Below, piece by piece: positions 1 through 64,000 of a stretch of DNA of 64,000 nucleotides. How positions within the stretch are numbered: the first letter of the stretch is position 1; the number at the start of each line of letters is the position of its first letter. Source of the stretch: Verrucomicrobiia bacterium. GTDB lineage: Bacteria > Verrucomicrobiota > Verrucomicrobiia > Limisphaerales > JAEYXS01. The notes beneath the pieces were generated by a model. The model worked only from the letters and a program-made list of their open reading frames with translations. It was not told the DNA's origin and ran no database searches. The DNA lies in assembly GCA_036405135.1 (NCBI GenBank), contig DASWYF010000016.1, positions 1 through 64,000 on the forward strand, written 5' to 3'. Position numbers and translations under genes: made by a program.

Positions 1-81
1 CGCCACCGCTTCACGGGAACCTTCGCCAGCGTCATAAGCCACAAGTATCCGCTCCCGCAAATCCAACGAAATCGTCTTCAC
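1..81 (-). CDS. IS630-family transposase, N-terminal fragment (cut by window edge)
   Basis: Only the first 27 codons are visible, read leftward from a GTG at 81-79. A purine-rich stretch (gaggaagag) lies directly before it as a possible ribosome binding site. The peptide begins VKTISLDLRERI and continues with a YDAGEGSREAVA stretch. This matches the start of IS630/Tc1-mariner transposases, whose N-terminal helix-turn-helix usually begins with SxDLRERI. The catalytic DDE part would lie outside the window, so intactness cannot be judged. Family assignment rests on this short N-terminus. Confidence 0.6.
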   Translation of the reverse strand, partial: MKTISLDLRERILVAYDAGEGSREAVA

Positions 82-204
82 CTCTTCCTCTTACCTTCCA
101 CCCTCAGAAAAGGCTACAGTTTTATTTAAAACGCTCTAAAGTCCTCATCACCCGAGGCTGATACGTAGGCTTGAGGCATTTTCCCGTTCCTTCATGCTCC
201 GTCC

Positions 205-687
205 GTGCTCGAAAACACTCAGCCACTCAATTACCGCATTGCTACGAACACCGATGGCCTTGCCGTCGAGCGACTCGTCTTCAGCGTCCTTGGCGAATAC
301 GGCCTGGCACCTGAACCCGATGGCGTGGATCGCGATCTGCGCGATCTCGAAGGCTTTTATCTGAACCGTGGCGGCTGGTTCGGTGTGTGGGCAGATGCGC
401 AAGGCACCGTCTTCGGCTCGGCTGGAATAGGTCGTGTGGATGACCACACTTGCGAACTGCGCAAAATGTATCTGCACCCGAGCCAGCGTGGTAAAGGGCA
501 GGGGAAAGCCATCCTCGAGCGCGCTCTTACCGAAGCCAAACGCCTCGGTTACCAGCGCGTGATCTTGGAGACAGCTACCATTCTGAAAGAAGCTGTGTCA
601 CTCTATGAACGCCACGGCTTCCGCAAGACCGAACCCGAAGGCCACACCGCCAAGCGTTGCGACCTGGTCATGGCCCGCCCTCTATAG
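205..687 (+). CDS. GNAT-family N-acetyltransferase
   Basis: A single GNAT fold of 160 residues that would move an acetyl group from acetyl-CoA to an amine; the substrate cannot be told. The acetyl-CoA pyrophosphate loop is clear at residues 86-102 (RKMYLHPSQRGKGQGKA, the R/QxxGxG/A motif). The usual late motif with a tyrosine, YERHGFRK, is at 134-141. No in-frame ATG precedes the fold, so the start is taken as GTG at 205, without a convincing ribosome binding site. It stands alone, with the transposase fragment upstream and a convergent flavoenzyme downstream. Confidence 0.85.
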   Translation: MLENTQPLNYRIATNTDGLAVERLVFSVLGEYGLAPEPDGVDRDLRDLEGFYLNRGGWFGVWADAQGTVFGSAGIGRVDDHTCELRKMYLHPSQRGKGQGKAILERALTEAKRLGYQRVILETATILKEAVSLYERHGFRKTEPEGHTAKRCDLVMARPL

Positions 688-735
688 GTCGATCCGTGGC
701 TAAAAACTCCGTGCCCTCCGTGACACCGTGGTGAT

Positions 736-1914
736 TCATTTCCCCGCGCACCTCGCCCCGTCACTCCCTTGACTCTTCGGCTCCCTCGTCCTGAAGGCCA
801 CCGTCAGCGGATTCTCCTTTTGCTCCACCACATCCGCAATCAGATCACCCATCACGGGTGCGAACTTGAACGCATGCCCGCTATCACCCGCCGCCACGAC
901 TAGGCCAGGCCGGTTCACATCGCGATCGATCCAGAACCGCCCATCAAACGTATCGCAGTAAAGACACAACCGCGTGCTGACTAACGGCGCCTCCGCCAAC
1001 TGTGGCAAAAACTCACTCAAGAATCCGCGCGCCATCGCGATCTCATCCGCATTCACCTCACGCAATCCATCTGGATGAATGCGCCGTCCCGGCCCGTGAT
1101 TCGCGATCTTCAACATCCCATCCTCCAACGCCGGAAACCCATACCAACCCGTCCGCGCGATGTCCGCCGCCCACATTGGAAAATGCGGCGCTTGATACGC
1201 CTTCACATCCATCACCTTGAAATGAAACACCGGCTGCCCCGTCGTCCACATCACATTGCTGAGATGCGGTAACATCGCAGGCGTCCACGCACCCGTCGTT
1301 AGCAGCACCATATCGCCCCGATGCCTCTCTCCGCGCGCATCCTCGATGCCCAGCACCCGAGAGTCCTTTTCCCACAACTCGCCAAAAGCCGTTTGTTCAC
1401 GGATCACCACACCTTCTGCCCGTGCCTTCGCCACCAGTGCGGCCATCGTCTGCCCGCTCGCCGCCCAGCCCGCTTTCGGATTCAGATAACCATTCTGAAA
1501 CCCCGCCTTAGCCCAAGCTGGATACTTCGCCGTAATGGCTGCTCCTTCAAGGCGTTCTAACGCATGTCCGCGCCCGGTGAGATATTTGAAACTGTCTGCT
1601 TCAAAAGAACCCGCTTCCATCCCATGCCGCGTGAGAATCAAAAAACCATCCTCATGATACAGCGGCAGATTGAACTCCTGATTCCAGCGATGCCACCCCT
1701 CGATTGACAGTTCACCCAGCCGAGTGTGCAATTCATCCGTGCCATAATCCATCCGCACGACTTTGCTGATATCAGTAGAAGCTGCGATGGGGCAGGGGGC
1801 CTTGCCCGCCTCCAGCACCGTCACGCGCCAGCCGCGTCGTCGAAGCGCCAGCGCCGCCGTGAGACCGAACTCACCTGCGCCTACGATCAGGATGTGCCTT
1901 GGCTCCAAGGACAT
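736..1914 (-). CDS. FAD-dependent amine oxidase, sarcosine oxidase-like (DAO family)
   Basis: A 392-residue flavoenzyme of the D-amino-acid-oxidase fold. The dinucleotide-binding glycine motif GAGEFG is at 12-17 with the ribose-binding acid E35. A late segment CLYCDTFDGRFWID (317-330) matches the region of monomeric sarcosine oxidase and N-methyltryptophan oxidase in which a cysteine (C317 here) holds FAD covalently. A second flavin-contact motif, AAGDSGHAFKFAP, follows at 341-353. Length fits the monomeric family (about 390). It would oxidise an N-methyl or secondary amino acid and yield peroxide. No signal peptide, so cytoplasmic. Monocistronic; ATG start at 1914. Confidence 0.8.
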   Translation of the reverse strand: MSLEPRHILIVGAGEFGLTAALALRRRGWRVTVLEAGKAPCPIAASTDISKVVRMDYGTDELHTRLGELSIEGWHRWNQEFNLPLYHEDGFLILTRHGMEAGSFEADSFKYLTGRGHALERLEGAAITAKYPAWAKAGFQNGYLNPKAGWAASGQTMAALVAKARAEGVVIREQTAFGELWEKDSRVLGIEDARGERHRGDMVLLTTGAWTPAMLPHLSNVMWTTGQPVFHFKVMDVKAYQAPHFPMWAADIARTGWYGFPALEDGMLKIANHGPGRRIHPDGLREVNADEIAMARGFLSEFLPQLAEAPLVSTRLCLYCDTFDGRFWIDRDVNRPGLVVAAGDSGHAFKFAPVMGDLIADVVEQKENPLTVAFRTREPKSQGSDGARCAGK

Positions 1915-2185
1915 GATGGGCGCACTGTAAAGCCAGTCATGTGTTTTGACTACGAAACTCCGCTAAAAACCTTTGAAGTGCAGGTGCATTTGTTGTTTTA
2001 GGGCTGTGCATTCTCTTTAACGATAATTTTCACCTTCCTCTATAACCTCACCTGATGCCATTCCCCTCGCTCCGTCTGTTACGGTATTTTAACAAAAAAT
2101 CTGCTCTAAAATCGCTATTTTTGAACCGCTATAGTGGTCAAGAATAAAGTCATAACCTGTTTGACCATAGTGTATTACAATTTAA

Positions 2186-2566
2186 TTGAAAACTGACCTG
2201 TCGCCATGGAAAAACTCTATTCCTCTACCCATAAACAGGTTAGAAAGATGGGTTCGACAGATGGCCCTTTTGCGTCAAATTAGGGAAAGGCAAAGTCATC
2301 TCGGGCGGATGACAGAAGACGAGCAGAGACGTATGAAAATCGTGGAACGCAAACTGGGCAGGGAAAGGGCCTTGGGGCAGGCTTTTAAGGAAGACAAGCT
2401 GATCGAGATCGACCCTCGACAGCCGTCGAAGGAGTATTTGGACACGGTGCTGCATGAGGGCTTGCACATCGTATTTCCGAAGATGACGGAGCGAGAAGTT
2501 GCGGCTGTATCCCGTAAGCTCTCGAAACTGGTATGGCGGCAAGGCTATCGTCGCATTTACCGATAA
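2186..2566 (+). CDS. Small HExxH-motif putative metallopeptidase-like protein
   Basis: Unrecognised 126-residue protein. The notable feature is HEGLH at residues 90-94, a zinc-binding HExxH motif in the segment DTVLHEGLHIVFPKM, followed by an acidic TERE that could supply a third ligand. The layout recalls ImmA/IrrE- or SprT-like minimal metallopeptidases, but no family can be claimed. The N-terminal half is highly charged. The start is uncertain: TTG at 2186 or ATG at 2261, which would give 101 residues and keep the motif. The gene lies in a visibly A+T-richer patch and ends in a strong intrinsic terminator, which suggests an acquired single-gene unit. Confidence 0.55.
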   Translation: MKTDLSPWKNSIPLPINRLERWVRQMALLRQIRERQSHLGRMTEDEQRRMKIVERKLGRERALGQAFKEDKLIEIDPRQPSKEYLDTVLHEGLHIVFPKMTEREVAAVSRKLSKLVWRQGYRRIYR

Positions 2567-2589
2567 AGCTGTATCCAAGAAAGACACTG

Positions 2590-2628
2590 AACCGGGCGGA
2601 CCTCACAAGGTCCGCCCGGTTTGTTTTT
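2590..2628 (+). terminator. Rho-independent terminator
   Basis: A perfect 13-base-pair G+C-rich stem (2590-2602 with 2609-2621), a six-base loop, then TGTTTTT. It lies 24 bases after the small HExxH gene, which it closes. Confidence 0.9.
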
Positions 2629-2648
2629 CCCGCTGAAAAACTTGAAAC

Positions 2649-3077
2649 TCAGTTCTCCGGCAACTCCTTCTCCTCCTTGCCCATCAGATGTTGCGGCGGC
2701 TTTGGATTCGGCACTCCGCACGCATGCCCGCTCCGCGTATCCGGCAGATCCAAAAAATGATGCCCGAAGATGGTTCCGGAGAGACGATTCAAAACCAACA
2801 CCAGGCAACGGTCCGGATGCCCATACCAGAACACCGCATGCACATGCATCTCGTCCCCGCTCAAGAACTCCCGCATGAGCATGAAATCTCGTCCATCCTT
2901 CAATAACTGATACGTCTCCTCACAAGCCAAGAGGTAATCTGACACTGGAATATCCGGCTGCTCCTCCTGCTTCAGGCGCTTCACCGGCGCGATCATCGTC
3001 GCCTCAAAATATTCCAGATGGATTTCCCGCAGCTTCATCGCCTGATCTCGGAGTTTCTTCACATGAAGATACCGCAT
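2649..3077 (-). CDS. Conserved-looking hypothetical protein
   Basis: Not recognised. With the ATG at 3077 the product has 142 residues. It starts with a charged helix (MRYLHVKKLRDQAMKL), has a central hydrophobic strand pattern in DRCLVLVLNRLSGTIFG, and ends in a charged proline-rich tail. The frame stays open upstream to a GTG at 3158, but that extension (containing ITTENTEK) is the translation of a common intergenic repeat and was not used. The gene is last in the leftward cluster after the Ppx/GppA phosphatase, 97 bases from its stop. Near-identical 16-17 base repeats lie at both ends (2634-2650 and 3158-3174). Confidence 0.45.
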   Translation of the reverse strand: MRYLHVKKLRDQAMKLREIHLEYFEATMIAPVKRLKQEEQPDIPVSDYLLACEETYQLLKDGRDFMLMREFLSGDEMHVHAVFWYGHPDRCLVLVLNRLSGTIFGHHFLDLPDTRSGHACGVPNPKPPQHLMGKEEKELPEN

Positions 3078-3174
3078 GCCCTGATTACGCGCAAAGCGAA
3101 GAGCATTTCTTTTCTCTGTGTTCTCCGTGGTGATCTTTTCCTGCTGAAAACTGAACACTGAAAACTTGAAACTC

Positions 3175-4113
3175 TTATCTGACCGCCGCGTGCCTCAATC
3201 CCCGTGTGCTCACGCGCAATGTCTGGATGCCGAAATGATGCAGCACCGACTCATAGATCAACGCGCCCATCAACATCACATCCGCACGCTCTGGCGGCAG
3301 CCCCACGATCTTCCGTCGCTCTGCCAGTGGCAAACTCCACAAGCGCTCGCGCATCGCGGCCACATCCTTCGCCGAGATCGATAATCCCTCCATCTGTTCC
3401 CGCGAAAAATCCTCCAGTCCCAAGTGGATGCGTGCGAGAATCAGCGAGGCTCCGCCTGTGCCTACGAGCAATGTCTCCGCACTTCCCGGCTCTGGCAGCA
3501 AAGGCGCGATGGCGGGGGAGGCCGAGTTTACGAGCAAATCCTTCAACCACGTCTGGCACGCGATGAGATTTTCCACCGTCGGCGGATCATCCGGTCGAAA
3601 TGTCTCCAGCATCCGCACGGTGCCGAGTTGAAAACTGTGATCATATCGCCGTTCACCTTTGATGCTCACGATGAATTCCGTGCTCCCACCACCGACATCG
3701 AGGATGAGCAAAGGATGCGATGCCAGCGACGCATCGCTCAACACTCCGTGATAAACCCAATCCGCTTCTTGCGCGCCGGAGATGACTTCCGTGCTGAGGT
3801 TCGTGTGCTCTTGGATCTGTTGGACGAGTTGTGATCCATTCTGCGCATCTCGCGTGGCACTCGTTGCGATGACACGGATGCTTGCCGCGCCCAATTCCCA
3901 TGCATGCGCTGCAAAGCGCGTCACGCAATCCACCGTGCGTGCGATAGCGTCCGGATGCAGCCGGTGAGTTTCGTAAAGGCCTTGCCCCAAGCGCGTCTGT
4001 TCGCCAGCTTCGAAAGCAGGGGAGACGCTCCCATTCGCGACATCCGCCACCAGCATCTTCACTGAATTGGTGCCGATATCGATGACGGCGCGGCGTGTGA
4101 CATTATCAACCAT
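3175..4113 (-). CDS. Ppx/GppA-family phosphatase (exopolyphosphatase-like)
   Basis: A 312-residue member of the sugar-kinase/Hsp70/actin fold family that hydrolyses polyphosphate or pppGpp. The first phosphate loop is IDIGTNSVKM (11-20). SATRDAQN (85-92) and SGAQEA (112-117) follow, and the second glycine loop LDVGGGSTEF is at 138-147. These are the standard Ppx/GppA motifs. The length corresponds to the short two-domain form without the C-terminal HD-like region of E. coli Ppx/GppA. It lies 38 bases downstream of the ROK kinase gene on the same strand and is probably co-transcribed. Which of the two substrates it uses cannot be decided. Confidence 0.85.
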   Translation of the reverse strand: MVDNVTRRAVIDIGTNSVKMLVADVANGSVSPAFEAGEQTRLGQGLYETHRLHPDAIARTVDCVTRFAAHAWELGAASIRVIATSATRDAQNGSQLVQQIQEHTNLSTEVISGAQEADWVYHGVLSDASLASHPLLILDVGGGSTEFIVSIKGERRYDHSFQLGTVRMLETFRPDDPPTVENLIACQTWLKDLLVNSASPAIAPLLPEPGSAETLLVGTGGASLILARIHLGLEDFSREQMEGLSISAKDVAAMRERLWSLPLAERRKIVGLPPERADVMLMGALIYESVLHHFGIQTLRVSTRGLRHAAVR

Positions 4114-4151
4114 ACGAGGTAAGATAGTGCGGAAACAGGGCAGTTGCCAGT

Positions 4152-5138
4152 TTAGGAGAGGTGACGCCGCGCCAGCACGGCCCCACCCGTGATGCCGGCA
4201 TTGTCACCCAATTGGGAAGCGATGATCTCAATCCCCTCCGACGTGCCATCCAGCGCATAGTCATGCGCCGTCTCGATGATGATCGCCATCATCTGGTCTT
4301 CCATCTGCTCGATGACGCCGCCGCCGAGCACGATGGTGTCAGGATTGAAAATATTGATGAGATTCGCCACGGCGATGCCCGTATACTCCGCCGCTTCTTC
4401 GATGACTTTCTCCACGAACTTGTCGCCGCGCTTGATCGCCTTGCGCAGATCACCGCTCTTCATCTCATCGAGATTTTCATTCAACATCTCGGTGAGGACA
4501 GTCTTCTGCCCTTCCTTGATGGCCGTCTGGATACGACGGAAAATCGCACTGCGACTGGCTAATGCCTCGAAGCATCCCTTGTTCCCACAGCCACACTTAG
4601 GCCCGCCGACCTCTAACACCATATGACCCACTTCACCGGCGGTTTTGTTGAAGCCCGAGAAAAGTTTGCCATTGATGATGAGCCCACCGCCGATGCCCGT
4701 GCCGAGGAATATGCCAACCATGTTCTTTGGTTTGCCGCCCAACTCCGCCTCGTGAACACCGAGTGTGCAGATATTGCAATCGTTCTCGATGAACACTGGA
4801 ACATCCAGATGCTTCTCCAGCATCTTCTTCAACGGCACATCGCGCCATTGCAGGTTCGGAGCGAAGATGACCTTGCCACTCTCAGGATCAACTGCACCGG
4901 GTGCACCGATGCCGATGCCCTTGATCTGTTTGATATCGAGATCGCCTTCATCCACCGCATCCTTCACGCAACGGGCTACACGCTCGATGACCTCTTCCGG
5001 CCCGCGCTGATGCTTCGTGGTCATCTTCGCGTGGCTGATGCATTTCAGCCCGCGATCGAAAACGCCCGCAAGAATCTTGGTGCCACCAAGATCCACACCG
5101 ACGACGAGATTGTCACTTTTGCTCGCGGAATCAGCCAT
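4152..5138 (-). CDS. ROK-family sugar kinase, probable glucokinase
   Basis: A cytoplasmic ATP-dependent hexokinase of the ROK family, 328 residues. The phosphate-1 loop DLGGTK is at 16-21. The sugar-binding END with probable catalytic D120 is at 118-120. The zinc site is complete, with GEVGHM (H172) followed by CGCGNKGC (C182, C184, C189). That arrangement is typical of glucokinases and manno/fructokinases of this family; no DNA-binding domain precedes it, so it is not a NagC-type repressor. Glucose as substrate is the usual annotation but is inferred. It lies between the thymidylate-kinase-like pair and the Ppx gene in one leftward cluster. Confidence 0.88.
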   Translation of the reverse strand: MADSASKSDNLVVGVDLGGTKILAGVFDRGLKCISHAKMTTKHQRGPEEVIERVARCVKDAVDEGDLDIKQIKGIGIGAPGAVDPESGKVIFAPNLQWRDVPLKKMLEKHLDVPVFIENDCNICTLGVHEAELGGKPKNMVGIFLGTGIGGGLIINGKLFSGFNKTAGEVGHMVLEVGGPKCGCGNKGCFEALASRSAIFRRIQTAIKEGQKTVLTEMLNENLDEMKSGDLRKAIKRGDKFVEKVIEEAAEYTGIAVANLINIFNPDTIVLGGGVIEQMEDQMMAIIIETAHDYALDGTSEGIEIIASQLGDNAGITGGAVLARRHLS

Positions 5139-5157
5139 GATTGAGCGGAGTTAAAGA

Positions 5158-5907
5158 TTAACGACCGGCGATGACTTTTTCGATATGCTTGCGCAGTTCG
5201 GCGGTGACGGCATCAGAAGGGCGATTGCCGTCCACGATCGTGAAACCATACGAGGCCTGCAGTTTCGTGAACTGCTGTGCCATCAGCCCCTGATATTTCA
5301 GGAAACTGTCGAACATGTCGCGCGAAAGGCCGAGGTCCATGCCGCTTTCCCAATAATCGAGCGAATGGTTCTTTGCAAAATTACGCTGCACGAGTTGTTC
5401 CGGCGAGACGTTCAGGTAAAAGACCGCGTCCGGTTCCAGCGCGATACCATACAGATTCTTCAGCCACTTCTCATCCATACCGCGCACCATGTTACGCGCC
5501 ATAAGCGTGTAGATGTAGCGGTCCGCCAGCACCATGAAACCTGCCTTAAGCGCAGGCAAAATCACGTTCTCCAACTGATCGGCAAAATCCGTCGCGTAGA
5601 AGAGGCTCAAAGTGGAACGGCTGAGAATGTTACCTTGCTGCGCCTGTTCCAGCTCTTCACTCACCAGTGTGGAACGCTTCAATCCCACTTGCACCGTGGC
5701 GTGACCGCAACCTTCCAGCCATTCGACGAGGCGATTGATCTGTGTTGAACGGCCAGAACCATCCGCGCCTTCCACCACGATGAGGCTGCCCGTGAGCTGC
5801 TTGAGATCCACACGCGGGATGCCGTGGCCGTAGAAGCGCTTGGCCTTGCGGGTCGGCACCAGCACTTCGCTGGTCAGACGGGTCGTTGCTTTTTTGCGGG
5901 TAGCCAT
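5158..5907 (-). CDS. Thymidylate kinase-like P-loop protein (second of a tandem pair)
   Basis: A 249-residue nucleotide kinase-like protein. After a basic 35-residue N-terminus comes VVEGADGSGRST (Walker A, 44-55), with arginine in place of the usual lysine. The DRYIY motif is at 129-133, then a helical C-terminus with ESGMDLGLSRDMF. It aligns along its length with the upstream neighbour (same spacing of P-loop, FATDFAD-like and DRY motifs). Loss of the P-loop lysine makes normal dTMP kinase activity doubtful, so a regulatory or altered role is possible. Starts 3 bases after the stop of the preceding gene, hence translationally coupled. Confidence 0.75.
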   Translation of the reverse strand: MATRKKATTRLTSEVLVPTRKAKRFYGHGIPRVDLKQLTGSLIVVEGADGSGRSTQINRLVEWLEGCGHATVQVGLKRSTLVSEELEQAQQGNILSRSTLSLFYATDFADQLENVILPALKAGFMVLADRYIYTLMARNMVRGMDEKWLKNLYGIALEPDAVFYLNVSPEQLVQRNFAKNHSLDYWESGMDLGLSRDMFDSFLKYQGLMAQQFTKLQASYGFTIVDGNRPSDAVTAELRKHIEKVIAGR

Positions 5908-5910
5908 GGC

Positions 5911-6663
5911 TTAGAGTTTGTTGCAGGCGTAACCGCCAAGATTGATTTTGGAGGCGACGAGCTGGCGCATGATCTCCTGCTGCGGCTCGACCGTCTGGTT
6001 CGCATCGATGACCGTGAAGTTATACTGCGTGCTCATGGCCAGATACTGCTCCAGCAGGCGGCCTTGGAAGATGCGAAAACTCTCATACGGATCAGTGGAG
6101 AGCCGCATGTCCATGCCCGCTTCGAAGTATTTCAACTCCGGGCGGCCATCGAGAATGCGTTGCAGAGAAGTCTCCAAACGCGCCTTGAAAAAGAACGTCA
6201 TGTCCGGCTGGGCGGCGAAGCTATACAGCCCGCGAACCCATTCCGGTGGGCAACCACGCACTGTATCGCGCGCAAAGGCGGTGAAGATGTAGCGATCGCA
6301 CAGCACCAGGTAACCCGCTCGGAGCAGGGGGACGAGCTGGCGCTCGTAACGATCCGCGAAGTCCGTGGCGTGGATGAGGCTGAAGGTGGTGGGCGTGAGC
6401 AGTTCGCGCTTCTTGCCCTTGCTCGTCGCGCTCTTCACGAGCACGGAGGAGTTCCACTCGCTGAAAAACACCTTGAGGCCCTGCAATTCGAGCCAGCGCT
6501 TCAAGAGGTAGATTTGGGTGGATTTCCCCGAGCCATCGATTCCTTCCACGGCAATGAGCCGTCCAGGAAAACCTAGTTCCGCGAAAGTCTTCATCTTTCG
6601 CGGTCCAACGTACTCCGGGGGAGTCTGAAAACAATGTTTTTTAGCGATGGGACGACTATCCAT
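5911..6663 (-). CDS. Thymidylate kinase-like protein (first of a tandem pair)
   Basis: A 250-residue P-loop kinase of the thymidylate-kinase class, which would phosphorylate dTMP to dTDP. Walker A is intact: AVEGIDGSGKST at 38-49. The nucleoside-binding DRY is at 123-125 (CDRYIFTAFARDTVRG). It is longer than classical Tmk (about 210) through an N-terminal extension of about 35 residues and a region with GMDMRLSTDPYESF that replaces the usual lid sequence. First gene of a leftward cluster of five; a TACAAT-containing dyad lies just upstream. It may be the housekeeping enzyme or a specialised paralogue; only a genome-wide look would tell. Confidence 0.78.
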   Translation of the reverse strand: MDSRPIAKKHCFQTPPEYVGPRKMKTFAELGFPGRLIAVEGIDGSGKSTQIYLLKRWLELQGLKVFFSEWNSSVLVKSATSKGKKRELLTPTTFSLIHATDFADRYERQLVPLLRAGYLVLCDRYIFTAFARDTVRGCPPEWVRGLYSFAAQPDMTFFFKARLETSLQRILDGRPELKYFEAGMDMRLSTDPYESFRIFQGRLLEQYLAMSTQYNFTVIDANQTVEPQQEIMRQLVASKINLGGYACNKL

Positions 6664-6767
6664 GGGCTATTCTCCGGTATTGTAACCGGACAGTAACACA
6701 GGTTTGGTCGATGGTCACATGTCATCGCGCACTTGCTGTCTTGCCGCCGGGTTTCTATAACTTCGAC

Positions 6768-7793
6768 ATGCATTTTACTTGGGCCGTTGTCATAGCTTTT
6801 GTGTTGCTGTTTACTCCGGTCAGCCATGCGCAAGCCCCCAAGTCCGAGCCCGTAAAAATCATCTTCGATACGGACATGGATAGTGATTGCGATGATGTCG
6901 GGGCGCTGGCGATGTTGCATGCCTTGGCAGATAAAGGAGAAATTGAGCTTTTGGCGGTGATGACTTCTGCGGCCAATCAATGGTCCATGCCGTGTGTGGA
7001 TGCGATAAACACATTCTTTGGCCGACCAGATCTTCCATTGGGGCGTTACAACGGTAAAGTGCCGGCGACAGCTTCCAAATACGCCAGACAGATCGCTGAA
7101 CGTTTTCCTCATGATAAGGGCACTGGTAATGGACTGATGGATGCCGTGCTCTTGTATCACAAAATCCTGAACCAACATCCCGATCAAAGCATCGTCATCT
7201 TGAGTGTGGGTGACCTGAGCAACCTGGCGGCCTTGCTGAAATTCCAACCGGAAGGCAATCAGGCCAAGGGAGAGCAGCTGGTCAAATCCAAAGTGCGCGA
7301 GTGGGTGTGCATGGGCGGCAACTTCATCGGCAGGCCGGCGAAGGATGATCTGAAGCTGGGGAACAATAATTTCACCTTGGACAAGCCGAGTTCGCATTAC
7401 GCCGTCACGCATTGGCCGGGATTGATCACGTTTGTCGGGCGCGAGATCGGTTCGGTGCCGAGCGGGTTGCAAGCGGGCAAGCGGCTCGCGGAATTGCCTA
7501 AGGACAACATCGTGCGCGCCGGATATGAATATTACTTCGATGGCGTGGTGAAGTCGCGGCATGTGGCCGACCAGACCGCAGTGCTGTATGCCGCACGGGG
7601 GCTGAGCAACTATTGGGATGTAGAGAGACGCGGCTACATGGACATACAGCCGGACAACACGTTCGTGTGGAACTACGAGAAAGATAAACACCACTACCTG
7701 CTCAAGCGCACCGTGGACGGAAAGCCGAACGACCGGGAGATCGAGAAGGTCATCGAAGACCTGATGATGTATCAGCCGAAGAAAAAGCAGTGA
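6768..7793 (+). CDS. Exported nucleoside hydrolase-like protein
   Basis: A 341-residue protein of the inosine-uridine nucleoside hydrolase family, which cleaves the N-glycosidic bond of ribonucleosides. The calcium-binding signature appears as IIFDTDMDSDCDD (31-43), the exported-clade form of DTDxGxDD. The ATG at 6768 was chosen because it begins a good Sec signal (hydrophobic run ending SHAQA). An upstream in-frame GTG at 6711 would bury it. The product is therefore probably periplasmic. The following esterase gene begins at most 57 bases downstream and its open frame overlaps this stop, so the two form a small operon for exported hydrolases. Confidence 0.82.
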   Translation: MHFTWAVVIAFVLLFTPVSHAQAPKSEPVKIIFDTDMDSDCDDVGALAMLHALADKGEIELLAVMTSAANQWSMPCVDAINTFFGRPDLPLGRYNGKVPATASKYARQIAERFPHDKGTGNGLMDAVLLYHKILNQHPDQSIVILSVGDLSNLAALLKFQPEGNQAKGEQLVKSKVREWVCMGGNFIGRPAKDDLKLGNNNFTLDKPSSHYAVTHWPGLITFVGREIGSVPSGLQAGKRLAELPKDNIVRAGYEYYFDGVVKSRHVADQTAVLYAARGLSNYWDVERRGYMDIQPDNTFVWNYEKDKHHYLLKRTVDGKPNDREIEKVIEDLMMYQPKKKQ

Positions 7794-7849
7794 TGATGTC
7801 ACGCCGATTCTCCTTGGCGTTTAAGACAGTTCACGTTTTCCTTTCCGAC

Positions 7850-8767
7850 ATGCAACCCGTACGCTTTCTTGCGCTCGTGGCCGTCTTGGCTGTCACTGCT
7901 ACTGTTATGCCCACTTTGCATGCTGCTCCTGGACAACCGATCAAGTTATGGTCTGGCAAAGTTCCGGGGGACAAGGACACTGTCGGCGAAGAAAAAGACA
8001 TGACAAAGCCCGCGGAAAACAAAGTGGGCGGTAAACCGGTCATCCGTTTGGGCAATGTATCCGAACCGACAATCACATTTTATCCCGCGCCCAAAGTGAA
8101 TAACACGGGCACGGCTGTGCTGGTGTGTCCGGGAGGGGGGTACAGCATTCTCGCCTATGATCTGGAAGGCTCAGAAGTGTGCGAATGGCTGAACTCCATA
8201 GGTGTGAATGCAGTATTGGTTAAGTACCGTGTTCCGAAGCGTCCGGGAACGGACCGGCACGGGCCGCCGTTGCAGGATGTGCAACGCGCCTTCGGCCTCG
8301 TGCGCAGCAAGGCTTCTGAGTGGGGGATTGATGCGAAGCGCGTCGGTATTTTGGGTTTCTCAGCAGGCGGACACCTCTCCGCGGTTGCGTGCAACAATTA
8401 CGAACAACGCACCTATGAAAAAGTGGATGCGGCGGATGAGCAAAGTTGCCGCCCGGACTTCGCTGTCCTCATCTATCCCGCCTACCTCACGGTGAAAGAG
8501 CAGGGAGATAAGGTCGCACCTGAGCTTCCTGTGAGTGCCAAGACTCCGCCGACCTTTCTCGCGATGACGGGTGATGATGGTGTGCGTGTCGAGTCTGCCT
8601 TGTTCTACTATCTTGCCTTGAAGAACGCCAAGGTGCCCGCCGAGATGCACCTGTACCCGAAAGGTGGCCACGGCTATGGCCTGCGTCCTTCCGATAACAC
8701 CGTTTCCTCTTGGCCGAAGCGTGTAGAAGAGTGGATGGGTGCGAGCGGATTGTTGAAAGCCAAATAA
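7850..8767 (+). CDS. Exported alpha/beta-hydrolase, acetylesterase-like
   Basis: A 305-residue exported hydrolase (BD-FAE/acetyl xylan esterase type). A Sec signal covers about residues 1-25 (ending TLHA). The oxyanion segment VCPGGGY is at 92-98, and the nucleophile elbow GFSAGG at 169-174 gives Ser171. The acid lies in MTGDDGVRVE and the histidine in PKGGHGYG near the C-terminus, completing the triad. Members often deacetylate xylan or other plant glycans. The frame is open back to ATG 7790, overlapping the nucleoside hydrolase stop, but ATG 7850 directly begins the signal peptide and is preferred. Confidence 0.82.
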   Translation: MQPVRFLALVAVLAVTATVMPTLHAAPGQPIKLWSGKVPGDKDTVGEEKDMTKPAENKVGGKPVIRLGNVSEPTITFYPAPKVNNTGTAVLVCPGGGYSILAYDLEGSEVCEWLNSIGVNAVLVKYRVPKRPGTDRHGPPLQDVQRAFGLVRSKASEWGIDAKRVGILGFSAGGHLSAVACNNYEQRTYEKVDAADEQSCRPDFAVLIYPAYLTVKEQGDKVAPELPVSAKTPPTFLAMTGDDGVRVESALFYYLALKNAKVPAEMHLYPKGGHGYGLRPSDNTVSSWPKRVEEWMGASGLLKAK

Positions 8768-8788
8768 ATAAGGCCGTAGCGGCACAAT

Positions 8789-9424
8789 TCACGGTAACGT
8801 ATGCCCCACGATTGTGCAGCGTGGGGAATTCGTGAAATCTGTATAATGGAATTTGCCGCCTGCGGGACAGGGGAGAAGCGGACCATTATCAATATAGAGA
8901 TTTACTTCCGCTAGGGTGGGCGGGGCTTTCGGCATGCGCCTGTGATCGATCAACCATCGTTGAATGCTCCCATCCAAGTAGCGAAGACTGTCTAAGCAGT
9001 GGTCGGTATCTGTCTTCAGTATCTGATGGTTGATCCCCGCATTCTTAAGTTTATCTCGCAGCCATTTGCTGAAAACTTTGGTGTCTGAAATCTCGGCGAT
9101 GCCATGCCGGTAACAGGTGCTTGCCATGGTCAAATTGCCCAAAGTGTAGCTCCCTCCTTGAGGGCACATCGTAGTGACTCCCTGCGGCGGATATGTGCGA
9201 AGTTGTTCTTCCGTGGGGGCGGTGAAGAAGTGGCTTTCGTTTGCCAGGGCCCAGCGGCTGATCGCGAAATCAACCGCCGCCAAGTTTTGCTGGCAGGCAT
9301 TGCCTTGGATGATCACACGCGATTGGTCATCGGTATAGAGATAGACTCCCAGTCCCGTTAAAAGAATTGCGAGCGAAACGATGATCCGCTTGCGATGCTT
9401 TTTGATGATAGGGGTAACAGTCAT
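8789..9424 (-). CDS. Membrane-anchored double Cys/CPxGG/GH-module protein (third of tandem trio)
   Basis: A 211-residue protein of unknown function: a short basic N-terminus, one membrane segment (about 14-29) and two copies of an approximately 70-residue module outside. Each module has a cysteine opening a helix with (I/L)D and W (ACQQNLAAVDFAISRW; HCLDSLRYLDGSIQRW). A spacer with a YI/YPP element follows, then CPQGG or CPAGG, then a third cysteine before an H/GH end (TCYRHG; RCTIVGH). The module resembles the cysteine-containing tails that I recall on verrucomicrobial prepilin-like proteins, but there is no prepilin peptidase site. Last gene of three tandem paralogues reading leftward. Confidence 0.72.
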   Translation of the reverse strand: MTVTPIIKKHRKRIIVSLAILLTGLGVYLYTDDQSRVIIQGNACQQNLAAVDFAISRWALANESHFFTAPTEEQLRTYPPQGVTTMCPQGGSYTLGNLTMASTCYRHGIAEISDTKVFSKWLRDKLKNAGINHQILKTDTDHCLDSLRYLDGSIQRWLIDHRRMPKAPPTLAEVNLYIDNGPLLPCPAGGKFHYTDFTNSPRCTIVGHTLP

Positions 9425-9437
9425 ACGCTGTGATTTC

Positions 9438-10067
9438 TCACGGCAGGCTGTGGCCAGTTATCGTGCAGCAGGGCGGGTTTGACACTTGGGTGAAGGAATA
9501 TTTTCCGCCCAGTGGACAGATAAGAAATTGCCCGTTCTTAAGATAGGTTGCTGACGCATAGGGATTAACCAGGTCTCCATCTTTCATCTTGTTTTCCAAG
9601 GCCCATTGCTGTGCTGCGCCATCGAGTTGCTTCATGTTCGCGATACAGGCATTGCGAGGGGCGAACCTTGAGCCGGGTCTCATGAAGATGTAGGTGCGGA
9701 CGAATTGGCTGACCGGGTTTCTCTTCGGATAGATCGCTACATTGAGTGTCTGCCCGTGAATATTGCAGGTCGTAGCCAGCGCCAATGTGCCGAGCTGATA
9801 TTTGCCTTGGCTAGGGCAAGTCGGAAACTTTCCTTTCTTAAAATAGGAGGCGATATCCTGAGTGGTCGGCTGATTTGTGGTGCTGTGATGATTCGATTTC
9901 GCCCAGCGCGTGATGGCCTGGTCGATCAGGAAGAGGTTCGTTTGGCAGGCTGAAGGTTGGGTCGGGATGGGCACGGGTGCATTCAAACGCCATGCTCTGA
10001 CGCCGAAGAAGATCAGCAGGGTCACGCATAGAAATGCGATCAGATAGATGATTTGACGCGTGCTCAT
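9438..10067 (-). CDS. Membrane-anchored double Cys/CPxGG/GH-module protein (second of tandem trio)
   Basis: A 209-residue paralogue of its two neighbours. One N-terminal membrane segment (about 5-24, IIYLIAFLCVTLLIFFGV) is followed by two modules. Module 1 has SACQTNLFLIDQAITRWA, CPSQGKY in place of CPxGGxY, and CNIHG. Module 2 has NACIANMKQLDGAAQQWALEN, CPLGGKY and PPCCTITGHSLP. Module 2 is almost identical in its ends to module 2 of the next gene upstream, which points to recent duplication or conversion. Gaps to its neighbours are 13 and 18 bases, so one transcript is likely. Function unknown. Confidence 0.72.
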   Translation of the reverse strand: MSTRQIIYLIAFLCVTLLIFFGVRAWRLNAPVPIPTQPSACQTNLFLIDQAITRWAKSNHHSTTNQPTTQDIASYFKKGKFPTCPSQGKYQLGTLALATTCNIHGQTLNVAIYPKRNPVSQFVRTYIFMRPGSRFAPRNACIANMKQLDGAAQQWALENKMKDGDLVNPYASATYLKNGQFLICPLGGKYSFTQVSNPPCCTITGHSLP

Positions 10068-10085
10068 GTGGAAAGGAGTGAGTGG

Positions 10086-10730
10086 TTAAGGCAGGCTGTG
10101 ACCGGTGATGGTGCAGCAGGGAGGATTGCTCACCACGGTGAACCAGTATTTGCCGCCTTGGGGACAAGTAGGGAGAGTGCCGCCTTTCAGATAGGATGCG
10201 GCTCCCATGACGTCGATTTCATCTTTGTCCTCTTTGCGGTTCTCCAAGGCCCATTGTTGAGCGGCACCGTCCATTTGTTTCAGATTGGCGATGCAGGCAT
10301 TGCGATTCGGTTGTATGCGTATTCTAATCAAACCAATGGACTGCAAGACAGCTTCTACAGGGTTTAAGCCGCTGGGTTTTGGCGCAGGTTGCATGATCGC
10401 ACCGTGTTTGCTGCAATAAGTCGTAAGCGCGCCATCCAGAGCCATTTTTATGACTCCGCCTTCCGGACAGTGTGGGACCACTCCCTTGGCGGTATAAGGT
10501 TTCAATGCATCAGCAGGAGCGAAGTTCGTGAGGCCGACGCGAATCGAGTTGGTTAATTGTGCAAGGATGGCGTCAATCTCTTGGATTTGTTGCTGGCAAG
10601 GAATCTGAGGGAGCGCGACTTGAGCAGTTTGCCATGCTCTGACCACGGGATAACCGATGAGAGCAAGCAGGCCCAACGCGAGCAGGATGATACGCTCGCG
10701 GCGGCTGAAAAACTTTCTGACTTCGTTCAT
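10086..10730 (-). CDS. Membrane-anchored double Cys/CPxGG/GH-module protein (first of tandem trio)
   Basis: With ATG 10730 the product has 214 residues, matching its two paralogues; the longer in-frame start at 10859 would add a sequence without similarity. A basic N-terminus (KFFSRRER) and one membrane helix (about 14-31) lead into a first, divergent module (PCQQQIQEIDAI, HCPEGGVI, YCSKHG). The second module is canonical, with ACIANLKQMDGAAQQWALEN, YLKGG, CPQGGKYWF and CCTITGHSLP. First of three tandem genes. The double cysteine in the last motif is shared only with the middle gene. Confidence 0.72.
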   Translation of the reverse strand: MNEVRKFFSRRERIILLALGLLALIGYPVVRAWQTAQVALPQIPCQQQIQEIDAILAQLTNSIRVGLTNFAPADALKPYTAKGVVPHCPEGGVIKMALDGALTTYCSKHGAIMQPAPKPSGLNPVEAVLQSIGLIRIRIQPNRNACIANLKQMDGAAQQWALENRKEDKDEIDVMGAASYLKGGTLPTCPQGGKYWFTVVSNPPCCTITGHSLP

Positions 10731-10951
10731 GAGGTTGATCTGTTGATTGATGAACTGACCGGAGAGAAGAGGAAACGAACACGCCAAATCAATAAACGAA
10801 CTGGGTGGGGTTTCCTCCTGGCAGGCCGTCACCGCGAACAGCCTTGAAGAACTAAACACTGGAAATGATATCCAGTTGCGGGATTTAGAAAAGAAAAAAT
10901 CCGCCGCTTTGCAGGCGACGGAGGTGTTGAAAGGAATTTATTTGAGCATGT

Positions 10952-11025
10952 GGACAGGCGAGGCGCCTGTCCGACTGGTGGCAGCCGAAGGCGGCTGCCC
11001 CACTATGCGGGCGTTATGCCCGCAT
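10952..11025. repeat. Three consecutive hairpins at the end of the Lrp-type gene
   Basis: Three perfect stems follow each other: 10952-10960 with 10964-10972 (9 bp), 10980-10987 with 10992-10999 (8 bp), and 11005-11012 with 11018-11025 (8 bp). The loop of the third holds the stop codon (TTA at 11014-11016) of the leftward gene. No T-run follows, so this looks like a REP-type element rather than a classical terminator. A related two-hairpin element lies at 22143-22188. Confidence 0.7.
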
Positions 11026-12144
11026 CTCATCTGCATTGATGCCGTTGTCTGTGCACCATTTGCGATAAGCGAATGGGGAGATCTCGCTGGGTTTGATCTC
11101 GCTGCGGCCACCCCAGAAAACATTCGTGTAGAGCACCTGTATGCCGATGCTTTCGAGGTGGGCATCGATAGCAGCCTTGTGTGCGAGGACGAGTTTCTTG
11201 TCCGTGCCATGGGCCACGCCCATGACGTTCACGTTCTTGAATTCCGGACCGCCTTCGCGCCAGTAGGCGTGGGTCATGATGTGGTGACGGCCCACTTCGC
11301 GGCCTGCTTCCATTTCGCGTCCAGCCGGAACAGCCCAATGGAAGAGGGCGTTGTAGCGCGTGACCTGTTCGCCCGTGGCAAGCGTCTTCACGTGCTCGAG
11401 GAAGGTGGAGAAGCGGCCGATGACTTTGCGCTTGTTCAGGTCTTCGGCGGTGCGCGCGAATTCTTCCAAGGACACACCAGCTTCCTCTGCGCGGGCGTCC
11501 CAAATATTGGTGACCAGTTCGTTCGGCTCGAACTCGCGCTTGAGGGCTTCGAGGATGCGCCATTCGTGATCGTTCAACGTGACGATAGCGACCTCAGTGG
11601 CATCTGCTGGCACATCGGCTTTGCTGCCCGGTTCCATGCCGCGACGGCGCACATGGCCGACGCCGAGGGCGAAGAGTCGCTTGGCGGGCATCACGCGGAA
11701 GTGTTGGCCGCCGATCTTCTTCAGCAACCACTCGCAATGCTTGTGGATGGAGTAACCTTGCGGAACTTTCAGCGTGGTCCAGAGACGGTAGGAGGAACCC
11801 GTGCTGACCGTGTCGGTGGAGCGGGTGACGACGTGACCGGAGAAAGGGTCTTGCTGGAAAAGATAATCGAACGCCGCATCCAGCTTCTCATTCGGCACTT
11901 CCCACGCGACGAGCGCGCCTTCAGCGAGATTCGTGGCGAGGAGGGTCTGGCGTACACGGCGGATGGTGCCTGCTTCGAGCATCGCGCGGATGCGCTCGAT
12001 GACGACAGGCAGTTCCACGCCGGAGAGGCGGGCGATCTCGCCCAGCGGATCACGCTGGAAGCCTTGGATCTGATCTTCCGAAACTGCGAGAATCTTCGCG
12101 TTGATCGGGTCAGCCACATTTACGGGAACACTGGCAACGGTCAT
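11014..12144 (-). CDS. Fused Lrp/AsnC-type protein resembling siroheme decarboxylase (AhbA/AhbB-like)
   Basis: A 376-residue protein with two tandem Lrp/AsnC-like halves, each a winged helix plus a ligand-binding ferredoxin-like fold. The first (about 20-180) has LGEIARLSGVELPVVIERI; the second (about 190-376) has EWRILEALKREF and GRFSTFLEH...NALFHW. The second half recalls the RFGAxxxHRxxG...NAMVxW pattern of siroheme decarboxylase subunits AhbA/AhbB (NirD/L/G/H), which are enzymes despite their regulator-like fold. Either decarboxylation in alternative heme or heme d1 synthesis, or a transcription factor, remains possible; no other heme gene is adjacent. Single gene, ATG at 12144. Confidence 0.6.
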   Translation of the reverse strand: MTVASVPVNVADPINAKILAVSEDQIQGFQRDPLGEIARLSGVELPVVIERIRAMLEAGTIRRVRQTLLATNLAEGALVAWEVPNEKLDAAFDYLFQQDPFSGHVVTRSTDTVSTGSSYRLWTTLKVPQGYSIHKHCEWLLKKIGGQHFRVMPAKRLFALGVGHVRRRGMEPGSKADVPADATEVAIVTLNDHEWRILEALKREFEPNELVTNIWDARAEEAGVSLEEFARTAEDLNKRKVIGRFSTFLEHVKTLATGEQVTRYNALFHWAVPAGREMEAGREVGRHHIMTHAYWREGGPEFKNVNVMGVAHGTDKKLVLAHKAAIDAHLESIGIQVLYTNVFWGGRSEIKPSEISPFAYRKWCTDNGINADEMRA

Positions 12145-12296
12145 AATACAAAAGTTATGACGCTAGCTTGGCCCATGAGATTCATCCGGCAAGCCAAATG
12201 CTAAGGAAAGAGCACCCTTTTTTAACCACAGATGGACACAGATTCACACAGATGAGGGGAGAAAATGACCAATGTCCAAGCACGAATGACGAATGC

Positions 12297-12614
12297 TTAA
12301 AGCTTCAACTCTAGGTATGCGCCCGGGGACATGCTGTTAACAGCATTCATGACGGTGGGGATGTGCAGTTTGATGCGTGGCCAGCGGGTGGTCAGCAGGA
12401 CGAGGATGGCGATGCGACGGGTCTTAAGATTCTGTTGATAGCGCAGATTTTGATCCGTTGTGATCAATAATTCAAATCCTGCATTTTCGGCAGCGGCCAG
12501 TAGATCGCCATTACTCAAATTGGACCAACCAACTTCGTAAGCAGTGGAGACTTGGTGGGCGGATAATTCAAAACGAAGCGGTGCTGGCGTGCCTTGATCG
12601 AACAAAATCTTCAT
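12297..12614 (-). CDS. DUF5615 PIN-like toxin
   Basis: A 105-residue protein of the DUF5615 PIN-like group, predicted RNases acting as toxins. It opens with the strand and acidic residue MKILFDQG (D6), has NGDLLAAAE in the middle (D37, E43) and the family's ITTDQNLRYQQNL (D54). It follows the DUF433 gene by 4 bases on the same strand, the usual order for this toxin-antitoxin class. The acidic residues expected for metal binding are present, so it is probably intact. Confidence 0.8.
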   Translation of the reverse strand: MKILFDQGTPAPLRFELSAHQVSTAYEVGWSNLSNGDLLAAAENAGFELLITTDQNLRYQQNLKTRRIAILVLLTTRWPRIKLHIPTVMNAVNSMSPGAYLELKL

Positions 12615-12618
12615 CGGA

Positions 12619-12843
12619 TCAAGGCTGGCTTACCATAAGACTGCGGTCAGCATGCTCCAAGACAGCCAAGACCTGTGCTTTGGAAACGCCCGGGAACCAT
12701 TCCAGAAAATCGTTTACACTCGCGCCTTCTTCCAAGTTCTCAAACAAGGCATGAACGGGAACGCGGGTATTTTTGAAAACCCACGCACCGCTGACCTTGT
12801 CGGCCACGCGTTCTACAGCAGGACATTCATTCCAGTCGAGCAT
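12619..12843 (-). CDS. DUF433 antitoxin
   Basis: A 74-residue DUF433 protein, a small winged-helix-like antitoxin that pairs with PIN-like toxins. Visible family features are the VAWVFKNTRVPV-like strand (GAWVFKNTRVPVHALF, beginning about residue 19) and the terminal helix FLEWFPGVSKAQVLAVLEHA. It lies upstream of and in tandem with the DUF5615 toxin, so the antitoxin is made first and would neutralise it. ATG at 12843. Confidence 0.8.
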   Translation of the reverse strand: MLDWNECPAVERVADKVSGAWVFKNTRVPVHALFENLEEGASVNDFLEWFPGVSKAQVLAVLEHADRSLMVSQP

Positions 12844-12929
12844 GGCTTACTTTAGGTCATTGGAGAGGACGCGGCAAGTTTCTGCTTGGCAATTTGCACT
12901 GCCCCGCGTAACACGCTGGCTGCTCTTTG

Positions 12930-13112
12930 AAAGAAGCCGGTCCGTGTGGATCGGTAAACTTGCAGTCAAATGTCAGGGAACCCCGTGAAAGTCGGGGACG
13001 GTTGCGCCACTGTGACAGGTTACAAACTCCCATAGGCCACTGCCGAGCGTAAGCAAAGCGGGAAGGCGGGAGTGAGGTTTGAAGCCTGGAGTCAGGATAT
13101 CGGTTTGATTGC
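12930..13112 (+). promoter_or_regulatory. Cobalamin (adenosylcobalamin) riboswitch
   Basis: The conserved B12-box landmarks occur in order. AGGGAA is at 12975, then the CCCGTGAAAGTCGGGGACGG core hairpin around 12982-13001, then GCGCCACTGTGA near 13004. A second GCCACTGC is at 13036, GGAAGGCGGGAGTGAGG lies near 13060 and GAAGCCTGGAGTCAGGA at the end. It lies upstream of a BtuB-like receptor and is followed by an intrinsic terminator. B12 binding would be expected to favour termination and shut off uptake. Boundaries are approximate. Confidence 0.92.
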
Positions 13113-13223
13113 TCTCGTCCGCCTCAGCACACGTGTGTGTGCCGGGGCACTTCTCCGACAAAGAGAAGGATGGGGCCAGCCAGTTCTGCCCAAGCGGAGC
13201 TGGATCTGTTGGATGCCTTCATT

Positions 13224-13257
13224 CTCCATTTTGCGGATGTGGAGGCTTTTGTTTTTT
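13224..13257 (+). terminator. Intrinsic terminator of the riboswitch expression platform
   Basis: A six-pair stem (13224-13229 with 13239-13244) is followed by GCTTTTGTTTTTT. It sits between the cobalamin aptamer and the receptor start. A second small hairpin of six G-C pairs (13319-13324 with 13332-13337) lies directly before the first possible ATG and may limit translation. Confidence 0.55.
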
Positions 13258-13356
13258 CCGGGGTAACCCGGTCCAGCATGGTCCTCACTTCCCACTGGTC
13301 TCGCCATAGTCAACAACCGCCGCGCGATAAACGCGGCTATGGAAAGATCAGTGAAC

Positions 13357-15192
13357 ATGCGTCAGTTAGCCTTGCCGATAACCATCGGCCTCACGGCGAC
13401 CTCAGCGGTCGCCCAAACCACGTCCTCAACCAGCACGGAAACGAACCGTTTGCCGGAGGTGGTCATCACCGCCACGCGCACTGCGGAAAGTGCGGCAGCG
13501 ACGGCCAGTTCCGTGACGGTCATCACACGCCAGCAGATCGAGGCGCGTCAGATCCATACGCTGGGCGATGCTCTGCAGGGTGTTCCGGGCATGTCTGTGG
13601 TGACTACGGGTACACCGGGTCAGCAGACCTCGGTGTTTTCACGCGGCACAGAGAGCAATCACACATTGCTCATTGTGGACGGGCGTCGTGTCACTTCGCC
13701 CATCAATGGTGGTTCGTTCTACGAGAACTTCACGCTGGATAACGTGGAACACATCGAAGTGGTGCGCACGCCTTCCTCGGTGATGTATGGAGCGGATGCC
13801 ATCGGTGGCGTGATCAACGTCATCACGCGGAATGGCAAGGGTCTGACGAAGCCGGAGCATGAGGTGTCCTTCGAAGCCGGTTCGTTCAACACGACGAAGT
13901 TCACGGCGGACAGCCGGGGGATGATCGGCAAGGTCAATTACTCGGTGGGCTTGTCACAGCAGAACAAAGATTTCCCGCGTGATAACAACAAGTTCCAGCA
14001 AACAGCCGTGCGCGGTTCGTTGGGCTATGAACCGGCGGAAGACTGGTATTTCGACCTGAAGGGGAGTTACTTCGTGAGTGATGGTGGTGCGCCGGGTTCC
14101 ACCGCATTTCCTGACCCGATTGCGACCTTGGAACGCAATGTGGCGAGCATCTCGCCGGGCATCACGTGGAAGGCTTCGGACATGTTTGAATCCAAGGCGT
14201 TCTATTCCTATGAACACCAGAATCAGCGGTATCGCGACCAGTTCGGCACGGACAACAAGCTGAAGCTGGATTCCAACCAGATCGAGTGGCAGAACGACTG
14301 GAAGCCGGTGGATAAGTGGACGCTGACGGGCGGCCTGAATGTGCAGGATTTGACGATCTCGCAACACAACGCGGCGAACATCGAGAACATTCATGCGAAC
14401 CAGACGGGCGTGGGTTTATTTGCACAGAGCCAGTGGAATCCGCTGGAGCGGCTGAAGCTGATCAATTCCGGGCGCTATGACCATTATAGCGATTATGATG
14501 GTTCGTGGTCGTGGAAACAAGGTGCCTCTTATCTGGTGCCGGCGATCGAGACGTTGATTTTTGCTAACGTCTCGGCGTCATACAGTCCGCCGTCACCGCA
14601 GGATCTTTACTTCCCGTTGTTCAGCAATCCGAACCTGGTGCCAGAGGAATCACGGGGTTGGGAAGCCGGGTTGGAGAAATCATTCTGGAAAGATCGCATC
14701 ACGGTATCCGCGACATACTTCCATAATAAAATCGACAATCTCATCCAGGCACCCGCGCCGCTTTTCATCCCGTTCAACGTCTCGAAAGCGGAGACAGAGG
14801 GTGTGGAAACAGGCATCTCGTTTCAGCCGTGCCCAGAGTTCGCCACGAGCGTGAATTACACGTATCTGACGGCGCAAGACACGGGTAACAACGTGCGCTT
14901 GGTGCGTCGTCCGCGCCATCTCATCGGCTGGGATATGACGGTGAAGCCCCTCAAGCAACTGACGCTGAACACCGGCTTGCAATGGGTGATGGAGCGGGAA
15001 GATGTGGCGTTCCCTGCGCAGATCAACGCAGAGGATTATCTCACGGTGCGTGCCGTGGCGACGTGGCATGTGACGGAGAAATTCGAGCTGTGGGTGCGCG
15101 GTGAAAATATCAATGACGACCGATATGCAATCGTCACCAACTTCCCGGCCTTGCGCGCGGCTGCTTATGGCGGCGTGCGTCTGAAGTTCTGA
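13357..15192 (+). CDS. btuB: TonB-dependent cobalamin receptor, BtuB-like
   Basis: An outer-membrane TonB-gated beta barrel of 611 residues that would take up B12. The Sec signal ends with TSAVAQ (about 20). The TonB box region LPEVVITATR is at 32-41, followed by the plug domain with VTVITRQQIEARQ, SRGTESNHTLLIVDGRR and YGADAIGGVINVIT. The remainder alternates as barrel strands and ends in the typical aromatic-terminated strand AAAYGGVRLKF. Length fits BtuB (about 600). Substrate is inferred from the upstream cobalamin riboswitch. ATG 13357 has ggaaag ten bases before it; ATG 13339 is an in-frame alternative. First gene of a B12 unit with two PP-loop ATPases. Confidence 0.9.
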   Translation: MRQLALPITIGLTATSAVAQTTSSTSTETNRLPEVVITATRTAESAAATASSVTVITRQQIEARQIHTLGDALQGVPGMSVVTTGTPGQQTSVFSRGTESNHTLLIVDGRRVTSPINGGSFYENFTLDNVEHIEVVRTPSSVMYGADAIGGVINVITRNGKGLTKPEHEVSFEAGSFNTTKFTADSRGMIGKVNYSVGLSQQNKDFPRDNNKFQQTAVRGSLGYEPAEDWYFDLKGSYFVSDGGAPGSTAFPDPIATLERNVASISPGITWKASDMFESKAFYSYEHQNQRYRDQFGTDNKLKLDSNQIEWQNDWKPVDKWTLTGGLNVQDLTISQHNAANIENIHANQTGVGLFAQSQWNPLERLKLINSGRYDHYSDYDGSWSWKQGASYLVPAIETLIFANVSASYSPPSPQDLYFPLFSNPNLVPEESRGWEAGLEKSFWKDRITVSATYFHNKIDNLIQAPAPLFIPFNVSKAETEGVETGISFQPCPEFATSVNYTYLTAQDTGNNVRLVRRPRHLIGWDMTVKPLKQLTLNTGLQWVMEREDVAFPAQINAEDYLTVRAVATWHVTEKFELWVRGENINDDRYAIVTNFPALRAAAYGGVRLKF

Positions 15193-15218
15193 GTTTAGTT
15201 TTGGTCCTGAGGTAGTTG

Positions 15219-15902
15219 ATGCCTGAATCGATATTAATCGCCTGGAGCGGTGGGAAGGACAGCGCGCTCGCGCTGCACGACATCCGCCGCTCCAGTGCGT
15301 TTCACGTGGCGGCACTGGTCACCACGTTTCATAACGGGCGCGAGCGGAATGCGATGCATGGGATACATCGCGACATCCTTCAGGCGCAGGCCAAGGCGCT
15401 GGACTTGCCGCTGGTGGAGATCGGGTTGAATGAAGGGGCGAGCAATGTGGAGTATGAGCAGGGTTGGGCGGAGGCGTTGAAGCCGTTTCAAGCGCAGGGC
15501 ATCAAGCGCGTGGTGTATGGGGATCTGTTTCTCGCGGATATCAAAGCTTATCGAGACAAGTTCATGGCGCGTTTGGGCATGGAGGCGATTTATCCGTTGT
15601 GGAATCGAGATACGAAGAAGCTGGCTTTGGAATTTATCGAGCAAGGTTTTCAGGCGAAGCTGGTGTGCGTGGACCCGAAGCAGGTCGATGAGGGATTGGT
15701 GGGGCGAGAGTTTGACGCGACGTTGCTGTGGGACTTGCCGACGAGCGCGGATCCGTGCGGGGAGAATGGAGAATTTCACACGCTGGTTTATGCGAGTCCG
15801 GATTTTGCGGATGGGCCGATTGCGGTGGAGGAAAGAGAGCGTTACAAGCGGAACGGTTTTGCGTACGTTGACTATCAGCTCGCTGCGGCGGGCATGATGT
15901 GA
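15219..15902 (+). CDS. DUF71/COG2102 PP-loop ATPase, B12-salvage subgroup candidate
   Basis: A 227-residue ATP pyrophosphatase of the family that includes diphthine-ammonia ligase. The PP-loop is SGGKDSALALH at 10-20, and the family's CGENGEFHTLVY lies near residue 190. Bacteria lack diphthamide. Comparative genomics has proposed that bacterial DUF71 proteins beside B12 transporters act in cobalamin salvage, possibly amide formation. Here it lies 26 bases after btuB behind the cobalamin riboswitch, which fits that proposal. Its stop overlaps the start of a second family member. The first in-frame codon, TTG 15216, directly precedes the chosen ATG. Confidence 0.85.
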   Translation: MPESILIAWSGGKDSALALHDIRRSSAFHVAALVTTFHNGRERNAMHGIHRDILQAQAKALDLPLVEIGLNEGASNVEYEQGWAEALKPFQAQGIKRVVYGDLFLADIKAYRDKFMARLGMEAIYPLWNRDTKKLALEFIEQGFQAKLVCVDPKQVDEGLVGREFDATLLWDLPTSADPCGENGEFHTLVYASPDFADGPIAVEERERYKRNGFAYVDYQLAAAGMM

Positions 15903-16795
15903 TGAGTCAAAATGCTGTGGTTTTGTGGACGGGTGGGAAGGATTCCGCGCTGGCGCTGTATCTGGCGTTGAAACGCGGCTATACGGTGAAGGAGTTGGTC
16001 ACATTTGCGCCGATCGATGCCGAGTTTCTGGCGCATCCTTTGCCGGTGATGTCGCTGCAAGCGGTGGCGCTGGGCTTAAAACATCGCATCCTGAATATCG
16101 AGGCCCCGTACGAAGAAGGGTATCGCAAGCAGTTGGAGCTTTTGAGAAGTGAGGGAGTGGAAACGCTCATCACGGGGGATATCGATGAGGTGGCGGGGCA
16201 GCCGAATTTCATCCGCACGTGCGCGGAGCCGCTGGGCTTGGAGGTGTGGACGCCGTTATGGAAGAAGGGGCGCTGGGATTTGATGGGCGCGATTCTTGCC
16301 GCAGGTTTTCACGTCATCTTCTCTTGTGTGAAACCGGTCGGATTGACGCCAGCTTGGGTGGGGAGGCGCATTGATCGCAAGGCGTTGGAGGAACTCGCGC
16401 AATTACATACAGACACTGGTTTGGATGTGTGTGGTGAGCAGGGGGAGTATCATACGCTGATTCTGGATGGGCCGGGGTTTAATCGACGTTTGGAACTAAG
16501 CGATACGGAAGTGATCAATCGCGGTGACCTGGCGTATCTGAAGATTGGCAATGCCCGTTTGCTCTTGCCGAGTGAACCGCCGACGGAAGCGGAGTTGAAT
16601 CTGGCTTTGCCGCGCGAGATGGAGCGGCCTACGAAGACCAAGCGTTGCAGCCAGTGCGGTAAACCATTCTTTTGCGGACCGGGGCAGGGCGGGGGAGAGT
16701 GCTGGTGCCAGAGTTTGCCTGCGGTGGGGCCAATCGCGGGACCCGGGGTGGATTGCATGTGCCCGCAATGTTTGCAGGCAAAAATAAATGGGTGA
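15902..16795 (+). CDS. Second DUF71 PP-loop ATPase with C-terminal eight-cysteine tail
   Basis: A 297-residue paralogue of the preceding gene, started by ATG in a TGATG overlap. The PP-loop TGGKDSALALY is at 10-20 and CGEQGEYHTLIL marks the family C-terminus. An extra domain of about 50 residues follows with eight cysteines in the pattern RCSQCG, FFCG, ECWCQ, DCMCPQC. It resembles small cysteine-rich CWC zinc/metal-binding domains. The tail distinguishes it from its partner and suggests the two are not redundant. Same transcript as btuB. Confidence 0.82.
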   Translation: MSQNAVVLWTGGKDSALALYLALKRGYTVKELVTFAPIDAEFLAHPLPVMSLQAVALGLKHRILNIEAPYEEGYRKQLELLRSEGVETLITGDIDEVAGQPNFIRTCAEPLGLEVWTPLWKKGRWDLMGAILAAGFHVIFSCVKPVGLTPAWVGRRIDRKALEELAQLHTDTGLDVCGEQGEYHTLILDGPGFNRRLELSDTEVINRGDLAYLKIGNARLLLPSEPPTEAELNLALPREMERPTKTKRCSQCGKPFFCGPGQGGGECWCQSLPAVGPIAGPGVDCMCPQCLQAKING

Positions 16796-16855
16796 AGAGG
16801 CAGTTAGCAACTTCAACCGTTTGTTTAAAATTAAGGCAAGGATTGCAAATCCCGG

Positions 16856-16898
16856 CACCCCTCACCCCGGCCCTCTCCCCTCCGAGGGGCGAGGGTGC
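16856..16898. repeat. Dispersed palindromic repeat (CACCCCTCA-type), copy 1
   Basis: Begins CACCCCTCACCCCGG, followed by an imperfect palindrome built on CTCTCCCCTCCGAGGGG. It lies between the second DUF71 gene and dapF (convergent genes). The same element recurs at least seven more times in the window. Confidence 0.8.
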
Positions 16899-16938
16899 AC
16901 GCACCTGTTCTTTTTTACGTCCTCAGGTTCATCATGTT

Positions 16939-17748
16939 TTACAGCGTGATTGTGCCCTCGAACGCAAAGTCTGCCGGGCCGTTCAGGGAGACGTCAGCGA
17001 AGCCGCCGTTCGCTTCCTTGAAGCCCACCTCCAGCATGTCGCCGCCTTGCACCTGCACCTTCACGGGGGAGGTGAAGCCGTGGACGCGTGCGGAGATCAT
17101 CGCGGCGGCGCTCACGCCGGTGCCGCAGGCGAGCGTCTCGCCTTCCACGCCGCGCTCATAGGTGCGCACACGGATGAAGTTCGGTCCCTTCAACTGCACA
17201 AAGTTCACATTCGTGCCACGCGGCTTGAAGTGCTCGTGATAACGCACTTCCGAACCCACTTGCGCGACCATGGCCTGATCGGCATCCGGCACGAAAAGGA
17301 TCGCGTGCGGCACACCGGTGTTCAGGGAATGGATGGCCGAGGCACCTTGCTTGAGAGCTACTTGCTCGCTCAGGCGGAGGTCCTTGGGTGTGGTGAGATT
17401 CACCGTTACGCGTTCGCCATGGAACGTGGCGCTGATGACGCCAGCGACTGTCTCAAAGGAGGTGCGGTCTTTCACACCCGTGAGCTTCTGGATATAACGG
17501 GCGAAGCAGCGGGCGCCGTTACCGCACATCTCGGCATCGCTGCCGTCGCTGTTGTAAAATTGCCAGGCCCAATCCGCCTTGCCGGAGATGCAGGGCACCA
17601 GCAGCATGATGCCATCCGCGCCGATACCGCGCTGGCGATGGCACAACTGCACCACTTGCTCGCGGGTCAGCTTGATATTTCCTGCCCGGTTATCCAGGAG
17701 GATGAAATCATTCCCCGCACCGTTCATCTTGGTAAATTGCAACGTCAT
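16939..17748 (-). CDS. dapF: Diaminopimelate epimerase
   Basis: Converts LL- to meso-diaminopimelate in lysine and peptidoglycan synthesis, in the cytoplasm. The 269-residue product starts with MTLQFTKMNGAGND, the typical DapF beginning. The first catalytic cysteine is in MCGNGARC (C75), and the second in ACGTGVSAAAM in the C-terminal half. Two further in-frame codons upstream (to 17760) would only add four residues. No operon partner; it faces the DUF71 gene. The meso-DAP product agrees with a Gram-negative wall. Confidence 0.95.
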   Translation of the reverse strand: MTLQFTKMNGAGNDFILLDNRAGNIKLTREQVVQLCHRQRGIGADGIMLLVPCISGKADWAWQFYNSDGSDAEMCGNGARCFARYIQKLTGVKDRTSFETVAGVISATFHGERVTVNLTTPKDLRLSEQVALKQGASAIHSLNTGVPHAILFVPDADQAMVAQVGSEVRYHEHFKPRGTNVNFVQLKGPNFIRVRTYERGVEGETLACGTGVSAAAMISARVHGFTSPVKVQVQGGDMLEVGFKEANGGFADVSLNGPADFAFEGTITL

Positions 17749-18091
17749 GTAGGCGCACACTACTTAATGGCGGTGGAAAAACAAGTCGTGGGAATACGGA
17801 GATAGGGGGCTTCATGCTTCGGCGAAAGCATTCTTACTGCCGGCTGTAAGCACGGCAGCACGGGGCGGCATGCTACGTCGGACCGCAAATTGGCCCATTA
17901 CCGAATATGGACTTTTGCCGTGTGGAATTGTCTGGCTGCGACATTTTGATTTTCTGGATTTGATGCTATCATTCATTCGTTAATGCTTCGTAATCAATTG
18001 TTTGTCTGGGCTTAAATCAATTGCATTAGCTGCCCTGACAGTGGCTAAAAAGGGCCATTAATTCTTTACAGTCTGGTGACAGCCCATCAAA

Positions 18092-20188
18092 TTGCTCGCC
18101 GTGTCGAATCCGCTGTTTGATACCAGTCGTACCTTGGATAGTTCGCTACGGCAGCCCGCTTTGGAGCTGCCGGGCGGTCCCGTGTCCCCAGATGGTGCCA
18201 TCAATCGTTCTCAACAATACCTTCTCCGCGAACAGAAGCCCGAGGGCTACTGGATCGGCGAACTGATGGTTGATTCCACCCTCGTCTCGGACATGGTGGC
18301 CTTCCACCACTGGGATGACAGTGTGGACCTCGAATGGCAGCGCCGTGCGGTCAATCACATCCTGTCGATGCAGTTGCCGGATGGCGGCTGGAATATCTAC
18401 TACGGCGGTCCGGCGGAGGTGAACGCCACTATCAAGGCTTACCTCGCTCTGAAGCTGGCCGGTGTGCCGCTGAAGGACCCGCGCATGCTGCGTGCCCGCG
18501 AGATGGCGAAGAATCTCGGCGGTGTTCCGCGCATGAACACCTTCTCCAAGCTCTACCTCGCCCTCATCGGCCTGTTCCCTTGGAAATATCTGCCCACGAT
18601 CCCCTGCGAAGTTCTGCTGATCGGCAAGTGGTTCCATGTGAACTTCTGGGACATGAGCAACTGGTCCCGCGCCATGCTCGTGCCGCTGGCCATCATCAAT
18701 CATTTCAAGCCCACGCGTAAGCTCAACGTTTCCTTGGACGAGCTTTACACCGAAGGCTTCCATGAACGCGATCTCGCCTTGCCGCGCGATCCTGAGTTCA
18801 TGACTTGGCGCAATTTCTTCCTCTCGCTGGATGGGTTGCACAAGTTTGCCGAACTCTTTGCTCGTGGTGGCATCCACCCGTTCCGCCGTCGCGCGTTGAA
18901 GCGTTGCGAGGAATGGATGGTGGAACGCTTTGAAGGTTCTGATGGTTTGGCGGCGATTTTCCCGGCGATGCTCAATGCGGTCATCGCGTTGAAGGCTTTG
19001 GGTTATGCACCGGATCATCCGGAGATGGTGCGTGCGCGCAAAGAGTTGAAGAAGCTCGAGCATCACACGGCGGACAGCATGCGCATCGAGCCGTGCTTCT
19101 CGCCGGTGTGGGATAGCGCCATCGTGGCCATCGCTCTGCGTGAATCCGGCGTGCCGGCTGAGCATCCGCAGATGAAGAAGGGTGCGGAATGGATCATGGA
19201 TAAGGAGATCCGTTTCCGCGGCGACTGGTATCAGAAGAATCCCGTGAACGTGGAGCCGAGTGGCTGGGTCTTCGAATACGCAAACAAGTGGAACCCGGAC
19301 GTGGACGACACCGCCATGGTGCTCCTTGCCTTGCGCCAGATCCCTACGGACGATCCGAAGCGTCGCGATGAATGCTTCAAGCGCGGCATGGATTGGATGA
19401 TGGCCTTCCAGTGCAAAGATGGTGGTTGGGCTGCTTTCGATAAGGATTGCACGAAGGGCATTTTGGAAAAGGTTCCTTTTGCCGATCACAACGCGATGCT
19501 CGATCCCGAGTGCGCGGACATCACGGCGCGTATCTTGGAATTGCTCGGCTACGAGAATTATCCCGTGGATCACCCGCAGATCCAGCGCGGCATCCAGTTC
19601 GTGAAAGACGAGCAGGAGGAGGACGGCTCCTGGTATGGTCGCTGGGGTGTGAACTACATCTACGGCACCTGGCAGGTCTTGCGCGGTATGCGCGCGCTGA
19701 AGGTGAACATGAACCAGCCTTGGCTCATGCGCGGTCGCGACTGGCTGGAGAGCGTCCAGCTCCCCGATGGCGGCTGGGGTGAGCGCTGCAATACTTACGA
19801 CGATCCGGTTTACAAAGGCCAAGGTCCCAGCACTGCCTCGCAAACCGCATGGGCGGTCATGGGCTTGCTCGCATTCGATGACCCGTATCGCCCGAGTGTG
19901 CAACGCGGTATCGAATACCTCGTCCGCATGCAGAACAAGGACGGTTCGTGGTCTGAGGAAGAAGTCACGGGCACCGGCTTCCCGAAAGTGTTCTACCTCA
20001 AGTACGACATGTATCGGAATGCCTGGCCGCTCCTCGCCCTCTCGACGTATAAGCAATTGCTGGCGAAAGCGGCGAAGCCTGCGACGGCGCTCAGCGGCAA
20101 TGGACTTAATGGACACGATGGACTTAATGGCAACGGCAAGTCGCACCTGAATGGGCATAATGGGACGAAAGTGAACGGCACGCACTGA
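18092..20188 (+). CDS. shc: Squalene-hopene cyclase
   Basis: A 698-residue class II terpene cyclase that folds squalene into hopene at the membrane for hopanoid synthesis. The protonating DxDD motif is DVDD at 403-406. Several QW repeats are visible (QLPDGGWNIYYGG, QCKDGGWAAFDKD, QLPDGGWGERCNTYDDP, QNKDGSWSEEEVTGTGFP). Length is slightly above the usual 630-680 because of a glycine/asparagine-rich tail (NGLNGHDGLNGNGKSHLNG). No ATG fits; TTG 18092 or GTG 18101 starts the protein. The 343-base gap upstream holds a small imperfect hairpin near 17841 and A+T-rich DNA likely to contain the promoter. An HpnG-like gene follows. Confidence 0.95.
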   Translation: MLAVSNPLFDTSRTLDSSLRQPALELPGGPVSPDGAINRSQQYLLREQKPEGYWIGELMVDSTLVSDMVAFHHWDDSVDLEWQRRAVNHILSMQLPDGGWNIYYGGPAEVNATIKAYLALKLAGVPLKDPRMLRAREMAKNLGGVPRMNTFSKLYLALIGLFPWKYLPTIPCEVLLIGKWFHVNFWDMSNWSRAMLVPLAIINHFKPTRKLNVSLDELYTEGFHERDLALPRDPEFMTWRNFFLSLDGLHKFAELFARGGIHPFRRRALKRCEEWMVERFEGSDGLAAIFPAMLNAVIALKALGYAPDHPEMVRARKELKKLEHHTADSMRIEPCFSPVWDSAIVAIALRESGVPAEHPQMKKGAEWIMDKEIRFRGDWYQKNPVNVEPSGWVFEYANKWNPDVDDTAMVLLALRQIPTDDPKRRDECFKRGMDWMMAFQCKDGGWAAFDKDCTKGILEKVPFADHNAMLDPECADITARILELLGYENYPVDHPQIQRGIQFVKDEQEEDGSWYGRWGVNYIYGTWQVLRGMRALKVNMNQPWLMRGRDWLESVQLPDGGWGERCNTYDDPVYKGQGPSTASQTAWAVMGLLAFDDPYRPSVQRGIEYLVRMQNKDGSWSEEEVTGTGFPKVFYLKYDMYRNAWPLLALSTYKQLLAKAAKPATALSGNGLNGHDGLNGNGKSHLNGHNGTKVNGTH

Positions 20189-20266
20189 GCTTCGCTCTGA
20201 TACTGATGCAGCCGCTGTTGGGGCGTATCTCGCAGTGTCCCCAATCCAGGAAACCGCAGGCACGCT

Positions 20267-20312
20267 CACTCCTCACCCCAGCCCTCTCCTCATTAAGAGG
20301 AGAGGGAGAACA
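20267..20312. repeat. Dispersed palindromic repeat, copy 2
   Basis: Variant form ACTCCTCACCCCAGCC, then CTCTCCTCATTAAGAGGAGAG and GAGAACATTTGA. It is nearly identical over about 45 bases to the copy at 37271-37315. Confidence 0.8.
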
Positions 20313-20424
20313 TTTGACGCCTGCTTTCTGGATTTAGAAGTCATGGGTGGGCGACATTTCCCTTTACCCTCGCGGGGCTGCATCGTATCAAGCTCGTCAC
20401 ATTTGATTGTCACTGTGGCATACG

Positions 20425-21069
20425 ATGTCTGAGCAATCCAAAATTCTCATCTGCTTCGCTGTAAAGGAAGAAGCCGCGCCGTTCCGGGCTTTTGCGGCGA
20501 ATCGTCCAGATATCCGCCTCGTCGTCACCGGTATGGGGGCGAAGAATGCGCGGGAGCAGTTTTTGGCGGCGTTGGCGGAGGGGAAGCCGGGTTGTGCCAT
20601 CACATGTGGGTATGCGGGGGGATTGAATCCGGCTTTGGCACCGGAAGCGTTGGTGCTGGATGCTTCACTTGATTTTCCGCTCACGCAAAAGCTGCTGCAA
20701 GCGGGAGGCAAACTGGGCACCTATCATTGCGCTACAACCGTTGCCATCACCGCACAGGAAAAGGCGGCGCTCTTTGCCCAAACGAAATGTGATGCGGTGG
20801 AGATGGAGTCCGGCATCATCCGGCAGATTTGCGCGGAGCAGGGGATACCGGCGGCGACGTTCCGCGTGATCTCGGATGCGGCGAATGAAAATCTGCCGCT
20901 GAATTTCAATGAGTTGATGACGCCGGAGATGACGATGAATTTCGGGAAGCTCGCGTGGACGTTGATGAAATCACCGGGGAAGATTCCGGAGTTGATGCGG
21001 TTCGGCAATCGCGTGAAGTCTTCGGCGCAGAAAATGGGGGATGCGCTGGAGCAGGCGCTTCAATCGTAG
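20425..21069 (+). CDS. hpnG: Nucleoside phosphorylase-family protein, HpnG-like (hopanoid-associated)
   Basis: A 214-residue member of the purine nucleoside phosphorylase/MTA-nucleosidase fold. Visible are the N-terminal AVKEEAAPFRAF and VTGMGAKNAR, a glycine segment TCGYAGGLNPAL, and the substrate-binding VEMESGIIRQIC. HpnG acts on adenosylhopane to give ribosylhopane phosphate or ribosylhopane. That role is inferred because the gene follows squalene-hopene cyclase on the same strand; a futalosine or MTA hydrolase is the main alternative. A palindromic repeat in the 236-base gap means co-transcription is not certain. ATG 20425 is preferred over 20407. Confidence 0.7.
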   Translation: MSEQSKILICFAVKEEAAPFRAFAANRPDIRLVVTGMGAKNAREQFLAALAEGKPGCAITCGYAGGLNPALAPEALVLDASLDFPLTQKLLQAGGKLGTYHCATTVAITAQEKAALFAQTKCDAVEMESGIIRQICAEQGIPAATFRVISDAANENLPLNFNELMTPEMTMNFGKLAWTLMKSPGKIPELMRFGNRVKSSAQKMGDALEQALQS

Positions 21070-21225
21070 CAGTCGACGTGAGGAGGCTCTGACTTCCCAA
21101 TTCTAAGGCTCGAGTGAGTCTTTTTTATAGGTTCATCCCACATTCGCTTGCCTCCGCTCGGTTGATGATATCTTCCCTCTGCTTGACACCCAGCTTCTCT
21201 TCCCAAACCATCCCGGCATTCCACT

Positions 21226-22119
21226 ATGAAACATTTCATCGCCTTTGCGTTTCTCTGCATTTCGGTCAGCGCCTTCGCCGACGATGCCGCGATTGCCACC
21301 CAGCTCCAAGCCCTCGGCGGCAAGATCAAGACCACGGGCACTACCGTCACCGAAGTCACCTTCAACGAATGCTCCAAGCTCGGTGAAACCGAGTTCAAAG
21401 CCATCGGTCAGCTCAAGGGCTTGAAGAGCCTCACGCTCTACAATAACTGCACCAATCTGAATGATGCCTCGCTGCTGCACATCGCTGGCCTCACCGAATT
21501 GGAATCGTTCGGCAGCGATCGCATCAATGTCACCGATGAAGGATTGAAACCGCTCGCGCAGTTGAAGAATCTCCGCACCGCCTCCTTCTTTCACACCTCC
21601 TTCGGCAAGAAAGGCTTCACCGGCGTGGGCTTCGGTTACCTGAAAGACTGCCCCAAGCTCGAGCGTATGACTGTGGCAGGCATCTCCATGGGTGATGAAG
21701 GCTTCGCCGCCATCGCTACCATCACGCAACTCAAAGACTTCTCCACCTGGCACACCTATCAGACTGAAGCGGGCAATGACCACATCGCCAAACTCACGAA
21801 CCTGAAATCCCTCCGCATCGGGCAGCGTCTCCCTCGCGGTGGTGCACCTAAACCCGTAAGCCTCAGCGACGCCTCTCTGCCCAAGTTCACCAAACTGGCT
21901 TCACTCGAAACCCTCCGCATCGGCGAATCCCGTTTCACTCCCGAAGGCCTGAAAGTCCTCAAAGCCCTTCCCAAACTGAAACTGCTCAACCTCTGGGAAG
22001 TCCAGATCACCGAAGCCGACGTCGAAAAAGTGAAAAAAGATTTCCCCAACGTAAAAGTAGAATGGCAACCCCTCACCGACGAACAACGCAAACGCCTGGA
22101 AAACTATCTTAAAGAATAA
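21226..22119 (+). CDS. Exported leucine-rich-repeat protein
   Basis: A 297-residue protein with a clean Sec signal (KHFIAFAFLCISVSAFA, cleavage after about 18). Then come about eight leucine-rich repeats of roughly 24 residues of the type LxxLKxLxLxxxxxxTDEGLKPLAQ. Repeats of this ribonuclease-inhibitor-like type are common in exported proteins of planctomycetes and verrucomicrobia and usually mediate binding. No enzymatic domain is seen. A charged end (DEQRKRLENYLKE) closes it. Single gene; partner and role unknown. Confidence 0.75.
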   Translation: MKHFIAFAFLCISVSAFADDAAIATQLQALGGKIKTTGTTVTEVTFNECSKLGETEFKAIGQLKGLKSLTLYNNCTNLNDASLLHIAGLTELESFGSDRINVTDEGLKPLAQLKNLRTASFFHTSFGKKGFTGVGFGYLKDCPKLERMTVAGISMGDEGFAAIATITQLKDFSTWHTYQTEAGNDHIAKLTNLKSLRIGQRLPRGGAPKPVSLSDASLPKFTKLASLETLRIGESRFTPEGLKVLKALPKLKLLNLWEVQITEADVEKVKKDFPNVKVEWQPLTDEQRKRLENYLKE

Positions 22120-22142
22120 GTAGCGTAGGATGCTCGTCGAAC

Positions 22143-22188
22143 GCAGGCTGTTGCCTGCTCATGGTGGGGCAAAGCTGCGGCTTTGCCC
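22143..22188. repeat. Two adjacent hairpins (REP-like)
   Basis: Perfect stems 22143-22148 with 22153-22158 (6 bp) and 22167-22175 with 22180-22188 (9 bp). They lie 24 bases after the LRR gene and are separated by a spacer containing ATGGTGGGG, similar to the spacer at 10974-10979. No T-run. Confidence 0.6.
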
Positions 22189-22292
22189 TAACTTCTGTCT
22201 TTACCGCCGGACTCACAAATCGAACCGGCCATTAGAAAACTGCCTTTCACCCCACTTCTCAGTCTTTGCTGAAAACACCTCCGACTCGTCCT

Positions 22293-22316
22293 TCGTAAAT
22301 CCAAAATCGTAAATCC
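22293..22316 (-). repeat. 24-base exact repeat (copy A)
   Basis: The reverse complement of this 24-base stretch occurs exactly at 38559-38582. It contains an internal tandem of GATTTACGA separated by TTTTG. Both copies lie between genes. Confidence 0.75.
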
Positions 22317-22727
22317 TCACGCCCTAAGCATCCTCAACAACTTCACAAACACCGAAGGCTTCGCCGCAAACTTCTCCGGCGAAGTCGTCCTCAGATTCGC
22401 CTCATACCGATCGATCGCCTCCTTCGCCTCTTTCAACTGACAGTTCGCTCCTTCTCGATACAATTTGATCGCCTTGACCTTGTTATTTTGGAAAAGCGCC
22501 TCCTGAATCCACGCCACCCGTTCCGGCACAATCGTAGTAGGAATATCAGTAGTAGAAGCAGAGCGGGGGACATCCAACGGCTTGCCCGCCTCAATCCGCT
22601 CCACCGCTTCCTTCGCCTCTGCCAAACCAACCCCAGTCCACTCACGATACAACTTCACCGCCCCGATCTTGTTGCCAGACCGCAGCTCTTGCTGAATCAG
22701 CGCCAGTTGATTTGAAGAAGCATCCAT
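22317..22727 (-). CDS. Protein with two ribosomal L7/L12 C-terminal-like domains
   Basis: A 136-residue protein built of two copies of the L7/L12 C-terminal fold. Copy 1 is IQQELRSGNKIGAVKLYREWTG and VGLAEAKEAVERIEAG; copy 2 is IQEALFQNNKVKAIKLYREGAN and CQLKEAKEAIDRYEAN. Both keep the pattern K(I/V)xAIKLYRE...(L)xEAKEAV that in L7/L12 contacts translational GTPases. No N-terminal dimerisation domain is present, so it is not the ribosomal stalk protein. A basic tail follows. ATG 22727 was chosen; the open frame reaches 22784. The gene precedes nothing obvious and its role is unknown. Confidence 0.7.
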   Translation of the reverse strand: MDASSNQLALIQQELRSGNKIGAVKLYREWTGVGLAEAKEAVERIEAGKPLDVPRSASTTDIPTTIVPERVAWIQEALFQNNKVKAIKLYREGANCQLKEAKEAIDRYEANLRTTSPEKFAAKPSVFVKLLRMLRA

Positions 22728-22803
22728 AACGCATTTGCCCGTTTCAGGCTCCCAGCAGAATAACAGGTCACTCGAAACGGGCACTTACAATTGCACAGTG
22801 ATT

Positions 22804-24078
22804 TTATCGCGCTTTAGCATCCAACCCCGTCACAATCCGTGACCCGCGTTTATACGTGAAATAAGAATACGCCCACTGGAACAATACTGCGATTTTGTTC
22901 CTGAATCCCACCAGGAACACCAAGTGGATGAACAACCACATCAACCACGCTGGGAACCCCGTCATCTCCAGCTTGCCGATTTTGGACACCGCTGCAGAAC
23001 GTCCGATCGTCGCCATAGAACCCTTGTCCCAATATTTGAACGCCGGACGTTTCTCTGGTGGCAACGGCTTGTCGCGCAACTCATCCTCGATGATGTCTGC
23101 GACATGCCCCGCCATCTGCATCGCCGCCGGACTCACGCCGGGAACCACCTTGCCATTCGCATCCACCAGCGCTGCCATATCCCCGATCACAAACGCCTCC
23201 GGATAACCCGGCACGCTGCAATCCGGCGCCACCTTCACGCGACCAGCGCGGTCCAGATCCACACCGAGTTTTTTTGTCAGCGGGCTTGCACCCACACCTG
23301 CCGCCCAGATGATGTTCTCTGCCTCGATACGACCATCCTCTAGTTCTACCACACCATGCGTGATGTTCTTCACCTTCGTATTCACGCGCACTTCCACGCC
23401 CATCTTTTCCAGCGTTTGCCGCGCATTATCACCGAGTTCAGGCGGGAATTGCCCGAGCAATCGCGGGCTCGCTTCGATGAGTACCACCCGCGCTTCCGTC
23501 GGATCAATGTGTTTGAAGTCATCGCGCAACACATGATTAGCCAATTCAGCGAAAGCCCCCGCGAGTTCCACACCCGTAGGCCCGCCGCCCACGACGACGG
23601 CAGTGAGCAGACGATCATGCTCCGTCTTATCCGGCTCATTCTCTGCTTTCTCAAACGCGAGCAACACCTCGCGCCGGATGCGCAAGGCATCATCCAAAGA
23701 CTTCAATCCCGGTGCATGCTCTTCCCATTCGGGATGTCCGAAATAACTCGTCACCCCGCCGAGGCCGAGCACGAGATAATCGTAATCCAACGTCTTGCTC
23801 TCTAGCACTACCTGACGCTGCTTCAGATTGATATCCTTCACCGTATCGAGCAGCACAGTGACGTTATCGCGGTCAGACAAAATGGAGCGGATGGGCTGGG
23901 CGATCTCCGGGGCAGACAGGCCGGCAGTGGCCACCTGATAGAGCAACGGCTGGAACAGGTGATGATTCTGGCGGTCAACTAAGGTGATGCGCGCGTCTGG
24001 CTGGGCGAACTTCTGGCAGAAGGTCAACCCACCGAAACCGGCGCCCAATACCACGATATGCGGACGTCGAGTCTCCAT
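22804..24078 (-). CDS. ndh: Type II NADH dehydrogenase
   Basis: A 424-residue single-subunit NADH:quinone oxidoreductase that feeds electrons to quinone without pumping protons. The FAD-binding Rossmann motif VVLGAGFGGLTFCQKF is at about 9-24. The NAD-binding motif VVVGGGPTGVELAGAFAEL is near 165, and the FAD-contact GYPEAFVIGDMAAL near 295. The C-terminus has the hydrophobic membrane-attachment stretch WLMWLFIHLVFLVGFRNK seen in NDH-2. Monocistronic and divergent from the Tat-exported protein gene at 24208. Confidence 0.92.
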   Translation of the reverse strand: METRRPHIVVLGAGFGGLTFCQKFAQPDARITLVDRQNHHLFQPLLYQVATAGLSAPEIAQPIRSILSDRDNVTVLLDTVKDINLKQRQVVLESKTLDYDYLVLGLGGVTSYFGHPEWEEHAPGLKSLDDALRIRREVLLAFEKAENEPDKTEHDRLLTAVVVGGGPTGVELAGAFAELANHVLRDDFKHIDPTEARVVLIEASPRLLGQFPPELGDNARQTLEKMGVEVRVNTKVKNITHGVVELEDGRIEAENIIWAAGVGASPLTKKLGVDLDRAGRVKVAPDCSVPGYPEAFVIGDMAALVDANGKVVPGVSPAAMQMAGHVADIIEDELRDKPLPPEKRPAFKYWDKGSMATIGRSAAVSKIGKLEMTGFPAWLMWLFIHLVFLVGFRNKIAVLFQWAYSYFTYKRGSRIVTGLDAKAR

Positions 24079-24207
24079 AACACTGAAACTGTCCGCTGCC
24101 CCTCAAAATAAAGCAAATTCGTTGTTTTCATGGGATGATAAGACGGAGTTTTCTCGCTTGCAGGGCAAAGCTTGCAGCAGACCTTGAGGCGGCTTTATTT
24201 TCGACTT

Positions 24208-25464
24208 ATGCAATCAGCCAGCCGCAGAGCTTTCTTGGCGTCCATCATAGGTGGTGCTTCATATGTCGCGTTGGCTCCCCAGTTCGCGCGTGCCGCGACG
24301 ACGGGCAAGGACTTCCAGATCCAGTTGGATGTCCTCAGTTCTGGTTTCGACAAGAAAACTTGCTGGGTGCATCCGCGAGCTGGAGCGATTCCCGGCAAAA
24401 CGCCCAAAGTGGTGCTTACGATGCAGAAGCTGCTGTTGACGGGGAGCGATGTTTTTCTGCCGCTCAATGATATCCGTACGGACGATCTCGGTAAAACGTG
24501 GACGAAGCCGGTGGAACATGCAGAGACATTGGGCCGACGGGATGAGCCGGAAGGAAGTATTGTGGCGGTCTGTGATTTCACGCCCAAGTGGCATGCGAAG
24601 ACGAAGAAGCTCTTGGGTATCGGCCACACCGCGCGTTATCAAAATGACAAGGTTGTGGCGAATCGCAGACGGGAGACGCCTTATTCCATTTACGATGAAC
24701 AGACGCGTAAATGGACGCATTGGGCCACGATGGCGATGCCGGAGGGTGGTAAGTTTTACAATTCAGGTGCGGGGTGTGTGCAGCGGGTGGATTTGACGAA
24801 TGGCGATATCCTGCTGCCGATCTATTTCAAATCACAGGAGGCTAAAGCGTATTCTACCACGGTGCTGCGTTGTACGTTTGATGGCAAGATGCTGAGTTAT
24901 GTGGAGCATGGCAGCGAGTTGAGCGTGGCGATCGATCGCGGGCTTTATGAGCCATCGCTCACGAAACATCAGGGGCGTTACTTCCTGACCATGCGGAATG
25001 ACCAGGTGGGTTATGTGGCGGTGAGTATCGATGGCTTGAAGTTCAACGAGCCGAAGAAATGGACATGGGATGACGGCACGGACTTGGGCAATTACAACAC
25101 GCAGCAACATTGGGTGACGCACAGTGAGGCGCTCTATCTGGTCTATACGCGCCGTGGGGCGAACAACGATCACGTGATGCGGCATCGCGCGCCACTCTTC
25201 ATGGCACAAGTGGACACAGAGAAACTGCAAGTCATTCGCGCTACGGAACAGGTAATCGTACCGGAGAAGGGAGCACGCCTTGGAAACTTCGGTGTGGTGG
25301 AGGTGAATGAACACGAGACGTGGGTAACGGTGGCGGAGTGGATGCAGACGAAAGGGCCGAATCCGTCCGATTATGCCATTCCCATGAAGTATGGCTCAGA
25401 TAACCGCGTCTATGCCGCGCGGATCAAGTGGTCGAAACCGAACAAGGATTGGAATAAAGTTTAG
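24208..25464 (+). CDS. Tat-exported sialidase-like (BNR/six-bladed propeller) protein
   Basis: A 418-residue exported protein. The N-terminus has a twin-arginine-type signal (SRRAFLASIIGGASYVAL, ending ARA), so folding before export is likely. The body shows repeated Asp-box-like segments such as RTDDLGKTWTKP and alternating aromatic strands typical of sialidase-fold propellers (TKHQGRYFLTMRNDQVGYVAVSIDG is one region). Related verrucomicrobial proteins are annotated as exo-alpha-sialidase; the catalytic arginine triad could not be verified. ATG 24208 starts the signal. Confidence 0.65.
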   Translation: MQSASRRAFLASIIGGASYVALAPQFARAATTGKDFQIQLDVLSSGFDKKTCWVHPRAGAIPGKTPKVVLTMQKLLLTGSDVFLPLNDIRTDDLGKTWTKPVEHAETLGRRDEPEGSIVAVCDFTPKWHAKTKKLLGIGHTARYQNDKVVANRRRETPYSIYDEQTRKWTHWATMAMPEGGKFYNSGAGCVQRVDLTNGDILLPIYFKSQEAKAYSTTVLRCTFDGKMLSYVEHGSELSVAIDRGLYEPSLTKHQGRYFLTMRNDQVGYVAVSIDGLKFNEPKKWTWDDGTDLGNYNTQQHWVTHSEALYLVYTRRGANNDHVMRHRAPLFMAQVDTEKLQVIRATEQVIVPEKGARLGNFGVVEVNEHETWVTVAEWMQTKGPNPSDYAIPMKYGSDNRVYAARIKWSKPNKDWNKV

Positions 25465-25525
25465 GGTCTCGGGGAATAAAGTGTTCATCCCGATACTCCT
25501 ATCGCTGATGAATGCAAAATCTCAC

Positions 25526-26059
25526 ATGGGTTCAATGCTGAAACAGCTTTCACTCGTTGTAATCCTGTCCTTACTGACGGTCACGGCCAAGGCGGCTGAA
25601 CTGGTAAAGGATTTTACGCTGAAGGCCGTGCCTGCGGGCGAGGATTTCAAACTGAGCGCGCAGAAGGGGAAATTCGTGGTGCTGCATTTTTTGCTGAAGA
25701 CGGAATGCCCGATCTGCCTGAAACACACGCGCGAATACATTGCGCAGGGGAAAGATCTGCCGAATACGGTGCAGGTGTTCATCAAGCCGGACGAGGAGGC
25801 GGATATCCGCCAATGGACGTCCAAAATTCCCGGTGACTTGCTGAAGCAGAATCCGATCTATCGTGATCCGGATGCGAAACTGGCGAAGGACTTAAAGATA
25901 CCGGATGACTACAAGTTTCACGGGCAGGTGGTGCATTATCCGGCGTTGATTCTTATCAATCCTCAGGGTGAGGAAGTGTTCCGTCATGTGGGGAAGAACA
26001 ATGCGGACCGGTATCCGATTGATCAGTTGAAGGCAAAGATTGGGCAACTGTCCAAGTAG
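25526..26059 (+). CDS. Exported thioredoxin-like (redoxin) protein
   Basis: A 177-residue protein with a Sec signal (KQLSLVVILSLLTVTAKA) and a peroxiredoxin/thioredoxin fold. The strand FVVLHFLLKTECPICLKH carries a CPIC motif, in the TlpA/AhpC-like position. Then come GxxxxR-type segments and a late cis-proline-like YPALILINPQGE. It probably acts as a periplasmic thiol oxidoreductase. It follows the sialidase-like gene by 61 bases. ATG 25526 and 25535 both fit the signal. Confidence 0.75.
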   Translation: MGSMLKQLSLVVILSLLTVTAKAAELVKDFTLKAVPAGEDFKLSAQKGKFVVLHFLLKTECPICLKHTREYIAQGKDLPNTVQVFIKPDEEADIRQWTSKIPGDLLKQNPIYRDPDAKLAKDLKIPDDYKFHGQVVHYPALILINPQGEEVFRHVGKNNADRYPIDQLKAKIGQLSK

Positions 26060-26150
26060 TGAAATGGCGTGGTGATCTATGTTTCGGACTTTGAATCCGC
26101 ATTCAGGATGAATATTCTGCGGGCTTAAGCGTTCCAAACATAGCATCGCC

Positions 26151-27284
26151 ATGTTTACCAACGAAAGCCGCCGTCAGGATTTTCCGGGACTTCATTCCCT
26201 TACGTATCTCAATACCGCTGCCGAGAGCATCCCGCCGCTGTGCGTGGGCGAGGCCATCCAGCAGTATTGGCAGGACAAGCTGAAAGGAATGAAAGGGCGC
26301 GACCAGCATTACGCGCAGGTGGAAGCCTGTCGCGAGATCAGTGCGCGCATGATTGGATTAAAGACGTCCGAGGTGTCTTTCTGCTCCTGCAGTTCGGAGG
26401 CTTACAATCTCCTCGCCACAGCGCTCAATCTGCAAGCGGGCGATGAGGTGGTGGTAACGGATATCGATTTCCCAACAGGCACAACACCGTGGTTACGAGC
26501 GGTTCATCCGCCTACGGTGCGCTTGTGGCAATCGGTTGAGGGGGAATTGCGGATAAGTGATTTGCTGCCTTTGCTGAATGAGCGTACGCGGCTCGTTCAG
26601 ATATCTCTGGTGAGCTTTTACAACGGCTTCCGCGTGGCCTATGGGCCGGTGCGGGATGCCGTGCGGCGGTTGGCGCCCAATGCGTTGATCTCTGTGGATA
26701 TTACTCAGGCACTGGGTCGCGTGGTAATGGATTGTGCGGATGCGGATATCATGATCTCCAGCACGCATAAGTGGACACTGGGTATCCATGGTGGTTGTGT
26801 CATCGGGATTCCACAGCATCGCGCTGCGCGGCTTACGACGAATGCAGGCGGTTGGTTTCATCTCACGAACGCTTTCGACGCGGATCGTTTTCAACGCGCT
26901 GTGCCTAAGCAAGGGGCAGCGAGTTTTTCTGTGGGTATGCCTAACTTTGTTTCGCTCTACGCATTGAATGCTTCGCTCCGCTATCTGGAGAAGGTCGGAG
27001 TTGAAGCGATTTCAAAGCATGCTAATCCGTTGGTGGCAGAGACGCATCGTGGTTTGATCGAACTGGGATTGAAGCCGATGGCGCCGCATCAGCCGGATTT
27101 GCCGACGGGTATTTTGGCTTTCCGCCATCCGCAGACAACCGAGTTGAATACAGCACTCGAGAAGGAGCAGATCCATGCGATGCATCATGCGGGGCGTATC
27201 CGCATCGCGCTCCATGGCTACAATACATCGGATGATGTGAAAAAGTTGCTGAGCGTGTTGGGTGAGGCGTTGAAGCGGCTGTGA
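26151..27284 (+). CDS. Class V aminotransferase-fold PLP enzyme
   Basis: A 377-residue PLP enzyme of the cysteine-desulfurase/isopenicillin-N-epimerase class. The cofactor lysine is K207 in ISSTHKWTLG, and the Asp that pairs with the pyridine nitrogen lies in ISVDITQALG. The start YLNTAAESIPP is a typical class V substrate-entry segment. It lacks the cysteine loop of IscS/SufS group enzymes, so a kynureninase- or epimerase-like reaction is as likely as desulfuration. Stands alone; an imperfect inverted repeat containing TATGTTT/AAACATA lies just upstream (26080-26143). Confidence 0.8.
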   Translation: MFTNESRRQDFPGLHSLTYLNTAAESIPPLCVGEAIQQYWQDKLKGMKGRDQHYAQVEACREISARMIGLKTSEVSFCSCSSEAYNLLATALNLQAGDEVVVTDIDFPTGTTPWLRAVHPPTVRLWQSVEGELRISDLLPLLNERTRLVQISLVSFYNGFRVAYGPVRDAVRRLAPNALISVDITQALGRVVMDCADADIMISSTHKWTLGIHGGCVIGIPQHRAARLTTNAGGWFHLTNAFDADRFQRAVPKQGAASFSVGMPNFVSLYALNASLRYLEKVGVEAISKHANPLVAETHRGLIELGLKPMAPHQPDLPTGILAFRHPQTTELNTALEKEQIHAMHHAGRIRIALHGYNTSDDVKKLLSVLGEALKRL

Positions 27285-27292
27285 GTTTGGCC

Positions 27293-27532
27293 TGAAAGGC
27301 TAGCAGAGCCTAGCCCAAGGCAGCTTTGCTGCCTTGGGTATAAGATGTTGCAAAAAAGAGCGGCCTGAAGGGCCGCCAGAGAAGGTCTTACTGAATCGTA
27401 TTGAAAAAGGTCTGGTGCCCTGTCAGGGCACACTTTGTTAGTGATTGCTTTACCCAAGGCAGCGTTCGCTTGGGGCGAAGGCTGCCTTGGGCTGGAGTCT
27501 CTTGGCCCTTTGGGCCAGTGCCTCGAATGTTT
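27293..27532. repeat. Cluster of palindromic hairpin repeats
   Basis: This intergenic stretch holds at least five hairpins. They include an 11-bp perfect stem with a TTT loop (27314-27324 with 27328-27338), GCGGCCTGAAGGGCCGC near 27360, GTGCCCTGTCAGGGCAC near 27416, a larger CCCAAGGCAGC...GCTGCCTTGGG fold (27452-27499) and GGCCCTTTGGGCC near 27504. The CCCAAGGCAGC arm recurs. It separates convergent genes and may also stop transcription. Confidence 0.75.
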
Positions 27533-28513
27533 TCAGCTAAAAAACACCTTCTCCGCCGTCTTGCGCAGCATCCAGGCGCGGTCATCTTTCGTTAAGAAAT
27601 CCAATCTCTCGCGGATGAGGGCGATGGAGTCGGAGTAATTATGGCCGGGATCGACTTGATAGGGGCAATCGCTGGCCCACATCAGGCGCTTGGCGCCGTA
27701 GGCATCGCGCACTTTCTTTATCATCGGACCGAGATCGGTGTAAGGTGGCTGCTTTTTCCCGAGTGCATAGAAGGCGGAAGTCTTCACATATACATGAGGA
27801 TGCTTTGCGAGGCTGCACAATGCATCCACCTGTTCATCGCGGATATTGCCATCCACGCCGATGCGGGCGAAGTGGTCGATCACCACGCGGGTCTTCGGAT
27901 ATTTCGCGCACATCTTGTCGATGGCGGGCAAGGCTTCGGGGTTGATGAGCGGGCAGACGGCGAGGCCGAGATCGGCTGCTGCTTCCCACATTGCGGCCAT
28001 GCCGGGTGAGCCGATCCAAGCGTCCACGCGTTGTTTGCCGGGATGGATGCGAAAGCCGCGCACGCCGCGCTCTTTCAGGATGCGCATCTGGAAATCGAGC
28101 TTGGGCTGATGCTCATCGATCACCGCTACACCGGAGAAAACGCCCGGATGCTCCAGCATCACGTGGAGCATGTAGTTATTGTTGAAGCGGTAGAAACTCA
28201 TCTGGATGAGCACGATGCGGACGACACCGTTCGGTTTGGTGTGCGCGAATAGTTCCTCCGGCGTGAAGCTTGCGGGCTGCATATCCGCCACCTTGAAATC
28301 ACTATGGATGGGATAGCGGCTGAGATTCGGCGTCCACACATGCACATGGGCATCGATATCCTTGCCGCCTTGGGCGGGTGCGGAAGTCGTTTTACAACCG
28401 ACGGCCAAAGCCGCGGCAGAGAGAGCCGTAGCTTGGAGAAAATCACGGCGTGTCAGCGAACGATTCGCGGCGATGGAGTCGGGAGTCTTCATGGCTTGGT
28501 TGGTGTTGGTCAT
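27533..28513 (-). CDS. Tat-exported amidohydrolase-family protein, possible lipoprotein
   Basis: A 326-residue amidohydrolase 2 (TIM-barrel metal hydrolase) protein. A Tat-type signal RSLTRRDFLQATALSAAAL is followed by a lipobox-like LAVGC, so it may be lipid-anchored. The metal-binding IDAHVHVW begins the mature domain; VVIDHFARIG and MWASDCPYQ supply later metal and acid residues. The family covers decarboxylases and lactonases such as fuconolactone hydrolase. It overlaps the M20 peptidase gene by ATGA, so translation is coupled, in an operon with an MFS transporter. Confidence 0.85.
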   Translation of the reverse strand: MTNTNQAMKTPDSIAANRSLTRRDFLQATALSAAALAVGCKTTSAPAQGGKDIDAHVHVWTPNLSRYPIHSDFKVADMQPASFTPEELFAHTKPNGVVRIVLIQMSFYRFNNNYMLHVMLEHPGVFSGVAVIDEHQPKLDFQMRILKERGVRGFRIHPGKQRVDAWIGSPGMAAMWEAAADLGLAVCPLINPEALPAIDKMCAKYPKTRVVIDHFARIGVDGNIRDEQVDALCSLAKHPHVYVKTSAFYALGKKQPPYTDLGPMIKKVRDAYGAKRLMWASDCPYQVDPGHNYSDSIALIRERLDFLTKDDRAWMLRKTAEKVFFS

Positions 28514-29652
28514 TCGAAACGACGGATGAATTCGCGATAAAACTCAAATGCTTGGATCACTTGATCGATCTCCACGTATTCCACAGCGGCATGAGCGCGA
28601 TCAATGCTGCCGGGACCGAAGACGAGCGAGGGCAAGCCTTGGCGTGAGAGCTTGCTGGCATCACTGCCGAAGGGGACGCCGCAAGGAGTGCCGTTGAGGC
28701 CAAGCTCTTTCAAGATCTCACCGGCTAACAAAGTGGGCAGTGCATCCAGCGGCGTATCCAGTGCTTCATCGGTGAGCATGGGAGCTTCCATGCTGGCAAC
28801 GAAACCGGGATGCTTTGCGGTGAGCTCATCGAGCAAGCGTTGATAATGCGCGAGGACGGTTTCCACCTTTTGGCCGGGCAACAAGCGGCGGTCAATCTCG
28901 ATGGCGCAAGTATCCGGCACGAAGTTCACCTGCACACCTCCGTGGATCACGCCGACATTGCAGGTGGCAGGGCCGAGCAGGGGATGAGGGTATGCGGCCA
29001 GTTGCTTATGGTCTTCCTCCAAGGCGAGGACCAGCCGGGCCATGTGCGTGATGGCGTTCACGCCGAGATGAGGCTTGGAACTGTGTGCGGCGCGACCTTG
29101 CACGCGGATGCGCCAGCGGAGGACGCCTTTGCTGGCGACGACGAGGCGCATCTCCGTAGGTTCGGCGACGATGGCGGCGTGACCGGTCAGGCCTTCGCAA
29201 AGTTTTACGACACCGCGATAGGAGTATTCCTCATCCACCGCGGCGGCGAGCCAGACTTCGCAAGGCGGTGTGAAACCTTCCGTCTTCAGCGCGGCCATGG
29301 CGTGCATCATCCCGGCCAAGCCAGCCTTCGTATCGCACGCGCCGCGTCCGTAAATCTTCCCTTCGGAGATCGTTGGCTCGAAGGGCGGGATGGTCATGCC
29401 GACGACAGACACGGTGTCTGTGTGTGCTTCCAACACGATACGGCGGGAAGGGTCTTTGCCGGGTAACTTGGCGATGCAGTTAGGGCGGCCTGGAAAGACT
29501 TCCTGCTCCCACGTTTCCATACCGCGTTGACGGAAGAACTCGCCGACATAAGCCGCCATCGCTGCTTCAGAAACGCCGCCTTCATAGGCCGGGTTGATGC
29601 TCTTGATGCGCACCATGTCGGCCAACGTGTTGATGACGGGATGGTTGCTCAT
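28510..29652 (-). CDS. M20-family metallopeptidase/deacylase (ArgE/DapE-like)
   Basis: A 380-residue zinc aminoacylase/deacylase. The metal-site residues are visible: VLEAHTDTV (His-Asp), GRGACDTKAGLAG (bridging Asp), AVDEEYSYRG (catalytic Glu and metal Glu), and a C-terminal IDRAHAAVEYVE (His). The family hydrolyses N-acyl amino acids; acetylornithine deacetylase is possible, but the context (sugar/organic acid-type MFS carrier upstream, amidohydrolase downstream) suggests catabolism of an N-acyl or lactone compound. Four bases separate it from the transporter. Confidence 0.83.
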   Translation of the reverse strand: MSNHPVINTLADMVRIKSINPAYEGGVSEAAMAAYVGEFFRQRGMETWEQEVFPGRPNCIAKLPGKDPSRRIVLEAHTDTVSVVGMTIPPFEPTISEGKIYGRGACDTKAGLAGMMHAMAALKTEGFTPPCEVWLAAAVDEEYSYRGVVKLCEGLTGHAAIVAEPTEMRLVVASKGVLRWRIRVQGRAAHSSKPHLGVNAITHMARLVLALEEDHKQLAAYPHPLLGPATCNVGVIHGGVQVNFVPDTCAIEIDRRLLPGQKVETVLAHYQRLLDELTAKHPGFVASMEAPMLTDEALDTPLDALPTLLAGEILKELGLNGTPCGVPFGSDASKLSRQGLPSLVFGPGSIDRAHAAVEYVEIDQVIQAFEFYREFIRRFE

Positions 29653-29656
29653 GATG

Positions 29657-30907
29657 TCACGAAGGTTGGGGTGCTGCTTTTTCGGCCTGCCAATCGATCG
29701 GAGCGATGCGTCCGATCATGAAGAGGTAGGCACCGACGCCCACGACCAGCACGGCTGAGGAGACGGCAAAGGCGATGGCGAACGATTTGGTTTCGGTCAC
29801 CAGCCAGCCGGTCAGGATGGGGGAGACCGCACCGCCCATGTTGCCGATGCAATTCTGGATACCGGTCCATTTGCCGGCGGCAGAAGGTCCGGCGAGGGTT
29901 TGGGTCACCGCCCAGACATTGGAGGTGTAGAAGCCCAAGGCAGCGCAGGCGGCACAGAGAAAGGCTACGCACAACTTGGCGTCATGCACCATGACCGCCG
30001 GTACCATGAAGGTGGCGCACAGGAGAAAACCGGCGATAATAAATGTTTTGCGGACGCGCGTAGGGCTGGTGCCACGCTGTATCCATTTGTCTGAGCACCA
30101 GCCGCCAATCAGGGAAGTGACCGCCATGGCCCAGAAAGGTAGAGATCCCAGAGTGGACATGGACTCCTTGGAGAATCCGCGCTCTTCTTCCAGATACGCG
30201 GGCAACCAATTGATGAGGAAATACCAGGCGTAACCCAGACAGAACATCCCCAGCGAGGTGCCCCAGACTTCTTTGCGGGAGAGCAAGCTAGACCACTCGA
30301 TGGCTGGCGCGGCAGGTTTGGGCGCATCGGTGGAGTGACTTTTGCGCTTTTCGGAAGGTACGAGCAGCAACCAAGGTAAGAGCCAGAAAAGGCTGCCCAA
30401 TCCGACGATCAGGAATAGTGCGCGCCAGCCGTAGAGCGCCACGATTTTGGGAGCGATCATCATGCTGAGGGCAGGACCTATTTTTGAGCCGGCATCGACG
30501 AGTGCGTTGGCAAAACCGCGCTGTTCTTCCGAATAGTTAGCCGCCAGGATACGAGACGTGGCGGGGAAGGCGACGCTTTCCCCTACGCCCAGAATCAGCC
30601 GTAAGGCGAAGAACGCCGCAAATCCGGTAAAGATACCCATCGCTGCGGTAGCGAGGGACCATACGAAAAAGCCGATGGCATACACCCATTTCACATCATA
30701 CCGGTCCACCAGCCAGCCCGCGCCGAGTTGGCAAAGTGCATAGCTCCAGAAAAACGCGGACATCAAATGGCCCATCTCGATCTTATCGAGTTTGAATTCC
30801 TTCGAGATGTCAGAAGCTGAGATGGGGAGGGCGCTACGGTCGATGTAGTTGATGCCCACGGCCAGCACCAGGAGCGCGAGAATGGTGAATTTGGCGGAGC
30901 GATTCAC
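29657..30907 (-). CDS. MFS transporter, anion:cation symporter type
   Basis: A 416-residue inner-membrane carrier with 12 predicted helices in two halves and a long central loop rich in charges (PSEKRKSHSTDAPK). The start YIDRSALPISASDISKEF, the DRYDVKW loop between helices 2 and 3, and GVGESVAFPATSRILAAN match the anion:cation symporter (hexuronate, tartrate, phthalate) group. It would import an organic acid by proton or sodium symport. GTG start at 30907. First gene of a three-gene operon with hydrolases. Confidence 0.85.
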   Translation of the reverse strand: MNRSAKFTILALLVLAVGINYIDRSALPISASDISKEFKLDKIEMGHLMSAFFWSYALCQLGAGWLVDRYDVKWVYAIGFFVWSLATAAMGIFTGFAAFFALRLILGVGESVAFPATSRILAANYSEEQRGFANALVDAGSKIGPALSMMIAPKIVALYGWRALFLIVGLGSLFWLLPWLLLVPSEKRKSHSTDAPKPAAPAIEWSSLLSRKEVWGTSLGMFCLGYAWYFLINWLPAYLEEERGFSKESMSTLGSLPFWAMAVTSLIGGWCSDKWIQRGTSPTRVRKTFIIAGFLLCATFMVPAVMVHDAKLCVAFLCAACAALGFYTSNVWAVTQTLAGPSAAGKWTGIQNCIGNMGGAVSPILTGWLVTETKSFAIAFAVSSAVLVVGVGAYLFMIGRIAPIDWQAEKAAPQPS

Positions 30908-31066
30908 GTTTTCTTCGGTTGGTTAAAGAATAGACGCTTGAACGGGGACGGGGCGCAACCTAGGGGGATGATTGCAGCCAGCGCAACCCCTTTTTCGCGT
31001 TTGAAAGATTTATCTGCTTTAATGAAAATTTTTCGGTAAGTTCGCGGTATCGCCATACAATACGTG

Positions 31067-31612
31067 ATGATGCCAGAGCAGAATCAACCTGTAGCCGAGC
31101 CCAGCGAGCGCTTCATCACGCTGCTGAACGCGACGCATGGGCGGCTGCTGGGGTTCCTGCGGGTGATGCTGGGTAATAACGCGGATGCGGAGGATGTGCT
31201 GCAACGGGCGAGCCTGACGATGTGGCGGAAGTTCGCGGAGTTTGACCAGACCTTGGATTTCTTTGCCTGGGCGAGCAGCTTCGCTTTCTACGAGGCCAAG
31301 AATTTTCAACGGATGGCGGCGCGTTCCAAACTGCACTTTGACGATGAATTGATGGCGCGGCTGGCTGAGGAACGGATGGCGGACTTGGAGCACCGGGATG
31401 CCCGTTTTGAGGCGATGGAGAGGTGCATTGAGGAAATGGATGTGCCCTCGCGCGAACTGGTGCGCGAATTTTATCTGAATGACATGCAGGTGGAGGCCTT
31501 GGCGCAGCGGTTGGGACGTGCGCCGCAGACGCTTTATAACAAACTGGTGATCTTGCGGCGGTTGCTGGGTGAGTGTGTGCGTCGACGTATGGAGCAGGAG
31601 GCAAAGGCATGA
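31067..31612 (+). CDS. ECF-type RNA polymerase sigma factor
   Basis: A 181-residue sigma-70 protein with only region 2 (NADAEDVLQRASLTMWRKF, core binding and -10 recognition) and region 4 (VEALAQRLGRAPQTLYNKLVILRRLL, -35 recognition helix-turn-helix). This is the planctomycete/verrucomicrobial subtype usually followed by a FecR-like LamG protein, as here. The stop overlaps the next ATG (ATGA), so synthesis of sigma and its likely partner is coupled. The start is ATG 31067 or 31070 after a GTG. It is divergent from the MFS gene. Confidence 0.88.
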   Translation: MMPEQNQPVAEPSERFITLLNATHGRLLGFLRVMLGNNADAEDVLQRASLTMWRKFAEFDQTLDFFAWASSFAFYEAKNFQRMAARSKLHFDDELMARLAEERMADLEHRDARFEAMERCIEEMDVPSRELVREFYLNDMQVEALAQRLGRAPQTLYNKLVILRRLLGECVRRRMEQEAKA

Positions 31613-33252
31613 GCCAGCCAATCGATCAACAAGAGTTGCACCAGCTATTCGTCGCGAAGACGGATGGCACGATCACGCCGGAAGATCATGAACGGTTGTG
31701 CGCTTTGCTGAAAGGTTCAGCAGAGGCGCGGAAGCTGTGGTTTGTGTTTCAGGATACGGAGACGGGATTGCTCGGCTGGGCGCAGAAGGAATCTCAGAAA
31801 GAAGAACAGATACCGATCACGAGTAAGGTGACGAAGGCTGATTTTTCGGCGGCTAATACCGGTTTGTGGCGGAGCGTCAGCGCCATGGCAGCGGGGATTG
31901 TGATTGGAGCGCTGGCTTGGGCGTTGTGGCCTAAAACTGTGCCGGTTGATACGATAGCATCGCGCAATGGTTCAACTGTAGTGACCGATCCGGCAGCGGT
32001 TGTTCGTGCAGAAGCAACAACCGCCAGCGTGGCGGTTTTGATGCGCGGTGCGAATGTTGTGTGGGACAAGAGCGGCATGATGCCTTCTATGAATGCGCCT
32101 TTGTCTCCGGGTGTATTGAAGTTGCAAAGCGGCGTGGCGGAGATTGAGTTTTTCCAAGGGGCGCGGTTGTGCATCGAAGGACCGGCGGAGATACGGTTGA
32201 TCTCGGCGGGTGAGGCGTTTTGCCAGTCGGGCCGTTTCAGTGCGCATGTGCCGCCGCATGCGCGCGGGTTCAAGCTAGGCACGCCGAAAGGGGATATCGT
32301 GGATCTCGGCACGGATTTCGGTCTCGATCTGAGCGATGCCGCTTCCGAACTGCACGTCTTCAATGGTGAAGTGGAGCTGTATCAGCCGCAGGCGCAGATG
32401 CGGAAGCTGACGACCGGTGCGGCCGCGGATCTTACACAATCGGCAAAGGCATTGGTGGCGAATGAAAGCGCGTTTGCGTTCAGTCGCAATCTGGATGCGC
32501 GGGTGAATGAATCGCGTCGTCAGGCGTTTGAGTTGTGGCAGACAGATACGGAGCGTTGGCAGCAGGATGCGGATACGCGGCTCTGGCTGAGCTTTCAGGA
32601 TGAAGGAGCTTCGCGTTCTCTGCGGAATACGGCGTTGAACGGAAAGGATATCGCGGCGGGCAGTATCGTGGGTTGCACGTGGACGGAAGGGCGTTGGCCG
32701 GGCAAGCGGGCATTGCAATTCCGCAGCTTGAGCGACCGCGTGCGGTTCAACATTCCAGGCACTTACAAGCAACTGACGCTGACGGCGAGCATCCAGCTTC
32801 ATGGGCTGAATGTGCGGCAGAGTTCACTGTGTATGAGCGAGGGCATCGGGGCGGGTTACATGCACTGGCAGATATTGCATAATGGTTCGCTGTGCCTGGG
32901 GGTGGGCGATGGGTCGCGTCGGGTGGGGGCGAATGCAGAGCCGGTGATCTGGCAGGATTACATCAGCCCGGTGGTGTTTACGCCGGAGCGTTTTGGCCAA
33001 TGGGTGCATCTGGCGGCGGTGTATGATTTAGAAGGCAAGGAAGTGCGCTTCTATGTGGATGGAAAAGTGTATTCCACGCATCCAATCACGAAGCCGATCA
33101 CTCTCGCACCGGGATTGGTGGAATTGGGCAACTGGATTCCGGCACCAGAGAAAGTGCAGCAACCGATCCGTAATTTTGCGGGAAGCATGGATGAATTTGG
33201 ACTGGTGGCGCGCGTCTTAACCGAAGCGGAAATCCAGCAGCTAGCGGAATAA
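31609..33252 (+). CDS. FecR-like membrane protein with LamG domain, probable sigma partner
   Basis: A 547-residue inner-membrane protein. The first 80 residues form a cytoplasmic anti-sigma-like region (ELHQLFVAKTDGTITPEDHERL). A membrane helix (about 87-106, MAAGIVIGALAWALWP) follows, then a FecR-type periplasmic domain (KLQSGVAEIEFFQGARL, GDIVDLGTDFGLDLS). The C-terminal half is a concanavalin-like LamG fold (LTLTASIQL, VHLAAVYDLEGKEVRFYVDGK). It would sense a surface or glycan signal and control the coupled sigma factor. PSCyt1 and DUF1501 genes follow on the same strand. Confidence 0.82.
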   Translation: MSQPIDQQELHQLFVAKTDGTITPEDHERLCALLKGSAEARKLWFVFQDTETGLLGWAQKESQKEEQIPITSKVTKADFSAANTGLWRSVSAMAAGIVIGALAWALWPKTVPVDTIASRNGSTVVTDPAAVVRAEATTASVAVLMRGANVVWDKSGMMPSMNAPLSPGVLKLQSGVAEIEFFQGARLCIEGPAEIRLISAGEAFCQSGRFSAHVPPHARGFKLGTPKGDIVDLGTDFGLDLSDAASELHVFNGEVELYQPQAQMRKLTTGAAADLTQSAKALVANESAFAFSRNLDARVNESRRQAFELWQTDTERWQQDADTRLWLSFQDEGASRSLRNTALNGKDIAAGSIVGCTWTEGRWPGKRALQFRSLSDRVRFNIPGTYKQLTLTASIQLHGLNVRQSSLCMSEGIGAGYMHWQILHNGSLCLGVGDGSRRVGANAEPVIWQDYISPVVFTPERFGQWVHLAAVYDLEGKEVRFYVDGKVYSTHPITKPITLAPGLVELGNWIPAPEKVQQPIRNFAGSMDEFGLVARVLTEAEIQQLAE

Positions 33253-33262
33253 GTATTTCGTC

Positions 33263-35812
33263 ATGCATCAAAAAGCCTCCATACCAAAACAGGTGATCGA
33301 AGGGGAGCCCGGCACCCCTCACCCCGGCCCTCTCCCCTCCGAGGAGAGAGGGAGATGGAGCATTCTCAAGCTTTCCTATGCTGCTGTCATTTTTGTAGCA
33401 GTGCTTTCGTTGCTGGGTGGCGAGGTTCAGGCGAAAGAGCTGACTTCGGCGGAGGTCGATTTCTTTGAGAAGAAGATACGGCCCATATTCATCGAACAGT
33501 GTTACAAGTGTCACAGCGCGACGGAGAAGATCAAAGGCGGGTTGAGTCTGGAATCGCGCGAGGACTGGTTGAAGGGTGGTGACACGGGAGCGGCGATCGA
33601 GCCGGGTGATCCGGAGAAGAGCCGTTTGATCGAGGCGGTGCGCTATAAGAATCGTGATCTGCAAATGCCGCCCAAGAATCCCTTGAGCGAGGCGCAGATA
33701 CGCGATCTGGAGACGTGGGTGAAGATGGGTGCGCCGGATCCACGCATCAAGACGGCGAAGGCGACGGCAGCGAAGATGGGGATGAGTCTGGAGGAAGGAC
33801 GGAAGTTTTGGTCGTTCCAGCCGATGGCGAAGCCGGAAGTGCCAGCGGTGCGCAAGAGTGCGTGGGTACAATCTCCAGTGGATGCGTTCATCCTGGCGAA
33901 ATTGGAGGAGAAGAAACTGAAACCTGCGGCTCCGGCGGATAAACGGGCGCTCATTCGGCGGGCAACTTTTGATCTCATCGGATTGCCGCCGACGCCACAG
34001 GAGATTGACGCATTCTTGGCGGACCGTTCACCGGGTGCGTTTGCGAAAGTGGTGGAGCGGTTGCTGGCCTCTCCACAATACGGGGAGCGCTGGGGGCGTC
34101 ACTGGCTGGATGTGGCGCGGTATGCGGATTCCAACGGGCTCGATGAAAATGTCGCGTTCGGCAATGCATGGCGGTATCGCGATTACGTCATCAATGCGTT
34201 CAACAAGGACAAGTCTTACGACCAGTTTTTGACGGAGCAGATCGCGGGCGATCTATTGCCACGCTCGGAAGATATCGCGGTGCGACATGAGCGGTTGACG
34301 GCGCTAGGCTTTTTGACGATGGGGCCAAAACTGCTCGCGGAGGCGGACAAGACGAAGCTGGAGATGGACATGATCGATGAGCAGATCGATACGCTGGGGC
34401 GGGCGTTTCTGGCGACGACGTTTGGATGTGCGCGGTGTCACGATCATAAGTTTGATCCGGTGACGACGGAGGATTACTACGCGCTTGCAGGTATCTTTAA
34501 GAGTACGCACACGATGGATGACTGGAAGACAATCGCGAAGTGGCATGAGCCGGTCGTGGCGTTGCCGGAGGATTATCAGACGAAGAAGGATTACGAAGCG
34601 AAGATCACGGCGCATAAGGTTTCCATCACGAATTACATCGCGGAAGCGAACAAAGTGCTGCTGGTGACACTTAAGACGAACACGTTGCCGAAGACGCCGG
34701 AGAAGATGTATCCAACGAATACTGTGGCGGAGTTGGCGAAGCTGCGGGCGGATCTAAAGAAGATGGAGGAGGACACACCGGAACTGCCGAGCACCATGGG
34801 AGTGATGGAGAGCACGAATATTTTGAAGACCTTGCCAGTGCATATCCGCGGCAGTCATCTTTCACTGGGCAAGCCGGTTGCGCGTGGTGTGCCGCTGGTG
34901 ATGACGATCTCGACGAAGCCGCAGTTTAGCGAGAAACAGAGTGGACGGATGGAATTGGCGCGTTGGCTCACGAATGAGGATCATCCGCTCACGGCACGCG
35001 TGATGGTGAATCGCATCTGGCGCTGGCATTTCGGGCAGGGCTTGGTGGCGAGCACGGATAACTTTGGCGTGCTGGGTGACAAGCCGACGCATCCGGAATT
35101 GCTCGATTGGTTGGCGCGGAAGTTCATCGCGGAAGGGTGGAGCGTGAAGGCGATGCACCGCACGATCATGCTCTCCAGCGCGTATCAGATGGAAGCGAAT
35201 GTCAGTGGGGCACCGAATCATGCGGACCCGGAGAACCGGTTGTTGGCGCATTTTCCATTGCGACGATTGGAAGCGGAGGAGATACGCGATGCGTTGCTCT
35301 CGGTGGCGGGTTCACTGGATTTGACGATGGGGGGCAAGACGTTGCCGCTGAAGAATCGCGAGTTTGTTTTCAATCACACCTCGAAGGATGCGACGACGTA
35401 TGAAAGTCCGCGTCGCGCGGTGTATATGCCGATCATTCGGAATCATCTCTACGACCTGTTCGAGCAATTTGACTATCCCGATCCGGCGGTGCCGAATGGG
35501 AATCGCAGTTCTACGGTGGTCGCTCCGCAAGCGTTGCTGATGATGAACAGCGAACTGGTGGTGAAGTCGGCGGAGAAGTTCGCGGAGCAATTGCTGGCGG
35601 ATGAGAAAATGCCGGATGCGAAACGATTGGATGCGGCGTATGTGAAAGCTTACGGACGTTTGCCAGCGGCAGCAGAACGTAAACGGGCGGAGAAGTTTTT
35701 GGCGACATTTGCCTCGGCGGCAGAGGGGGATAAGGCAGTGGCGCGCAAGGGAGCGTGGACGACGTTGTGCCAGACTTTGCTGGCGGCGAATGAATTCATC
35801 TATCTGAACTGA
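33263..35812 (+). CDS. PSCyt1-DUF1549-DUF1553 exported cytochrome-like protein
   Basis: An 849-residue exported protein of a type expanded in planctomycetes and verrucomicrobia. A cytochrome c motif CYKCH at 80-84 lies in the planctomycete-type PSCyt1 domain (FIEQCYKCHSATEKIKGG). The DUF1549 domain (PVDAFILAKLE through the CARCHDHKFDP segment, a second CxxCH) follows, then DUF1553 in the C-terminal third (MELARWLTNEDHPLTARVMVNR). The signal helix starts near residue 36 and is preceded by a translated palindromic repeat (HPGPLPSEERG, 20-30), because no start codon lies between. Paired with DUF1501; substrate unknown, often linked to polysaccharide breakdown. Confidence 0.88.
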   Translation: MHQKASIPKQVIEGEPGTPHPGPLPSEERGRWSILKLSYAAVIFVAVLSLLGGEVQAKELTSAEVDFFEKKIRPIFIEQCYKCHSATEKIKGGLSLESREDWLKGGDTGAAIEPGDPEKSRLIEAVRYKNRDLQMPPKNPLSEAQIRDLETWVKMGAPDPRIKTAKATAAKMGMSLEEGRKFWSFQPMAKPEVPAVRKSAWVQSPVDAFILAKLEEKKLKPAAPADKRALIRRATFDLIGLPPTPQEIDAFLADRSPGAFAKVVERLLASPQYGERWGRHWLDVARYADSNGLDENVAFGNAWRYRDYVINAFNKDKSYDQFLTEQIAGDLLPRSEDIAVRHERLTALGFLTMGPKLLAEADKTKLEMDMIDEQIDTLGRAFLATTFGCARCHDHKFDPVTTEDYYALAGIFKSTHTMDDWKTIAKWHEPVVALPEDYQTKKDYEAKITAHKVSITNYIAEANKVLLVTLKTNTLPKTPEKMYPTNTVAELAKLRADLKKMEEDTPELPSTMGVMESTNILKTLPVHIRGSHLSLGKPVARGVPLVMTISTKPQFSEKQSGRMELARWLTNEDHPLTARVMVNRIWRWHFGQGLVASTDNFGVLGDKPTHPELLDWLARKFIAEGWSVKAMHRTIMLSSAYQMEANVSGAPNHADPENRLLAHFPLRRLEAEEIRDALLSVAGSLDLTMGGKTLPLKNREFVFNHTSKDATTYESPRRAVYMPIIRNHLYDLFEQFDYPDPAVPNGNRSSTVVAPQALLMMNSELVVKSAEKFAEQLLADEKMPDAKRLDAAYVKAYGRLPAAAERKRAEKFLATFASAAEGDKAVARKGAWTTLCQTLLAANEFIYLN
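33313..33355. repeat. Dispersed palindromic repeat, copy 3, inside a coding sequence
   Basis: CACCCCTCACCCCGG followed by CTCTCCCCTCCGAGGAGAGAG. It lies in frame within the first 31 codons of the PSCyt1 gene and is translated as TPHPGPLPSEERG. Confidence 0.85.
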
Positions 35813-35816
35813 AGTC

Positions 35817-37241
35817 ATGAATACGCCTGAATTTTTACCGGGAAGAATGATCTCGCGGCGGAAGATGCTGCAAGGTGCGGCGGCGGGTTTTGGCTGGATG
35901 GCGGCATCGGCATTGATGACAGGTGAAGCGCGGGCAGAGGTGAGTCCATTAGCCCCGAAGCATCCGCATTTTCGGCCACGGGCGAAGCGGGTGATTTTCC
36001 TGTTCATGAAGGGCGGTCCTTCGCATGTGGATACGTTTGATCCGAAGCCGTTGCTGGATCGCGATGATGGCAAGCCGTTTCCGGGAGAGAAGCCGCGGGT
36101 GCAGTTCGCGCCGACGAGTGAATTGCTCAAGTCACCTTGGAAATTTAAGAACTACGGGAAGAGTGGTTTGCCGGTGAGCGAATTGTTTCCGCATGTGGCG
36201 CAGTGTGTGGATGACCTGTGCATCATCCGTTCGCTGCACGGGACGAATGCAGCGCATGGCGGGGCATTGCTGAAGCTGCATACGGGCAGTGATAATTTCA
36301 TCCGACCCAGCATGGGTTCATGGGTCACGTATGGATTGGGCTCGGAGAACCAGAACCTGCCGGGGTTCATCACGATCTGCCCGACGTTCGCACATGGTGG
36401 TGTGAACAACTGGGGCGCGGCGTTTCTGCCAGCGGCATATCAAGGCACGCCGCTGGGCAATGCGACAGTACCGGCGGACAAGGTGACGGTGCAGCATATC
36501 CGCAATTCGCGTCTGACTCCGGCGCAGCAGCGGGCGCAGATCGATTTGATCGGACAGATGAATCGGGATCATCTGAAGCAGACGGGGCCGAACTTGGCAC
36601 TGGAGGGGCGGCTGAATTCCTTTGAGCTCGCCTTTCGCATGCAGATGGCGATGCCGGAGGCGCAGGATATCTCCCGTGAAACGGATGCGACGCGCAAACT
36701 TTACGGATTGGATGACAAGGTGACAGAGAATTTCGGGCGGCAATGTCTGATGGCCCGGCGGTTCGCGGAGCGCGGCGTGCGGTTCATCCAGGTGACGCAT
36801 AGTGATGGCGAGGTGCAATGGGATCAGCACGGGAACTTGCGCAAGGGGCACACGAAGAATGCGCTGGAGGTGGATAAGCCGATCGCAGGATTGCTGACGG
36901 ACTTGAAAGCGCGCGGGTTGCTGGAGGATACACTGGTGGTGTGGGGCGGGGAGTTCGGTCGCACGCCGACGGCGCAGGGCGGGCCGGATGGGCGCGATCA
37001 TAATCCCGAGGGTTTCACGATGTGGCTGGCGGGTGGCGGCGTGAAAGGCGGCATCGCGTATGGCGCAACGGATGATTACGGATGGTTCGCGCAGGAGAAC
37101 AAGGTGCATCTGCATGACTTGCACGCGACGATTTTGGCATTACTTGGCTTGGACCATGAGAAGCTGACGTATCGTTATGCGGGACGGGATTTCCGGTTAA
37201 CGGATGTGAGCGGGCATGCAGTTGCGGATATTTTTGCGTGA
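35817..37241 (+). CDS. DUF1501 protein, Tat-exported
   Basis: A 474-residue protein of the DUF1501 family, related to the alkaline-phosphatase/sulfatase fold. A twin-arginine signal lies at about 9-38 (MISRRKMLQGAAAGFGWMA, ending GEARA). Family motifs are IFLFMKGGPSHVDTFDPKP, GLPVSELFPHVA, CIIRSLHGTNAAHGGA, and a C-terminal GGEFGRTPTAQGGPDGRDHNP. It starts 4 bases after the PSCyt1 gene, the usual pairing of these two families. Probably a periplasmic hydrolase or partner of the PSCyt1 protein; the reaction is not established. Confidence 0.9.
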   Translation: MNTPEFLPGRMISRRKMLQGAAAGFGWMAASALMTGEARAEVSPLAPKHPHFRPRAKRVIFLFMKGGPSHVDTFDPKPLLDRDDGKPFPGEKPRVQFAPTSELLKSPWKFKNYGKSGLPVSELFPHVAQCVDDLCIIRSLHGTNAAHGGALLKLHTGSDNFIRPSMGSWVTYGLGSENQNLPGFITICPTFAHGGVNNWGAAFLPAAYQGTPLGNATVPADKVTVQHIRNSRLTPAQQRAQIDLIGQMNRDHLKQTGPNLALEGRLNSFELAFRMQMAMPEAQDISRETDATRKLYGLDDKVTENFGRQCLMARRFAERGVRFIQVTHSDGEVQWDQHGNLRKGHTKNALEVDKPIAGLLTDLKARGLLEDTLVVWGGEFGRTPTAQGGPDGRDHNPEGFTMWLAGGGVKGGIAYGATDDYGWFAQENKVHLHDLHATILALLGLDHEKLTYRYAGRDFRLTDVSGHAVADIFA

Positions 37242-37270
37242 TGTCAGAGCGTGAGAGTTTTGAGAATTCT

Positions 37271-37315
37271 CACTCCTCACCCCGGCCCTCTCCTCATTGA
37301 GAGGAGAGGGAGAAC
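37271..37315. repeat. Dispersed palindromic repeat, copy 4
   Basis: ACTCCTCACCCCGGCC, then CTCTCCTCATTGAGAGGAGAG and GAGAACATTTGA. It is the near twin of the 20267 copy and lies between convergent genes. Confidence 0.8.
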
Positions 37316-37365
37316 ATTTGAGCACGCATCTTGTTTTTGGTTACGCTTGGCAATTGCGGAACAAC

Positions 37366-38517
37366 TTACGGAGCCTTGTAGGTGATGCGGTAGATTTTTC
37401 CGGCTTTGTCGTCGGAGACGAGGAGGGAGCCGTCGGGCATGATTTCGACATCCACGGGGCGGCCCCAGGCGAAGGAACCATCGAGCCAGCCTTCGGCGAA
37501 GACTTCGTAGGAGATGGGTTTGTCATTCTCGAACTTCACAAACATCACGCGGTAGCCGATGGGTGTTTTGCGATTCCAGGAGCCGTGTTCGGCGATGAAG
37601 ACGCCGCCGCGATATTTCTCAGGAAACATTGTGCCGGTATAGAAGCGCATGCCGAGGGCCGCAGTGTGCGGGGCGAGGAGGAGATCGGGTTCCTGGAATT
37701 TTTTATCGGTCGGGGCTTTGAATTCGGGATCGGGAATGCCTTTTGCGTGGATGTAGGGAAAACCGAAGTGGAGATCTTTTTCGGGCGCATGATTCAGTTC
37801 ATCGTGCGGGATCTCATCGCCCATTTCGTCGCGGCCGTTTTCGGTGAACCAGAGGACTTTGGTCTGCGGATGCCAGTCGAAGCCTACGGTGTTGCGGATG
37901 CCGTGCGCGAAGACTTCGTGTTCCGAACCATCGGGATTCAAGCGCGTGATGGCGGCGTGCATGGGGTTCGTGCTGAGGCAGACGTTGCAAGGTGCGCCCA
38001 CGGGGACGTAGAGTTTGCCATCGGGGCCGAAGCGAATGAATTTCCAGCCGTGATGTTCATCGCTGGGGAAGTTGGTGCTGATGATCTGGGGCGTGGGTGA
38101 TTTGTCGTAGGTCTGGTCGATGTCAGGAAATTTCAGTATGCGGTTCAGTTCGGCGACGTAGAGGGCGCCATCGCGGAGGGCCACGCCGTTGGGCATTTTC
38201 AATTTTTCAATGACGGTGAAATGTTTTTCCGCAGCGCCGTTTTTATCGGCATCGATGACGGCATAAACCTTGTCGTCCTTGCGAGTGCCGACGTAGAGGA
38301 TGCCGCCGGGGCTGAGGGCTATGGAACGGGCGTTATCGAGTTTATCGGCGTAAACAGTGAGCTGGAAGCCGGGCGGGAGTTTGATGCTATTTATCTTATC
38401 GTCGGTGGCGCGAACGGGCATTTTGCCTGCCATGCGGCCCTGCATGCCGCAAGCGCCGATGGAGAGAATGAACGTAAAGGCCAGCACCACAGCGACGAGT
38501 GAACGAAAGGTCTTCAT
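37366..38517 (-). CDS. Soluble glucose/sorbosone dehydrogenase-like lipoprotein (six-bladed propeller)
   Basis: A 383-residue exported protein with a lipoprotein signal (FTFILSIGAC, Cys about 23). The body has the PQQ-type glucose/sorbosone dehydrogenase propeller. Repeats such as ARSIALSPGGILYVGTR, PNGVALRDGALYVAELNRI and HHGWKFIRFGPDGKLYVPVG carry the histidine and Asp/Gly turns. GIRNTVGFDWHPQTKVLWFTENGRD and AEHGSWNRKTPIGYRV match the family's conserved core. It would oxidise a sugar and pass electrons onward in the periplasm if PQQ is available. Single gene. Confidence 0.85.
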   Translation of the reverse strand: MKTFRSLVAVVLAFTFILSIGACGMQGRMAGKMPVRATDDKINSIKLPPGFQLTVYADKLDNARSIALSPGGILYVGTRKDDKVYAVIDADKNGAAEKHFTVIEKLKMPNGVALRDGALYVAELNRILKFPDIDQTYDKSPTPQIISTNFPSDEHHGWKFIRFGPDGKLYVPVGAPCNVCLSTNPMHAAITRLNPDGSEHEVFAHGIRNTVGFDWHPQTKVLWFTENGRDEMGDEIPHDELNHAPEKDLHFGFPYIHAKGIPDPEFKAPTDKKFQEPDLLLAPHTAALGMRFYTGTMFPEKYRGGVFIAEHGSWNRKTPIGYRVMFVKFENDKPISYEVFAEGWLDGSFAWGRPVDVEIMPDGSLLVSDDKAGKIYRITYKAP

Positions 38518-38558
38518 AGGTCGTGAAGACGATTCAGCTAGGGGTGTGCCAAGGAGGG

Positions 38559-38582
38559 GGATTTACGATTTTGGATTTACGA
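38559..38582 (+). repeat. 24-base exact repeat (copy B)
   Basis: Exact inverted match to 22293-22316, here followed by a further GATTTACGA-like half unit. It lies upstream of the glucose-dehydrogenase-like gene. Confidence 0.75.
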
Positions 38583-38642
38583 TTTACGAGGGACAGATGC
38601 TAATGACCTATTGCGGTGATTTTCAAGCTACCGAACAGACAG

Positions 38643-39368
38643 TCACATGAACTTACGGCGTTTGAACGCCTTCACTTCGGCTGCGTTGAGTTCAAACCAT
38701 TCGCCATTCTTCCGTTTTAGCTCAAACCGTTTGTGCCAGTAGGCTTCTATGCCTATCGGGTCGTCAGTTCGGATCTCGTGTACAATTACGGCTTTTTCTG
38801 GAAGCTGGATGGCTAATTCGTATTCCCGTCTGCCGGTGGAATTACTACGACCGATTTTATGATAGCGTCCTGATTTGAGTAGGTAGACAAAACCATCCGG
38901 TGGTTCAATTCCTCGATCTGCTTTTTCCTGAGGAGACTCATTTCTCGCGGTCGTGGATTCACAGAGCAGCAAGATATCTTCGTATCCCTTTTTGTTACTG
39001 CAAAACTCCATTACTTTGGAAACCACTTGGTTTTTAGAACCAAAACGTTTTTGAAAAGCTGTGTGACCTGGAAAATCAGGGTCGTTACGAGCTTTCATTC
39101 TAAGTTCTGCGCTAAGCGGGAATCGTTTCAGCTCTCTCGTGAAGGTGATTAGTTTGCTAATGAGCCACTCATCTGCCGGGGCTTCACTCATTTGGTTAGG
39201 AGTGAAACCGGCTTCTATTAAAGCATCGCCCCATCTAATCCAGTAAACACCACTCCAATCGGATTCCTTAATTCCGGTTTCCGTGGAAAATTTACTACGC
39301 CCCAATGGTTTTCCACCATTAGTTTTGGCAGTTCGCCTGATTGCCTCCAAGATGTACTGTTTATCCAT
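38643..39368 (-). CDS. GIY-YIG (T5orf172/Mug113-type) nuclease with homing-endonuclease-associated repeats
   Basis: A 241-residue protein. The C-terminal part is a GIY-YIG fold of the T5orf172 type: GFVYLLKSGRYHKIGRSNSTGRR, then an EAYWHKRFELKRKNGEWFEL end with catalytic Glu and the WF motif. The N-terminal half has a DNA-binding repeat of the homing-endonuclease-associated kind (ILEAIRRTAKTNGG, then TETGIKESDW, then IRWGDALIEAGF) and a second, degenerate copy (WLISKLITFTRELKRFP, then FPGHTAFQKRFG). It is not in an intron and no host gene is split. Its bases are A+T-richer than the neighbours, suggesting transfer. Confidence 0.78.
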   Translation of the reverse strand: MDKQYILEAIRRTAKTNGGKPLGRSKFSTETGIKESDWSGVYWIRWGDALIEAGFTPNQMSEAPADEWLISKLITFTRELKRFPLSAELRMKARNDPDFPGHTAFQKRFGSKNQVVSKVMEFCSNKKGYEDILLLCESTTARNESPQEKADRGIEPPDGFVYLLKSGRYHKIGRSNSTGRREYELAIQLPEKAVIVHEIRTDDPIGIEAYWHKRFELKRKNGEWFELNAAEVKAFKRRKFM

Positions 39369-39483
39369 GCAGCAATTTTTGTGAACAGACGAAATAGTTT
39401 TCGCGATTGCTAAGAAATACTGCAACTGGAAAAAGATTTGTTCACGTGAGTGACTGATTTCCGAAGTAAATGGAGCGGGCTTG

Positions 39484-39623
39484 CGTCGCTACGCGACGCT
39501 GGGGCTTGGGAGGCTTACCACGGGCTGAAAGCCCGTGGCTATGAATCTTTCCTCGCTAACGCGAGGGGGAACAACGGCGGCTTGAAAGCCGCCGTTATGA
39601 ATCTTCTTTCGCTAACGTGAAAG
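39484..39623. repeat. Array of alternating hairpins with compensatory changes
   Basis: Order of elements: CGTCGCTACGCGACG (39484-39498), CCACGGGCTGAAAGCCCGTGG (39518-39538), CCTCGCTAACGCGAGG (39551-39566), a 10-bp type with TTGA loop (39573-39596), CTTTCGCTAACGTGAAAG (39606-39623). Two hairpin types alternate, joined by ATGAATCTT. Paired bases change together between copies. The array ends at the prmA stop. Confidence 0.8.
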
Positions 39624-39626
39624 GAG

Positions 39627-40550
39627 TTACTTGGCTTTAGCGCGCCTAAAGCTTCCCGAACGCCATTCTTTTTCTACTTTGCTGCTCACGAGTTTCCAAC
39701 CGTATTGGGCGAAGGTTTCTTCGACTAACGCGAATTGGGTTTCGAGGATGCCGGCGAGGACTAGGAGGCCGTCGGGTTGCACGCGGGCGCTGATCTTGGC
39801 GGACTCGGCGATGAGGAGGTCGTAGATCAGGTTCGCGCAGACGATGTCGTAGCGGTCGCGGGATTTCGCGGGGAGCTTGGTGAGGTCGGCCTGTTTGAGT
39901 TTTAGTTTATCGGCGACTTTGTTCTTTGCGGCGTTTTCTTTCGCCACGCGGACGGCTTCGGGGTCGTAATCGAAGGCATCGACGGGTTTGTAGCCGAGCT
40001 TGGCGGCGGCGATGGCGAGGATGCCGGAGCCGGTGCCCATATCGAGGAAGGATTGTTTCGTGCCTTTCTTACGAGCCTTCACAAGCTGGTGCAGGCAGAA
40101 GCTGGTGGTGGCGTGTTGGCCAGTACCGAAGCTCAGGCCGGGATCGAGGACGACGAGGGCTTGGCCCTTCTTCGCCTTGCGCTTGATCCAGCCGGGGCGG
40201 ATGAGCAGTTTGCCACCGATGCTCATGGGCTTGAAGTGACGCTTCCAAGAGTTGGCCCAGTCTTCGCGTTTGATCCACTCGATCTTGAAGATACACGGGC
40301 CGATGTTCAGACCGCATTCTTGGATGCGCTCCAATTCGGCGCGGATCTCCAGTTCCACCATTTCATCCCAGACTTCATCGGCATCGAGATAGACGATGGC
40401 GATGGTCTGGCCGGTCTCGAAATCACTGTAGATCGAGGGCGTGTTGCGGAAGCGCAGTTGCAGGAGTTCCTGCACGGCTTCTTCGGTCTCCGCATGGATC
40501 TCGATGGAGACTTTGCGGAGCTGCTTGGATTTTAACGACGGTCGCGCCAT
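39627..40550 (-). CDS. prmA: Ribosomal protein L11 methyltransferase
   Basis: A 307-residue SAM-dependent methyltransferase that trimethylates ribosomal protein L11. The substrate-recognition domain occupies about 1-110. SAM motif I is FLDMGTGSGILAIAAAKLG (about 168-186), followed by VDAFDYDPEAVRVAKENAAKN. The catalytic-region motif is DIVCANLIYDLLI, equivalent to the NxxxxxL signature of PrmA. Length is slightly above E. coli PrmA (293). The start overlaps the end of the histidine phosphatase gene by 19 bases, so the two are co-translated. Confidence 0.88.
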   Translation of the reverse strand: MARPSLKSKQLRKVSIEIHAETEEAVQELLQLRFRNTPSIYSDFETGQTIAIVYLDADEVWDEMVELEIRAELERIQECGLNIGPCIFKIEWIKREDWANSWKRHFKPMSIGGKLLIRPGWIKRKAKKGQALVVLDPGLSFGTGQHATTSFCLHQLVKARKKGTKQSFLDMGTGSGILAIAAAKLGYKPVDAFDYDPEAVRVAKENAAKNKVADKLKLKQADLTKLPAKSRDRYDIVCANLIYDLLIAESAKISARVQPDGLLVLAGILETQFALVEETFAQYGWKLVSSKVEKEWRSGSFRRAKAK

Positions 40551-41167
40551 GGGGTGAAGTTGAGGAGTTGGAGTTCGGTTTTGTGAGCGTGCAGGTTCAC
40601 GACGGAGACCCCGGCGTATTCGATCTGCACACGGCCCAGAGAGGTGAGGGGAATATCCAGCAGCACAGAGAGCAACATGCGGATGACGCCGCCGTGACAG
40701 ACGATGGCGACGTGCTGGCCTTTATGTGCCTCGATAATTTTTTGCAGACAAGGCTCGACGCGCAGGCGGAATTGCATGGCGGATTCGGCATCGGGAATGG
40801 CGGCGGCGTGGAGCTGGTCCAGCCAATCGAACGCGCTGATGCCGAACTTTTCCTGCACATCGTTCCAGGTGAGGCCGGTCCACGCGCCGAAGTCCACTTC
40901 GCGCAGGCCATCAAGGAAGCGTGGTTCGTGATGGGGAATCTTTTCCAGTAGCGGAGCGAGGGTCTGACGCGCGCGGCTCATGGGGCTGCAATAGATGGCG
41001 TCGATGCGCTCCGTGTGCAGATACTCGGCCATGGCTTTGGCCTGGAGATGGCCGTCATCCGAGAGTTTCATGTCGATGCGGCTGCCACCAAAGACTTTAT
41101 GGTATTTGGTTTCGACCTCGCCGTGACGGATGAGGTAGAGGCGGGTGGATGGGGTGGTGCTGCTCAT
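40532..41167 (-). CDS. Histidine phosphatase-family protein (phosphoglycerate mutase-like)
   Basis: A 211-residue phosphatase with the catalytic RHGE (LYLIRHGEVETKY, R14-H15) and the second histidine in VCHGGVIRMLL. The conserved acid lies in LREVDFGAWTGLTW. The sequence recalls alpha-ribazole phosphatase CobC and broad-specificity phosphatases. A role in B12 synthesis is possible but the gene is not under the cobalamin riboswitch. The ATG at 41167 was chosen; an upstream ATG at 41209 lies inside a palindromic repeat. It is upstream of and overlaps prmA. Confidence 0.83.
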   Translation of the reverse strand: MSSTTPSTRLYLIRHGEVETKYHKVFGGSRIDMKLSDDGHLQAKAMAEYLHTERIDAIYCSPMSRARQTLAPLLEKIPHHEPRFLDGLREVDFGAWTGLTWNDVQEKFGISAFDWLDQLHAAAIPDAESAMQFRLRVEPCLQKIIEAHKGQHVAIVCHGGVIRMLLSVLLDIPLTSLGRVQIEYAGVSVVNLHAHKTELQLLNFTPWRDRR

Positions 41168-41198
41168 GGAGGTGCTAAATGAAATTAGAGAAAAGGGG

Positions 41199-41246
41199 GC
41201 ACCCCTCATCCTCGGTCCTTCTCCCCTCCGAGGGGAGAAGGAGGAT
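41199..41246. repeat. Dispersed palindromic repeat, copy 5
   Basis: CACCCCTCATCCTCGG followed by CTTCTCCCCTCCGAGGGGAGAAG. It lies between the DUF559 gene stop (45 bases away) and the histidine phosphatase gene. Confidence 0.85.
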
Positions 41247-41290
41247 TGGGCGCGTTGTCGATCGAGGCCGCGTTGTGAATTTGTGCGCGC

Positions 41291-41752
41291 TCATGATTTT
41301 TTGGGGATGCGGAGGTAGTTGGTGATGTCTTTGGTGCGGCCGGTGCGTTCCATCAATTCATACCAAATGGTTGTGCGGATGGATTCCAGTTCACCACTTA
41401 ATTGATTGTTCCAGAAACGTAAGACTTTGATGCCTTCAGCGTTAAGAAGGTTATCACGTAGCGAGTCGTTGCTTTGTTGGCCGGGATAGCCATGCCCGCT
41501 ACCGTCCAGTTCAATGGCAAGATGTGCGTCGGGACAGTAGAAGTCTAAAAAGTAAGGGCCGCATTGGTATTGGCGGCGAAACTTGAACTCGTTGAAACGC
41601 CGGTCACGCAACAAACGCCAGAGACGTTTTTCTGTCTCGGTTGATTTTTTACGGAGATGGCGGGCAGTGTTTTTGGCTTTATCTGTTCGCGTGCGGTAAC
41701 TGGTTTTAACTCTGCCTTTTGTGTTCGTCTGGGAACCGGGGGCACCCCTCAT
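41291..41752 (-). CDS. DUF559 endonuclease-domain protein embedded in palindromic repeats
   Basis: The ATG at 41752 gives 153 residues; this ATG is itself supplied by a palindromic repeat copy. The DUF559 domain (Vsr/restriction-endonuclease-like fold) covers about 30-130, with ARHLRKKSTETEKRLWRLLR, KFRRQYQCGPYFLDFYCPD, LAIELDGSGHG (catalytic Asp-Glu-Asp region) and GIKVLRFWNNQL. The frame is open upstream to 42046, and there translates two more repeat copies (LTPTLSPPRGEG and FGRGEGLRMRGA), so the true start is unclear. Four of eight repeat copies of the window lie within 900 bases of it. Confidence 0.75.
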   Translation of the reverse strand: MRGAPGSQTNTKGRVKTSYRTRTDKAKNTARHLRKKSTETEKRLWRLLRDRRFNEFKFRRQYQCGPYFLDFYCPDAHLAIELDGSGHGYPGQQSNDSLRDNLLNAEGIKVLRFWNNQLSGELESIRTTIWYELMERTGRTKDITNYLRIPKKS

Positions 41753-41807
41753 CCTCAATCCTTCTCCCCTGCCGAAGGTCGGCTTCCCACTAGGGGAGAA
41801 GGAAGAT
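41742..41807. repeat. Dispersed palindromic repeat, copy 6, with loop insertion
   Basis: CACCCCTCATCCTCAATCC and the CTTCTCCCCT arm are followed by about 22 extra bases (including GCCGAAGGTCGGC, itself a small palindrome) before AGGGGAGAAG. It overlaps the start of the DUF559 gene. Confidence 0.85.
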
Positions 41808-41874
41808 AGCGGCGTTGCGGTTTTAAGGGGCGCTTGCGATATGGGACGTGAGGTTCGAATGGCAAGCGGTTCTT

Positions 41875-41919
41875 CACCCTCTCCCCTCGGAGGGGAGAGG
41901 GTTGGGGTGAGGGGTGCCC
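41875..41919. repeat. Dispersed palindromic repeat, copy 7, inverted
   Basis: Opposite orientation to its neighbours: CCCTCTCCCCTCGGAGGGGAG, then GGTTGGGGTGAGGGGTGCC. It lies upstream of the DUF559 gene. Between copies 6, 7 and 8 (41808-42029) I see no other gene. Confidence 0.85.
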
Positions 41920-42029
41920 GTGCCCCTGTTGTAGTGGCCTTTTTAAAGAACGCTTTCGGATTTTCGGGCATGGGGGAGACGCTTAATCTTAATTGGATGT
42001 ATTTGAGTTTATTCAGCGTTTGATTACTG

Positions 42030-42078
42030 GCACCCCTCATCCTCAATCCTTCTCCCCTCCGAGGGGAGAAGGAGGATG
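42030..42078. repeat. Dispersed palindromic repeat, copy 8
   Basis: CACCCCTCATCCTCAATCC and the arms CTTCTCCCCTCC/GAGGGGAGAAG, ending GGATGG. It is almost identical to copy 5 and lies 30 bases after the rph stop. Confidence 0.85.
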
Positions 42079-42107
42079 GCCGCAGGCGTTTTTAATACGA
42101 ATGGTTG

Positions 42108-42857
42108 TTAGGCAAGGGCGGCTTCTTGGGCTTTTACGAGTTGCTGGATGCCTTGGCGGCCTAGTTTGAGCATGGCTTGGAGCTGTTCTTCGCTGAAGGT
42201 GGATTCTTCGCCGGAGCCTTGGACTTCGACGAATTTGCCACCGGCGGTCATTACCAGATTCAAGTCCACTTCGGCGGCGGCGTCTTCGACGTAGCAGAGG
42301 TCGAGGAGTGGGTTGCCGTTCAGGATGCCGATGCTGACGGCGGCGACGGGTTCTTTCAGCGGGTTCTCGGTGAGCTTGCCATCAGCGATGAGTTTGCGGA
42401 TGGCGAAGGAGAGGGCTACGAAGGTGCCGGTGATGGCGGCGGTGCGGGTGCCGCCATCGGCTTGGAGCACATCGCAATCGATCCAGATGGTGCGGGCGCC
42501 GAGTTTTTCGAGGTCGATGATGCTGCGGAGGGAACGGCCGATGAGGCGTTGGATCTCCTGGGAGCGGCCATCGAGCTTGCCCTTGGAGATGTCACGGGCT
42601 TTGCGGTCGAGCGTGGAATAGGGGAGCATGGAATACTCCGCGGTGATCCAGCCGCCGGTGACGTTTTGTTCCTTCATCCAGCGCGGGACTTTTTCCTCCA
42701 CGGTCACGCCGCAGATGACGCGGGTGTTGCCCCATTCGATGAGCGTGGAGCCGGTGGCATGGGGCGCGATGTGGTTTTGAAAGCGCAGGGGACGCAGTTG
42801 AGCTGCGTGGCGTCCATCGAAACGGGTCGTGGACGAAATATTTGACGTTTCCGACAT
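42108..42857 (-). CDS. rph: Ribonuclease PH
   Basis: A 249-residue phosphorolytic 3'-5' exoribonuclease that trims tRNA precursors. It begins RFDGRHAAQLRPLRFQ. Family segments are GSTLIEWGNTRVICGVTVEE, GWITAEYSMLPYST, the phosphate-binding GKLDGRSQEIQRLIGRSLR, TIWIDCDVLQADGGTRTAAITG, and EVQGSGEESTFS. All are diagnostic of RNase PH. ATG 42857 follows the family's usual length (about 240). The 281-base gap upstream contains a tandem GAACATCGAACATCGAAC element and a perfect ACCGG-TTGCA-CCGGT palindrome but no gene. Confidence 0.95.
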   Translation of the reverse strand: MSETSNISSTTRFDGRHAAQLRPLRFQNHIAPHATGSTLIEWGNTRVICGVTVEEKVPRWMKEQNVTGGWITAEYSMLPYSTLDRKARDISKGKLDGRSQEIQRLIGRSLRSIIDLEKLGARTIWIDCDVLQADGGTRTAAITGTFVALSFAIRKLIADGKLTENPLKEPVAAVSIGILNGNPLLDLCYVEDAAAEVDLNLVMTAGGKFVEVQGSGEESTFSEEQLQAMLKLGRQGIQQLVKAQEAALA

Positions 42858-43138
42858 AGTGGGGAGGAGATTAGGGAGGAGAGGGGGAAATTCAACCACA
42901 GATGGAGTCGATTGCACCGACAGGCCATCATGAAACCGGTTGCACCGGTGGGCCAATGTAAGAGGAACATCGAACATCGAACTTGGTCAGTTCCGCCTCC
43001 CGAACTCGGCTACGGGGAAATTGAACAGGAGGCGGACGGAGAGAATGGAGAGGTTTAGAGAAGGACGCGAAGGGAGAGAAGAGGGGGAATCAGGCGAATG
43101 GCGTTGCGTTAGGTGAGGATAAGGTTTAAGGAGGCGGG

Positions 43139-44029
43139 ATGAAGATGTCCATACCCAGGTTGGTGGCGGGTTCTCTGCTCTTGTTTCTGTCATTGCAAGG
43201 AGTGCAGGCGGCGGAGGATTATGCGATCCGGTTGTCTCCGCCGGTGAAGGTGGGCAGCAAATATGGCCTGGAGGCCAAGCTGAACGAAGTGTCTAAAAAT
43301 GTGATCACCGTGGACGGGCAACAGATGCGCAATGAAACCAGTGAGGAGTCATGGAGGTTCGAGGGGAAGGTGGAGGTGCAGGAGGTGGATGCCAAAGGGA
43401 CGCCAACAAATCTTTCCGTCCAAGTGCAGAAACTGACCGTCACACAGGCGGGCAATTCCAGCGAGTTGCTGCCTTCGGGTTCGAGACTGACGGTAGCGGT
43501 CAAAGAGGGGAAAAAGGTTTTTGAAATGGGTGGCAAAGAGGCCGAACCAGCAGTCGTCAAGGCGTTGCGCGAGGTCATCACTCTGAATAGCGAGAATGAT
43601 CCGCCAGATGATGTCCTGTTTGGCACTGCTGAGCGCAAGAAGGCCGGTGATAGCTGGCCGATGAATCTGGAGGTGTTGATCCAGACGTTGGGCAAGAATG
43701 GCATGGAACTGAAACCTGAGGATGCCAAAGGCAGCGTCAGCAAACTTGAAGAAGTAGTGACGATGGAGGGGAAGAAGTGCCTGAAGATATCAAGCAACAT
43801 CGAGATGCAAAATTTCAGACCTCCGATGCCGACATGGATGAAGGTGAAGCAGGCGAAAGCGAGCGTAAAAAGTTCCGGTCTGTTCCCGGTGGATGGGAGC
43901 GGGCGATTGACGGCGACATTGGATCACTTGATGAGTGTGAAAGCCGAGGGAGCCGATCCCGGAGGGAAAACCATGGCGCTGCATCTGGAACGCACGCTCA
44001 AGGGGGAGAAGAAGTTCAGGTATGAGTGA
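43139..44029 (+). CDS. Exported hypothetical protein
   Basis: A 296-residue secreted or periplasmic protein, not recognised. A strong AGGAGG lies five bases before the ATG, unusual in this window. The signal is RLVAGSLLLFLSLQGVQA. The mature part is rich in beta-strand-like segments with many Lys/Glu (SWRFEGKVEVQEVDAKGTPT, KKCLKISSNIEM), as in DUF6263-like proteins of unknown function. It ends LHLERTLKGEKKFRYE. It lies convergent to the propeller protein gene at 44109. Confidence 0.6.
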   Translation: MKMSIPRLVAGSLLLFLSLQGVQAAEDYAIRLSPPVKVGSKYGLEAKLNEVSKNVITVDGQQMRNETSEESWRFEGKVEVQEVDAKGTPTNLSVQVQKLTVTQAGNSSELLPSGSRLTVAVKEGKKVFEMGGKEAEPAVVKALREVITLNSENDPPDDVLFGTAERKKAGDSWPMNLEVLIQTLGKNGMELKPEDAKGSVSKLEEVVTMEGKKCLKISSNIEMQNFRPPMPTWMKVKQAKASVKSSGLFPVDGSGRLTATLDHLMSVKAEGADPGGKTMALHLERTLKGEKKFRYE

Positions 44030-44108
44030 ATGAGGGCGGCTGATTGGCGGCAAACCCCGGTGTGACGGAGGACAAGGAGACAGAAAAGGCAGTTTGGGCC
44101 GCAGTGTT

Positions 44109-45719
44109 CTAGTCATCTTGCTTGAGACGAAACAGTTTTGAGGAGCCCTGCAATGGTAGTGTCACTACGTTGTTCGTGCCCTCCAACGTGGGAGTCGTTG
44201 ACACAGGGAACAAGAACCTGAAATTTGGTAATTCTTCATCGTGGAGAGTGAATCCTGTATATATGGCAGGCCATTGTACACGGATAAAGCCGTCTGACAG
44301 TTGGATTTCCAACCGGGGCGGATCTCGATATAGGAATTTGGCCAGAAATACCCGTTGCTGGGTGAATGAGCCAAGTGAGGAATCAGCGATGGAAAAACCG
44401 GAACGTGCCGTGCCTGCAAGATAGGCTGCGCCGTTTTGATCCACCACAATGCTGGTGCCGGAATCTCCGGTTGCGCTTCCGCCTTGAATCACCCATCGCC
44501 AAGCATCGACAGAATTGATGGAAGCCAAATAGGCATCCCCGGCACCTATGCTGGTGACATTCGTGGCTCCAAAGGTGGTGGTGCCCTGCATCTGTCCTGC
44601 CAGGAGGATTTCTCCATTTGCGGCAAATAACCGGGAGCCGAAGACTGTTGATGAGGATTGGGGACGATTGACCACCGCCCATTCAATTGTCTCTCGCACT
44701 TCAGAGATACTGAAAATGACGGGGGAATTAGGGCCGTTCCCCACGCTCGTCTCACTGCCGAAAGTTGCGGTGCCGAGGGCGTTCACTCCCCATATCAATT
44801 GGATCCCGCGAGGTGTGTGAAACTGGACCAGATCGAAAGTCGTCACATTGTTTGTTCCGCTGATTTGATAGACGGACTTCACATTCCCGGTGCCATCTGT
44901 TTGCGCGAGAAAACTTCCTGTGAACGCTGTGATGCTTAGATTGGTTGATCCAAATACGGTGTTTCCGGTGAAGGTGCCAGCGATGAAACAGTCGCCAGCG
45001 GAGTCTGTCACCATGCGGACCGGTTGCGAAGAACCGGTGGCGATCTCTTTCAGCCAAAGCAATGTTCCATCCGCATCGTATTTCAGCAAAATCGTATCCG
45101 CTTCCGCGCCGCTGTTGAGCGATACGGTGCCTTCAACCGTGCTGATGGACAAGGTGCCTTGGTAAGTGCCGGTAACATAGATGTTTTGTTCCGTATCAAG
45201 CGAGAGAGAATAGCCTCGGGCACCAGAGGTTGAGCCCACTCTTTTTGACCAGATGCGAGTGCCTGCGGGGGAGACCTTGGTCAAGAAGAGGCTTAGAGGT
45301 GAGCCATTAGAGACGCTGTGGCCAAAAATATTGGCGCCATCGTTGGCATAGCCCGTCACGAGGAGGTTGTCGCTGTCATCAAACGCCAGTTGGTGACATA
45401 AGGCGAGGGGACCAAGGTGCTGGGTCCAAAGCAGATTGCCTGAGATATCCAGCTTCAGGACGATGGAGCTTGTGCTGGCGGTTGAGGGGAATGTCTCCGC
45501 CCCGACCGTTACGGTGCCATCTCCAGAAAAGGAGTATGCCAGATAGACATTCCCGAAGGAATCCGTGGCGATCAACGGGCTGGAGCAATTCACTGTGCCT
45601 CCGAATCCTTGCAACATCTTGATTTCCGGAGGCATGGCGGCTGAAGTCAAACAGGCAAACCCTGCCCAGCATATCAAGCAGGCAACAAACCTCCATGCTC
45701 TTGAATTGAGGACATCCAT
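44109..45719 (-). CDS. Exported beta-propeller (SBBP-like) protein
   Basis: A 536-residue exported protein without recognised enzymatic motifs. The Sec signal ends near FACLTSAA. About seven repeats of the type (I/V)LKLDxSGNLLWxxxxG and (L/V)xxDxxxNxYVTGTYxGTLSI are visible (KLDISGNLLWTQHLG; TEQNIYVTGTYQGT; DSAGDCFIAGTFTGN; DQNGAAYLAGTARSG). These resemble SBBP beta-propeller repeats. A C-terminal region with LEIQLSDGFIRVQWP may be a small Ig-like or anchor domain. ATG 45737 is an alternative, slightly longer start. Single gene; the 324 bases upstream hold a small TCCGTTTGAACGGA hairpin and no other gene. Confidence 0.6.
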   Translation of the reverse strand: MDVLNSRAWRFVACLICWAGFACLTSAAMPPEIKMLQGFGGTVNCSSPLIATDSFGNVYLAYSFSGDGTVTVGAETFPSTASTSSIVLKLDISGNLLWTQHLGPLALCHQLAFDDSDNLLVTGYANDGANIFGHSVSNGSPLSLFLTKVSPAGTRIWSKRVGSTSGARGYSLSLDTEQNIYVTGTYQGTLSISTVEGTVSLNSGAEADTILLKYDADGTLLWLKEIATGSSQPVRMVTDSAGDCFIAGTFTGNTVFGSTNLSITAFTGSFLAQTDGTGNVKSVYQISGTNNVTTFDLVQFHTPRGIQLIWGVNALGTATFGSETSVGNGPNSPVIFSISEVRETIEWAVVNRPQSSSTVFGSRLFAANGEILLAGQMQGTTTFGATNVTSIGAGDAYLASINSVDAWRWVIQGGSATGDSGTSIVVDQNGAAYLAGTARSGFSIADSSLGSFTQQRVFLAKFLYRDPPRLEIQLSDGFIRVQWPAIYTGFTLHDEELPNFRFLFPVSTTPTLEGTNNVVTLPLQGSSKLFRLKQDD

Positions 45720-46043
45720 TGCTATGGAAATTGGCATTTTTATCCAGGCCGGACAATGTTCTTTTCATAGGTTTCCTTTATTGCGGGTAAACACTGTTTC
45801 AATGGAAAGAGGGATGCAGCGGATGGGAAAACTTTTTTAGGGTGGGGGTGTTTAAACAAGCAGTAAGGTCAGTTGGATGGTTCAGTCCGTTTGAACGGAT
45901 TGAAGGCGGGTGCCGTCCAAGGTAGCAGATGGCGGGCAGCTTTGCTTGGCGGCAAGGGTTGAAGTCCGCAAAAGGAGTTAGAAAATGCAGGCTATTTTGC
46001 ACTGGCAAATGCCGGGGACCTGCTTCACTGTAAAGGTCAAGCC

Positions 46044-47969
46044 ATGAGTGAATTCCACGTAATCAAAGAGACGCTGGCGGTAACTGCGCGTCGGCGGCGC
46101 TGGCAGCGGGGATGGCGGGGGTTCTGGAAGGGGTTTTTGATCGCCGGAGGGGTTTGGCTGCTAGGACTCATCCTTTATAAAGCTTTGCCGATGCCGGAGC
46201 CGGTGTTATTCGGCATTTTCTTTGCGGGCTGGATCGCGCCCATCGCGGGTTTCTTGAAGGAGTTTTCCAAAGCCGTCACGTTAAATGAGGCGGCGCGCTG
46301 GCTGGATCAGGAAAAGCAGCTCAAGGAGCGCTTGAGCACGGCTCTGGAAGTGGCTGACAGCAAGAAGGATGGAGAGTGGCAGCGCTTGCTGATGACGGAT
46401 GCGGCGACGCATGCGGGGAGCTTGGATGTGGCCAAGATGATGCCGTTCAGCCTGCCGAAGGCGGCGAAGTGGAGTTTCATACTGCTGGTCATCACCGCAG
46501 GGGTGGGTTTTGTGCCGGAATACCGGACGGTGGAGTATCGACAGAAGAAGCAGAATGAGGCGGTAATGAAAGAGGTGGGCGAGCGGGTGACAACGCTCAC
46601 CAAGAAACAGATGACGAACCGGCCGCCAGCCTTGGAGAGCGTGAAGAAGGCGCTTGAGGAGACGGCGGAGTTGGGGCAGCAACTGCAGAAAGCGAAGCTG
46701 ACGCGGGATGAGGCGCTCAAGAACATCGCGAAGGTCACGGACAAGGTGAAGGAGGAGACACGTGACCTGATGAAGAACCAGGGTTTGCAACGGATGCAGC
46801 AAGCTGCACGGACGTCAGGGCAGGATCAGGCAGCGACGCCCGAGCAGCTTCAGAAGCAGATCGATGATCTGAAAGACAAGCTGGGACAGGAACCGCCGAG
46901 CACCAAGGAATTGAGCGAATTGCAGGCGCAATTGGAGAAGATGCAGGCGGCGGCTGCGGAGATGAAGAACCAGAGCGGCAATGAGGCGGAGGCTTCCAAG
47001 CAGGCGATGTCACAAGCGCTTTCCAGCCTGATGAAACAGGCGGAGGCTGCTGGGTTGGATTCCAAGAAGCTGGAAGAGGCAATGAACGCTTTGAAGGCGG
47101 GCAAGACGGATCAGGTCTTGAAGGAATTGAACGCGGCTTTCCAAGACATGGAGAAGATGAAGGAGCTGGCGAAGGCGCTGGAGAATCTCCAGATGCAGAA
47201 GGAGGAGATGGGCAAAGATCTCGCCGAGCAACTGGAGCGGGGACAGGTGGCGCAGGCGCAGAGTTCGTTGCAACAGATGATCCAGAAGCTGCAATCTGGC
47301 CAGGCGTCTGCGGAGGACATGAAGAAGATGTTGCAGGAACTGCGGAAGGCGCAGGAGCCGGCGGAAGGTTACGGCAAGGCGAGCGAGCATCTGGGTGAAG
47401 CCGTGGCACAGGCGCAGGCGGGCAACAAGTCTGATGCCGTGAAGGAATTGACGGAAGCGATCAAAGAATTGCAGAAGATGCAGGAGCAGATGGGTGATCT
47501 GGAATCACTCATGGCGGCGCTGGAGAATCTGCAGCAGGCGCAGCAATGCGTGGGTAATGGAAAATGCGATGGTATGGGCTGGGGGATGCGGAACCGCCCG
47601 GGCTTTGGTGGTAATTGCAAGGGCAATGAGATGTCGGCGTGGTTTTACCATGAGTTTTACAAGAGTGGTGGCAAGGGCGGTTTGAAGGCTGGCACAGCGG
47701 TGGACGGAACCTGGTCCGAGGCGGATGTGAAGGAGCCGACGGATCCGTTGCTGACCACGAAGGTGAAAGGGCAGATCACGCCGGGCGGGCCGATGCCGAG
47801 CATCACGCTGAAGGGCGTGAGTATCAGAGGCCAGAGCACGGTGGCGTTTGAGGAAGTGGCTGCGACGGCGCAGTCTGAGGCGGAGAGCGCGCTGGCGCAG
47901 GACAAGGTGCCGCGGGCTTATCGCAATGCGGTGCGGGATTACTTTGATGATTTCAAAAAGAAGCAGTGA
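46044..47969 (+). CDS. DUF4175-like membrane protein with long coiled coil
   Basis: A 641-residue inner-membrane protein. Two or three membrane helices lie in the first 165 residues (FLIAGGVWLLGLILYKAL; PVLFGIFFAGWIAPIAGFL; WSFILLVITAGVGFVP). A periplasmic or cytoplasmic region of about 300 residues follows with heptad-like Lys/Glu/Gln/Met content (QLEKMQAAAAEMKNQSG; LEEAMNALKAGKTDQVLKEL), a clear long coiled coil. A cysteine-containing glycine-rich stretch (QCVGNGKCDGMGWGMRNR) comes near residue 505. First gene of the MoxR-VWA operon. Such proteins occur regularly upstream of MoxR; function unknown. Confidence 0.7.
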   Translation: MSEFHVIKETLAVTARRRRWQRGWRGFWKGFLIAGGVWLLGLILYKALPMPEPVLFGIFFAGWIAPIAGFLKEFSKAVTLNEAARWLDQEKQLKERLSTALEVADSKKDGEWQRLLMTDAATHAGSLDVAKMMPFSLPKAAKWSFILLVITAGVGFVPEYRTVEYRQKKQNEAVMKEVGERVTTLTKKQMTNRPPALESVKKALEETAELGQQLQKAKLTRDEALKNIAKVTDKVKEETRDLMKNQGLQRMQQAARTSGQDQAATPEQLQKQIDDLKDKLGQEPPSTKELSELQAQLEKMQAAAAEMKNQSGNEAEASKQAMSQALSSLMKQAEAAGLDSKKLEEAMNALKAGKTDQVLKELNAAFQDMEKMKELAKALENLQMQKEEMGKDLAEQLERGQVAQAQSSLQQMIQKLQSGQASAEDMKKMLQELRKAQEPAEGYGKASEHLGEAVAQAQAGNKSDAVKELTEAIKELQKMQEQMGDLESLMAALENLQQAQQCVGNGKCDGMGWGMRNRPGFGGNCKGNEMSAWFYHEFYKSGGKGGLKAGTAVDGTWSEADVKEPTDPLLTTKVKGQITPGGPMPSITLKGVSIRGQSTVAFEEVAATAQSEAESALAQDKVPRAYRNAVRDYFDDFKKKQ

Positions 47970-48010
47970 GTGAGGGTAAACGGGGAAACATTTTAAAAGG
48001 GGAGGAACAC

Positions 48011-49009
48011 ATGAGTACTGAGGAGCAAATCGCGTCGTTCCGGGACAAGTTTGACCGGATGAAAGCGGAGATCGGTAAAGTCATCGTGGGACACGATGCG
48101 ATCGTGGAGGGAACGCTGACGGCACTTTTGGGCGGAGGCAATCTGCTGCTGGAAGGTGTGCCGGGCCTGGGCAAAACACTTTTGGTGCGCACCTTGAGCG
48201 AAGTGTTGGAGCTGTCGTTCAACCGCATCCAGTTCACGCCGGACCTGATGCCCGCGGATATCTTGGGCACCAACCTCGTCGTGGAAACTCCTGATGGACG
48301 GAAGGAATTTCAATTTCAACGCGGACCGATCTTCGCACATCTGGTGCTGGCGGATGAGATCAATCGCGCGACGCCGAAAACACAGTCGGCCTTGCTCGAA
48401 GCGATGCAAGAGCGGCAGGTGACGGCGGGTGGCGCGGTGCGAAAACTCGTCGAGCCGTTCTTCGTGCTGGCGACGCAAAATCCGATCGACCAAGAGGGAA
48501 CGTATCCGCTGCCGGAAGCGCAGTTAGACCGTTTTTTCTTCAAGCTGCTGGTTGGTTATCCTACGGCGGAAGACCTTACCGAAGTGCTGAACCGCACGAC
48601 GGAAGGTTATAAGGCGCACATCGAGAAAGTCATTGATGGTGCGACGCTGATGGAGATGCAGGGACTGGTGCGGCAGGTGCCGGTGGCGACGCATGTGAAG
48701 GATTACGCGGTGCGACTCATCCTGGCGACGCATCCGAAGACGGACACGGCAGCGGCGATCACGAACCAATATCTGAGGTTCGGCAGCAGTCCGCGTGGCG
48801 CGCAAACACTCTTGCTCGCGGCGAAGGTGAAGGCGCTGACGATGGGGCGGTTCAATGTGAGCTTCGATGACATCACGGCAGTGATCCACCCGACGTTGCG
48901 GCATCGCCTGATCTTGAATTTCGAGGCGGAGGCGGAAGGCATCACCACGGACCACATCATCACGCAAATCCTGAAGGAAGTGCCGAAGGATGCGGCGGTG
49001 GCGGCTTAA
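48011..49009 (+). CDS. MoxR-type AAA+ ATPase
   Basis: A 332-residue AAA+ chaperone-like ATPase of the MoxR family. Walker A GVPGLGKT is at 49-56, Walker B LVLADEINRATPKTQSALLEAM begins near 110, and sensor/arginine regions include LATQNPIDQEGTYPLPEAQLDRF. MoxR proteins are thought to act with VWA proteins, as here, in maturation of metal-cofactor or envelope complexes. A strong GGGGAGG precedes ATG 48011, which is why the in-frame ATG at 47966 was not used. It follows the coiled-coil protein by 41 bases. Confidence 0.93.
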   Translation: MSTEEQIASFRDKFDRMKAEIGKVIVGHDAIVEGTLTALLGGGNLLLEGVPGLGKTLLVRTLSEVLELSFNRIQFTPDLMPADILGTNLVVETPDGRKEFQFQRGPIFAHLVLADEINRATPKTQSALLEAMQERQVTAGGAVRKLVEPFFVLATQNPIDQEGTYPLPEAQLDRFFFKLLVGYPTAEDLTEVLNRTTEGYKAHIEKVIDGATLMEMQGLVRQVPVATHVKDYAVRLILATHPKTDTAAAITNQYLRFGSSPRGAQTLLLAAKVKALTMGRFNVSFDDITAVIHPTLRHRLILNFEAEAEGITTDHIITQILKEVPKDAAVAA

Positions 49010-49015
49010 GGGGCT

Positions 49016-49435
49016 GTGCGCATATCAGAACATTATTGGTGGGTGCCACCACTGGTGATCTTTGGAGGACTGTTGTCAGTCTCAGTGATTCTGCTGGTTC
49101 GCAAAAAAGTCGTGTCTGGAATTCTTTTGGGAATAGTGACGCTATTTCTGTTTGCTGTAGTGGCTCCTAGTATGAGGTCTGCCCGCCCACAAGCTCAGCG
49201 CAATGCCTGCTTGGCAAATGTAAAACAACTGACGATGGCAGCAGAGCAATGGAGCAAGGAAAATAATAAAGTGGCAGGGGATAAAATAGATGTGGTGGCT
49301 GCAGTGGCTTATTTGAAAGGCGGTCACATGCCCGTTTGCTCACGAGGAGGTTTTTACAGTTTTTCTGTAGTGGGGAAATCTCCAGAGTGTTCGCTGCCAG
49401 AACACGATAGCAAGATACCACCTTATAAACCATAG
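49016..49435 (+). CDS. Small two-helix membrane protein with single Cys/CPxGG/GH module (1 of 3)
   Basis: A 139-residue protein started by GTG 6 bases after the MoxR stop. Two membrane helices (about 9-28 and 32-51) are followed by one module. ACLANVKQLTMAAEQWSKEN opens it, YLKGG is kept, CSRGGFYSF replaces CPxGGxY, and CSLPEH replaces the last CxxxGH. The module is the same as that in the trio at 8789-10730, with a different membrane part. Its position between moxR and the DUF58 gene makes it a candidate accessory subunit of the MoxR-VWA complex. Function unknown. Confidence 0.7.
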   Translation: MRISEHYWWVPPLVIFGGLLSVSVILLVRKKVVSGILLGIVTLFLFAVVAPSMRSARPQAQRNACLANVKQLTMAAEQWSKENNKVAGDKIDVVAAVAYLKGGHMPVCSRGGFYSFSVVGKSPECSLPEHDSKIPPYKP

Positions 49436-49438
49436 CGC

Positions 49439-49867
49439 ATGTCACACTCACCCATCATCGCCGAAGTCTTCTTGGGGCTCGTCCAGTCGCGAGATCTCAT
49501 GATTTGGGCGTTGTGGAGTGTCATCCCTGTGGTGTTGTTTTTGCGGGGAAGGCGCAAGCTGGGCATAGCTGCCGCGGTGATCGTGCTGATCATGATCGCC
49601 GTCTATCTCCCGAGCAGTGCCGGGGCGAGAGAACGGGCTTATCGCGCGGCCTGTTTGCAGAATCAGCAGGAGATAGCGCAGGCGGTCGAGCAAGTGGCCA
49701 AAGCCAAAGGAGCCAAACCCGGCGATAACATCGATCTCAAAGAAGTGACCGCCAAGTTGCCAGCCGGAACGATGCCGGTTTGCGGTGCGGGAGGAACTTA
49801 CACGATCACCAAAGTGGGCGAAGCGCCCGTATGCAGTCTTGCCGGCCATAAACCTGACGGACACTAG
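49439..49867 (+). CDS. Small two-helix membrane protein with single Cys/CPxGG/GH module (2 of 3)
   Basis: A 142-residue paralogue of its neighbours. Two helices (about 22-36 and 41-58, LGIAAAVIVLIMIAVYL) lead into one module with AACLQNQQEIAQAVEQVAKA, CGAGGTYTI in place of CPxGG, and VCSLAGHKPDGH. The starting tryptophan helix position carries V instead of W. Gap to the preceding gene is 3 bases and to the next 4, so all three are coupled. Function unknown. Confidence 0.7.
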   Translation: MSHSPIIAEVFLGLVQSRDLMIWALWSVIPVVLFLRGRRKLGIAAAVIVLIMIAVYLPSSAGARERAYRAACLQNQQEIAQAVEQVAKAKGAKPGDNIDLKEVTAKLPAGTMPVCGAGGTYTITKVGEAPVCSLAGHKPDGH

Positions 49868-49871
49868 AAAC

Positions 49872-50306
49872 ATGTCACAAACGCTCAGCACATTCGGAAA
49901 TGAGTTTATCCAGGCTGTCATCATGGTGAATACTTTTAATGTATTCATGTTGGTGGCTGGGCTGGGGTTGCTGAGTTTTCTTTTGGTAAAGAAGCAGAGA
50001 GTGTTTGCATCGGTTTGGTTTGTGATCTTGAGCGTGCTGATGGCGGGACTTACGATGCCGGTTTTTTCCCGGTCAGCGAAAGCCACCACTCGCATCAATT
50101 GTACATCCACACGGGTTCAGGTCGAAATGGCCATACAGCATTGGGTTGAAGAGGGTAAGATCGTTCAAGGCGCAGATGTGGACCTTCAACTGGTTGCGGC
50201 TTACTTGAAAGGTGGCGTGCCAAAATGTCCTGAAGGTGGAGCCTATTTGGTTGGCAAGGTCGGGCAACACGTGTCATGCACTATCGCAGATCACAATAGA
50301 AATTAA
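49872..50306 (+). CDS. Small two-helix membrane protein with single Cys/CPxGG/GH module (3 of 3)
   Basis: A 144-residue paralogue. Two helices (about 20-40 and 45-62) are followed by a module with INCTSTRVQVEMAIQHWVEEG, YLKGG, CPEGGAYLV and SCTIADH (D in place of G). Three cysteines match the family positions. The longer in-frame start at 49785 overlaps the previous gene and was rejected. One base separates its stop from the DUF58 start, so it is part of the operon. Confidence 0.7.
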   Translation: MSQTLSTFGNEFIQAVIMVNTFNVFMLVAGLGLLSFLLVKKQRVFASVWFVILSVLMAGLTMPVFSRSAKATTRINCTSTRVQVEMAIQHWVEEGKIVQGADVDLQLVAAYLKGGVPKCPEGGAYLVGKVGQHVSCTIADHNRN

Positions 50307-50307
50307 G

Positions 50308-51204
50308 ATGTCGCAACCGCTCATCACTGCTGAACTTTTGCGCCGGCTGGAACAGCTCCAGTTGCTGGCGCGGCGGCGTTCCAAGAGCACGGTGCGCGGT
50401 GAGCGGCGCAGCAAGGCACGCGGTCAATCGGTGGAGTTCGCGGACCATCGCAATTACGTCTCCGGCGATGACTTGCGGTATCTGGATTGGAATCTCTATG
50501 GCCGCCTGGACAAGCTCTTCCTGAAACTCTACGAGGAAGAACGCGAACTGCCGGTGACGATCTTCTTGGATTGCAGTGAATCGATGGCATTCGGTGAACC
50601 GAACAAATTCCATTTCGCACGGCAACTGGCGGCAGCGATCGGTTACGTGGCCTTGTGCGGGTTCGATCGCGTGAGTGTGCGGACGTTCCCGGACAATCCG
50701 GCGGAGTCAGCTTATCGGCAATCGCTGCTCTCGGTGCGCGGACGTAAATCCAGTCTGCAATACTTCCGCAACCTCGCGCACCTCACGGCGAAGGGCACGG
50801 CGGATTTTAATGGCGCATTGCGTCGCGGTGCGTTGGAAGCACGCACAACCGGTGTGGCCGTGGTGCTCAGTGATTTTCTCGATCCGCAAGGGTATGAAGC
50901 GGGGCTGACTTCTTTGATCGGACGCGGCTTTCAGGTTAATGCAGTGCAAATCCTTTCGCCGGAAGAGATCTCGCCGACGAACTTTGGTGACTTGCGATTG
51001 ATCGATGCGGAGACGGGGGCGCAGACAGAAGTGACATTTGGGCGTTACCGCTTGGAGCAGTATCAGCAGATGGTGGAAAACTTCCGGCAGAAGCTGCGGG
51101 AGTATTGCGCGGGACGGGGCATCAGCATCTTCACGGCGAGTTCGGCGGATTCATTGGAGCAATTGCTGCTCAAGCAACTGCGCGAAGCGGAGGTGTGGGG
51201 ATGA
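50308..51204 (+). CDS. DUF58 protein of the MoxR-VWA operon
   Basis: A 299-residue (298 plus stop) cytoplasmic DUF58 protein with a VWA-like C-terminal half. The family signature EFADHRNYVSGDDLRYLDWN at about 40-60 is clear. VTIFLDCSESMAFGEPNKF supplies the VWA strand and MIDAS-like DCSES, and VAVVLSDFLDPQGYE the later strand. DUF58 proteins occur invariably with MoxR ATPases. The stop overlaps the start of the next VWA protein (ATGA). Residue count includes the ATG at 50308. Confidence 0.92.
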   Translation: MSQPLITAELLRRLEQLQLLARRRSKSTVRGERRSKARGQSVEFADHRNYVSGDDLRYLDWNLYGRLDKLFLKLYEEERELPVTIFLDCSESMAFGEPNKFHFARQLAAAIGYVALCGFDRVSVRTFPDNPAESAYRQSLLSVRGRKSSLQYFRNLAHLTAKGTADFNGALRRGALEARTTGVAVVLSDFLDPQGYEAGLTSLIGRGFQVNAVQILSPEEISPTNFGDLRLIDAETGAQTEVTFGRYRLEQYQQMVENFRQKLREYCAGRGISIFTASSADSLEQLLLKQLREAEVWG

Positions 51205-53036
51205 ATTTTCTGGCTCCATTCGCGTTCCTGTTCGCGGCCACGCTGCCGGTGGTCATCGTGTTTTACATGCTCAAGCGGCGTCGCACGGTGCGGCTCGTCT
51301 CGAGCACGATCCTCTGGCAGAAGTTCCTCGCGGAAACACAGGCGAATGCACCGTTCCAGAAGCTGAGGAACAACTGGTTGTTGCTCTTGCAACTGTTGCT
51401 GCTCGCGCTGGCGGTGTTTGCTTTGGCGCGACCTTACTTTGCGGCGACGACGCAGGAGCCTGGCTTAGTGGTAGTGATCCTTGATGGCTCGGCCTCCATG
51501 CAGGCAAGGGATGAATCGCCTACGCGCTTTGAAGCGGCGCGCAAGGAAGCGTTAAAGCTGGTTGATGGTTTGAAGGATACGGATCAGATGATCGTGGTGC
51601 TGTCCGCGGGTAATACGGTGGTGCGGCAATCACCCACGGCGGAGAAGACGACGTTGCGGCGCGCGTTAGAGGAATGTCAGCCGGGTGATACGCCGACGCG
51701 GGTTGAAGAGGCGTTCAAGCTGGCGCAAACGCTGTCCAAGAATCGTTCGAATGTGGAAGTGCATTTCTTTTCCGATGGCGCGATACCGGCAGCGGAGAAT
51801 CTCACAGCGATCAAGTTGCCAGTCGTTTATCACCAGTTCGGCAAACGTGCGAACAATGCGGGAATCACGGCGATGGATGTGCGGCCGCATCCGGAAGATC
51901 CCTCGCAGCGCGTGGTGTTCGCGAGCGTGTTCAATGCTTCGACGAATGCGCAAACGGTGAGCGCGGAACTGCGGTTCAACGGACAGTTCATCGACAGCAA
52001 GGTGTTGAACCTGCCTGCGCGTGAAGCAGCTTCCACGGTGTTCGCGGCTGAGCAGAAGCAGAGCGGGACTTACACACTCAAACTGAAAGCGGATGACGAT
52101 CTGGCAGTGGACAATGAAGTGTCCATCATCAGCAAGATGCCGCGTCCGGTGAAGGTTTTGCTGGTGTCAGTGGGCAATCGTTTCATGGAAAGCGCCATAC
52201 GCGTGCTCCCGAATGTGGAGGTCAGCACGGCTTCGCAACTGACGGCAGGTGGCAAAGGCTATGACATCGTGGTGCTGGACCGCGTGACGCCGGTCACGCA
52301 GCCCGAAGTGAACACGCTGGCGTGGAATATCGGGAACACGAACTGGTTCGAATCTTGGCGCACGGTGGAGAATCCGGTGGTGGTGGACTGGAACGCGAAT
52401 CATCCGCTGATGCGGTTCGTCACGTTTGACAATGTGCGCGTTTATCAAACGCTGGGAGTTAAGGCGCCAAAGTGGGGCTTGGTGCTGGTGGAAGCACAGC
52501 AGACGCCGTTGCTCATCGCCGGTGAAAAAGGCCGTCAGCGTCTGGTCTGGGTGGGATTTGATTCCTTGGAGAGCGAGTGGCCGTTGCGTAACTCGTTCAT
52601 CATATTCATGGCGAACTCGATGGATTGGCTGAACCCGCAGCAGACAGATGCGAGCCAGTTCACTTTGCAAGCGGGCACGGCGTTCCGTCAGCCGTTGTTT
52701 GCGACGGTGGATTCAGCGACGGTGACTTTGCCCAAGGGGGATAAGAAAGAAGTGAAGCTGGGCGAGCAGGCGAAGGAGTTCATCTGGGGTGAAACGTACC
52801 GCGTGGGTTCCTACAAGGTGAACCATGGAACAAATGAGATGGCGTTCACCGTGAATTTGATGGACCCGGCGGAGAGTGATATTACGCCGCGCAGTCAGGT
52901 GCCAGTGGGAGCGGCGGGCTCGGTGACGGCGACGAATTCCATCCGGGCGAATCTCGAATATTGGCGCTGGTTCGTCATGGCCGCGCTGGGCGTGCTGCTG
53001 TTCGAGTGGTGGTACTATCATCGGAGGACCGTATGA
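51201..53036 (+). CDS. BatA-like VWA membrane protein
   Basis: A 611-residue inner-membrane protein of the BatA/aerotolerance operon type. N-terminal helices flank a cytoplasmic loop (FLFAATLPVVIVFYMLKRRR and LLLLQLLLLALAVFALARPYF). The VWA domain has an intact MIDAS DGSAS at 95-99 (VVVILDGSASMQARDE), then TVVRQSP and VHFFSDGAIP. A long periplasmic beta-rich part and a last helix (RWFVMAALGVLLFEWWYY) follow. It probably binds metal-dependent partners together with MoxR and DUF58. Confidence 0.9.
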   Translation: MNFLAPFAFLFAATLPVVIVFYMLKRRRTVRLVSSTILWQKFLAETQANAPFQKLRNNWLLLLQLLLLALAVFALARPYFAATTQEPGLVVVILDGSASMQARDESPTRFEAARKEALKLVDGLKDTDQMIVVLSAGNTVVRQSPTAEKTTLRRALEECQPGDTPTRVEEAFKLAQTLSKNRSNVEVHFFSDGAIPAAENLTAIKLPVVYHQFGKRANNAGITAMDVRPHPEDPSQRVVFASVFNASTNAQTVSAELRFNGQFIDSKVLNLPAREAASTVFAAEQKQSGTYTLKLKADDDLAVDNEVSIISKMPRPVKVLLVSVGNRFMESAIRVLPNVEVSTASQLTAGGKGYDIVVLDRVTPVTQPEVNTLAWNIGNTNWFESWRTVENPVVVDWNANHPLMRFVTFDNVRVYQTLGVKAPKWGLVLVEAQQTPLLIAGEKGRQRLVWVGFDSLESEWPLRNSFIIFMANSMDWLNPQQTDASQFTLQAGTAFRQPLFATVDSATVTLPKGDKKEVKLGEQAKEFIWGETYRVGSYKVNHGTNEMAFTVNLMDPAESDITPRSQVPVGAAGSVTATNSIRANLEYWRWFVMAALGVLLFEWWYYHRRTV

Positions 53037-53052
53037 GCCAGGAGGTCAGCCG

Positions 53053-55947
53053 ATGAACATCCAATTCACGACGCCTTACTGGTTGTGGGCTCTCGTGCCC
53101 GGAGCAGTGTGGGTGCTGTGGCTCGCGATCAAGTCGGATGCCCAGCTCAGCCCTTGGCGGCGCTGGCTGGTGACGAGCTTGCGACTGATGATATTGCTCT
53201 GTCTGGTGCTGGCTCTCGCGGGCATCCAGTGGAAGCAGCCGAAAGAAGGGTTGAACGTATTCTTCCTACTGGACCGTTCGCAAAGCGTTTCGCCGGAACA
53301 ACAGGAACGTGCGCTGAAATACGTCAATGAAACCGCGAAGGGTAAAACGCTCAGTGATCGTGGCGGTGTGATCGTGTTCGGTGCGGGAGCAAGCATTGAG
53401 ACGATGCCGAATCCAGTGGTGGAATTGCCGCAGGTGCAGGCGGTGATCTCGCCGGAGAGAACGGACCTGGGGGCGGCGATACGCTTGGCCGCTGCCGCTT
53501 TGCCGGAGCATGGACAAAGGCGGCTCGTCGTTCTGTCAGACGGTAACGAAAATTCCGGTGATGCCATGGCTGCGGTGCTCGCCGCAAAACCATTGGGTGT
53601 CACTGTGGATGTGGTGCCGCTGAGCCTTTCACGCGGTGGCGATGTATCCGTACAGAAACTCACTTTGCCTTCCAAGCTCAAGGTGGGGCAGGCATTTGAG
53701 GTGAAGATATTGCTGCACTCGGATCGCGAGAAAGCGGCCTCAGTGCGGCTGTTCCGCAATGATCAATTGCTTGGTGAACAGCCGGTGCAATTGACACAAG
53801 GGAAGAATCTCTTCGCGTTCCCGCAGAAGCTGGAGGAAGCGGGTTTTTACAATTATCAGATCCAGGTAGATGTGCCGGGTGACACGATCCCGCAGAACAA
53901 TAAGGCGACGTCTTTTGCGAGCGTGCGTGGCGATCCGACATTGCTGCTGGTATCCGCTGATCCGGCGCAGGATGCGAACCTCGCGGAGGCGTTGCGATCC
54001 TCCAAACTCACGGTGAAGCATGTGGCGGTGGAAGGTTTCCCGGAGACGCTCGCCGAGATGCAGAGCTACGATTCCATTTTCATCAGCAACATCGCTTCCG
54101 GCGATCTGACGATGGACATGTTAAAGCTGCTGGAGATCGCGGTGCGCGATTTCGGTGTGGGCCTGGTCTGCGTGGGTGGTGATCAGACGTATGCGGCGGG
54201 TGCGTATCGTGGCACGCCTTTGGAGACAATCCTGCCGGTGGATGTGGAGCTGAGCAGCAAGAAAGTTTTGCCGCCGGGTGCGTTGGTGCTGGTCATCGAC
54301 AAATCCGGCAGTATGGATGGTGAGAAATTGGAATTGGTGAAGTCCGCAGCGATCGGTGCAGTGCGGGCTTTGGGTGATTCGGATTATGTGGCTGTCATCG
54401 CATTTGATGGGCAGCCGGTGGTGGTGGCAGAAATGCAGAAGGCATCGAACCGCACGAAGATCGAGCGCAGCATCTCAGGCATCGTCAGTGGTGGCGGCAC
54501 GGCGATGTATCCGCCGATGGTGAGGGCATATGAAATGTTGCACGAAACAAGAGCGTCCCTGAAACACGTGATCGTGCTGACGGATGGTGAATCGCAACCG
54601 GGAGATTTCGAGGGCATCACGAAGAAGATGGCAGCGGAAAAGATGACAGTATCGACCGTCGCGGCTGGTGAATACATCGATGGGGCGTTACTGCAAAGCA
54701 TCGCGAATGCGGGCAAAGGCCGGTTCTATCACGTGCGGAATCCGACGCAGATACCGCAGGTGTTCATCAAGGAGACGGCGGTGATCTTGAAATCCGCCAT
54801 CAGCGAAGAGCCGTTCCAGCCGAGGATGGTGGCAAGCACCGAAGTGGTGCGCGGCTTTGGCAATGGTGAGTTCCCGACATTGCTCGGACATGTGGCGACG
54901 GAGCCGAAGAGCCGCGCGGAACTGGCTTTGGTGACGGGAACGGGCGATCCACTGCTGGCGCATTGGAATTTCGGTCTGGGCCGATCGGTGGCGTTCACAT
55001 CGGATGCCAAACCACGTTGGGCAAAGAACTGGATGGGTTGGAGCAAGTATCGCCAGTTCTGGTCGCAGGTCGCGCAATGGAGCCTGCGCAAGTTGGAGAG
55101 CGCGAATTTCAATGCTGAGATGACGGTGGAGAAGGGGGATGGCGTCCTGACGGTGGAAGCGATGGATGACAAGGGCGATTTCCAGAACTTCCTGAATCTG
55201 GAAGCGACGGTGGTGAGTCCCAAAGGCGACCGGCAAAGGGTGCGTTTGGAGCAGACGGCGCCGGGTCATTACGAGGTGAGGTTCCCGACGAAGGAAGTGG
55301 GTGCGTATGTGGCGCAGCTCTCACAAATGAAGGATGGCAATGTGATGGCGGGACAGGTGGTGGGGACGGCGGTGAACTATTCGCCGGAGTTCGAGGCTAC
55401 CGAAACGAATATACGACTCATGCAGCAGCTGGCGGAAGCGGGGGAAGGGCGTGTGATCAATCCGCAGTTGAACAGCGACAATCCCTTTGTGCATGACCGG
55501 GTGAAGACATTCCAGCCGGTGGACCTGTGGGAGTGGCTTTTGAAGGCGGCGATCTTGTTGTTCCCATTTGATGTGGGTTTACGGCGTATCCACCTGGATA
55601 AGGAAGAGTGGATGAAGGCGACAGCGACGCTACGGCGTTGGATTTTCTTCTGGAAGCCGCAGGGGCATCGACCGCAGGAGGCGGATGAATCTTTGGCGGC
55701 CTTGCTTAACCGCCGCGATCAAGTGCGGGCCACACAAAAACCGGCTGAACCAGTGGTGGTAAATCCGGGCATGTTCCAACCCAAGGAACCGGTGATCATC
55801 CGTGCTCCGAAGAAAGAGCCAAAGACGGTTGTAGAAGGGGAGGGGGCGTCTGAAGTCGGAACTGGAGCAAAAACGGATAAGGTGGACGACACGACGACCA
55901 CGAGCCGGTTGCTGGAGGCGAAGAAACGCGCCCAGAAGCGGAGGTAA
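53053..55947 (+). CDS. Large VWA protein with two VWA domains and an embedded GATase-like domain
   Basis: A 964-residue inner-membrane protein, last gene of the operon, with AGGAGG eight bases before its ATG. Two N-terminal helices (9-26, 38-58) are followed by VWA domain 1 with MIDAS DRSQS at 74-78. A class I glutamine-amidotransferase-like segment follows (about 290-400, LLVSADPAQDANLAEAL and FGVGLVCVGGDQTYAAGAY) without the catalytic triad being evident. VWA domain 2 has DKSGS at 416-420. The C-terminal third is beta-rich, then a helix (WLLKAAILLFPFDVGL) and a disordered Lys/Pro/Thr-rich tail ending RAQKRR. Confidence 0.9.
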   Translation: MNIQFTTPYWLWALVPGAVWVLWLAIKSDAQLSPWRRWLVTSLRLMILLCLVLALAGIQWKQPKEGLNVFFLLDRSQSVSPEQQERALKYVNETAKGKTLSDRGGVIVFGAGASIETMPNPVVELPQVQAVISPERTDLGAAIRLAAAALPEHGQRRLVVLSDGNENSGDAMAAVLAAKPLGVTVDVVPLSLSRGGDVSVQKLTLPSKLKVGQAFEVKILLHSDREKAASVRLFRNDQLLGEQPVQLTQGKNLFAFPQKLEEAGFYNYQIQVDVPGDTIPQNNKATSFASVRGDPTLLLVSADPAQDANLAEALRSSKLTVKHVAVEGFPETLAEMQSYDSIFISNIASGDLTMDMLKLLEIAVRDFGVGLVCVGGDQTYAAGAYRGTPLETILPVDVELSSKKVLPPGALVLVIDKSGSMDGEKLELVKSAAIGAVRALGDSDYVAVIAFDGQPVVVAEMQKASNRTKIERSISGIVSGGGTAMYPPMVRAYEMLHETRASLKHVIVLTDGESQPGDFEGITKKMAAEKMTVSTVAAGEYIDGALLQSIANAGKGRFYHVRNPTQIPQVFIKETAVILKSAISEEPFQPRMVASTEVVRGFGNGEFPTLLGHVATEPKSRAELALVTGTGDPLLAHWNFGLGRSVAFTSDAKPRWAKNWMGWSKYRQFWSQVAQWSLRKLESANFNAEMTVEKGDGVLTVEAMDDKGDFQNFLNLEATVVSPKGDRQRVRLEQTAPGHYEVRFPTKEVGAYVAQLSQMKDGNVMAGQVVGTAVNYSPEFEATETNIRLMQQLAEAGEGRVINPQLNSDNPFVHDRVKTFQPVDLWEWLLKAAILLFPFDVGLRRIHLDKEEWMKATATLRRWIFFWKPQGHRPQEADESLAALLNRRDQVRATQKPAEPVVVNPGMFQPKEPVIIRAPKKEPKTVVEGEGASEVGTGAKTDKVDDTTTTSRLLEAKKRAQKRR

Positions 55948-56101
55948 AGGTATAGGCAAAAATGGCTTACGCCGTTTTGGGTGGGGGAAAAATAAATCGT
56001 TGCCGGGCGGGAGGGGTTATGGCTTCATGGGGTCCGCTAAAAACGTCGCTCTTGATTTGGGGCGGATCGTAATTTGGTTTATGGTTGCGAGCCAATAAGT
56101 T

Positions 56102-56380
56102 ATGGAGCGGAGCCGGTTGTCGATCTGGTATACGGGCAGAGTGCAAGGTGTGGGCTTTCGCTTCAGCACCAAACAGGTGGCAATGGGCTTTGACGTGACC
56201 GGAACTGTGAAGAATCTTAGTGATGGGCGGGTGGAGTTGGTAGCGGAAGGGGCGAAAGCGGAGCTGGAAGAATTTCGCCAGGCGATCCGGGAAGCGGGAC
56301 TGGAACGTTTCATAAAAGATGAAGCCACCGCTTGGGGACCGGCCACGGGTGAATTCCGGGGTTTTGAAATCATTCGGTAG
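56102..56380 (+). CDS. acyP: Acylphosphatase
   Basis: A 92-residue enzyme that hydrolyses acyl phosphates. The catalytic arginine and phosphate cradle are in TGRVQGVGFRFSTKQVA and the catalytic asparagine in VKNLSDGRVELVAEG, the standard signature pair. Size matches the family (about 90). It precedes the metallophosphoesterase gene by 15 bases on the same strand. The preceding 154 bases after the VWA gene hold no other gene. Confidence 0.93.
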   Translation: MERSRLSIWYTGRVQGVGFRFSTKQVAMGFDVTGTVKNLSDGRVELVAEGAKAELEEFRQAIREAGLERFIKDEATAWGPATGEFRGFEIIR

Positions 56381-56395
56381 CAGCAATTTTGAGCG

Positions 56396-57118
56396 ATGAA
56401 GTACGCGATATTGGCAGACATACACGGTAATCTGGAGGCCTTGCAGGTCGTTCTGGAAGACTGCAAAGCCCAAGGGGCTACGCATTACGCCTGTTTGGGT
56501 GACGTGGTGGGCTACAACGCCAATCCCAAGGAATGCCTGGATATCATCCGAGGCATGGGTATGCCCTGCGTGAAGGGCAATCATGATGAGTATTGCTCCA
56601 CGGACACGGCTTTGGATGGCTTCAATGCCCACGCTGCCGAAGCAGTGGAATGGACGCGTCAGCAGCTCTCCGATGAAGACCGCCAGTGGTTACGGGACCT
56701 GAAGTATCTGCGTCTGGTTGCGAATTTTACGATCGTGCATGCGACGCTCGATGTGCCTCAACGTTGGGGTTACGTTTTTGACAAGCTGGCTGCTGCAGCG
56801 AGCTTCACCTATCAGAACACGAGCGTCTGCTTCTTCGGCCATACCCATGTGCCGGTGGCGTTCATCCGTGATACCGTGGTGCGCGGGGGAACTTATTCCA
56901 AGTTCAAGGTGGAACCGGGTCGCAAGTATTTCGTGAACGTCGGCAGCATCGGCCAGTCCCGTGACGGCGTGGCGAAGGCCACCTATGTCATCTACGACAT
57001 GAACGAGGGGACCATTGAATTGCGCCGGCTGGATTACGACATCCCGACGACGCAACGCAAGATCATCGATGCGGGGCTGCCGCCGCGTCTGGCCGAACGT
57101 CTTGCCTTGGGCAAGTAA
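56396..57118 (+). CDS. Calcineurin-like metallophosphoesterase (YfcE/MJ0936-like)
   Basis: A 240-residue dinuclear metal phosphoesterase. Metal ligands are in ILADIHGNLEALQ (5-17), CLGDVVGYNANPKEC and VKGNHDEYCS, and later HATLDVPQRWGYVF, CFFGHTHVPVAF and VNVGSIGQSRDG. Such proteins act on small phosphodiesters; the substrate is unknown. It forms a likely transcript with acylphosphatase upstream and the GT9 gene downstream. Confidence 0.88.
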   Translation: MKYAILADIHGNLEALQVVLEDCKAQGATHYACLGDVVGYNANPKECLDIIRGMGMPCVKGNHDEYCSTDTALDGFNAHAAEAVEWTRQQLSDEDRQWLRDLKYLRLVANFTIVHATLDVPQRWGYVFDKLAAAASFTYQNTSVCFFGHTHVPVAFIRDTVVRGGTYSKFKVEPGRKYFVNVGSIGQSRDGVAKATYVIYDMNEGTIELRRLDYDIPTTQRKIIDAGLPPRLAERLALGK

Positions 57119-57160
57119 GCTCCATTGCGTGGCCGGGCAGTTCCGCCGCGCCCGGTTCCA

Positions 57161-58174
57161 TTGAAAGTTCTCATCCTCAAGCCCAGCTCGCTTGGCGACA
57201 TCATCCACGCCTTGCCGGTGGCGCGTCTTCTGAGGTTGCAGCATCCCGGTTGTGAGATCCATTGGTGGATCAGCAAGGATTTGTTGCCACTGCTGGAGGG
57301 TGATCCGGACATTGCTCGCCTGATCCCGTTCAACCGTCGTCGCTGGTGGTCGCCAACGTGCAAGACAGGTCTGTGGTATACGGTCAATCAAGCGCGGAAG
57401 GAGAGGTATGATCTAGTCATCGACCTGCAAGGGTTGATGCGAAGCGCGATTTTCTCATGGCTTGCCCGCGGAACATTCACGGCAGGAGTCCTGGACAAAC
57501 GGGAGGGAGGCTCCGCGCTTTATGATCTGGCCGTGGAAAGACCGGGCGCAGAATCGCATGCGGTGGACTGGTATCTGGAGGTGGCCAAGGCGGTGGGACT
57601 GAAAACGGAGGTTCCATTCACCTGGATGGCTGAGAAGCCCGATACGATGGCAGAGGTGCGGCGAAAGTGGAAAGTGGAGGGAGCGCGGTGGGTGGTGTTA
57701 TGTCCGGGAGCGCGCTGGGATAACAAAGTCTGGCCGCTGAATTCGTTCGTAGAACTGTCCCAGAAACTTTTGCATGAACACCGGGATGTGAAGATCGTGG
57801 TGATCGGTGGGCGTGAAGACATGACGCGTGGACGCGTCTTGCACACGGTGGATCGTGAACGAGTCCTGGATCTGACGGGCTGCACGTCTCTGGGCGAGAT
57901 GGTGGAGTGGATACGTCTGGCGGATGTGACGGTGACGAATGACACGGGACCGATGCATGTGGCCGCGGCATTGAGCAAGCCGGTCGTGGCATTCTTCGGC
58001 CCCACAGCGCCTGAACGCACCGGACCTTACGGACAGATCGATCAAGTTTTGCGTGCGAACCTGCCGTGCATGCCCTGTATGCAACGGCGCTGTCATTTCG
58101 AGGAAACGATGGCTTGCCTCCACCGTATCACACCTGAGCAGGCAGCGGCCCGCACGTCCGGTTTCCTCGGTTGA
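57161..58174 (+). CDS. Glycosyltransferase family 9 (heptosyltransferase-like)
   Basis: A 337-residue GT-B transferase of the ADP-heptose:LPS family. The acceptor-side loop is VLILKPSSLGDIIHALPVARLL at the start, and the donor-binding motif TVTNDTGPMHVAAALSKPVVAFFGP lies in the C-terminal half. It would add a heptose-like sugar to lipopolysaccharide core at the inner membrane. Start codon is TTG 57161; no ATG fits, and TTG 57125 upstream would add a non-homologous stretch. It follows the phosphoesterase gene. Confidence 0.85.
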   Translation: MKVLILKPSSLGDIIHALPVARLLRLQHPGCEIHWWISKDLLPLLEGDPDIARLIPFNRRRWWSPTCKTGLWYTVNQARKERYDLVIDLQGLMRSAIFSWLARGTFTAGVLDKREGGSALYDLAVERPGAESHAVDWYLEVAKAVGLKTEVPFTWMAEKPDTMAEVRRKWKVEGARWVVLCPGARWDNKVWPLNSFVELSQKLLHEHRDVKIVVIGGREDMTRGRVLHTVDRERVLDLTGCTSLGEMVEWIRLADVTVTNDTGPMHVAAALSKPVVAFFGPTAPERTGPYGQIDQVLRANLPCMPCMQRRCHFEETMACLHRITPEQAAARTSGFLG

Positions 58175-58306
58175 TTTTTTCTGAATAGCCTTTCAAAGGG
58201 GGGCGTCACTTCTTGTGCCGGTGAGTGGCGATGGTTCAGGTCCGGCTTGTTGAAAAGTGAATATTGCCACTTGAACGTGGTGGGACGGCCCGCCACATTG
58301 TGTAGC

Positions 58307-59218
58307 ATGAAATCATTCGTTTGGGGCCTTCTTGTTGCAGTGGGCATGGTCGTGGGCGGGGATTTGCACGCGCAGTTCCAGCCACAGCAGGCGTTGAAGG
58401 TGCAGATTTTTACCGAGCGGCAGCAGTTCCTCACGCAGGAACCGATGCAAGTATCGGTGAGGGTGTACAATTACACCGGAGAAGCACTCATCCTTGGCCA
58501 GGAAGCGGACTGGATCAGTTTTTCCGTGGAGCCGATGGCAAACAAAAGCATCGTGCGCCAGGTAAGCGAGCCGGAAGTGGCAGTGCCTGCTTTCGCCGTG
58601 AACACAGGTGAGATGGCGACGCGCCGGGTGAATCTGGTGCCGCATTTCGAGATCGTGAAGTCCGGACGGTACAAGATCACGGCGACTGTGAAGTGCGGAC
58701 GCTGGGGTGAGAAGTCCAGCGAACCGCTGATGGTGGATGTGGTGAGCGGAACCCCTCTATGGGTGCGCGAGTTCGGTGTGCCGGGACCGAATGGTGTGGA
58801 ATCTGAGCTGCGGAAGTATCAGGTCGTCCAGACGCGCCATATGGATGCGAGCCAGCTTTATATCAAAGTGACGGATGCCTATGACAGCAAAGTGTACGGA
58901 GTGCATCATCTGGGACAGATGGTGATCGAGCACAAGACGGAGCAGCAGACGGACCGCAACAACCGGTTGCACGTATTGCACCGTTCCGGCCGTTCGTTTT
59001 TCACCTATTCCATGGTAGATTACGACGGTCGCATCATCCTGCGCCAACGGTATGAGCAAGATGGCATCCGGCCGGGGCTTCAGCCGACTGCATCCGGCGA
59101 AGTTTTAGTATCCGGCGGAGTGAGAACGAGAGTGGCATCGGACATCGATCCGCTGGCAGATGAACTGGAAGCAGAGAAAAAACGACAACAGCAGCAACAG
59201 CAGACGCAAGCACCATGA
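58307..59218 (+). CDS. Exported hypothetical protein paired with a DUF481 protein
   Basis: A 303-residue protein, not recognised. A Sec signal ends DLHAQ (about 22). A beta-rich domain that looks Ig-like follows (VQIFTERQQFLTQEPMQVSV, RYKITATVKCGRWGEKSSEP), then a second part with aromatic strands and a Gln-rich C-terminus (EAEKKRQQQQQQTQAP). Its stop overlaps the start of the DUF481 gene (ATGA), implying joint synthesis and perhaps interaction in the envelope. Confidence 0.6.
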   Translation: MKSFVWGLLVAVGMVVGGDLHAQFQPQQALKVQIFTERQQFLTQEPMQVSVRVYNYTGEALILGQEADWISFSVEPMANKSIVRQVSEPEVAVPAFAVNTGEMATRRVNLVPHFEIVKSGRYKITATVKCGRWGEKSSEPLMVDVVSGTPLWVREFGVPGPNGVESELRKYQVVQTRHMDASQLYIKVTDAYDSKVYGVHHLGQMVIEHKTEQQTDRNNRLHVLHRSGRSFFTYSMVDYDGRIILRQRYEQDGIRPGLQPTASGEVLVSGGVRTRVASDIDPLADELEAEKKRQQQQQQTQAP

Positions 59219-60231
59219 GTTGTATACACGCGCCGACCCGATTTTTGCTGGCCTTACTGTTGTTGGCGTGTGTCACGGTCACAGCATTTGCACAAACCAA
59301 TCTTCCGCCCGCAAAGGTGGAAGTGATCCGGCTGAAGAATGGTGATCGGATCACGGGTTCCGTGTTGAAGGAGGATGAAACGTCCTTGCACATGGCGACC
59401 AAGTGGAACCCCAGTCTGGTGGTGCCCAAAACGGAGATCGAGAAACGTGAAGAGCAGGGTGTAGGGGCCGAGCCGGTGGCCGTGTTGCCGGTCCCGGCTG
59501 TCATCGACCCGCCCAAACCTGCTCCAGCCCCAGCGCCTGTGGCGGCAGTGCCACCTGCAACGCCCCCGAAACCGGCCGGTGTTTGGAAGGCGAATATCCA
59601 GCTCGGCGCTGATCTGCGGCAAAGTACTGTCAGCAGCTATCTTTATTCGGCCAGCGCCAAGGTCACTTACACACGTGCCGAGTGGCATAATTCGGCTGAC
59701 TGGCGTTATTCCTATGGCAAGAGCGGGAATGTGCTCTCTGCCGACCGTATGGATGGGACTCTCAAGACGGACATGGATCTGGGGCAGGAGAAAAAGTGGT
59801 TCGTGTATGCTTTGGGAGGTGCCGGTTATGATGAGGTGAGAAAGATTGACTATCAGTATGAGTTTGGTCCCGGCTTGGGTCGTCATATCTTGACGCGCAC
59901 GAACATGACGCTGAATGGGGAAGCCGGCTTCTCCTTCCAACAGCAGAATTTCAGCAATGCCTCACGTCGTAGCGACTTGCGCCTGCGCGTCGCAGAGGAT
60001 TTTTTCTGGCGAATCAGTCCCAAAGTGAAGCTGGAACAGAAGGCGGAGATACAACCGGCTTTCGACGATCCCGCCGATTACCGTATCCGCCTGGAAGCGG
60101 GGGTCAGTTACGCGCTTTTCAACAACGTGTCCTGGAACGTAACAGTCATAGACATCTACGATAGTGATCCAACTACGGGCGTTTCCAAGAACGATCTTCA
60201 GGTGCGGTCTGGGGTGGGCATCAGTTTTTGA
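59215..60231 (+). CDS. DUF481 outer-membrane beta-barrel protein
   Basis: A 338-residue exported protein. After a Sec signal (LLALLLLACVTVTAFAQ) comes a small SH3-like segment (EVIRLKNGDRITGSVLKEDE) and a Pro/Ala-rich linker (PAPAPAPVAAVPPATPPKP). The DUF481 barrel follows, about 125-338, with paired strands such as SAKVTYTRAEWHNSADWRYS and ending in an aromatic strand (GVGISF). DUF481 proteins are salt-induced or porin-like outer-membrane barrels of unknown cargo. The upstream partner gene overlaps it. Confidence 0.82.
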   Translation: MSCIHAPTRFLLALLLLACVTVTAFAQTNLPPAKVEVIRLKNGDRITGSVLKEDETSLHMATKWNPSLVVPKTEIEKREEQGVGAEPVAVLPVPAVIDPPKPAPAPAPVAAVPPATPPKPAGVWKANIQLGADLRQSTVSSYLYSASAKVTYTRAEWHNSADWRYSYGKSGNVLSADRMDGTLKTDMDLGQEKKWFVYALGGAGYDEVRKIDYQYEFGPGLGRHILTRTNMTLNGEAGFSFQQQNFSNASRRSDLRLRVAEDFFWRISPKVKLEQKAEIQPAFDDPADYRIRLEAGVSYALFNNVSWNVTVIDIYDSDPTTGVSKNDLQVRSGVGISF

Positions 60232-60255
60232 TGCCCGGCGGCCTCACGGAAGCGA

Positions 60256-61320
60256 TCATTCGAAAAGCTCTTTTAAGTTCCGAACGCGCGCTTCGACTTC
60301 CTTTTTATAAACCATCGCCCGGTTCAAAGAGGTCTGCTCGGTCTGGCCGATGAATGGGTCGAGTTCGATGCGGATGGCCACCATCGGGTCGCCATTACGG
60401 TCGTGGACGGGCATGGTGACTTTCACGATGTCTTTGCCGTGGAAAAGCATGGGGGTGTTCGCATCAATGGTTCTGATCGCCACCGTCCGGTCTTCTTCCA
60501 GTTCGGGACCAAGCACGGGCTTGTTGCTGGCGAGCAATACTACGTTCGTGCTGCCCACTTTTGGTCCGTAAATCTTGACGGCAAGCGTGCGCGGAAAACG
60601 CTCCATCAATACATTGATGATTTTTTGGGCGTATATCTCACGCGGGGTGTAAACAACCTTGGATTGGGTGAAGTGAGAGACGGAATCAGACTTGGTCCAA
60701 AAACCGACCTTGCCGGTGATGAAAGAATTGTCTGTAAGATCGGGGATCACCTGCTTGCCGTTCAGGAAGCAGCGGATCTTGTTGGCCTCGCATTGGACAG
60801 CCATCTCCTGCCAGACACCCGTGGGTATCTCGATTTCCGGTCCGATGGGCGGTTGACGCAGGCCGTTTACGACCTTGTAGAAACGGAAGGTATTGCCGAT
60901 GCCGCTGGCGCGCAGAACATAAAAGTTATGCTGGTCCTGTGCGCGGAACACGATGCCAGCCATGCGTTCTTTGGTTCCGGAGACGAGTTTGAATTTGGTG
61001 GTGAATGTGAAATCACCAAAGACATCGCCTTCATGCAGGAAGATCGGAAAACGTTCATCGGTGGGGTCGGTGCTGGTTTGCGCCAGCACGACGGCCTTGG
61101 TAGTGGCATTTCCCTTCGATGTGAGGGGAGCGAATGACGATGGAGCTTCATCCATCATCACCTGCCATGTCGGAGCGGGACCGCTGCCGATCAACATCGA
61201 TTTAAACCCATCCGGTGTTTTGCCGGTCGGCGTCTTGCTGAAATCAAATACAACTTCCGCTGCTCCGGCGTTGAGGCTCAGAAACAGGCTGGCGGCCAAA
61301 AGGCAAATTCCGCGTAACAT
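60256..61320 (-). CDS. Exported protein with concanavalin-like domain and a possible sensor-like domain
   Basis: A 354-residue exported protein. A Sec signal lies at 1-22 (GICLLAASLFLSLNAGA). The first 200 residues form a DUF1080/LamG-like jelly roll (DFTFTTKFKLVSGTKERMAGIVFRAQ; QEMAVQCEANKIRCFLNGKQ; GKVGFWTKSDS). The remaining part (RTLAVKIYGPKVGSTNVVLLAS, VKVTMPVHDRNGDPMVAIRIEL) resembles PAS/Cache-like sensor folds. The combination is unusual. Upstream it runs back-to-back with no partner; ilvB lies 41 bases further on the same strand but upstream. ATG 61320 chosen for the signal. Confidence 0.6.
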   Translation of the reverse strand: MLRGICLLAASLFLSLNAGAAEVVFDFSKTPTGKTPDGFKSMLIGSGPAPTWQVMMDEAPSSFAPLTSKGNATTKAVVLAQTSTDPTDERFPIFLHEGDVFGDFTFTTKFKLVSGTKERMAGIVFRAQDQHNFYVLRASGIGNTFRFYKVVNGLRQPPIGPEIEIPTGVWQEMAVQCEANKIRCFLNGKQVIPDLTDNSFITGKVGFWTKSDSVSHFTQSKVVYTPREIYAQKIINVLMERFPRTLAVKIYGPKVGSTNVVLLASNKPVLGPELEEDRTVAIRTIDANTPMLFHGKDIVKVTMPVHDRNGDPMVAIRIELDPFIGQTEQTSLNRAMVYKKEVEARVRNLKELFE

Positions 61321-61420
61321 GGTGCGTGAGGTTAACAAAGAAGTGACGGCGCTCAAGGCTTTGTGATGGAAAAACAAAAGGGGAGACGCAGCGCGTCTCC
61401 CCTTGGTTCGAAATGATTGC

Positions 61421-63319
61421 TTAGTAGAGCATGTCCGCCACGGTGCGGCCAGCCGGGATGAACGGCAGCACGTGTTCCGTGTAAGGTGTCACGACGTCCA
61501 GGACGTAAGCCGTCTTGGAATCCAACATGCGCTGGATGGCGGCCTTCAAGTCCTTGCGATGGATGACGCGTTCGCACGGGATGTTGAAGCTCGTGCAGAC
61601 CTTCACGTAGTCAGGATAGACCTGCGCGCGGTTCTCGGGGTTGCCGAGATACGTGTGGCCGCGGTTGCCGCCGAAGAAGTTGTCTTCCCATTGCACCACC
61701 ATGCCGAGGTGCTGGTTGTTCAAGATGATGGCCTTGGCGGCGATCTTCTCGACGTTCGCCGTGGCGAGCTCCTGGATGTTCATCAGGAACGAGCCGTCGC
61801 CATCGATGTCAACAACGTGCTTGTCCGGGCAGGCGACTTTCGCTCCCAGTGCGGCGGGGAAGCCATAACCCATCGAGCCGAGACCGGCGCTGGTGATGAA
61901 CTGGCGCGGAAACTTATACTTGTACCACTGGCCGGACCACATCTGGTGCTGGCCGACGCCCGTGGTGATGATCGCTTCGCCCTTCGTCAGCTCATAGAGC
62001 ATCTCGATGGCCATCTGCGGGAGGATGACTTCGCTCTCGTGACCGCGCAGGTGATCCTTGATATGATCACTGTTCGCGATCTCCGGGGTCACCTCGTAAT
62101 GCAGTGCGCCCTTCTTCTTCCACTCGGCGATCTGCGCGTGCCACGCGGGGAATTTCTTGGCGATGGGCCGCTTGGCGATCATCGCGTTCAGGCGCTTGAG
62201 GGTGTCCTTCAAGTCACCGACCACCGCGAGGTGAGCCTTCTTGTTCTTGTTATGCTCGGAAGGATCGATGTCCACGTGGACGATCGTGCCGTGTTTGCAG
62301 AACTCATCGAACTTGCCCGTCACGCGGTCATCGAAACGCACGCCGAACGCGAGCAACAGGTCCGCGCCGTCCTTGAGCTTCACCATCGGCTCAGTGGGGT
62401 TCGCGCGATACTTGAATTCACCGCTCACGGCCCAGTTCGCATAAGCGGCACCGTGCATGCCCAACCAACGGAGGGAGAGGGGATGCGTTTCCGGGAAACC
62501 GCCCACGCCCATCAAAGTGGTCGTGACCGGGATCTGCGCTGCTTCCGCGAACTTCAGGAGTTCCGCGGCTGCGCCGGAGGTGATGATACCACCACCGCAA
62601 TACAGCACCGGACGCTCAGCCTTCTCGATCAGGCCGATGATCTCGTTCAGTTCGAGTTCGCCTGCCTTGTTATCCGGCTGCGTGTAGCCCGGCAGGCCTT
62701 TCTTCACTTCTTCGAGTGAAGGCCAGCGCGGTTGCGCCTTGGCTTGCTGGATGTTCTTCGGGAAATCGATGACCACGGGGCCCGGACGACCGCTCTCGGC
62801 GATGTAGAACGCCTCCGCCACGATGCGCGGGATGTCGTTGATGTCCGTGACGAGGTAGCTGTGTTTCACCACCGGCATGGTCACGCCGATGATGTCCGTC
62901 TCTTGGAACGCACCGCGACCGATCATGTTCTGATTCACCTGGCCGGTGATGGCCACCAGCGGGCAGGAGTCGAGGTAAGCGTCGGCGATGGCCGTGACGA
63001 GGTTCGTCGCGCCGGGGCCGGAGGTGCCCATGCACACGCCGGCCTTGCCGGTGGCGCGGGCGTAACCTTCCGCGGCGAAGCTGCCACCCTGCTCATGGCG
63101 GGGGAGGATCGTGCGGATCTTGGACTTCGTGAGCGATTGATGGATCTCCATGCTCGCGCCGCCCGGATAAGCGAAGATCGCTTCCACACCGGCGCGCTCG
63201 AGGGCTTCGACAAAAATGTCGCGACCCAGCATCAACGGGCCGACTTCGGCGCGTTGCTTGGTTGGCGTTTGCGCCTTGGCGGTGGACTTCTTCGCTTTCG
63301 CTATGGTGCCTTTGCTCAT
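61421..63319 (-). CDS. ilvB: Acetolactate synthase large subunit
   Basis: A 632-residue ThDP enzyme making acetolactate or acetohydroxybutyrate in valine, leucine and isoleucine synthesis. The catalytic glutamate is in FAYPGGASMEIHQ (normally PGG...E). The FAD/ThDP domain has GMHGAAYANW, and the ThDP-Mg motif is DIDGDGSFLMNIQEL with NNQHLGMVVQWEDNF. A basic Ala/Lys-rich extension of about 25 residues precedes the fold. The small regulatory subunit ilvN is not adjacent. The upstream leader peptide and terminator show attenuation control. Confidence 0.95.
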   Translation of the reverse strand: MSKGTIAKAKKSTAKAQTPTKQRAEVGPLMLGRDIFVEALERAGVEAIFAYPGGASMEIHQSLTKSKIRTILPRHEQGGSFAAEGYARATGKAGVCMGTSGPGATNLVTAIADAYLDSCPLVAITGQVNQNMIGRGAFQETDIIGVTMPVVKHSYLVTDINDIPRIVAEAFYIAESGRPGPVVIDFPKNIQQAKAQPRWPSLEEVKKGLPGYTQPDNKAGELELNEIIGLIEKAERPVLYCGGGIITSGAAAELLKFAEAAQIPVTTTLMGVGGFPETHPLSLRWLGMHGAAYANWAVSGEFKYRANPTEPMVKLKDGADLLLAFGVRFDDRVTGKFDEFCKHGTIVHVDIDPSEHNKNKKAHLAVVGDLKDTLKRLNAMIAKRPIAKKFPAWHAQIAEWKKKGALHYEVTPEIANSDHIKDHLRGHESEVILPQMAIEMLYELTKGEAIITTGVGQHQMWSGQWYKYKFPRQFITSAGLGSMGYGFPAALGAKVACPDKHVVDIDGDGSFLMNIQELATANVEKIAAKAIILNNQHLGMVVQWEDNFFGGNRGHTYLGNPENRAQVYPDYVKVCTSFNIPCERVIHRKDLKAAIQRMLDSKTAYVLDVVTPYTEHVLPFIPAGRTVADMLY

Positions 63320-63360
63320 ACTGACTTTTCTCTGTGTTTTACAGCCGGTGGCCGCGAGTA

Positions 63361-63395
63361 AATTAAAAACCCACGACCGTTGCCAGCCGTGGGTT
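63361..63395 (-). terminator. Attenuator terminator upstream of ilvB
   Basis: On the minus strand the arms AACCCACG and CGTGGGTT (63388-63395 with 63368-63375) form an 8-bp stem around a 12-base loop. A run of T residues follows (63365-63369 on the opposite strand). It lies 17 bases after the leader peptide stop codon and 42 bases before the ilvB start. Confidence 0.85.
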
Positions 63396-63411
63396 CTTGT
63401 CTAAATCTTGG

Positions 63412-63486
63412 TTAAAAACGACAAGGTCCAGCGGCAGGGCTTACTACCCCCGCTACTACTACCAGAACTTGTACGCTAACGGTCAT
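63412..63486 (-). CDS. Valine-rich leader peptide controlling ilvB (ivbL-like)
   Basis: A 24-codon reading frame with ATG at 63486-63484 and TAA at 63414-63412. It begins MTVSVQVLVVVAGVV and contains eight valines, including three consecutive GTA codons and another GTA GTA pair. This is the classical layout of ilvBN leader peptides: ribosome stalling at valine codons when charged tRNA is scarce lets transcription pass the downstream terminator (63361-63395). A stretch at the leader start (GACCGTT) is complementary to AACGGTC in the terminator loop and arm. The peptide would have no function beyond translation. Confidence 0.85.
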   Translation of the reverse strand: MTVSVQVLVVVAGVVSPAAGPCRF

Positions 63487-63542
63487 TTGTGGGCGAAGAT
63501 ATTAGAGAAATACCCCTGTGGGTCAAGCCTCTAATCCAGAGG

Positions 63543-63856
63543 AAATGACGAATGACGAAATCCGAATGACGAAGGAATGAAATAGTGACTAATGCCGATG
63601 TTAGTTGTTTGCTTGCAAGAGTTTATGGTTATTCTTTCGAGTGGAAAACGGCACGGTTGGTAGGGCGCGGTGTCCTCACCGCGCCGCCGCCGAAGCCTGA
63701 ATCATCTGAATTCTCCAAAAACTAACTAACGTCCAGAGGCAGCCTTGATGAATCTATCTGCCGCAAACTAGTCGCACCCCGGCCCGCTGAGGACAGACGG
63801 GCCCTACCACCCTTGCTCATTCCTTCGTCATTCAAGCTTCGACATTCGTCATTCCG
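63543..63856. mobile_element. MITE-like nested inverted-repeat element
   Basis: Outer arms of about 40 bases (63543-63581 and 63817-63856) are near-perfect inverted copies containing GAATGACGAA blocks and GAAGGAATGA. Inside them a second inverted pair occurs: TGGTAGGGC...TGTCCTCACCG near 63656-63688 and its complement near 63773-63812. No gene fits inside the 315 bases. It lies between the ilvB leader and the agmatine deiminase gene. Confidence 0.65.
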
Positions 63857-63868
63857 CCTTTGGCGGCG

Positions 63869-64000
63869 CTACGCCGGTTCCTGCTGGCTGATGCAGTGGA
63901 AGGAGCCCAAGCCCCAGATCAGTTCCGTCGAATCCACGCCGATGACCTTATGGCTCGGCATCTCGCGCTGGAGGATATCGATGGCCTTCTGATCGTTCTT
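63869..64000 (-). CDS. aguA: Agmatine deiminase, C-terminal fragment (cut by window edge)
   Basis: The last 43 residues plus stop (TAG at 63869-63871) are visible. The end is GLGSFHCISQQEPA, which contains the catalytic cysteine in the G(x)xHCxTQQxP motif of agmatine deiminases (peptidylarginine-deiminase type), with VIGVDSTELIWGLG before it. It would convert agmatine to N-carbamoylputrescine. The N-terminal part lies beyond the window. Confidence 0.85.
   Translation of the reverse strand, partial: KNDQKAIDILQREMPSHKVIGVDSTELIWGLGSFHCISQQEPA

Follow-up and report, generated by a model that had tools for sequence, protein, structure and literature searches.

Hairpin-anchored descendants of type IV pilins between the moxR and DUF58 genes of a Verrucomicrobiia operon

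Introduction

As a rule, type IV pilin heads are known only from the end of processed pilin sticks. PilJ of Clostridioides difficile, unlike the proteins described here, undergoes pilin processing and contains a further pilin-like domain, and it reportedly carries a zinc site. Prepilin processing depends critically on Gly-1, and homopolymer assembly on Glu5 (PMC4471445), and in modular pilins foreign domains have been grafted on the pilin stick (PMC10191384). MoxR-VWA (BatA/DUF58) operons encode MoxR, a DUF58 protein, a BatA-N/VWA protein and a long VWA protein, and NorQD with cNOR is a MoxR/VWA pair encoded together with a metal-dependent client (PMC9976466).

Here we analyze an operon with the same MoxR, DUF58, BatA-N/VWA and long VWA components in a 64,000-nucleotide stretch of DNA from a Verrucomicrobiia bacterium, referred to below as the window. 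In contrast to other MoxR-VWA operons and to NorQD-cNOR, it carries pilin-head genes between moxR and the DUF58 gene, an arrangement found only in the source genus. The three proteins at this position, M1, M2 and M3, are type IV pilin or type II secretion system (T2SS) pseudopilin descendants without a prepilin processing signal.

Results and Discussion

Genomic arrangement of the locus

The genes of the operon lie on the plus strand of the window. A 641-aa membrane protein 5′ of moxR (46044..47969), without a Pfam match and kept in both congeners compared, precedes the moxR-type AAA+ ATPase gene (48011..49009; PF07726 and PF17863), after which come M1 (49016..49435, 139 aa), M2 (49439..49867, 142 aa) and M3 (49872..50306, 144 aa, the most diverged of the three), the DUF58 protein (50308..51204; PF01882), a BatA-N/VWA membrane protein (51201..53036), and a 964-aa VWA/GATase1-like membrane protein (53053..55947) that closes the conserved cluster. 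The original prediction that three small genes fill the moxR-DUF58 gap, each encoding two membrane helices and one cysteine module, was confirmed, and the spacers of 6, 3, 4 and 1 bases along moxR-M1-M2-M3-DUF58 support its view that these genes are built into the operon. From this spacing we infer that M1-M3 are co-transcribed with the operon. The M1 start codon is GTG, preceded by AAGGGG, and a scan for promoters and terminators within the operon gave no signal exceeding chance. GC3 is 0.42 in M1 and 0.53 in M3, as compared with 0.69-0.76 in neighboring operon genes.

Pilin ancestry of the module

Searched as a single sequence across the genomes of the order, M1 retrieved genuine prepilins at E-values from 7e-21 to 1e-16, the best of them L020 (E 7e-21), and many of its top unlinked relatives across the order were prepilins. 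Residues 36-37 to about 130 of M1 align with prepilins of 120-150 aa that follow the pattern GFTLVE...NACIANLKQIDGA...CPxGG...CxxxGH, placing the second helix of M1 at the position of the pilin alpha1 helix; the translation of L020, a clear prepilin, reads GFTLVEIMIVVAIIGLLAAIAIPNFVKARTTAQKNACIANLKQIDGAVQQWALENKK...CPSGGVYSTGAVSASPECTKTSDGHSI. The prepilin relatives match PF07963 and TIGR02532, with additional partial matches to GspG, PilA and ComGC. Homology of M1-M3 to verrucomicrobial prepilins and GspG-type major pseudopilins (PF07963, N_methyl; TIGR02532) extends over about 90 residues, and common to both are the end of alpha1, A.P...AR..A..NAC, and the CxxGGxY...C...H head that follows it. 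A profile of pilin relatives scored M1 at E 4e-36, M2 at E 6e-31 and M3 at E 3e-28, although these values come from a profile built with M1-M3 included; because M1 alone finds independent prepilins, the similarity of the module is not due to chance. A profile search of the PDB returned geopilin, PilA and PulG at E 2e-7 to 9e-4.

Pfam and NCBIfam scans of M1-M3, and of the related proteins D1-D3 encoded in a distant cluster of the window, gave no match above cut-off; PycTM, AmpE, T2SSM and LCP were rejected as identities, being sub-threshold matches to membrane helices. Against the GspG equivalog model TIGR01710, M1 scored 13.8 bits versus the curated score of 88.85 bits, a model on which true prepilin relatives themselves reach just ~46 bits. 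Our literature search on the module family found no paper. Judged by its sequence, the module is no new domain but the head found in verrucomicrobial type IV pilins or T2SS pseudopilins.

The module had originally been described by a Cys/CPxGG/GH motif. It is indeed present in each of M1-M3, but the literal CPxGG occurs only in M3 (CPEGG, with CSRGG in M1 and CGAGG in M2) and GH only in M2 (EH in M1 and DH in M3); the invariant features are three cysteines, one histidine and GG(x)Y. Across an alignment of 41 sequences, P51, C65, C108, Y114, C125 and H130 (M1 numbering) are invariant, which includes a conserved ligand-type set of C65, C108, C125 and H130. This Cys3-His set probably stabilizes the head, either through a structural metal ion or through a disulfide. 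PilJ (4ixj) gives a weak profile match (E 0.37) that aligns the alpha1 Cys and CxxGGxY, a likeness that provides a lead towards a metal-binding head. Two Omnitrophota prepilin relatives (L150 and L153) are missing the second Cys while the other three residues of the set are kept, which is compatible with a disulfide between the first and third Cys instead of a metal.

AlphaFold (AF2) models had pLDDT values of 87 for M1 and 84 for M3. The M1 model consists of a helix (12-28), a single long pilin-type helix of 51 residues (32-82) and the head, with the long alpha1 helix and small beta-hairpin head seen in pilins, and the M3 model places an extra N-terminal helix before helices 44-61 and 68-95 and the head. 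PilJ was the best fold match of the models, at middling Z values of 7.9 and 7.5, and PulG/GspG matches were likewise middling at 5.6-6.6 (PulG 5.9 and GspG 5.6 in one search). Foldseek against the PDB gave weak matches (best E 1.1), with the C. difficile pilin PilA1 in all of the top five rows. Because the Z values are middling (<8), the fold assignment rests mainly on sequence homology.

Loss of the prepilin signal and gain of a hairpin anchor

Compared with prepilins, M1-M3 have no leader, Gly-1 cleavage site or Glu5, and they carry an extra N-terminal helix. The class III signal as a whole (hydrophilic leader, Gly-1 and Glu5) was absent in M1-M3 and in the four hairpin relatives checked; the N-terminal leader of M1-M3 is hydrophobic, and PF07963, found in the prepilin relatives, had no match in these three proteins. 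Their two hydrophobic helices form a hairpin with an R/K-rich turn between them, for which the positive-inside rule predicts a periplasmic location of the head and of the two termini. The same architecture recurs in G023 (L058 11491-11907) and G267 (L128 4968-5387, identical to L175), and less similar hairpin proteins occur in G042 (L096) and as a second protein of G002 (L098 5036-5665).

Since Gly-1 and Glu5 are missing, M1-M3 are presumably not processed by prepilin peptidase or normally extracted into a filament. They might still act as minor pilins that join a pilus or pseudopilus by an atypical route, with another protease removing the extra helix, given that the head and alpha1 helix are retained and that the source genome encodes a prepilin peptidase and many prepilin-like relatives; however, the absence of both residues from M1-M3 and the checked hairpin relatives, together with a hydrophobic leader and the critical role of Gly in processing (PMC4471445), makes such a role highly unlikely. 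Sequence and models show instead that the long helix and Cys3/His head of the pilin ancestor are kept while the cleavable signal G|FTLxE is lost, and that an extra upstream helix makes the anchor a membrane hairpin. If the R/K-rich turn lies in the cytoplasm, the pilin head would be displayed in the periplasm, on the inner membrane.

Conservation of the insertion

Two congeners were compared, G001 (JAURFH01) and G002 (JAJNBN01), and in both of them gene order is kept across the whole cluster and a single module gene lies between moxR and DUF58. An insertion in the source genome alone, which the original prediction had set as a refuting outcome, is thus not what we observe, but conservation ends at the genus, since no module gene lay in the flanks examined at any of 27 DUF58 loci outside the genus but within the order. 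When 320 genomes of the order were searched with the congener protein, a full-length orthologue in the slot was likewise found only in the source genus. The slot gene in G001 and G002 is the orthologue of M1 (66% and 60% identity to M1, respectively), and M2 and M3 occur at this operon slot only in the source genome. In the tree, M1 groups strongly with the genes of both congeners (support 99/92), and M1-M3, the congeners' genes and the G023 protein group weakly (83/50). The M1-M2 and M1-M3 distances exceed those among M1 orthologues, from which it follows that M2 and M3 either stem from old duplications, with the copies since lost in the congeners, or arrived later.

At 19 of the 27 DUF58 loci in other genera moxR was in view, separated from DUF58 by <100 bases in 10 cases and by 179-1145 bases in 9, and at the remaining 8 loci there was no moxR within 1.5 kb. 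Several of the 9 longer gaps hold unrelated ORFs. The moxR-DUF58 junctions of five loci (L068, L072, L081, L082 and L090) contain unrelated ORFs that differ between genera and include antitoxin-like, phosphotransferase-like and transposase-like frames. At the moxR-DUF58 junction, the conserved operon is permissive for insertions. One hairpin-type gene probably entered the junction in an ancestor of the genus and is presumably read with the operon; the source genome has two additional, diverged copies (M2 and M3) in the operon, an arrangement that is directly observed.

Taken to its extreme, this raises the prospect that M1-M3 are pure passengers, copies of a proliferating family that landed in a permissive junction and have no particular function there. 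Occupation of the junction by unrelated genes in relatives, the low GC3 of the inserted genes, and the frequency of tandem amplification among pilin-head proteins agree with that proposal. However, dN/dS for M1 is ~0.09-0.13 (NG86, with synonymous sites near saturation), and at a ratio of ~0.1 the gene is under purifying selection; all three Cys and the His are also kept in M1-M3 and the orthologues, indicating selection on the protein. We consider pure passengers improbable.

Relationship between the module and MoxR

The original prediction also noted that a distant cluster of the window carries the same module, and this proved real: D1 (8789..9424), D2 (9438..10067) and D3 (10086..10730, with an ATG start) lie on the minus strand, each encoding two pilin-head modules and one TM helix. 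The inference that the shared module links the two loci did not survive, because pilins with this head form a very widespread family and two occurrences in one window therefore link nothing; a tempting but weak connection is thereby removed. Co-occurrence of the module with MoxR, set beforehand as a test, failed as well, in that module genes elsewhere, including those of the hairpin type, stand without MoxR neighbors. No MoxR, DUF58 or VWA gene was present in the flanks examined at the other module loci of the source genome (C20 twice, C34, C25, C39 and D1-D3, the last within a 3.2 kb stretch), and the contigs that carry the hairpin relatives of three other families (G023, G267 and G042) yielded no MoxR. 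Among ~100 module loci, a MoxR/VWA neighbor was seen only in the genus operon, plus one distant MoxR fragment (60% identity) that lies at a contig end ~3.6 kb from a true prepilin in L127. Eight MoxR homologues are encoded in the source genome, and the genomes compared carry 4-9 MoxR paralogues each, so the L127 case is unremarkable. An apparent linkage at L084 was rejected as a spurious antisense match.

Gene linkage to moxR/VWA was accordingly confined to one genus (3/3 genus genomes, 0/27 other DUF58 loci). Within that genus, the M1-type gene stands as a member of the operon. As a general rule, the proposed handling of module proteins by MoxR-VWA systems is not supported, given the 0/27 count, the permissive slot and the lack of linkage elsewhere. 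A narrower version would make M1-M3 genus-specific clients or adaptors of MoxR-VWA, either matured by the AAA+ ATPase and its VWA partners (e.g., by insertion of metal into the Cys3-His head) or tethering the complex at the membrane. The 1-6 base spacers within the operon, an occupied slot in 3/3 genus genomes and purifying selection all favor this version, for which NorQD and cNOR offer a precedent of a MoxR/VWA pair encoded with a metal-dependent client (PMC9976466). On the other hand, neither the other module loci of the source genome nor the hairpin relatives in three families have a MoxR neighbor, the insertion is absent in other genera, and M1 diverges far faster than its supposed partners, MoxR (92-93% identity in the same congeners) and DUF58 (93-96%), although a client under weak constraint can also diverge fast. 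Clients or adaptors of this kind are possible but, on this evidence, unlikely. We are doubtful of the fuller proposal of a genus-specific MoxR-VWA system that acts on metal-binding pilin heads with hairpin anchors, maturing them or holding them at the inner membrane on its periplasmic face; if true, a pilin head would have been recruited as an AAA+ chaperone subunit or client.

The reading we favor, and hold to be probable, is that M1-M3 are hairpin-anchored pilin descendants that serve as independent envelope proteins using the expression of the operon, and not conserved parts of MoxR-VWA. Independence from the MoxR-VWA machine appears most likely, while the tight spacing and the presence of M1 in 3/3 genus genomes would also be expected if M1 were functionally tied to the operon.

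Pilin heads on other anchors

Within Verrucomicrobiota, the pilin head was found on hairpins, a lipoprotein, DUF4190 proteins, coiled coils, ~550-aa proteins and a Ser/Thr kinase, and prepilin forms of the head were found in Omnitrophota too; with so many anchors, the head is a reusable extracytoplasmic domain. Modular pilins likewise reflect cut-and-paste evolution around the pilin scaffold (PMC10191384), but M1-M3 are their reverse, with a pilin head on other anchors (hairpin, and elsewhere lipobox, DUF4190 or kinase). Pilin heads grafted onto non-pilin anchors represent a new variation on the known pilin theme, and annotation from the prepilin signal alone overlooks such proteins.

Several individual cases were noted. 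L095 5160-5582 (G007:C77) combines a lipobox, LFAGC, with the pilin head, giving a lipoprotein-anchored head. DUF4190 membrane proteins are fused to the head in L034 and L037, and in L032 also with GYF_2, and coiled-coil proteins with the head occur in L033 and L136. Proteins of ~470-670 aa with a C-terminal TM helix and pilin head recur across the phylum, with examples of ~550 aa in L011 (5176-6879, minus strand; C25:57184 of the source genome), for which Pfam gave no match, and L036 (154-1779); further long frames with the head were seen in G072, G116, G155, G150, G122, G113 and G092. Two three-gene clusters encode double-head proteins, one at 8789-10730 of the window and the other at C34:106700-108710 of the source genome (L010 4571-6714), both apparently amplified in tandem. 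In L098 1642-4461 (G002:C78), a Ser/Thr kinase carries a TM helix and a C-terminal pilin-head module, and a kinase whose extracytoplasmic portion is a pilin head would be notable; here the module is apparently shortened by an in-frame stop, and a sigma-factor-like gene adjoins.
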